DNA from: Dysidea avara
Taxonomy: Eukaryota; Porifera; Demospongiae; Dictyoceratida; Dysideidae
Direction of reading: 5' to 3'
Assembly (NCBI RefSeq): GCF_963678975.1
Contig: NC_089284.1
Coordinates: 867,001-931,000 of the forward strand
Length of the DNA stretch: 64,000 nt
The position numbers and the translations under genes are program-made. The notes beneath the pieces are model-generated. The model ran no database searches, had not been told where the DNA came from, and saw nothing but the letters and a program-made list of their open reading frames with translations. Of this stretch, positions 1 through 64,000 are shown one piece after another; the stretch's first letter is position 1; each line of letters starts with the position of its first letter.

Positions 1-3000
1 CTGGATATTTTGGTATAAGTTGATGATAAGCAGAGTAGAAAGCACCAGAAAATCCACCAAACATTGTTGTTATGGAAAGGTCAAATTCTGAATGACCATA
101 GAATGATGCTGGATCAAATACCACTGTACAACACAATATGAAATTCAACACTGAAAATGAGATAAACAATTAATTTTATAGTTCACATAATAGCAACATG
201 CAGGAGTGCATTGAATCATTAACAAAGACTTGTTCCATAGGACTTAATGAGCTATCGGGATAATTTTCAAGTTTTCTGACCTCAGCTATTCTTACCAGGT
301 TCAAAGTCAGTTTCTGCAGCGTTGCCTGACCACAGGTCACCATGTAATAAGGCAGGTTTGATCATTAACCCATTGAACAGGTTAGGTATCTTTGGCAGCA
401 GTTGTGTCCATAGCTGGCGTGCCTGGTTATCACCAAACTACACAAATGAAACAACAACAAAAAAAGTATACTATATTTGGGTTGCTTTAAATTTTTGACC
501 TTTTTTTCAACCATTGCTATCTGTGGTTCTATTCTTTGTCTTGTATAGAATTCCTAAATGCAGTTAAGAATAAATACATACATACACAAACAAATCTGTA
601 CCACCCAGTCCGATGACCAAGTGTTATCCAACGGTATGGCTCCACAGCAAGTGGGAACTTCAAAACCAAACTGGTTAACAGTATCAGATGGTTGCTCACT
701 GGTCTGATTGTGAAGGTGCAACCTGACAAGACACAAGTGCATACTGGAAATACTCATGTGAGCAAACTTGAGAAAATTATTGTGACTTAAAGCAGTTCAC
801 CAACTTTCAATTTTTAGCAACAACATCACGATTTTGTTCTAGCTTGTGAAAATGCTAAAGTTCAGAGGGGTTTATTGTTCAGGCACATCATTAAACATTT
901 TATGATCCCCAACACTTCAGTGTTGATGTAAAGTATTCTAATGTGCGAATTGCAAATCAATAAATCACGGTACAAGCACTGGTACTTCTCATTAATGTGA
1001 CAAAAGAATTTCAAATAATGTTACCATCTCCTCTGATTTCTTCTGGATGTTTTTGGATTCACAGCATAAGTTATACATGCTGGTAACAAGTCATTACAAC
1101 AACATCTTACTGTACAGACACTGTGCAATTACCTCGCCAGCTGCTCTCCTAGCTTAGCTTGATACTTTGAGAGACTCTTCATGTTGATATATTCCGTAAC
1201 TAATAAGTGACTTGCTGCATCCTCAGGATGTGCCAGTACCTACCATGTAACACATTAAAGTAATATGTGACCAAATTCAAGACTTCCACACACATCCAGT
1301 TTTATACCGTAAACATACAAAATTTCAAGGTATGTAATTTTCGCAGATTGACAAATTTTCATGATTTTATTTTCATGGATTACTTGCTTTTAACTCAGAC
1401 TATGTATATGTACGTTATTTTTAACATAGAGCTAGTCTTGATGATCACTAATTCTCGAGTATGAAAAATTCATGGACAGCTAAGCAACCGCAAAATCTGT
1501 GAGAATTCTGTCCCTCAAAAATTTATACACAAACAGTAACTTTGAAGGACCACAACTCAATGTAAGGTAAACTGATGGTATATCCACATGGCATACCATG
1601 TGGGTAGCATCAGTTTAAAATTTTGACCGGTTAATAAATTTTAGGGCAATAATAGGGATTTTTTTCTTTTTGGGCCATTTTCTGTTATACCTTATTAGCT
1701 ATAGTTTAGGAAATGAATTGTCCATACTCAGTGTTGGGAGTAACGCGTTACATAAGTAACACGTTACGTAATATTATTACTTTTGTGGTAACTAAGTAAT
1801 ATAACGAAATACCCTATAAAAACAGGTAATATAACTCAAGCTACTTTACTTACAGATGTAACGCGTTACCTAAGTAATATAGTTACTGTAACGAGTCTAA
1901 TATTACGTAATGTTATTACTACAAGTAACGAAGTTACTAATCTCGTTAGTTATCCTCTGAGTAACGCCTAGCCACAACAAAGTAACAAAGCCTACTTAAT
2001 GAAGCTTATTCACCAGCTTCTTACTTATAACCAAGATTTGCACATTGCTCAACAACGCAATCGTGTCACGTGATAAAGTGGTAGTTTCACACGTGACAGC
2101 TTAAGGCTGTGGATACAAAGTAATATAATATGTAATATTATTACAGTTACTTTATTTATGAGTAATATGTAACTGTAACTAAATAGTTCAGTTGCAAGTA
2201 ATATGTAATATGTAACTAGTTACTTTTACAAAGTAACTTTCCCAACACTGTCCATACTTCAGTATTAGGTAAGCCAGCACAAGTTGCTGGCCGCTGTAAA
2301 TACTACCCTTTCTTTGGTTCCACCTTACATAGTTTAGGTAATTAATTGTCAGTATTAGGCAAAGGATACAGCACAATTGCTGTCAGACCTACAGCACTAT
2401 AAAATATAGTAACTGTAAAGTACTAATAAAAGAAATACTGAGTGGTCAAGTTACAGTCAATTAGATGTGTGTGGAAGCCTGGATATATCATATTCAGTCA
2501 CATATCAACATTAAGGTAGGTTAACCGTAACCTTGTGTGATTTCTCATGTGTGATGGTCAATTTGCATACTGGTGAAATGTTGGCACATAGTATGTGAGA
2601 CTAGATGTCTGGCCTTGACCCTCTAGTAATCTGTATTGACAACATGTGTGCTTGACATGGCTATAGATATATCCACTGAGTTATGAGATGGGTGCCAAAC
2701 TCTGTGAAGATGGATAGTGGCATGGTCAATTCAACGTTGGCTATTATGCATTAGATGATGCTTTTGGACCAAGTAAATAACCTCCATTGTCTGTAGTCCA
2801 TCCACACACTTCTGGGATTCCCACATGGCCACAGGTTAATTACCTACATGTAGTATTCCTTGGCTGTATGGATATGTGTGGAGGAGGATGTTTTGTACTC
2901 AGACAGGCAGTAAAGAAGGAAACACATGTGTGTATATGTCCACACTCTGTGAAGTTAGTAATCACAGACTATATGATTGCTCTATTAGAGTATATCGATA

Positions 3001-6000
3001 TATAGAACACCATTTGCTATACCTATCCAAAATTGAGCGTACATATTAGTGTTGTTGACCAAAACTAAAACTAAAACTAAAAGTGGTTTTAGTTAGGGCT
3101 TTTACTTTAAATTAAAACAAAAACTTAAGTTTTTCTGATTTGTCAGAAGACTAAAACTAAAACTAAAAGTGCCTCAATTTTTACGCGGAAACCTCAATTT
3201 TTATACTAAAATTAAAAATATTATTTAACGTTTACAAATAATTAAAACTAAAAGTACTTACCACCTGCAATTATAAAAGCTGTTGAATCTTTAAAACTAA
3301 AACTAAAATTACCTTGGTATATTGTAGTACCACATATAGCTAATTATTCACTATACACATACTATCTGCCAGTGCAGTGTATATAAAAGTAACTAAAGTG
3401 TTTTGCTAAAAAGATATTTAATAATCATCACAAGGGTTTAATATTAAAAAAGTTACTACTGCAACATACGTTGTCAAGTAGGACGTTAAACTATCATAGA
3501 GCTCTTTTAAAATTAGTGAAATCATGCACTGTGTACTACTTGTTTTTTTGAAGAAAAAAAAATTTGTGTGTAGCTGCTGCATTCATTATTGCATAAACCA
3601 AACATGGTGGGTTGAAAGAACGTATATGTAACTGTGCATCAAATTAATGAAGGGTGGTATGCACTGACTGCTTAATCGGTTTTCATATTTACTACAATTG
3701 TTTTGGCACTTGCTACAGCGAATCATTTTGATTTTGGTACCTTAGTATATTCTGTTGATCTTGTGCTTACCAAGTCTATCTTGGCACTTTAATTGTCACA
3801 TTGTGTATCTTGTATTTTCAGAAACATTTAGTATACATTTTGACACAACAAGCAAGCAAACTTATTATGCTTTTAAATTTGCAGGTGTGTAATTTTTAGC
3901 ACTCAATACTAGGACTGTGAAAATTTTGTCATTGCGATAATGCACCTCATTATCATGATTATCATGATACAGTATTTGACTGCACATGTAAATACTAATT
4001 AGACACTGTATAAATGTCTCTAATAATTATCACTGTGTCATTCATTATGCAGTTGTGCTTGCTTCTGGATACCAGTATTATGAGACAAAAAAAAATTAAA
4101 AGTATTAGTTAGAATTATACCTGGAATTGTAATATTGTCTCATTTCAGGTTGGCCACATGTACTTTACAGAAATATACGGAAATTTCCTATTATCACGAT
4201 AATGCAATAATGAAAATTTTCTCGACAATGAGAACAACTTTTCACGAGAATCGATTATTCATGATTATCACACAGCACTACTCAATACAATAACACAAAC
4301 AGTGTCATATGGCACTTGTCTAGTGATGGAGGTTGTTTTGGTAAGTTGCATGTGCAGGGTTCCACAGTTCTCCTATGTTTGACGCCACAGGAATTTCTAA
4401 CATCATTCTATAATCCTAATGAAACCCTGCACTATCACACCCCAAGCTAACCTTTGAGTTGGAGGCAACTCAATGAGTCTCGCATGTGGGTGCATATCAT
4501 CCCCCAGCCTGACATGTATCTTTATATTCATTATTTATTTGTTTTATTATTTACACTGCTTATATATTCACAATATATATATATATATATATATATACAT
4601 ATTTTGAATGTAGTCTCCAAGATTTAGGGGTGGGCTTTGGGAGGGACAAACTTTTTAAACTTTCTATGTGGCCATCTGTGCACTCTTTTCTGACACATAC
4701 ACTGTACTTTTGAGAGTTATCCTGATTATAATGGAGTTATCCTGATTATAATGGAGTTATCCTGATTATAATGTTCATTGTTTCCTGCCTACTTTGCATT
4801 GTGGAACCCTTTTACCCTATTGCATCTACCTGGTCATCAACTACAAGCTGTCAGTAAGTAACATTATTGCATGCCTCCCAACGTTAACCTTGTTTAAATA
4901 CATCAGTGCAACTAACATATTTGCATCTAAATCCAAAAGCCATGTGGGTATACGTGATATTTTTGGCCAGAAAAGACCAAATGAACATATTTAGTACTAT
5001 AGTATTTGTTTTGAATGGTACCGTATGGATAACCGAAACTAAAACTCTTAAAATCTAAGATCTAAAACTATAACTAAAATGTATTAAAGATGGTAACTAA
5101 AACTAAAACTTTAACAAAAACTATAAAAATTTAGCATCTAAAACTATAACTAAAATCAAGAGTTCATAATATATATACTAAGGAGAGTATCCTACTCTCA
5201 TATACCCCTGTAGAAAGGCATATCGTGAAGTTATGATGTAACGACAAGATGTTGCGGTTTGTGACGTACATGAAACCGTAAAAGTGCAAGAATCGTTAGC
5301 ACCGTTTCACACTTGCGACGCTCAGGATAGCCGTATTCGCAAATGGCCTAGTAAGAAATGCCTATGAAGCGGTCTTAACCCATGAAGGAGCGATTGTAGT
5401 TGGGTGAGAAACGCTTAGAGCTGGAGTTAATTTGGTTGCTAACGACGTTGGTAGGCACGCGTTCAATTGATACCATGTTCAACTAATAACATCATTAATT
5501 ATACAAAGAAAAACGGGTGAACTCAGAAGTGTTAAATCATAACTTCATGATACGCCTTTCTACAGGGGTATATGAGAGTAGGATACTCTCCTTAGTATAT
5601 TTATTATGAACTCTTGCTAAAATGTATTAAAGATGGTAACTAAAACTAAAACTTTAACTAAAACTTTTCCCTATGTACAGCTATAACTAAAACTAAAAGT
5701 CAAATGTCTTACTAAAACAACACTAATACATATATACCATAATATTATGAAGAAACATTTTAAAACCAGGCGCGCACCCACAGCCAGCCTTTGGCTGGCT
5801 GTGGGCACGCACCTGGTTTACTGAAATTGTTTTCGTAAAACCATGTGTGTACCTACCTAACTATGTTTGTCCGTATGCACCCACGTGAGCAAAAAAAAGT
5901 TTAAAATGATAAAAAGCAGCCAGCATGTAACAATTGAAAGCTAAATTAAGTCTGTATTAAACTTCCACAGTGATCCACACACACACACACACACACACAT

Positions 6001-7551
6001 AAACTTTGCTCTGGGGTAGTTTCTTCTCGGTGGTCTGAAATCGGGTATGGCGACTCTTCATATACTTCTTGAACGGTCTCCCCTTTCGGTTTTATAGATG
6101 TTTAACAACTTTAAAACAACACTGAATGCCTCTTAGGTAACATACACTTTGGGGGGGTGTTACCCATACTTATGCGAATGAAAATGAAGGACAGCCTCGA
6201 GGCTTTCTCTATACAATTCGCACAAGAAAACACGATAGACACACTATAAAACTGTTGAGAAGATACTTCTGTGCATAATTTGCGGTTTAAAGTGGTTTGT
6301 TATAGTTACGGTTCAAAGTGGCTTGTTATAGTTACGCTTCTTTAGCAGTGCACAGCAACGTAATTATACCAAATTATAAAATAATTTATGAATTACAAAA
6401 TACGCTAAGTTATAGCATTTACAAATTCTAATTATCTAGCTGAATTAAAAATAACTATAGCATGAATATAAACTAAATTATATACATGGCTGATTAATTT
6501 AGTTAGAATGGGATAGTATTAATTGCATGGGTGCCTGGTTTTTAGAAGTAGCACATCAACTTGTTTTCACACAATTCAAAAAATCGTGTGATGAAATAGT
6601 GAAAATGTTACTAGTAAAACATTGAATGGGCGGTGACATATTGTATGGCCTAGGTGAAGAGGTGTTTGTTATAATATACCCCTTGTATCAGTCTGTTCAG
6701 TCACTGCAATTGCACTATGGGATAGCATGGTGCACTTGTCACTCTGAACCTTTATCTTGAATAGTGCACCTATACCTCTGTGTATCATGAGTTGCACAAA
6801 CTTTTACATGCTGTGAAATGTGATGATTTGGTGGTACCACTTTGAAGTAATACCCACTTTTATTAAATTGTGTCAAACCTTTATAGGAGTTGGAGCTTTG
6901 ATGGTATTTGTCTTCTGAATTGCTTTAAGGCTGGTATACTCTCCAACTAGCATTTGTTGTACCTTAACATAGAGAAAACTTAATAACACTTGAGCTCTAA
7001 TTTATCTGTGAATACAATTCCACTAGGAATTTACAACAATAGACAAATTCCATAATAAGGCTTTATAGCATATAGAAATAACCGTTGCCCCTAGCAACCT
7101 GAATTTCCCATTGTTCTTAGGTGGTAATGTCTAAAGTAACTTCTCCAAATTTTGAAAGGATGGTATGTCATAAGATATGACATTTTGATATTTGTGGTTT
7201 CCCATATGTATCTATGTGAGGGGGCTACAGTTTCCCCTTCTGGGAAATCACAAAAATGAGGTATTTCAACGTATGCAAAAACCAAAAATTCAAAAGTACA
7301 TCTCAATTTTACATAACTTAAGGAATTGACACCTACAAATAATGAAAAATTTAGGTTGCTAGGGGCAACGTTCGATTTTTTCGTTGTTATGAAATTTGTC
7401 TATTAAGCACACAGCTTACTCCATTCTTCACAAATATCTTCTTTCCTTCATCAATCTCATAACCTGCTGCATCCTTTGCAATGCATCCACTAAACTGGCC
7501 CAACAGACTCAACGTTGAGGTCTGCAATGTTTCTTTTAGTAGCTTTTCCAT
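1..7551 (-). CDS. FN3K: Fructosamine-3-kinase (FN3K/FN3KRP family), 3' part outside window
   Basis: FN3K-family kinases phosphorylate ketosamines (fructosamine, ribulosamine) on glycated proteins in the cytosol, which destabilises the adduct. Exons read on the minus strand: 7551-7420 (start [14 protein letters not shown], then [13 protein letters not shown] and IFVKN, the N-lobe of the family), about 1241-1132 ([20 protein letters not shown]), 722-602 (LHLHNQ, then [12 protein letters not shown] and WSSDWV), 553-500 ([12 protein letters not shown]), 437-296 (ending [15 protein letters not shown], containing the catalytic HGD) and 123 to beyond the left edge ([14 protein letters not shown], the metal-binding DPA segment). 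Donor and acceptor sites fit and phase is kept across the last four. The exon carrying the segment after IFVKN was not found in the 6 kb intron, which is full of transposons. The start codon is 84 bp from that of CENPJ on the other strand. FN3K and FN3KRP cannot be separated here. Identification is secure; the 3' end is not visible. Confidence 0.9.
1729..2250. mobile_element. hAT-like MITE, family A copy 1 (522 bp)
   Basis: Starts CAGTGTTGGGAGTAACG and ends with the inverted CCCAACACTG. Flanked by the exact 8-bp duplication tccatact (1721-1728 and 2251-2258). The interior is rich in gtaac/gttac words and has no coding capacity. It lies in an FN3K intron. Confidence 0.93.
3910..4280. mobile_element. 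hAT-like MITE (371 bp), nested
   Basis: Ends TAGGACTGTG and CACAGCACTA, flanked by the exact 8-bp duplication ctcaatac (3902-3909 and 4281-4288). The interior has short inverted cattatcatgattatcatg-type words. Confidence 0.88.
4573..4597. repeat. Short (TA)n tract
   Basis: A run of TA dinucleotides of about 25 bp in the FN3K intron, within the element at 3047-5725. Confidence 0.85.
4714..4773. repeat. Three exact 20-bp tandem units
   Basis: The unit gagttatcctgattataatg is repeated three times head to tail without a mismatch. Confidence 0.95.
5157..5616. mobile_element. Foldback MITE with 7-bp target duplication, copy 1 (460 bp)
   Basis: Inverted repeats of about 80 bp starting CAAGAGTTCATAAT, including the stretch ggagagtatcctactctc. 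Flanked by the 7-bp direct repeat ctaaaat (5150-5156 and 5617-5623). No ORF. Confidence 0.87.
5762..6565. repeat. Dispersed repeat R, copy 1, with a terminal hairpin
   Basis: Opens with a strong hairpin at about 5766-5818 (arms cccacagccagcc / ggctggctgtggg, outer arms aaccaggcg). It continues through sequence shared, in reverse orientation, with 56927-58675 and ends near ggtgcctggtttttagaag. The outer ends are loosely inverted (aaaccaggc...caccca). No ORF. A (CA)n run lies at about 5972-5998. Confidence 0.75.
7042..7400. mobile_element. Mariner-like MITE with TA duplication (359 bp)
   Basis: Inverted ends GACAAATTCCATAATAA / TTGTTATGAAATTTGTC flanked by TA (7040-7041 and 7401-7402), with a second inner inverted pair gttgcccctagcaacc / ggttgctaggggcaac. 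It sits just past FN3K exon 1. Confidence 0.82.
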
Positions 7552-7635
7552 CGTTTGGATTCTAAATCATTCACACAAAATAATCATATCACGTGCCATT
7601 CTGACTTAAATTTGGCGGGGTCCTGGAAACGAGAG
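7552..7635. promoter_or_regulatory. Divergent promoter between FN3K and CENPJ
   Basis: Only 84 bp separate the FN3K ATG (reading left from 7551) and the CENPJ ATG (reading right from 7636). No TATA box is seen. The spacer contains the string tcacgtgcc at about 7588, an E-box-like CACGTG. Both transcripts must start within or upstream of this spacer, so their core promoters probably overlap. Promoter function is inferred from geometry only. Confidence 0.6.
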
Positions 7636-20598
<12,963 letters not shown>

Positions 20599-20857
20599 TT
20601 TGTATATAGAAATTTTAGTCATCGCCACACACCCGTAAATTATATGCTTTCGCAGATATATGATGTGTACGTACTATTAGAGTAGTCTGAGGAGTAGTCA
20701 CCCGTACTGGAACAGAATGAAGCTGGGCAGGACTACACTATACTCAATTTACTGAACCTGTAATTGTAATTTTTAAGCAGGGAGTCCACTCAGTAAAACT
20801 GATTTTCAGCGGAGCCCTGAACAAACATACAATAGACACATACAATAACTAATAATA

Positions 20858-21083
20858 AGGTAAATGCGGGTATTTCCGGACAGCGCACAATTCCGGACAC
20901 TTCGTGTATAGCACCCAAGAATGAATCAACTAGAACACACTTTTCGATTTTTATAATCCCTATAAGAATAGCTATTCACAGCAGAAATTTCAAGGCAATC
21001 CGTTGTTTCGTTCCTCGGCTAGCTTGATAAAGGTACCAAAGTGTCCGGAATTGTACGCTGTCCGGAAATACCCGCATTTACCT
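20858..21083. mobile_element. Mariner-like foldback MITE with TA duplication (226 bp)
   Basis: Arms AGGTAAATGCGGGTATTTCC and its inverse at the other end, continuing through ccggacagcg / cgctgtccgg, flanked by TA (20856-20857 and 21084-21085). It lies between CENPJ and the unknown gene at 21263. Confidence 0.88.
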
Positions 21084-21262
21084 TATACAAAAAAAACAAA
21101 ACAAACAAACATACATACACAACTAAGGATACATAGACAAAATTACACAGGAATTAAGATAATAATTACGAAATGACGACAAAGTGGCAGCCCCAGTAAT
21201 TGTCAGAACACAATAATATATAAATAGGTATGAGACGAGCTACAGCCTACTAGTGTTGTAAA

Positions 21263-22306
21263 ATGTACAACCAATCCGAGTACCGTTGTTTTAGCGTTTT
21301 AAAACTTGGCCTAGAGCCTAATGAGTATAAAGAAGCTCTTAATAGTAAGTTGATTGCTTTGATGTCTCACGAAATGGAGCAAAGATTTAAGGGAACTTTA
21401 CCTAGAATAGTGAAATTGTGTTTACAAAGTGTGTGCATTAAACCCAAAATCACCCGACCGGAGGAATTGGACAGAAGGAGACGCAGCAATGTTTTATATA
21501 AGAGAGTGTTACTACTGTATGATGAAAGAGGACTCAAACGTAAAAGGCAAAGTGTACAATACAGTAGTGACAAAACACTTGCACAAAGCCAGCAGCAGTC
21601 AGTGTCAGCTCTAGTAGAGCTAGGTGCATCACCTATGAAACTACTAGAACAAACCAGTGGACATCAAGGTACTAGAGTACATTATAAAGTTGTCAATAAA
21701 AAGTATCATGAAGACCAGAGTGTACTTTTAGCACTTCTTCCTGAACTATTACAAATTCATGTAACACCAGAGTCATCTGATTTGAAGTTAACAGAGACAG
21801 AAAAGTTTTGTTGTTTGATTGATAACTACACTGTTATTCTCATGGACTTCTGTAAAAATTTAACATGCCGTAACTGTGATATACCCAGCCCTGATCAACT
21901 CCTTTTACTAGGCATCATCTTAATATTATGTGAAAGGGTGGTTATGGGACGGCAGGTTGCTGATTGGGAAGTTAGTAATGACCTGATGTCAGTCAAGGGA
22001 TGGAGAAGGTGGAAGGATCATGTACAAGTAATGATCTCTTTTACAGCCATGTGGACTATCCTGTTAATGGTTTTCACACTATTAAAACGTAACTGGAAGC
22101 AATTTAGAGAGATTGTTAAAATCCATGCAGATCTGGATACCTTGATTAGTGAGATCTTCCATTATTATGGTTGGTCATGGCCACATCCTAATAATGCTGA
22201 TTCTACTGACTATTATTCTGATCCTAAGTTTGTGACTAGAGTGTTAATGTTTTGGAGTTTGATTTTGCTTATTGTGATTTTAACATCTATAATGACTTTC
22301 CCATGA
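21263..22306 (+). CDS. Unrecognised single-exon protein with C-terminal membrane segments
   Basis: An open frame of 347 codons from ATG 21263 to TGA 22304-22306. I do not recognise the family. The first ~200 residues are hydrophilic, with a basic stretch (EELDRRRRSNVLYKR, RGLKRKRQ). The C-terminal part has hydrophobic segments near residues 211-228 (LLLLGIILILCERVV), 254-274 (MISFTAMWTILLMVFTLL) and 326-347 (LMFWSLILLIVILTSIMTF), the last reaching the C-terminus as in a tail-anchored protein. There are two CxxC-like cysteines (LTCRNCD). It starts 664 bp after the CENPJ stop on the same strand and ends about 480 bp before the BUD23 stop. The lack of introns is unusual next to its neighbours. 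Length and steady codon use support a real gene; function is unknown. Confidence 0.7.
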   Translation: MYNQSEYRCFSVLKLGLEPNEYKEALNSKLIALMSHEMEQRFKGTLPRIVKLCLQSVCIKPKITRPEELDRRRRSNVLYKRVLLLYDERGLKRKRQSVQYSSDKTLAQSQQQSVSALVELGASPMKLLEQTSGHQGTRVHYKVVNKKYHEDQSVLLALLPELLQIHVTPESSDLKLTETEKFCCLIDNYTVILMDFCKNLTCRNCDIPSPDQLLLLGIILILCERVVMGRQVADWEVSNDLMSVKGWRRWKDHVQVMISFTAMWTILLMVFTLLKRNWKQFREIVKIHADLDTLISEIFHYYGWSWPHPNNADSTDYYSDPKFVTRVLMFWSLILLIVILTSIMTFP

Positions 22307-22788
22307 ACAAGAGTTTATAACTCTTACCGGTACCATGACCATGAACTGTACCTGGCCTGTATGTGTATACAGTGAAACATTATTGTAACTATTATCCCAC
22401 CCATTGAAGCTGTACTGTTTAGTATATTTATTCTAATAGAACACTCATCTACCAGGGGGACACTCTAATAGAGCAGTCACCTTATCCAGTTGATTGGGGA
22501 CTAGGCTTGTCTCAGACAATTTACAATAAATTACTAAGTGTAAAGATGCAGTAACCAGACTGTAGAATGATGTGTAGTATTCTATTAGAGAAAACGTGTC
22601 AGATTACAAAATAATCAGGGTCACTCATCCTGAATTTATGTTTTGATCTGCTATACGTATAGAAGTGCTTACCCCTTCTACCTAATTGATGAACTAATGG
22701 TGAAAATGTCATGAAGAACATGCATCAGCAGTGACCCAGCCACTCAACAGAAATTACTGAATACAAATTGTATACACAAGTATTACAA
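22307..22788. other. Convergent intergenic gap
   Basis: About 480 bp between two convergent genes. It holds no ORF of note. Two copies of a recurring short motif (ctctaatagaRCAgtcA) lie at 22430-22448 and 22462-22480. No other structure is seen. Confidence 0.6.
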
Positions 22789-25700
22789 TCAAAAATGTGG
22801 TTTTCTTCTCCTTCCAGTGTATTTGGAATCCAAACGGACACCTCTGTGACATGAGGAAATATTATAAGTGCACCATGCATTATGGTCATGCATGCACACC
22901 CTTTTCCCTGTCGTTGTCTTCGTTCCTTCTTAGCTATCACCCACTCTCGACTCTTCAAAGACACCTTACTGCCCTTTTTTCTCACTTCTCTCCTACAAAA
23001 TAAAACTTTGACCAATGTTAGCACAGCTAATATATCTCACCTTGCTTCAGCAAATGGTATTGAATTTGGCTTGCCATTCTCACCAACTCCTGTACCTAAC
23101 CCCTGAATACTACACCAGTACTAGACTAGTTTTTCATTATAGTCACTGTACCTTGGGTAAGCTAGCAGTAACCCCAGCAGTAAATAAACATAAGAATATC
23201 CTGTAAGAAATCGTAGATATACTGCACACTTACACAAACTGACTTTTTGGCTTTAGCACTATTGGGATAGTCAATCACAATCCCACCAGTGAAGCCAGCC
23301 TTCATGGACTGCTGTGTTATCAACTCCATCTATCAAGCACCATAATATACACAGTAACCACACAGAACTATTGTACCTACTTGCGCCGAGTTTTCTGGGT
23401 AAAATTGTAGCACAGCTTTAGCACCTCTTGTCTGTTTAAAAAAAAATAACAGACATGTTTTAACTTTGATAGCTCACTAAGCAAGCATAAAGGCTGGAGA
23501 AGAACTTGAACAATCTTTTTGGTACATGGTGTTCTTTTTTGTCAGCATTACACAACCACTGCAGTGCTGATATGCTAACAAATTGCATTACAATGGACAT
23601 CACCGAATAGGAGTGTGTACCTTATGGCACCATCAAAACTGCCTGGCCTAAATCCAAGACCTTGTCCTATGTCACACAAAAACAGATCACCTTCAACCTC
23701 TCCTTCCTGTGCCACAGCTGTTGATATTAGATAACATGATAATGAACACTTTTACTAACCAATCACAATCACATAATATCATTGACCTTTCACCACAAGC
23801 ATTGATCACAAACTACTTACCTAACATGTGTTCACTGATATCAACACCAACCCAGTAATGACCCAAGTCTGTCAGCTGCTCACCGCTCAACCCAGAACCA
23901 CATCTACTCCATATTACTGATTTATACAGTGGTCAATACCACACTTCCTACCCAATATCCAAGAGGTAATGTGGTTCATCAGGTAGGGCCAGTAATTCTG
24001 TTGCCCTTTCTGCCATCTGCATTTGTATCTCAATCATCCGAGTACTATCAAACACAACCTTTCTAAAACCAGGTGTTATTCTTGTATGTAAATTATATTT
24101 AAGTACATAGTTCTCAAAAAACGATCCAGATATGTGCATGTAAACTTTTTACAACCATTACAGTTTGGTTCTTGCTTAAAAATATGTACAGTCACACCTG
24201 TAATTCTTACAAAAATCCAGTGATCTAACACACACAAAAAATATTTAGTACTTAAACAATTGGTATTCTGGTTAAAAAATAAAATTGAATTCAGTGATGA
24301 GATAAACGGAGAATTTTTCTTTCACGGATCACAAGGGAAAGCAGAAATCCCATACAACTAAAACCTGCCACAGTGATGAAGGATCCAAACCAGCCAGCAC
24401 TCTTAGAGAAAGATGACGAGAGCACAGCACCTGTAACAGCTGACACTGCATGAGCTGTAAACAGTAAACCATAGTTGGCAGCCATGTGTCGTGGACCAAA
24501 CAGCTGACAGGTAGCAGTTGGGAATAATGAATAGTTTCCACCTAGACACAGGTAAATCATACACAACCATATGAAGTACATGGATCGACTGTCAACTAAA
24601 CTCGAAAAATAAAAGGTCGACAAGAATGCTGTTGCTAAAGCTGTCATGATGACCATTGCGAACTTGAATGAAACTCTGTCTGAGACCAAACCCCACAAAA
24701 TTCTACCAGCTGCATTGAACCCTGAAGAAGCAGAAATAACAGCAGTCAAAAATCGGTCACTGCCAATGAAGGTTTCACCAAATATTTTGCTGACAGAAGT
24801 AACATATATAACAGCTTCAGTATTGAGTAGAAACATAAACCAAAGCAAATAAAAATTGACATCTTTTAGTAATTCTATTGGTCGTAGGCTCACTGGCTCC
24901 ATTTGATCTGGTACAGGTTTGAGTAGATGTTGATTATCAGGGTGCACACTCTCTGAATGAAGGGTCTCCTCTCGTGCTTTTTTCTGTTCATACGAATCAT
25001 TGACAAGCAAATATTGTGGAGACTTAGTACCTAGAGGAAAGTGTGTCCCATTAGATGGGAGCAAAGCTTGATTACTCTGACCAGCAACACTGTCCAGAAA
25101 TGAAGCATCGCTTTTCTGGCTTTTGTATGAGGCATCAATTGGAATTGAGCTATAGCCACTGCATGATGATGACACTGCTATATCCACAGCTGTGGGGCTA
25201 TCTGGTGAAATCATTGCATCCATCTCTGGGTCAACAGTGCCATCACAACATATCACAGGGTTTCTGCCATTTGGTGATTTCCGGGGCTCAAATATCATCA
25301 TACACCCCACTAACTGAATGACAAAGTATATTCCACCTAGTAGCAGGAAGCTATATGGAACTTTCCTAAGCAAAGACTCATTATCAAAATACTTCTCATT
25401 GCTATGGTGTGGACAATTTTTAGATGGTGACAAATTATTAGGATTGATATATGCTGATTGAACAAAACTGAATATGAGAGCACCACTGCCATAGCCAGCC
25501 ACCACGAGGCCATTAACAAGTCCTTTATGATTAGGGAACCAACGGATGACACAGTACAATGGACCAACATATGCTAGACCTGCTCCAACCCCATACATGA
25601 TACCATAAGTGACCAAGAATACCCAATATGACACTTTGATTGTGATGTAACTTAGCATTATCCCACACACCAGTGTCACACAGCCAGAGGCAGTTGCTAA

Positions 25701-26315
25701 TCTCACAGAAAGCTTGTGTGCCAGTAAGCCTCCAAAGTACATACTCAAACTTTGTCCAATTGCAGCTGAAGAAAACACCCATGGAGCATCAACACCTCTG
25801 AGACGCACAGGATGGGAATGATTCCTGATATACGAGATGATGTAGGGTGCCATATTGGAATAGGTGTATATTGTACCCAGTGTTAGGTGTACTAGGACCC
25901 CACCAATCAGTGATGAGATGGCCATAGCCCTTTTCTTTGTCCTCCAAGAGATTGCCATTCCGTGAAGTCACAACTAATCGACACCACTTTATTAACACAG
26001 TCTGTAATGAACAAAATGGAATAGTCACTCCAGTTGATAAGAACATTACCTATAACACTACCGTGCCGCGGACAAATCAACGAAAATATTAATTATACAC
26101 TGTGTATCGAAATAACGAGTGCAGTAGCAGAACAATAAAAATAATAGCCAGTACAGCAAATCACTAAACCACATCTGAATACTTACTTCTGAGTGTACTT
26201 TCTTGCTTCTTTCTCGTCATAGAACTGCAAAAGGACGTACAAATAAAATGCACAACAACAACTTGTAACCCACCAACTCTGGCGGGCCACGATGCTCTGG
26301 CCTTCCCGAAGCCAT
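22789..26315 (-). CDS. BUD23: 18S rRNA (guanine-N7) methyltransferase BUD23/WBSCR22
   Basis: BUD23, with TRMT112, methylates a guanosine of 18S rRNA and is needed for small-subunit export. Twelve exons can be traced: 26315-26274 ([14 protein letters not shown]), 26224-26187 ([12 protein letters not shown]), 24062-23952 ([16 protein letters not shown]...YLLDIG), 23903-23821 ([10 protein letters not shown], the SAM-binding glycine motif, then HYWVGVDIS), 23717-23621 ([18 protein letters not shown]), 23574-23478 ([11 protein letters not shown]), 23431-23381 ([15 protein letters not shown]), 23329-23244 ([18 protein letters not shown]), 23200-23152 (IFLCLFTAG), 23102-23041, 22992-22900 ([17 protein letters not shown]) and 22843-22789 ([13 protein letters not shown], stop). 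GT-AG sites and phases agree throughout. The basic C-terminal tail is typical of the family. Intron 2 (26186-24063) contains an intronless MFS transporter on the same strand. The start codon is 125 bp from that of divergent DNAJC30. Confidence 0.96.
24291..25958 (-). CDS. MFS transporter, monocarboxylate/oxalate-formate antiporter-like, nested in BUD23 intron 2
   Basis: A single open frame of 555 codons. The N-terminal segment [20 protein letters not shown] resembles the first helix of OxlT-like and L-lactate-transporter-like MFS proteins. About twelve hydrophobic helices are seen in two groups of six, with a long hydrophilic loop (about residues 225-355) between them, as in MCT-type carriers. 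The motif-A-like region between helices 2 and 3 reads [11 protein letters not shown], and that between helices 8 and 9 [17 protein letters not shown]. It is therefore probably a plasma-membrane small-anion or monocarboxylate carrier; the substrate is unknown. It lies on the same strand between BUD23 exons 2 and 3 and has no visible introns, which suggests either a retrocopy or an ancient nested gene. Its own promoter would have to lie within about 230 bp of intron upstream. No premature stop or frameshift is present. Confidence 0.88.
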   Translation of the reverse strand: MAISWRTKKRAMAISSLIGGVLVHLTLGTIYTYSNMAPYIISYIRNHSHPVRLRGVDAPWVFSSAAIGQSLSMYFGGLLAHKLSVRLATASGCVTLVCGIMLSYITIKVSYWVFLVTYGIMYGVGAGLAYVGPLYCVIRWFPNHKGLVNGLVVAGYGSGALIFSFVQSAYINPNNLSPSKNCPHHSNEKYFDNESLLRKVPYSFLLLGGIYFVIQLVGCMMIFEPRKSPNGRNPVICCDGTVDPEMDAMISPDSPTAVDIAVSSSCSGYSSIPIDASYKSQKSDASFLDSVAGQSNQALLPSNGTHFPLGTKSPQYLLVNDSYEQKKAREETLHSESVHPDNQHLLKPVPDQMEPVSLRPIELLKDVNFYLLWFMFLLNTEAVIYVTSVSKIFGETFIGSDRFLTAVISASSGFNAAGRILWGLVSDRVSFKFAMVIMTALATAFLSTFYFSSLVDSRSMYFIWLCMIYLCLGGNYSLFPTATCQLFGPRHMAANYGLLFTAHAVSAVTGAVLSSSFSKSAGWFGSFITVAGFSCMGFLLSLVIRERKILRLSHH

Positions 26316-26440
26316 GGTCACGTGCGGAAATAAAAAGAGGTGGTCACTTGTTAGAGAAAGAGAAAGTAAGGTTGCAGCGAGGGTTGCATTTGGTTTGTAC
26401 AATGGTATCTCGATGTGGTTCGCCACATGTGTTGTGAATA
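26316..26440. promoter_or_regulatory. Divergent promoter between BUD23 and DNAJC30
   Basis: 125 bp separate the BUD23 ATG (26315, minus) and the DNAJC30 ATG (26441, plus). No TATA box is seen. A cacgtg E-box-like string lies at about 26319. The same two genes are head-to-head in human, so the shared promoter arrangement appears conserved. Function is inferred from position. Confidence 0.65.
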
Positions 26441-27097
26441 ATGCAGTTCGTTATGTGCCTGAAGGGACCATGGAGCACCACTTACATGTCCACGTGCTAC
26501 CCCACTGGTCGGAGTACCCTAGTTGGAAGGCTATGCTATTCTACACTTTATCATAATGCTGATAAAGACTTTTACTCCATTTTGGAGGTGCCTCGTAAGG
26601 CCACACAAGCTCAGATCAAATCAGCTTACTACAAACTCTCAATGAAATATCACCCAGATAAAAATCAAGGGAACAGAGAGGCTCATAGAAAGTTTGTCGA
26701 AATAGGTGAGGCGTATGCAGCACTAGGGCAGATTGAGTCAAGAAGGAAGTACGATATAGAGTTGGGGTTTACACATCCACAAGTCAGGTCTTCATCAGTG
26801 CAGAGACAAAAATTTACATATACTCCACCGCCAAATGCATCTCATGGGCCACAGTTCAATTTTGATGAGTTCTACAAGGCACATTATGGCCACACTAAAC
26901 ACTGGAAGAGACAACAGCAATGGGAGGCTCAACAAAAGACTGAGGTGAAGCAAACACCAAGAGTAACTGGTGTTCCTCCACACTTGTGGTTTGCTCTGGC
27001 ATTCACCACAGTGTCAGTAATAGTTGTTGTATTGGGTGGCATTGCTACAGTAGGTATTGTAACAGTAACAATAATCAGAAAGATATTTTCACAATAA
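26441..27097 (+). CDS. DNAJC30: J-domain protein DNAJC30
   Basis: A single-exon ORF of 218 codons. The N-terminal ~40 residues are rich in Ser, Thr and Arg with almost no acidic residues, like a mitochondrial presequence. A J domain follows at about residues 42-105, with the sequence DFYSILEVPRKATQAQIKSA and the HPD motif at residues 71-73 that stimulates Hsp70 ATPase. A single hydrophobic segment near residues 180-208 precedes a short basic tail. Length, intronless structure, J domain near the N-terminus and one C-terminal membrane helix match vertebrate DNAJC30, an inner-membrane mitochondrial factor linked to ATP synthase and complex I repair. Its position between BUD23 (head-to-head) and VPS37 (tail-to-tail) is the same as in human. 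The AATAAA at 27093-27098 overlaps the stop codon, and the VPS37 stop is only 67 bp away. Confidence 0.93.
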   Translation: MQFVMCLKGPWSTTYMSTCYPTGRSTLVGRLCYSTLYHNADKDFYSILEVPRKATQAQIKSAYYKLSMKYHPDKNQGNREAHRKFVEIGEAYAALGQIESRRKYDIELGFTHPQVRSSSVQRQKFTYTPPPNASHGPQFNFDEFYKAHYGHTKHWKRQQQWEAQQKTEVKQTPRVTGVPPHLWFALAFTTVSVIVVVLGGIATVGIVTVTIIRKIFSQ

Positions 27098-27164
27098 AAA
27101 AACTGACACTGCACTTTATTATTTTATATTATAAAATGTCTGTATAGTTTCTAATTTATACCTA

Positions 27165-30100
27165 CTATCGATATCCTCCCCCATAATAAGGTTGGTAGGG
27201 TGGCCTTGCAGGTTGTTGGGGATAACCAGGTGGTCTGTAACCAGCTGCAGGTTGCGGCCTGTATCCAGGTTGATAACTAGGTTGTGGTGGTGGCCTATAT
27301 CCAGGCTGTGGTGGATAACCAGGCTGTTGTGGGTACCCAGGAGGTCGGTAGCCAGTTTGCTGAGGATATGACACAGGTGGCTGATAAGCAGACCTTGTTG
27401 ACGGTGGCTGATAAGCAGGCCTTGTTGACGGTGGCTGATAAGCAGGCCTTGTTGACGGTGGCTGATAAGCAGGCCTTGTTGACGGTGGCTGATAAACAGG
27501 TCTTGCTGATGGAGGGTATGATCCTGGAGGGGGCTGATAACTTGGTCTAGGTGGTGCTGGTTGTTGATATTGTGGTGGATGTGTGTATGGTGCTCCTTGT
27601 GTTGTTGCTGCTACTGGTGACTGTGGCTGGTAAGGTGGTTGTTGAACTGGAGCTGGTTGGGGATTATTGTCTCCAGGGATGGTATTTGCTCTGGGAGAAG
27701 CTGTTGGCATGTTCCCACGGGTGGTGCTTCGATAGGGTGCAGGAATCTTGGGTGGTGCAGAACGTCTTGGAGGAATTTTCGGAGCAGTCTGGTGCAACAA
27801 TTCATCCATCTTTTCAACTTTAACCTTCCTCAACCAATAGCTAGCTCTAGACTGAAGATACTGATCCAAAAATTGCTCTTCATTCATTTTAGATGATAGA
27901 AAAGCTTCTCCAATCTCCTAAAAACAGTACAGTGGATGTCGTCATTAATACTGTACAATTATAGTGTTATACCTCAGTTTGATTTTCAAGATCACTAACT
28001 GACTTTTGTAGATCTGTGAAGATTTTTTCGTTATCCATCTTTTTAGCCAATTCAGCTGCAGTAATATTAGTGTATGCAGGTCCACACAAACTAGCAGTAC
28101 TTACTCAGTTCGTTGTAATACTGCTTGTATGTGTCCAACAAATTCTTCACCTCAGACTGTGCAGTTAATAGTTCATTCTGCAGGTTCTCAAGCTTTGGCT
28201 TGTGCTCCAAGTTATCTGTAGCTAACTTCTTGTTCTCAGTAGAAGTAGACTGCTTCTTCTCCAGCAGTTCTTTAAGCTAAATGGAACACAGCATGTTGGT
28301 CTCATCTGTGGTTGTTTACTATGTTTTGTTAAGACATGCTGATTTCTACATAATTTAGAAACCCCAAGGATGATGTGGACAAGGGATACCTGCAAATTAA
28401 TTGCCAATGTTGCAGGCCAAGGTACTGTTGTGGGTAATCAAGACCACATTGTTTGAGGAGCTCTAAATTGTATAGAAGAAACCTTGTCAGCACACTCTAA
28501 TGTTGGGAAGTGAAACACATAAAGAGCAAGGGGAAGTAGCAAACCACAAAGTCTTCTAGCTGCTAGGGTGCAGCTAGCAGGCTATTTAGTTTTAGGGTTT
28601 GCCTATGCTCGTTTGATAAATTCAGAAAATTTATGCATAGTACTTTATAGATCACAGAGAGACTATTCATTTACATTTTTTCAATACCACCAAAAAAAAA
28701 CAGAACCCTCAAATACACACATACATTGTTGATAACTGTTCATACAATGTCACGATATGTACAGTATAATAGATAGCAACGCACATGAAGCATAAACTAG
28801 TTGTAACCTTTATGATCATTCAAATTTTGAGAAGGCCTAGAGCTTATGTGGAAGGCAACGTGACCTCTTCAATATCTACTTCTCACTGTCAAGGATCATG
28901 GGAAGCACTGTTTACTAAGAGATCATACAACTGCAAAACTGTTTCACTGTGATTCATTTGGACTACACAGCACTAGCATTGGTATGGGTGTAACTAATCA
29001 CTGGACTGGAACACTGGACTGACATATTTTTGGTTTTACACATTCTGAGGTTGGTTTTATTGAGTCTTGATAGCTAAGGACCTTCAGAATAGTTGCAGTC
29101 TACTACTAAAATGATAAATGTGAGGAGTGGAGTAAGCAAAAACTGACTTCTACCACTACTTGTTATGCTCTACAGCATTTATATACTTACTTGAAATATA
29201 CTTACTTGAACTAAATATCTCAGACCCCTGGGACTCCACCTATCCTTCCTAGGACAATCTATTGTAGCTAAATTGTTCCTACATGTAATATACAAACTCA
29301 TTGCACAACTGTAGAGTTTTTCTGCTATCATGATTAGTCCTTATATGTGCTGGTTAGCATACTATAACATGTGACCAAATTTATTAGCATTGTACAAGCT
29401 TGCTACTATCTCCAAGACAATATCGTTGGTTAACCATAACTAGCATATTCCCTACAGCATACTGATAAGGAGTATAGGTATAGCTATGTACTGTAGAAGA
29501 GCATAGTTAATAGATGTGAAATCACTAGAAGTAAGTTTTTGCTTACTCCACTCCTCATACTCATCATTTTAGTTGTGGACTGCAACTATTCTGAAGGCCC
29601 TTGACTAGCAAGACTCAATAAAACCAACTTCAGAATGTGTAAAAACCAAAAATATGTCAGTCCAGTAGTCCAGTGATTAGTTGCACCCCATTGGTACCTA
29701 CCCTATGTGCAGAGTCAGGTTACACACTTTTTAGTTTCTGCCATCACTATCATACAGGATTATGTAAATTTCTACATGACATTTAACAACAAAAAGAATG
29801 ATTTTGTATGTATTGTATTTAGTGGATTTGTACACATTGCATTGAATGAAAGCCAACACCATTTATACAAGTTACTATATAGCAAGGATTCCAGTAAAAT
29901 TGAACCAACAAAAGGTGCACACTTTATGGCACTCCAGTTAATTTTTTGATGTACTCTATGCTAATACAAGCTGTAAAGCAATGTCATCAAGTACATGACA
30001 ACAAGTACTTTCAATATTGCAAGGCATTGGCCTGGTAATAACAAGGTTCCTGGTTCACTGCCCGTGTGGGAATTGCTACTTGAGCAAGAAATTTTACTCC

Positions 30101-30583
30101 CATTGGTCTCAGCCTAGCCAGCTATAAAACTGGAAAATGTTGCATATCATATTGTCCGGGAAAACTAAAGAGCAGCCAAAGCTATCACCCCTGCCACACA
30201 CAACACACCAAGATACCCAGCATCAAGTTTGATTTAAAGCCATGAAGTTTGCTGCCAAGAAGTATACATTTCAACATGGTTGTAACATAGATTATATAAG
30301 TAGGGAATCTATATATGGTTGTAAGGGGTATATAAAAAAAATTTACCCGTACCCAGCCTGCTACAATACATACCCGTGGCACATTTAAGTTCATTATCAA
30401 CTCGTGTAGAGACGCCACATCATCCAACACGGCACGTAACTCTGGCATGCTCATTTCGTCTAAAGTACTGCGTAATCCCGTGACCTGTAGGTCTGATGAT
30501 GAAGTGGAATTTTGCGATAAGGAGGGTCCTGATACTGCCCTCTTTCTAGGAACAGGAGCTGGTCTTGGCATTGACATCGACAT
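27165..30583 (-). CDS. VPS37: ESCRT-I subunit VPS37 (proline-rich, B/C/D-like)
   Basis: VPS37 is the coiled-coil subunit of ESCRT-I, which sorts ubiquitinated cargo into multivesicular bodies. Exons on the minus strand: 30583-30374 (LDEMSMPELRAVLDDV), 28276-28105 (LKELLEKK, KPKLENLQNELLTAQSEVK), 28055-27973 (AELAKKMDNEKIF) and 27917-27165 (EEQFLDQYLQSRASYWLRKV then a long tail). The middle exons form the Mod(r) domain; the segment FLDQYLQSRASYWLRKVKVE is its hallmark C-terminal helix. The last ~190 residues are extremely rich in Pro, Gln and Tyr, with a tandem YQPPSTRPA unit coded by a 27-bp minisatellite (27380-27500). Such tails occur in vertebrate VPS37B/C/D. Introns contain a 704-bp foldback transposon. 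Convergent with DNAJC30; divergent from CFAP251 with 310 bp between ATGs. The exact vertebrate paralogue cannot be assigned. Confidence 0.93.
27375..27500. repeat. 27-bp coding minisatellite in VPS37
   Basis: The unit ggctgataagcaggcc...ttgacggt is repeated four to five times, coding the YQPPSTRPA repeat on the minus strand. The middle copies are identical. Confidence 0.93.
28986..29689. mobile_element. Long-foldback element in a VPS37 intron (704 bp)
   Basis: Inverted arms of roughly 180 bp (for example gagtggagtaagcaaaaact / agtttttgcttactccactc) flanked by attggtat (28978-28985) and attggtac (29690-29697), seven of eight matching. No coding capacity. Confidence 0.82.
29975..30130 (+). repeat. 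Possible tRNA-derived SINE remnant
   Basis: Contains ggcattggcctggtaa followed by aaggttcctggttcactgcc, which resembles the anticodon stem and B box of a tRNA-derived SINE, then a non-tRNA body. No second copy in this window. Confidence 0.4.
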
Positions 30584-30893
30584 TATAGTTTCATGGAACT
30601 CTTGTCCTCAACTCAGTCAACTCCAAATTGCTGTGAAAATCACTATACACAATCTAGACGCCGGATACAGGAAACTCGCACGGTAAGCCGGATATTCAAA
30701 GTCTCTAGTATCACTGAAATTGCTATGGTAACAAGTAATTCTTGATAACAAAATAGTAAGTTTGTATCCTTACTATTATTCAAGGAATGTTAGTTCTTTG
30801 TTGTTGTTTTTTATCACCGTAACTTCAAGAGCTCATTATGAAACTAGAAATGTGGTTACGTATTGTTATGGTGAGTATTACTTAGAAATATAG
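30584..30893. promoter_or_regulatory. Divergent spacer between VPS37 and CFAP251
   Basis: 310 bp between the VPS37 start (30583, minus) and the CFAP251 start (30894, plus), with no other gene. Both 5' UTRs and promoters must lie here. No core element is recognisable by eye. Confidence 0.5.
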
Positions 30894-40749
<9,856 letters not shown>

Positions 40750-40829
40750 CAATGAAGAGAGCTGAAATAACCATCTAATAATTTAATGTGATAATGCAAA
40801 CAAATATAATAACAGATGGATATATGTAG

Positions 40830-41743
40830 TCATAATCTCTTAATTCTTTTCTTGTTTTCTCTGCAGCAAATGCTGAATAAATTGTCTTCAATAGTACTGT
40901 CTCTAATATTTTCTTTGTCAGGGAATAAACATCGTCTGACATCATCATGTGAGGGATCACTAGTGTAACTAGTGGTGTCATCTCTCAGTCTGAGTCTATC
41001 AAAATTTAATAGTTCTATTGTAGAAGGTGATTGGGTAGATAGGATGGATGGTAAGCTGTAATACAGTGGTAAACTGGAGTTGTGTAGGGGAGTTAGTACA
41101 CTTCTACCAGTAGAATTAGTTAAGTGTGGTGTAACTGTAGCAGCCATGGGGACATAATTTTCCTGAAAAAGATTAAAGTAATTTACACACAATGATTCCA
41201 AACTTACTTTACTGGTGATGTATTTTGCTTTCATTTTTCGCAAGTGAGTTTTACATTTCTTCATGAAGTATGGATCTTGGGTAATCACGTGGTACCAGCA
41301 AGAGTTGACCTGCTGACATCTGGCCAAGCAGAAATAAGCATAAACAACAAGAGAGTATCAGCCAAACGGCTACGAAATAAAGTACAATAACTACCGATAA
41401 CTACTTACAAGTAACTATTAAACGCGAGATTTTTAAAGAATGATCATTGCAAGTATAACAAAGATTAGTACCTGCAAAGTTCACTAGCATTGAGGTAGGA
41501 TAAGATCATAGCTCGTAATTCTGGTGGCAATCTTGATAAAATATCTAGGTATTTCTTCTCATCAAACTGGGTAGAGGGTTTATCGAATTTTCGCCGACTG
41601 GGGGTCAACCAACATAAAGGAACGCTGGGAGAAAGCTTTGTTTGTCTGTCAGGTATTCTTGATCTTCCAAAAAAGAATGCTCCTTGATGTATAACGGGAG
41701 AGTTCCACCCTCCCCACTGGGTCAACACAGCTGCCGCGCTCAT
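40830..41743 (-). CDS. F-box domain protein
   Basis: Three exons with good GT-AG borders: 41743-41472, 41319-41208 and 41162-40830, together about 239 codons. The first exon ends and the second begins within an F-box: DILSRLPPELRAMILSYLNA, then SELCR-CQQVNSCWYHVI, with the usual spacing of Leu-Pro, Leu and Trp residues. F-box proteins bring substrates to SCF ubiquitin ligases through Skp1. Upstream of the F-box is a Pro/Arg-rich stretch (PSRRKFDKPSTQFDE). The C-terminal half is Ser/Thr-rich without a recognised substrate-binding repeat and ends with a basic KKRIKRL. It starts 148 bp after the stop of the SGSM gene on the same strand, so its promoter probably lies in that gene's 3' UTR. The specific family member is not recognised. 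Confidence 0.8.
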
Positions 41744-41891
41744 CTTCTCCCGCGAAGCCTACACGCATGCGCATTGCAATCCCACAATTAAAAATATTTT
41801 AGCCAATTAACGCTCATCTGTGACTTTGTTTACGATTGACTAGATAGTCTTGGACTAAAAGTACGTTAAATAATTACAGATAATACACATA

Positions 41892-48246
<6,355 letters not shown>

Positions 48247-48434
48247 TGCAAATTTAACGGCAGCTCACATTTAAAGATAGCGCGTCTGAATACAATTAGA
48301 TTTTTGATAACTTACTATAGCGCAAAAGCGAGTGTATGACGTCATGTACTCCCGCAACGTAATGGTCAGTTAACGAATGGTCAGTTGGTAGTATAGTACA
48401 TTGTAATTACAACAAAAAGTACATTAATACAAAT

Positions 48435-51041
48435 TTAAACATCCTCTTCAGTTGAGCTCTCATTGTTATTTAGCTGGCTGAATAGCACTTGATCCTTAGC
48501 ATATTTGTGACAACACGTGGAACAAATGATAGGTACTGAAGACTTATTACGTCCATTACAACAAACTTGGAGTTTTATTAACAGAATTACTACAGATATT
48601 AGCACCACCATACCCACACTGACAAATATGATAATTTGTGTGGTGGATGAACTTGGCTTAGATGTGGATAAACTTGTCATAGTGAAGTTGACTTGTACAG
48701 CATCCTCATCAGGGATGGTCACATTTCTCAACACTGGTTCATATCCAGGAGCTGTCACTGATAGTTGGTAACTGCCAGGTACAAGTAGTCTCCAATATTC
48801 ACCTAATCCTGTACCACTGATACTATGCTCTCTACCAGCTACTATTATTTTGGCATTAGGTATAGCCACACCTTGATTATCCAACACAAATCCTTTTACT
48901 CCTTTGTGTACCTCGTGGATATATGCTAGTAGGGCATCATAATTTTCCTCCCATATGTGAGGTAGGTTAGATGCTCTGGGAAACTTCTGGCAGCCTTGTT
49001 CAATTGTGATCTCAAAACAGTTTGTCTCAGCATAATTGTAGTCTTGCATTCCACCAACCACTATGTACCATGCAGCTCCATTAGTGATACCATCTTCAAA
49101 ATACTCTTTGTCATTAGGACAAGGTGTCCCCAAGTGCATGCGAGGGTGAGCCATTGAATAAGCCAGTGACAACTGACGAAATATATCATCATCTGGACTC
49201 CTGGTATAAACAGGTGTATTACTATTACTGTTGGAACTGTCATAAGGATAGTTGGCCACCAGGGCTCCATTGTGTAGGTTAGCTGACAAAACAAACGGAT
49301 ATTCTTTGACCCATTTCATCACTGCTAATGTTTCTGGTTGTCTTGAGTGTTGATTACGGTGAAGTCTATCAGGAAAATCTCTATTTAAATCTGCTTTATT
49401 AGCATTATTTCTTCCTTTAACACCAGAATAATCTCCCTCATGTGCCACAGCATACCCATCAGGATTCATGGTGGGCATTATATGGATTCTAGTAGTGTCT
49501 ATAAGGTTTGTGATACTTGCCACTCTGGCATAGTTCTCACACAAATACTCTATCAACAGTAATAGTGTTTCTCTGCCAGTCACTTCATTTCCATGCATGT
49601 TAGCTATATATTTGAATTCTGGTTCACCAGGTTCATGTGTACCAGGGTGATCTGATATCTCCATAACCCAAAGATCAATACCTTTCACAGATTTACCAAT
49701 AGAATATAACCTTGTAATACTGGGATACTTAGTAGCATAGGTATGTAAGAAATTATCCAGTTGCTCATTGGAGTGGTGTGAAAAACGAGAAGGCTCAATG
49801 GGCTCGATGTGATTTTGTATGGTCAAACTAAAGTTCTGTATAGTAACAGCTGCATTGGTTACAATAACTCCAGTCACAGTCTTGGGTTTATATCCATCTG
49901 CACTGACAGTAATTGTATAGTTTCCAGCAACAAGGAGTCGCCAGTAATCTCCAAAAGATGCAGACTTTACATCATGGTCAATGCCATCAATGTGGATTGT
50001 AGCATTCTCAATAGGAGCTCCATCAACATCAGCGACAAATCCTGCCACTCCCCTATGTGTCTGCTCAATGAAAGAGATCAGAGCTTCACGATTATTCTCC
50101 CATTCTGTGGACAATTGGTTAGGACGAGGGTACTTACAACAAGATAGTTCAAAGGTAACTTCAAAGCAGTTGCTATGTAAGTAATTGTAGTCTTGCATTC
50201 CACCAGGTACATCATACCAATGAGCTCCATTTGTAATACCATCTTGAAAATCATCACCAGGACAGTTCCGCCCCAGGTGCATCGTGTGATGGGAATGAGA
50301 ATACACTAAAGCCATTTCCCTGAGTATTGCATCATCTGGTGATCTACTATAATAACCAGATATTTGATGTTGGGCGGAATCATCAAACGGATAACTGGCC
50401 ACCACAGAGCCACCATGAAGATTACCTGACAACACAAAAGGATTACTTGTTATCCACTTGATCAATGCTTCGGTTTCTGGTTCACGGGGTCTGTGTCGAG
50501 GTGTCACATCAAACTGATCTGGGAAATCTCTATTCAGGTCAACATCATGAGCATTGTTACGACCTCCTCCATCATCGCAGCTTCCCACTATTGAACGTTC
50601 AAATCCATCTGGATTCATGGAAGGCATTATATAGATATCTGTAGAGTTTATCAAATTACTGACACGAACATCCTCACCATAATGATCACACAAATGTTGT
50701 ATTAGATAAATTACCACCTCTCTGCCTATTGCTTCATCACCGTGCATGTTGGCGACATACTTGAACATTGGTTCCCCAGGTTCTTGTATTGTAGGGTTGT
50801 CTGATATCCTCATCACCCAAAGCTCTCGATTCTCAACTGACCTACCCACTGAAAACAGTTGAGTGATGTGAGGATAAGCATGAGCATAATCATGTAGCAG
50901 TTGTGTCAGACTATCATAGTCATGGTAGCGATCAGATTCAGTTTGCTTCAAAGTTGCTTCAGTCAAAAATAACAATACAGAGTAGAGCAAGCAACATAAA
51001 ATATTTATCTTTGATATTTGCATAATTTCCTCCCTACACAA
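48435..51041 (-). CDS. CPD: Carboxypeptidase D-like, two M14 domains, membrane-anchored, intronless
   Basis: An open frame of 868 codons without introns. Translation more likely starts at the second ATG (51023), giving MQISKINILCCLLYSVLLFL as signal peptide. Domain 1 (about residues 40-330) has HGDE with zinc ligands H100 and E103, NPDG, LNRDFPD, third ligand H209 in NLHGG, and catalytic E298 in FELSCCKYP. A transthyretin-like domain follows (about 332-405). Domain 2 (about 420-710) has H483, E486, H590 and catalytic E681 (ITIEQGCQKFP), then a second transthyretin-like domain and a membrane helix at about 803-826 with a cysteine-containing cytoplasmic tail. Both domains look active. The family removes C-terminal Arg/Lys from peptides processed in the secretory pathway. 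Vertebrate CPD has three M14 domains, the third inactive; here there are two. Start lies in a gene-poor flank; the stop is 188 bp from the SGSM start. A near-identical inverted copy starts at 62833. Confidence 0.93.
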   Translation of the reverse strand: MCREEIMQISKINILCCLLYSVLLFLTEATLKQTESDRYHDYDSLTQLLHDYAHAYPHITQLFSVGRSVENRELWVMRISDNPTIQEPGEPMFKYVANMHGDEAIGREVVIYLIQHLCDHYGEDVRVSNLINSTDIYIMPSMNPDGFERSIVGSCDDGGGRNNAHDVDLNRDFPDQFDVTPRHRPREPETEALIKWITSNPFVLSGNLHGGSVVASYPFDDSAQHQISGYYSRSPDDAILREMALVYSHSHHTMHLGRNCPGDDFQDGITNGAHWYDVPGGMQDYNYLHSNCFEVTFELSCCKYPRPNQLSTEWENNREALISFIEQTHRGVAGFVADVDGAPIENATIHIDGIDHDVKSASFGDYWRLLVAGNYTITVSADGYKPKTVTGVIVTNAAVTIQNFSLTIQNHIEPIEPSRFSHHSNEQLDNFLHTYATKYPSITRLYSIGKSVKGIDLWVMEISDHPGTHEPGEPEFKYIANMHGNEVTGRETLLLLIEYLCENYARVASITNLIDTTRIHIMPTMNPDGYAVAHEGDYSGVKGRNNANKADLNRDFPDRLHRNQHSRQPETLAVMKWVKEYPFVLSANLHNGALVANYPYDSSNSNSNTPVYTRSPDDDIFRQLSLAYSMAHPRMHLGTPCPNDKEYFEDGITNGAAWYIVVGGMQDYNYAETNCFEITIEQGCQKFPRASNLPHIWEENYDALLAYIHEVHKGVKGFVLDNQGVAIPNAKIIVAGREHSISGTGLGEYWRLLVPGSYQLSVTAPGYEPVLRNVTIPDEDAVQVNFTMTSLSTSKPSSSTTQIIIFVSVGMVVLISVVILLIKLQVCCNGRNKSSVPIICSTCCHKYAKDQVLFSQLNNNESSTEEDV

Positions 51042-52296
51042 AATAGGGAGACATAAATATTAGGCTGCATATGCACCTACATAGCCTTTAGTATGAGAGT
51101 CAGTGAGTTTCACAGTAATAAGAGGCACAGAACAAGGATCTGCACATATAGAAAGCTACAATAGGACACCACTAGTACTTCAACAATGAAAGTTATAAAA
51201 GCATGGCTCTAGGCTAATGACAAATTACTGGTTAACAGTGTCCTGAAAAGAAGACATACTAGTGATAACACAACCCTGTTAAAACTGCAGATCCACAGTT
51301 GGTATATGAATATGCAGATGCAAATGTTGGTAAGACATATTTGGAACAAAAAACGGGCAAATGGAATTGTTTTAAATCATTTTGGAGAGAAGTCAGGTGG
51401 TTAAAGGTTTTTCAAACAAGGTTAATCATTTAAAATTTTCACACATGATGTCATGGGCTCAAACCCTGCCTTCAGACAGTAGCCACCTTGATAGCACAGT
51501 GTAGCTATATTTCTGAATGTTCTTATAGTAGCCATGACTATATACTAGTCTCCCAAATAATACCGTATACATACAAATTTTGTGGATTAACAAATTTCAG
51601 GATTATATTTTTGAGGATCACTCTTTTTGTCACCCAGTTCCATATAGTGGGATTTTTTGAGGGGAATTTTCACAGATTTCCACCATCAAAAATTTCAAGA
51701 GGGAAATGTCACTTCTTCAGGATTTTTTGTACTCAAGCAATGCCATTTTTATTGAGCTACAAATTTTGAGTGGGCAATTTTCATGGATAGTTGCTAATTT
51801 GTAAAGATCGTGAAAATTTTACCCCGTGTACTACAGAATACAGTGCAATTAGCGTACTACAGGATACAGTGCAATGCAAGTATTTGCCCTATGCTACCGT
51901 ATAGCAGGAGTTTTTGAGGGCTAAACGTCATGTTGGTCCCACAATATCAAGCCTGTAATATATCCACGATTAAATTATACCTTATATATTTACCTGACAT
52001 GAGTTAGTAGAAAATTCAGTTACACAAGAAGTTTCCAGGCCATTTTGAAGGTAGCTTGTTTATATCCAGCTAAAACCGACAAGTTGGCATACAGGATATT
52101 TAGAAAGCTAGTTCCTGGTCAATATTTTAGTAGTACAAAGCTACGTTATTGTGTGTTTGTTTGTACCTGATTGCCACTATACAACGTGTGTGTTCATACC
52201 ACATGTACTGTGCCTTTCACACATTGTATAACTTGTCTAGGGAATACCCATAAAATGTTGCAACAATTATATAAACAAACACTGATGATTTTAGTA

Positions 52297-52490
52297 CTGT
52301 ATAGCCTAAATATTTTGAGGAAAATTTTCGCTGATTTCATGGTTTTGGGAGTTACCAGTGAAAATTTTATCCATGAAATATTTAGACCTCCATATAGTCT
52401 AATACATTGTGGGAGTGTTTGCAAATCTGTGAAAATTTTATTTTTAGCAAAATTGCTCAACCTCGAAAAATTTGCCCTCAGGCTATACGG
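52297..52490. mobile_element. Mariner-like MITE family G copy 1
   Basis: Ends CTGTATAGCCTAAATATTTT and the inverted GGCTATACGG, flanked by TA. The interior is rich in gtgaaaatttt words. Confidence 0.75.
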
Positions 52491-53546
52491 TAATATATCA
52501 GGGGCAGTAATGCAAGCCAAGAGTGGGGAAGTCTTTGGCAATGAAAGTTACATGGTAGAGTTTGACACTGCATACAATAGGCATGGATATCGTTCTTGAT
52601 AGTCTAGGGCAATGCCCTATGAAAAATTTTGGATTTTAGAAGCTCTCAGATCATGAGATTTTACAAGGGAATTTTAGTAGCCACATGCTTACAGTTGTTA
52701 AATGCCACTGTTCTATTAGAGTGGTTGGCTACTCTATTAGAACATTTCTATAATTTGTTACAAGCAACTCATTCAGACCACCTAAAACAATTACAGGCAC
52801 TAGGACTAATTGATCATTCTCCATATTATGTAAATGCCAAAAAAAAGTTGTGCCCTGGAATATGGTATACAGTGGAATCTCTTTTAAAGGACCCTCTCTG
52901 CATTTAACCTCCCTATAAAGGTCAGTTTCTGTAGGCCCTATAGATCTTTACCAATACAATTTTATACTCTGAAAAAGAACAACCTCCTTATAACAGTAAA
53001 AATTCATCAAAACTACTTGGTCCCAAAGTGTCCGTAAAACAGAGATTGCACTGTACACATGTTCACCAGTATTACAGCTAGTGGGAGTTCCTTGTTCAAG
53101 TTATGTTTTACAATCCCCACTTGGGCATTGAACATTTTGATTACAACTACTAAGGTAATTACTGCTTAAGAGTGTTATTATAATTGGGTCATACTGATGT
53201 CAAGAGTACTCTACTACGTAACTACAAAGCATTGTCAACTCTGTTGATATCTACCAAATTGGTAATGGCAGATCTAGAGTCAAATTACTTGTAACTCAAT
53301 GTGCACAGATCAGAATTTCCTATAACTATAGCCAACTTTTAGTAAACATATTGTATGTCTTTGACTTGACTGAGAATTATAGGCGCAATGGCTTACAGTA
53401 AGTACTGTATTCCAACAAGCCCTTCCTTTTGAATATACCATCCAATATGCCAGTATAATCATCACCACACCGTCATTCTCAAACCCAGAATCATGAAAAT
53501 AGCTTGTATCAATGAAACACATCTCTTTATTATGGACATGTATCAT

Positions 53547-54222
53547 GAACCACGATAGTGGGTTCATAATAGCTAGGGATCGCCCATGTTTTTTTGCAAA
53601 AACTCTAATAGAACGCACGCCTAAAAACTACCTTGGAAAGTATCCTCCAACTCAAAACCACCCTCTGGTGGTTATTTACAATGAATATTGGTCCACTAGT
53701 AAGTATCAAGTGAAAAGGAAACAGTATGTGTATTTCAGACAAAACTAAAATTTGCCGTTTTGTTCATCATGAACCACGATAGTGGGTTCATAATAGGGAT
53801 CGCCATGTTTTTTTTTTGCAAAAACTCTAATAGAACGCACGGCTAAAAACCACCTTAGAAAGCATCCTTCAACTCAAAACAACTCTCTAGTTGTTATTTG
53901 CAATGAGTATTGGTCCACTAGTAAGTATCAAGTGAAAAGGAAACAGTATGTGTATTTCAGACAACATTGAAATTTGCCAGTTTGTTCATATTATCAAGAA
54001 CCACGATAGTGGGTTCATAATAGGGATTGCCCATGTTATTTTTGCAAAAATCCTAATAGAACGCACACCTAAAAACCAACTTGAAAAGCATCCTTCAACT
54101 CAAAACAACCCTCTGGTGGTTCTTTGCAATGAGTATAGGTCCACTAGTAAGTATCAAGTGAAAAGGAAACAGTATGTGTGTTTCAAACAAAACTGAAATA
54201 TGCCTGTTTGTTCATATTATTA
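53547..54222. repeat. Three tandem ~225-bp repeat units
   Basis: Units begin at about 53547, 53771 and 53998, each opening with gaaccacgatagtgggttca and containing caagtgaaaaggaaacagta. Identity is high, with small indels. Confidence 0.92.
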
Positions 54223-54639
54223 TTCTTATTATTCATAATATTATTATTATTATTCTTTCACAGGCATAGCGAAGTTTACAAGGAGAATCCTGGGATAAAA
54301 AGTAGCAAGGCTTGCTGAATGGATCATTGTGCGTGTCCATGACCTATTTTTGATTTCATTTTCGGAAGGAAACAGCCCAAACCAGATCGTTTCTTCTTGA
54401 CAAAACGCCATTACGCTCGAGAAGCCATACAAGATCGCACTCAAAGTTAGGTTTTTTGATGTGCGCTGCTTGTGGCTAATAGAATCTGTCTTTATTAAAC
54501 TCAATATAGGCCAAGAAGCTTAATCTGGGCTGATGACTTTGTTGCAAGGTGGTTTTTTCGCTCCGTGATTATTGTACGTGGGCGGATTATCCAGATTAAA
54601 TACTCTAATAGAGCAGTCATGTAAATACTCTAATAATGC

Positions 54640-55235
54640 AGTCAAGCGTATAACAACAATCCTTGCACTGAATTTGACAGCTATTAAAGCTCATACTATT
54701 AAAGCTCATACTATTAAAGCTCATTAATTGTAGCTCATACTGGGGAGACTCTCAGTCTGTATGCACATTGCAATTTGATCAATTTCGTGTTTGTACTGAA
54801 ACATTAACGGCGTTATTATGCAGAATGCAAAATCACACTATTTACAACAGTCTTCATTATCAATCAAAGAAATCCATGTTAATTTGTACACATGATATTG
54901 TAGTCAATAGTGTGAGAAGATATTGCTGAGGAGAAGACATGTTCCAACAACTTTCAGCAAATACTATTCAATGATATACTGTAGGTCTATAGTTCAATGG
55001 ATTAGTACACGGGCCTTTCTTGTATACTGGTGTTACATATGTCCTCTTCCAGTCTGAAGGGAGTTCACCCTGATGTATAATGCAGTTAAGTATATAACAA
55101 CAATCCTTGTACTGAATTTGACAGCTATTAAAGGCACCAGTAATGTAAATTGTAGCTCACATTAGGAGACTCTCAGTCTGTATGCACATTGCAATTTGAT
55201 CAGTTTCATGTGTGTACTGAAATGTTGACGTACAC
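54640..55235. repeat. Direct duplication, two diverged ~160-bp units
   Basis: 54640-54812 and about 55080-55232 share ctgaatttgacagctattaa, gactctcagtctgtatgcac and attgcaatttgatca. The first has an extra attaaagctcatact triplet expansion. Confidence 0.8.
54990..55130 (-). pseudogene. LINE reverse transcriptase fragment
   Basis: The minus strand encodes GELPSDWKRTYVTPVYKKG, the conserved N-terminal RT block of non-LTR elements. A related non-coding stretch (tataacaacaatccttgYac) recurs at about 54650, so two pieces of the same element lie here. Confidence 0.7.
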
Positions 55236-55287
55236 TATTCACAACAGTTTTCTTCATAATCCATTACTGGATTAATAAAAAGTACAC

Positions 55288-55599
55288 AAACTAGATGAAT
55301 TAAAAATTGGAAATTTTAAAATGGGAATAGGGATCGCTGAAAAAAGCCACAAAACAAGAAGGGATCCCTGGGGTGGTAATGTAAACCACAAATCCCTATT
55401 TTTACTCTCTGTTGGTGGTAATGTAAACCACAAATCCCTGACTTCAAAATGATAGAGCATGTAACTAAAAATTTATGACAGAGTCAAAATAGGGATTCGT
55501 GGTTTACATTACCACCCCAGCGATCCCTTCTTGTTTTGTGGCTTTTTTCAGCGATCCCTATTCTCATTTTAAAATTTCCAATTTTTAATTCATCTAGTT
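55288..55599. mobile_element. Long perfect foldback element (312 bp)
   Basis: Arms of over 110 bp run from actagatgaattaaaaattg to its inverse, including gccacaaaacaagaagggat, around a short spacer. Almost the whole element is a hairpin. Confidence 0.82.
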
Positions 55600-56774
55600 A
55601 TTAATATTATTATTATTACTAGGACCGTGTCACATACAACCAAGTACATACACCAACGTGACAGCCCCCCGGTGAGGCTATTAGGTGGTGAATGCATTAT
55701 CCCCAAATCAACTCAATATGTCACAGTAGTGACAGATATAACACAATAGTGGCATTGTAACTAAAGGCCACCAGTATATAGCTAAGTGCCAGTACATCAT
55801 TGGTGTGGTAATGGCACAGTGACGTGTACAAAGTATATGTATACAAAACATACAGGAGAGAACTATACATTATTGCAGTATTGTATGCAGCAATACATTA
55901 TAGGCAACATCACCATGCAGATAAAAATTATTAGCCAATATACAGCAATGCATATCAACATCAACCAGAGCTAAGTAAGGTTCATTAGTGATGTAGCAAT
56001 GGCACAGTGATGGGTGACACACTATAGTTATGCATACACAACTTTCAGGAGATAGCTACACAATGCTGTAGGCGTATGCAAGCCAGATGAACCAGATAAA
56101 GGAAGACAGCCAAGCCACTAGAGCCTAGTAGCTACGCCAGGTGAAGGCAAAAAAGATTAAGCACGTATTGAATTGCCTGACACCAACACAAAGAAAGTTC
56201 GCCATGCCAGCTGCACAAGACAAAATTGTTTACTTGTATTTTATATGTAACTGTAAGCTTATTGTAAAGAGCGTGGCATATGTCAGTTTAATGTTTTCTT
56301 GTATTGTTTATTTAGCTACGTGAATGAATCCACTGGCAGCTGGCATGGAGACTTGAGATGTTACAAACATAAAAACTTACTTGTAATCTTCTTGTTTACA
56401 CAAGTGGCTTCTGGCTCTCCTGCACGGGCATCACTAAGGGTCCATCACTAATCTTCTTCGCTAATCTTCTTCGCGCAATATGTAAGTAATTAAGCAAGGG
56501 TGTGGTGCTGGGCGTTATACAGAATTACACGTATGGTCAAGTCATCAGCACAAACAGGAGCGACGATTATACGTTTGTGCCTTCATTCACAGGCGAATCT
56601 ATCCCCGGTTAGTTCATGTCTCTAGGCCTCGTAGTTTTCTCAAACATTAATTATTAATTATTTATTTATTTAATTATTTATTTATGACGTAATTTTAACC
56701 GCGTTTCGTATTATTCTTAGTACTTGGTTGTATAATTATTCAGGCATAGATAGAAGGATTTGTCAGATCATTTC

Positions 56775-56883
56775 CAGAACATAATTTCAGGCCCTATATG
56801 GAACTCCCTCCCGAAGAAATTGCAAATTCAGCAGACTTTATCAATTTCAAAACACTTTTAGAAATTCACTTGTTTAATTAGTT
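56775..56883 (+). pseudogene. LINE ORF2 C-terminal fragment
   Basis: Reads PIWNSLPKKL in one frame and FINFKTLLEIHLFN with a stop in another, again the end of a CR1/L2-like ORF2 with a frameshift. Confidence 0.5.
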
Positions 56884-57291
56884 TTAATGTTTACATGTAC
56901 GTAATACTTACTTCTAAGCTTTGTACATTAACAAGTTGATGTAATGCTACTTCTAAAAACCAGGCACCCATGCAGTTAATACTATCCCATTCTAACTAAA
57001 TAAGCAACTAATCAACCATGTATATAATTGTAGTTGCTATTTGTTATTATTAATTCAGCTAGATAATTAAATAGTTAATTTAGCATATTTCATAATTTAT
57101 GAATTAATTTATAATTCAGTAATTATGTTGCTATGCATTGCTAAGGAAGCGTAACTATAACAAACCACTTTAAACAGCAAATTACACACAGAAGTATCTT
57201 CTCAACTGTTTTAAAGTGTGTTTATTGTGTTTTCTCATGCAAATTGTTTAGAGAAAGCCTCGAGGCTGCCCTTCATTTTCGTTCACGTAAT

Positions 57292-57705
57292 GCACCTATC
57301 AATGTAATCCTCGACTACCACTAATACGGGCTGAGGTGGGAGAAGGTGGAGATTTGCATTGCTGAAAATTACAATTTCCCACCTACTGGGGAAGTACTGG
57401 CGATGCAAACCCCGACCAAGTCTCAACCTGCAAACCCCGGGAATACTGGGGCTAGGATGGGTTTTGTACGGTCATGTGACGTTGGCCTAGTGATGAGTTA
57501 GTTCGAGTGGATTCTAGTAAGAACGTAGTAGCTAGCACCCGAGATACTCCTTCCTAAACTGAAAGCACACACCTTTGCTGTCTGAGTGAGTTTCTTTAGT
57601 GAAGACAAATCCCCACTATGTCAGGGAAATTTAGCGATCAATTCCCCGACCTTTCCCCACCCTCAGCCTGTACCAGTGGTAGTCAGGCATTACATTGATA
57701 GGCGC
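57292..57705. mobile_element. Inverted-repeat element inserted in repeat R
   Basis: Ends GCACCTATCAATGTAAT and ATTACATTGATAGGCGC form a 17-bp imperfect inverted repeat, followed inside by cgactaccact / agtggtagtc. The uninterrupted copy of repeat R (around 6160-6185) lacks this segment, which marks it as an insertion. No clear target duplication. Confidence 0.65.
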
Positions 57706-58276
57706 ATAAGTACAGGTAATGCCCCATTCTCAACTCGAAGGATATGCTATCTCTGGTAGCCTAAAAGGCTTTCAGTGTTGTTTTAAAGGTGTTAAACGTC
57801 TATAAAACAGAAAGGGAAGACCGTCCACGGAGTATATGAAGAGTCGCCAGTCGCCATACCCGTTTTTCAGACCGCTGAGAAGAAACCACTTCAGAGCAAA
57901 GTTTACCTGTGTGGAAGTTTAATACAGACTTATTTTGCTTTTACTTAGCTGCTTTTACCATTTCATGATTTTGCTCACGTGGGAGCGTACGGAGAAACAT
58001 AGGTAGATACTGAGGATTTCCAAATCTTTGCTACATGTCTGAAATGCAAAGCGGAAAAACGTGATCCAGTACGTTTTTGCCCATTCGACGGTTTAGACCC
58101 TTTAGACCGGACCAACGGTTATGATTCAATCAAGTTGTTTGTTGATAGATTTATACTCGTGTGTCAGTGTTTCACTGGTCTCATGGCGTGTTATAAGAAT
58201 TTTAAATTTCACGTGATATGCGTGCACGTGGACGCATTGCGCTTTGGTGTTGCAAAGATTTGAAAATCCTCAATAG

Positions 58277-58529
58277 CAGAGGAGGTTAGTCATGCGTCAT
58301 CATTCATCTCGTAATCTCAAAGGAAGGGTTGAACTAATTCAACCTTCACACCTCTTACTATTCTAAAAGACGGACTGTATATCCATACCAGAGCGTCCCA
58401 GTGATATTACAAGCCTTCTCAGTACAATGTGCTACTTTCCTAGCTGCTAAACAAGCCTTAACACATAGAGCAATACTTGGTTGCACAATTTCGCGTCATA
58501 GGATTATGACGCGTGACCAACCTCCTCTG
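58277..58529. mobile_element. MITE family D copy 2 (253 bp)
   Basis: Ends CAGAGGAGGTTAGTCATGCG and GACCAACCTCCTCTG. More than 85% alike by eye to the element at 18144-18385. Flanks ctcaatag and gtaaatag agree at six of eight positions, a plausible decayed hAT duplication. Confidence 0.75.
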
Positions 58530-59495
58530 GGTAAATAGGTAGATAGGCAGGTAGGTAGGTAGGTACGCATACACACACACACACACTTTTCCGAAAACAA
58601 TTTCAGTAAACCAGGCGTGCGCCCACAGCCAGACTTCGGCTGAAGGCCAGCTGTGGGCGCGCGCCTTGTTTAAAAATATTTTTTTTATTTACTTTTTAAT
58701 TTGCCCCTAGAAATATTTAGGCTATATGATATGGCCACACCAAGTCAAACCTTAGTTTCTGGTCACCCGACTGCATGGAAAACTTGGAAGCCTAGTTTAT
58801 GAGGACTATTATTAATATTACAGGTGCTTAAGTGCACCTGACTCAGTAAAAACCAAGGACACTGAATTTTAAACACTGCAAAAGATCGAGATACTCTAAT
58901 AGAGCAGTCACACTATTGGAACAGTCAGGTATTTATGCTGCATTACTAAAACGTTTCTGACTAGCTAGTTTTATTATAGCAGTTTTATTATGGTAGTTGG
59001 ATTCTGTTAGCTACCAGTATAACTTTAGTACAGTATGTAACATTAACCACTAGTATAGCTAACTAGCTCTAATGATTAGTCTAGTAACTCTTCTATGGTG
59101 GATCTTAACTTTGACTTCCTATCACTGATCACTAGTAGCTACACTTACTGGAAAGCCAGTAACATTAACTGAGCTCAAACTTCAACTTTTCCATAAATAA
59201 CTGTTTGGTCCTAGATAGGCAAGTGGTTGAAACATCAACTTTTTCACCTGATCACTAAAGCACACTAGCCTGATGACTCAAAACTTTGACAGTTACTTTT
59301 CTAAGGTTTACTGAATAGAAAGCTGAAAACACATAGTGGGCTAAGACTTCACATTTGAATGAAGAATTTCTCAGTCTGATATGTAAATAATTTACTGACA
59401 TAATGAGACATAGCAAAAATATAGATAGCTACATGTAGAGCTTAGCTATACATTGTTGTGCTCAGTTGTTTTAAAGCAGTGTAGTTAGTCATCAA

Positions 59496-59994
59496 CAGTG
59501 TTGGGAGTAACGCGTTACATAATATTATTACTTTTTGTGGTAACTAAGTAAAATAACGAAATACGCTATAAAAACAGGTAATATAACTGAAGTTACTTTA
59601 CTTATAAATGTAATGCGTTACCTAAGTAATATAATTACCGTAACGAATCTATTGTTACGTAATATTATTACTACAAACAATGAAGTTACTAATCTTGTTA
59701 GTAATCCAGAGTAACGCCTAGCCACAACAAAGTAATGAAGCCTACTGAATGAAGTCTATTCACCAGTTTCTTACTTATAACGATTTGCACATTGTCCAAC
59801 AATGCAATCGTGTCACGTAATAAGGTGGTAGTTTCACACGTGACAGCTTAAGGCCGTGGACACAGAGTAATATAATATGTAATACTATTATAGTTACTTT
59901 ACTTTATGGGTAATATGTAACTGCAACTAAATAGTTCAGTTGCAAGTAATATGTAACTAGTTACTTTTTATAAAAAGTAACTAGCCCAACACTG
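59496..59994. mobile_element. hAT-like MITE, family A copy 2 (499 bp)
   Basis: Same termini as the copy at 1729 (CAGTGTTGGG / CCCAACACTG) and a closely similar interior in the same orientation. Flanked by gtcatcaa on both sides (59488-59495 and 59995-60002). Confidence 0.93.
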
Positions 59995-60261
59995 GTCATC
60001 AACCTGCTGCATTTTTGCAGAAGCATAATTTAGTATTAGTGTTACAGGTGAAGAAGGCTCAAGGAGCCTGTAAAGCCTGATCTGTACAAAAATGAATTAA
60101 CAAATTACATAGCAAAAACTTATAAGTATAATGTTGGTTAATAAAATTGGCTAAATTGAGCAAATGATACTACATCACAGTATAGCTACATTACTGGGAG
60201 CCGGTCTATAGTCCTGATCATCTGCCCGCCTGCATCCCTTTGTTGGCTAGGGACTGACCAG

Positions 60262-60809
60262 CAGAGATGGGGTAACGCGTTATGTAATATATATTACAAT
60301 TCACGATTCTGAGTAATGCAGTAATATAACAGTAAGTTACTTTAGGAAACTATAAGTCGTTACTAGTAACGGGAAAAGTAATATTATTACATAAAGAGGA
60401 GTTAGAAGCGGAAAGTAACGAGTAACTTTACCGAGATGTAACGAGTGATTCTACGAGTAACGATGAGCATGTAACTCATTATAAATGGATTTTACTGCCA
60501 ATTATCCATTCTACTATCAATCAATCACCTTAATCCATTAGCCTTTCATCTATAATGGTGCTCAAGTGTTGCATGTACGCGTCACTGATGTGCATCACGT
60601 GACTGCATGTGGTTTATATGTTAACTTCAACTTAGCTGTCTTAATAAAAAAGTAACTTAAGCATGAATATAAAATAGTAACTTAATATTTGTAACTAATA
60701 TTATTAAGTTAGTAACTTAATATGTAATATTATTAAGTTACTCTTTATTCTAAGTAATATGTAACTGTAATATAATATATTACTTTTATAAAGTAATTTC
60801 CCAACTCTG
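60262..60809. mobile_element. hAT-like MITE, diverged relative of family A (548 bp)
   Basis: Termini CAGAGATGGGGTAACGCG and CCCAACTCTG. The exact 8-bp duplication ctgaccag lies at 60254-60261 and 60810-60817. It shares the gtaac/attattac composition of family A but has different internal sequence. Confidence 0.9.
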
Positions 60810-61202
60810 CTGACCAGAAACTAAGATATGACTTGGAGTGGCCTATTAGGCTATATTATGGAGATCTAAATATTTCAAGGCTAAAAATTTCCCCACTCAA
60901 AATATTTACGCCATAATAAGGGTGTCTATTATCTATGTCTAGGCTATTAGTCTGGCGCCGCTGACCCTATTTTAGGTTATAATTTTTTCTAGGCGCTTAA
61001 AATACGGTCGGTGGTGCCAGACTACAAAACCAGGGACAATGTAAAACGTGTTACACAAAAAACATGCATGCTGTGCCACCGATATGAACTACCGCATAGC
61101 TTAAATATTTCGAGGGGGGAAATTTTCACTGATTTTGTGGCTTTGGGGTTATCAGCGAAAATGTTAGCTTTAGACCTCCACACTGTCAGAACTGAAACCT
61201 TT

Positions 61203-61415
61203 GTTTATTTATTTATTAATGCTTTACAGCACAAGTGCTGAAGGTTTGTAGGACACTTGGTCCCACAGCCTGCTCAAAGACTTTAGCTACTTAAGGTGTG
61301 TTTGAAAAGTTGGAGAAAGGAGAAAAAATCCATGACTGGACCTGGGTAGCCTCGAACCTGCAGCCATCCGATTTACGCTCGAACGCTTACAGGAGTCTAC
61401 CAGGTGGTCAAGATG
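61203..61415 (-). mobile_element. tRNA-derived SINE
   Basis: Read on the minus strand, the head resembles a tRNA gene with an anticodon-arm-like aaatcggatgg and the B box GGTTCGAGGCT. A body follows, then a tail of attaataaataaataaa. The 3' end shares ccttcagcacttgtgctgta with fragments at 42861-42960 and 61503-61580. No intact tRNA fold, so it is a SINE and not a tRNA gene. Confidence 0.72.
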
Positions 61416-61502
61416 TTTTCTCCTTGTTATTTTCATGTAATTATATCCATAGGAATTCTAGAGAGTAACTCATTATCTCTAAGTACCCCAAGTAGGACAC
61501 TA

Positions 61503-61580
61503 GTTTATTTATTAATGCTTTACAGCACAAGTGCTGAAGGTCTGTAGGACACCTGGTCCCACAGCCTGCTCAAAGACTTT
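61503..61580 (-). repeat. SINE 3'-end fragment
   Basis: Near-repeat of 61203-61280 (tttattaatgctttacagca then gtgctgaagg and cccacagcctgctcaaag), in the same orientation as the full SINE 300 bp away. Confidence 0.7.
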
Positions 61581-61700
61581 GCACACTCCTACCTACCCTC
61601 AACTACCAAGATGTGGAATAATTTCCCCCAAGTCACTGGTGATGATCAACAATTTAGATGAATTTAAAGATAAACTAGCACACTATTTGTTATAGCACTC
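61581..61700 (+). pseudogene. LINE ORF2 C-terminal fragment
   Basis: With one frame break it translates to RxWNNFPQV and FKDKLAHYLL, the pattern that closes ORF2 of CR1/L2-type LINEs. Degenerate. Confidence 0.5.
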
Positions 61701-61933
61701 ATTTGTATGATTATCTGTGTTGTATACTCTGCATGAGGTTTACACAGTAATTATATAACCAAGTAATAAGATAATAATAATAATAATACTGCCTTCTGTG
61801 TACGCCCTCCAGTGCCCAATTGGTAAAGAGGATAAGAATAAGAATAGTCTAGTCTCAAGTCTAATACATTAGCAACATTGCTCTACCTGGAAACATTTGC
61901 CCCTCGAAATATTTAGGTTATACCCTCCCCCCG

Positions 61934-62111
61934 TACGCAAGGAAATTTTGACGTATGAAAAATTTGACGACTTCAGAGATTTTACGAATAAAATGTTGAC
62001 GAAAATGAAGAAATTGTAGGCAAAACCTGTACTTTTAAGGGCGCTTATAAACATTTGACGAATTAAACCGATTCGTCAAAATTTTTTTTCACGTCAAAAT
62101 TTCCTTGCGTA
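61934..62111. mobile_element. Mariner-like MITE (178 bp)
   Basis: TACGCAAGGAAATTTTGACG and its exact inverse at the other end, with the outer TA likely the target duplication. Confidence 0.82.
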
Positions 62112-62832
62112 TGGTACGGTATATACATACTTTTTAATATTATTTCCACTTATTCTATCAATACAACACTTTACATTATGTCTCTACTCGGCTCTATCAT
62201 AGAAAATATACGACTTTATCTCGTACCATAAGATGATCGTACGGCATCCAACAGTAAAACATTGGCGCGTGATATTATTATTAAAACTATTATTAATACG
62301 CGCTATATGCTTCTTTGTGCCATGGATAGTGTTTGTGCGAAAGTCGAAGGCAAGCAATAAAGAATAGAAAGTGATGGTTACTTGCTGGTAAGATATGTCT
62401 TATATTACGCTTGCCTGTTACACAACTGTAGCTCACCTCAGAGGCTTTATATTATCGAGATTTTTATTTAAAAACAGGTTCAAACACAGGCTACAAAACG
62501 AGCAGCGAGTTACGACAGTATTTATATATAATTGGTAATTAATATATGTCCATGAGTTTGCCTCTCTGCCCACTGTTTGAGCATTTATTATTGATTTATA
62601 TTATCTTTTTTATTTCCCATCAACAAAAAAAAGGCCGAAAAAAAATGTCCATGACTCCATGTGTTGAGAAACTTCATAATTGTATAGATACAGTCTGCCT
62701 GTACTCGCCCTTTAAATATCTATATACGACTACACTTTCCTATAGTATGCTATGGTATATATATATCTAAGGACCCTTGCTTATATTATGATATCTATCT
62801 GTTAATGTATATTGTCCCATAGAACAGGAACA

Positions 62833-64000
62833 ATGAAGTCATTTAAGGAAATTCTTTTTGTCATATTTTGTGTGATGCTTGTGTTGACTGAAGCAATTTT
62901 GAAGCCAATTGAATCTGATCGCTACCATGACTATGATAGTCTTACACAACTGCTACATGATTATGCTCATGCTTACCCTCACATCACTCAACTGTTTTCA
63001 GTGGGTAGGTCAGTTGAGAATCGAGAGCTTTGGGTGATGAGGATATCAGACAACCCTACAATACAAGAACCTGGGGAACCAATGTTCAAGTATGTCGCCA
63101 ACATGCACGGTGATGAAGCAATAGGGAGAGAGGTGGTAATTTATCTAATACAACATTTGTGTGATCATTATGGTGAGGATGTTCGTGTCAGTAATTTGAT
63201 AAACTCTACAGATATCTATATAATGCCTTCCATGAATCCAGATGGATTTGAACGTTCAATAGTGGGAAGCTGCGATGATGGAGGAGGTCGTAACAATGCT
63301 CATGATGTTGACCTGAATAGAGATTTCCCAGATCAGTTTGATGTGACACCTCGACACAGACCCCGTGAACCAGAAACCGAAGCATTGATCAAGTGGATAA
63401 CAAGTAATCCTTTTGTGTTGTCAGGTAATCTTCATGGTGGCTCTGTGGTGGCCAGTTATCCGTTTGATGATTCCGCCCAACATCAAATATCTGGTTATTA
63501 TAGTAGATCACCAGATGATGCAATACTCAGGGAAATGGCTTTAGTGTATTCTCATTCCCATCACACGATGCACCTGGGGCGGAACTGTCCTGGTGATGAT
63601 TTTCAAGATGGTATTACAAATGGAGCTCATTGGTATGATGTACCTGGTGGAATGCAAGACTACAATTACTTACATAGCAACTGCTTTGAAGTTACCTTTG
63701 AACTATCTTGTTGTAAGTACCCTCGTCCTAACCAATTGTCCACAGAATGGGAGAATAATCGTGAAGCTCTGATCTCTTTCATTGAGCAGACACATAGGGG
63801 AGTGGCAGGATTTGTCGCTGATGTTGATGGAGCTCCTATTGAGAATGCTACAATCCACATTGATGGCATTGACCATGATGTAAAGTCTGCATCTTTTGGA
63901 GATTACTGGCGACTCCTTGTTGCTGGAAACTATACAATTACTGTCAGTGCAGATGGATATAAACCCAAGACTGTGACTGGAGTTATTGTAACCAATGCAG
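62833..64000 (+). CDS. CPD: Second carboxypeptidase D-like gene, 5' part only
   Basis: The ATG at 62833 opens a frame that runs to the right edge (about 389 codons). The signal peptide (MKSFKEILFVIFCVMLVL) differs from that of the minus-strand copy. From the bases ttgactgaagca (about 62882) onward the two genes are almost identical; I found only scattered substitutions such as ctt/ctg and tac/tat. Domain 1 is complete with its HGDE, NPDG, LNRDFPD, NLHGG and FELSCCKYP motifs, followed by most of the first transthyretin-like domain. Whether the second M14 domain and membrane anchor are present cannot be seen. It is intronless so far and faces away from its partner across about 11.8 kb. Confidence 0.92.
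   Translation, partial: MKSFKEILFVIFCVMLVLTEAILKPIESDRYHDYDSLTQLLHDYAHAYPHITQLFSVGRSVENRELWVMRISDNPTIQEPGEPMFKYVANMHGDEAIGREVVIYLIQHLCDHYGEDVRVSNLINSTDIYIMPSMNPDGFERSIVGSCDDGGGRNNAHDVDLNRDFPDQFDVTPRHRPREPETEALIKWITSNPFVLSGNLHGGSVVASYPFDDSAQHQISGYYSRSPDDAILREMALVYSHSHHTMHLGRNCPGDDFQDGITNGAHWYDVPGGMQDYNYLHSNCFEVTFELSCCKYPRPNQLSTEWENNREALISFIEQTHRGVAGFVADVDGAPIENATIHIDGIDHDVKSASFGDYWRLLVAGNYTITVSADGYKPKTVTGVIVTNA

What the first reader, a model, noticed from the sequence alone, without database searches (positions are those of the whole stretch)
22789..30583. BUD23-DNAJC30-VPS37 block matches human 7q11.23 in order and orientation
The three genes are identified independently by their own motifs: BUD23 by 12 exons, DNAJC30 by J domain plus membrane helix, VPS37 by the Mod(r) domain. 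BUD23 and DNAJC30 are head-to-head; DNAJC30 and VPS37 are tail-to-tail. In human, VPS37D(+), DNAJC30(-), BUD23(+) lie side by side in the Williams-Beuren interval, which is the same arrangement reversed. If the host is a sponge, this microsynteny dates from the base of animals. I do not know of a published report of it.
Basis: partly seen in the sequence, partly recalled or inferred. Interest (0 to 1): 0.88.

Follow-up and report, generated by a model that had tools for sequence, protein, structure and literature searches.

The report
Williams-syndrome gene trio in a sponge
Three neighbouring genes that lie side by side in the human Williams-syndrome region also sit side by side, in the same order, in the sponge Dysidea avara, which suggests that the trio dates back to early animals.

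Summary
The window lies on a contig of the demosponge Dysidea avara. BUD23 (minus strand, 12 exons), single-exon DNAJC30 (plus) and VPS37 (minus, 4 exons) are real; the BUD23 and VPS37 models equal NCBI's D. avara proteins letter for letter. BUD23 and DNAJC30 are head-to-head (125 bp between start codons); DNAJC30 and VPS37 are tail-to-tail (67 bp between stops). Papers list VPS37D, DNAJC30, BUD23 in this order in human; the human strands are recalled.

Two additions. The next recognised gene beyond VPS37 is CFAP251/WDR66, which in human is at 12q24.31 with VPS37B, so the sponge stretch touches two human paralogous regions. An intronless transporter gene is nested in BUD23 intron 2.

Shared descent fits best but is not proven: no gene order from an intermediate phylum could be read. 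One annelid has BUD23 and DNAJC30 on different contigs. Two other 7q11.23 families (BCL7, BAZ1-type) are on other sponge chromosomes. The VPS37 class (B/C/D, not A) rests on architecture, and no separate VPS37A was identified. Synteny around DNAJC30 in vertebrates is published, and ancient sponge-human gene pairs are a known class; this would be a new three-gene case.

The parts
22789..26315 (-). BUD23 (WBSCR22) coding region, 12 exons: 26315-26274, 26224-26187, 24044-23952, 23903-23821, 23717-23621, 23574-23478, 23431-23381, 23329-23244, 23200-23152, 23102-23041, 22992-22900, 22843-22789; 281 aa
   Evidence: splice model; identical to P0121 [Dysidea avara]; 6g4w 354.8 bits; one match of the C-terminal domain in the genome
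24291..25958 (-). Intronless 555-aa MFS transporter, nested on the same strand in BUD23 intron 2 (24045-26186)
   Evidence: MFS_1, 113.8 bits; nearest solved relatives oxalate:formate antiporter 70.5 bits and L-lactate transporter 64.1 bits
26316..26440 (.). 125-bp interval between the BUD23 and DNAJC30 start codons, presumed shared bidirectional promoter; contains CACGTG and GCGGAA
   Evidence: sequence; CpG observed/expected 1.04 in the interval and 0.92 in 26000-26300, window median 0.33; but 20% of 250-bp windows reach the value of 26251-26500 (0.67); motif meaning inferred
26441..27097 (+). DNAJC30, single exon, 218 aa (P0001 starts 15 codons later, 203 aa); J domain residues 43-105, C-terminal hydrophobic segment
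   Evidence: P0004 keeps the upstream start MQFVM; 2yua 'Williams-Beuren syndrome chromosome region 18 protein' 62.1 bits, narrowly ahead of DNAJB9 59.5 and DNAJA3 59.4, with 'Chaperone protein DnaJ 2' (6psi) at 62.9
27098..27164 (.). 67-bp interval between the DNAJC30 and VPS37 stop codons; AATAAA on the minus strand just past the DNAJC30 stop suggests overlapping 3' ends
   Evidence: sequence printed; overlap inferred
27165..30583 (-). VPS37 (B/C/D-type architecture) coding region, 4 exons: 30583-30374, 28276-28105, 28055-27973, 27917-27165; 405 aa, Mod(r) domain then proline-rich tail
   Evidence: identical to P0241 'VPS37B-like [Dysidea avara]'; Mod_r 86.6 bits; VPS37B chain 6vme 26.1 bits
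34815..40746 (+). CFAP251/WDR66, multi-exon (approximate limits, exact splice sites not modelled)
   Evidence: exon pieces; CFAP251 chain 8j07 625 bits, nearest chain not of this family 41.5 bits

Best explanation
This is a block of three adjacent genes inherited, in order and orientation, from an ancestor older than the split between sponges and the lineage leading to vertebrates. BUD23 (18S rRNA N7-guanine methyltransferase) and DNAJC30 (mitochondrial J protein) most likely share one compact bidirectional promoter, so a break between them would damage both genes. VPS37 (ESCRT-I subunit) ends 67 bp from DNAJC30 in the sponge and has probably stayed by compactness and lack of breakage rather than by shared control. 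After the vertebrate genome duplications, VPS37D stayed with DNAJC30 and BUD23 at 7q11.23, while VPS37B and CFAP251 ended up at 12q24.31. Shown: the sponge arrangement, and the human order as listed in papers. Inferred: common descent, the shared promoter, and the split into two human regions. The protein functions are established knowledge (recalled).
For: Gene models verified against NCBI proteins. Human order in three papers' lists. Same alternating orientation; the human strands are recalled. Start-to-start gap 125 bp, with raised CpG (o/e 1.04 in the gap, 0.92 at 26000-26300, median 0.33) that falls to 0.08-0.36 along DNAJC30. The next recognised gene beyond VPS37 in the sponge is CFAP251, which in human is at 12q24.31 in a run CFAP251, BCL7A, MLXIP ... 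CLIP1 ... VPS37B (PMC11867633; WDR66, BCL7A, MLXIP also in horse, PMC6402180), paralogous by name to BCL7B, MLXIPL, VPS37D, CLIP2 at 7q11.23. RAN and SNRPD3 lie within 60 kb of the window; by recall they are at 12q24.33 and 22q11.23. [quoted passage not shown] which species show which gene was not visible). Chance expectation of an oriented trio at most about 0.05 genome-wide under the assumptions.
Against: No intermediate phylum could be checked. In Paralvinella, DNAJC30 (contig of 485,430 bp) and BUD23 (1,494,205 bp) are on different contigs, so the pair is not held everywhere. Of two other human 7q11.23 families tested, 0 of 2 lie on the sponge contig C13: BCL7 is on C14 and the BAZ1-type WAC domain on C10 and C8. 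A transporter gene has entered BUD23 intron 2, so the unit tolerates insertion. The CpG signal is not rare: 20% of 250-bp windows match the one around the gap. VPS37 orthology to B/C/D rests on architecture and NCBI's name; Mod(r) scores do not separate A from B, and no separate VPS37A was identified.
Confidence: 0.65

Rival explanations
1. Only the head-to-head BUD23-DNAJC30 pair is ancestral. VPS37 came to lie next to DNAJC30 independently in sponge and vertebrate lineages, helped by all three being on one ancestral chromosome.
For: A shared promoter gives a reason to keep the first pair but not the tail-to-tail one. The catfish Figure 4 legend names WBSCR22, DNAJC30, TBL2 and BCL7B, with no VPS37D in the passage seen.
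Against: Independent arrival in the same place and orientation is unlikely; expected oriented trios are at most about 0.05 even with full mixing inside linkage groups. The sponge gap is only 67 bp.
Confidence: 0.17
2. The whole match is coincidence or convergence.
For: The Paralvinella pair is on different contigs. BCL7 and BAZ1-type genes are not on C13. The trio was picked out after the fact from a large genome.
Against: Order and orientations agree, BUD23's C-terminal domain is found once, CFAP251 gives a second, independent link to a VPS37 locus in human, and the chance expectation is low.
Confidence: 0.1
3. The block is ancestral but kept only passively: compact spacing and slow rearrangement, with no shared regulation. 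(This competes with the mechanism, not with common descent.)
For: The three proteins act in ribosome maturation, mitochondria and ESCRT-I (recalled), with no obvious common pathway. A transporter gene inserted in BUD23 intron 2 was tolerated. The CpG rise is not rare in this window.
Against: The 125-bp start-to-start gap fits one shared promoter. Head-to-head genes that may share a bidirectional promoter are called a common feature in Amphimedon (PMC5429095, passage seen).
Confidence: 0.35

Closest known systems
Human 7q11.23 Williams-Beuren interval: VPS37D, DNAJC30, BUD23
   Same: Same three genes in the same order (reversed); same alternating orientation as far as the human strands are recalled; BUD23 and DNAJC30 head-to-head
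   Different: In the sponge the genes are tightly packed, the flanking genes differ (CENPJ-like and CFAP251 instead of STX1A and MLXIPL), and a transporter is nested in BUD23 intron 2
Vertebrate DNAJC30 synteny block (human, zebrafish, catfish; PMC4277396, passages seen)
   Same: Legend names WBSCR22/BUD23 in the DNAJC30 block
   Different: Vertebrates only; the legend passage seen does not name VPS37D
Ancient metazoan microsyntenic pairs (80 reported, 60 confirmed in Amphimedon; PMC5429095 citing Irimia et al. 2012, passages seen)
   Same: Neighbouring genes kept together from sponge to human
   Different: Those are described as pairs sharing cis-regulatory elements, or a developmental regulator with a bystander; this is three housekeeping-type genes with a likely bidirectional promoter. 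Whether BUD23-DNAJC30 is already among the 80 was not testable here
Human 12q24.31: CFAP251, BCL7A, MLXIP ... VPS37B
   Same: CFAP251 and a VPS37 gene on one stretch
   Different: In human 22 listed names lie between CFAP251 and VPS37B (PMC11867633); in the sponge about 4 kb separates VPS37 from the first recognised CFAP251 exon piece

Membership tests
Conserved trio VPS37-DNAJC30-BUD23 (7q11.23 type) | All three genes adjacent in the order BUD23-DNAJC30-VPS37 | tested here: met
   an intronless gene is nested inside BUD23 but none lies between the three
Conserved trio VPS37-DNAJC30-BUD23 (7q11.23 type) | Same relative strands as human | tested here: inconclusive
   Sponge strands -,+,- shown; human strands +,-,+ recalled, not printed in any passage seen
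Conserved trio VPS37-DNAJC30-BUD23 (7q11.23 type) | Present in intermediate phyla | tested here: inconclusive
   Only one species could be judged by contig: Paralvinella, with DNAJC30 and BUD23 on different contigs; no other phylum testable
BUD23 methyltransferase | Full-length similarity including the WBS_methylT C-terminus | tested here: met
   (residues 4-281 against chain residues 6-281); PF12589 in P0121
DNAJC30 | J domain followed by a C-terminal membrane segment; nearest named relatives are DNAJC30 | tested here: met
   (J domain 43-105); hydrophobic stretch near residues 180-212 read by eye; 26 of 37 named rows among the 120 listed say DNAJC30, none another named subfamily
VPS37B/C/D class | Mod(r) domain with no UEV domain | tested here: met
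   only Mod_r found in a VPS37 model given whole, with a tail mistyped nine residues too long; 70 aa encoded before intron 1
VPS37B/C/D class | Proline-rich C-terminal tail | tested here: met
   209-aa tail with 65 prolines and three PPxY matches
VPS37B/C/D class | Groups with B/C/D rather than A in sequence comparison | tested here: inconclusive
VPS37B/C/D class | A separate VPS37A gene exists in the same genome | tested here: inconclusive
   Mod(r) search weak even for the window gene (best 25.4 bits, cut-off 30.1); C12 candidate looks like a generic coiled coil; C3 UEV locus shows no Mod(r) in three forward frames; C7 UEV locus not followed

The most novel reading that the evidence does not exclude
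BUD23-DNAJC30-VPS37-CFAP251 is a surviving fragment of the ancestral animal chromosome. After genome duplication in vertebrates it was split between 7q11.23 (the Williams-syndrome region) and 12q24.31, and the BUD23/DNAJC30 promoter has acted as an inseparable two-way switch since before sponges diverged.
Probability: 0.4. Interest if true: 0.66.

Novelty: new member of a known kind. Interest (0 to 1): 0.5.

Why it matters
If true, part of a human microdeletion interval is an animal-wide neighbourhood: BUD23 and DNAJC30 would have shared a control region since before sponges split off. That makes a testable prediction (co-regulation of ribosome maturation and a mitochondrial J protein) and gives a clean marker for reconstructing ancestral linkage, since CFAP251 and VPS37 join the human 7q11.23 and 12q24.31 paralogous regions. 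Ancient sponge-human gene pairs are already known as a class, so this adds a good case rather than a new principle.

Tried and rejected
Sigma-70 promoter and terminator scans were not run (wrong kind of organism). Rfam search of the window at gathering thresholds: 0 matches. Viral-contig search for DNAJC30 relatives to get more gene order: one J-domain locus (L014) in an IMG/VR contig, not pursued. Matching contig lengths, by eye, between the DNAJC30 and BUD23 homologue lists (120 rows each, best of 171 and 6132): no shared length above 2 kb; one length of 1,688 bp occurs in both, from different sources, and was taken as coincidence. Two named species are in both lists: Paralvinella (different contigs) and Callorhinchus (no contig given for its DNAJC30). 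VPS37 homologue search: 1 protein, the window's own. Own-genome Mod(r) search: 5 matches, all below the curated cut-off, two of them exons of the window gene; the C8 and C2 matches read as simple-repeat and retroelement-like frames, and the C12 match hits several unrelated coiled-coil families about equally well. UEV search: C7 and C3; the C3 10-kb stretch shows UEV and a kinase but no Mod(r) in its three forward frames; C7 was not followed. So a separate VPS37A was not identified, nor excluded. Other 7q11.23 families on C13: 0 of 2 tested; syntaxin, PSMD9 and KNTC1 searches did not complete. Considered and rejected: that the block is an assembly artefact (it sits 0.89 Mb inside an 18.98-Mb contig, and NCBI's BUD23 and VPS37 models agree).


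Full report
What is there. The window is part of contig C13 (18,977,392 bp) of a 550.8-Mb genome in 108 contigs. Homologue searches return proteins named Dysidea avara, identical to my models, on a contig of exactly that length, so the host is this demosponge. A chromosome-level genome of it, 575 Mb in 162 scaffolds, has been published (PMC12909245, abstract seen); it may be a different assembly.

BUD23 was modelled by hand from splice sites: 12 exons, minus strand, 26315 to 22789, 281 aa. It equals NCBI's isoform X2 letter for letter. PDB chain 6g4w (human BUD23; species of PDB chains are recalled here and below) matches at 354.8 bits over residues 4-281, while METTL27 scores 24.5 bits. An exon-level search finds the BUD23-specific C-terminal domain once in the genome.

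DNAJC30 is a single open frame, 26441-27097, plus strand, with a J domain at residues 43-105 and a hydrophobic segment near the C-terminus. Of 171 relatives 120 are listed, and 37 of these have names: 26 say DNAJC30, one is cut off, ten are generic, none names another J-protein subfamily. In the PDB the Williams-Beuren region 18 protein (2yua, 62.1 bits) is only narrowly ahead of DNAJB9 and DNAJA3 and just behind a bacterial DnaJ (62.9), as expected for a comparison limited to the J domain.

VPS37 has 4 exons, minus strand, 30583 to 27165, 405 aa, equal to NCBI's 'VPS37B-like'. It has a Mod(r) domain (86.6 bits), no UEV domain and a 209-residue tail with 65 prolines. A separate VPS37A was neither identified nor excluded: the genome-wide Mod(r) search is weak even for the window gene, its C12 match looks like a generic coiled coil, and the UEV locus on C3 shows no Mod(r) nearby.

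Arrangement. BUD23 and DNAJC30 start codons are 125 bp apart, head-to-head; DNAJC30 and VPS37 stop codons are 67 bp apart, tail-to-tail. CpG observed/expected is 1.04 in the 125-bp gap and 0.92 at 26000-26300, against a window median of 0.33, and falls to 0.08-0.36 along DNAJC30, as expected of one promoter region between the two genes. About 20% of 250-bp windows in this sequence have a CpG ratio as high as 26251-26500 (0.67), so this is suggestive only.

Comparison with human. The order MLXIPL, VPS37D, DNAJC30, BUD23/WBSCR22, STX1A is given in gene lists of PMC10502022, PMC3608171 and PMC10530736 (passages seen). The human strands are recalled. [quoted passage not shown] its Figure 4 legend names WBSCR22, TBL2 and BCL7B (passages seen). 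No paper in the library held DNAJC30, VPS37D and 'synteny' (0 papers). The papers found (9; 17; 1; 12 listed of 13) show no report of the trio outside vertebrates by title and abstract start; one search listed 30 of 688. Supplementary lists could not be opened, and a paper on sponge bidirectional promoters (10.1038/srep22496) could not be fetched.

Extension. The next recognised gene beyond VPS37, about 4 kb away, is CFAP251 (WDR66): joined exon pieces match the CFAP251 chain 8j07 at 625 bits and the best chain outside the family at 41.5. Human CFAP251 is at 12q24.31 (PMC8787216) in the listed order CFAP251, BCL7A, MLXIP... CLIP1... HIP1R, VPS37B, with 22 names between CFAP251 and VPS37B (PMC11867633; the paper misprints some symbols; horse lists WDR66, BCL7A, MLXIP in this order, PMC6402180). 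Set beside BCL7B, MLXIPL, VPS37D and CLIP2 at 7q11.23, this marks the two human regions as paralogous, and the sponge stretch has members of both. RAN and SNRPD3 lie at 857.5 kb and 809.4 kb of C13; their human places, 12q24.33 and 22q11.23, are recalled.

Against. In Paralvinella palmiformis, DNAJC30 (LSH36_247g01062, contig 485,430 bp) and BUD23 (LSH36_11g09002, contig 1,494,205 bp) are on different contigs. BCL7 is on C14 and the WAC domain of BAZ1-type proteins on C10 and C8, so 0 of 2 other 7q11.23 families tested lie on C13; syntaxin, PSMD9 and KNTC1 searches did not complete. No genome of an intermediate phylum was available.

Chance. With 8,000 shared genes (assumed), a fully shuffled order gives 6e-5 expected oriented trios genome-wide, and shuffling within 24-29 linkage groups 0.04-0.05. 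Coincidence is therefore possible but unlikely, even after allowing for the trio having been picked out afterwards.

Verdict. Common descent is the best explanation; a shared promoter is the likeliest reason for the head-to-head pair, and passive retention for VPS37. Ancient sponge-human gene neighbours are a known class (80 pairs reported, 60 confirmed in Amphimedon, PMC5429095, passages seen), so this is a new, unusually complete case of a known kind, pending a check in other phyla.

Noticed in passing
window 24291-25958 (-): Intronless 555-aa MFS gene inside BUD23 intron 2, same strand; nearest solved relatives are oxalate:formate and L-lactate transporters (70.5 and 64.1 bits), far above MCT8 (23 bits). 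A retrocopy or horizontal origin was not tested.
   Followed up: partly
window ~7500-20300 (+): CENPJ/CPAP-like gene (name by recall): Tcp10_C repeats near 19.9 kb (83.8 bits); a retroelement with RT/RNaseH and integrase frames and a gag-like frame lies on the minus strand at about 12.9-16.7 kb, apparently inside it.
   Followed up: partly
window 21263-22306 (+): 347-aa open frame with hydrophobic segments and no Pfam match, between the CENPJ-like gene and BUD23.
   Followed up: no
window 40833-41758 (-): F-box-like piece (21.2 bits, below the cut-off) and a C-terminus ending in ..KRIKRL; resembles EMI1/FBXO5 by recall.
   Followed up: no
window ~45767-47928 (-): Rab-binding-domain piece (PH_RBD, below the cut-off) and a RUN-like piece; SGSM-like by recall.
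   Followed up: no
window 48435-51041 (-) and 62806-64000 (+): Carboxypeptidase-D-like gene (two M14 stretches) and, about 12 kb away in opposite orientation, a second frame running off the window whose visible part is near-identical by eye; looks like a recent inverted duplication.
   Followed up: no
window 29027-29152 and 29526-29651: Inverted repeat in VPS37 intron 1, 126-nt arms 90% complementary, 373 nt apart; may be a small non-autonomous DNA transposon.
   Followed up: partly
window ~17250-17640 and ~33080-33615: Two arrays translating as AGRQ/CLPA repeats (12-bp-type minisatellite), same unit at two places.
   Followed up: no
L014 388-555: J-domain protein (48% identity over 56 residues to a sponge DNAJC30) in an IMG/VR contig.
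   Followed up: no
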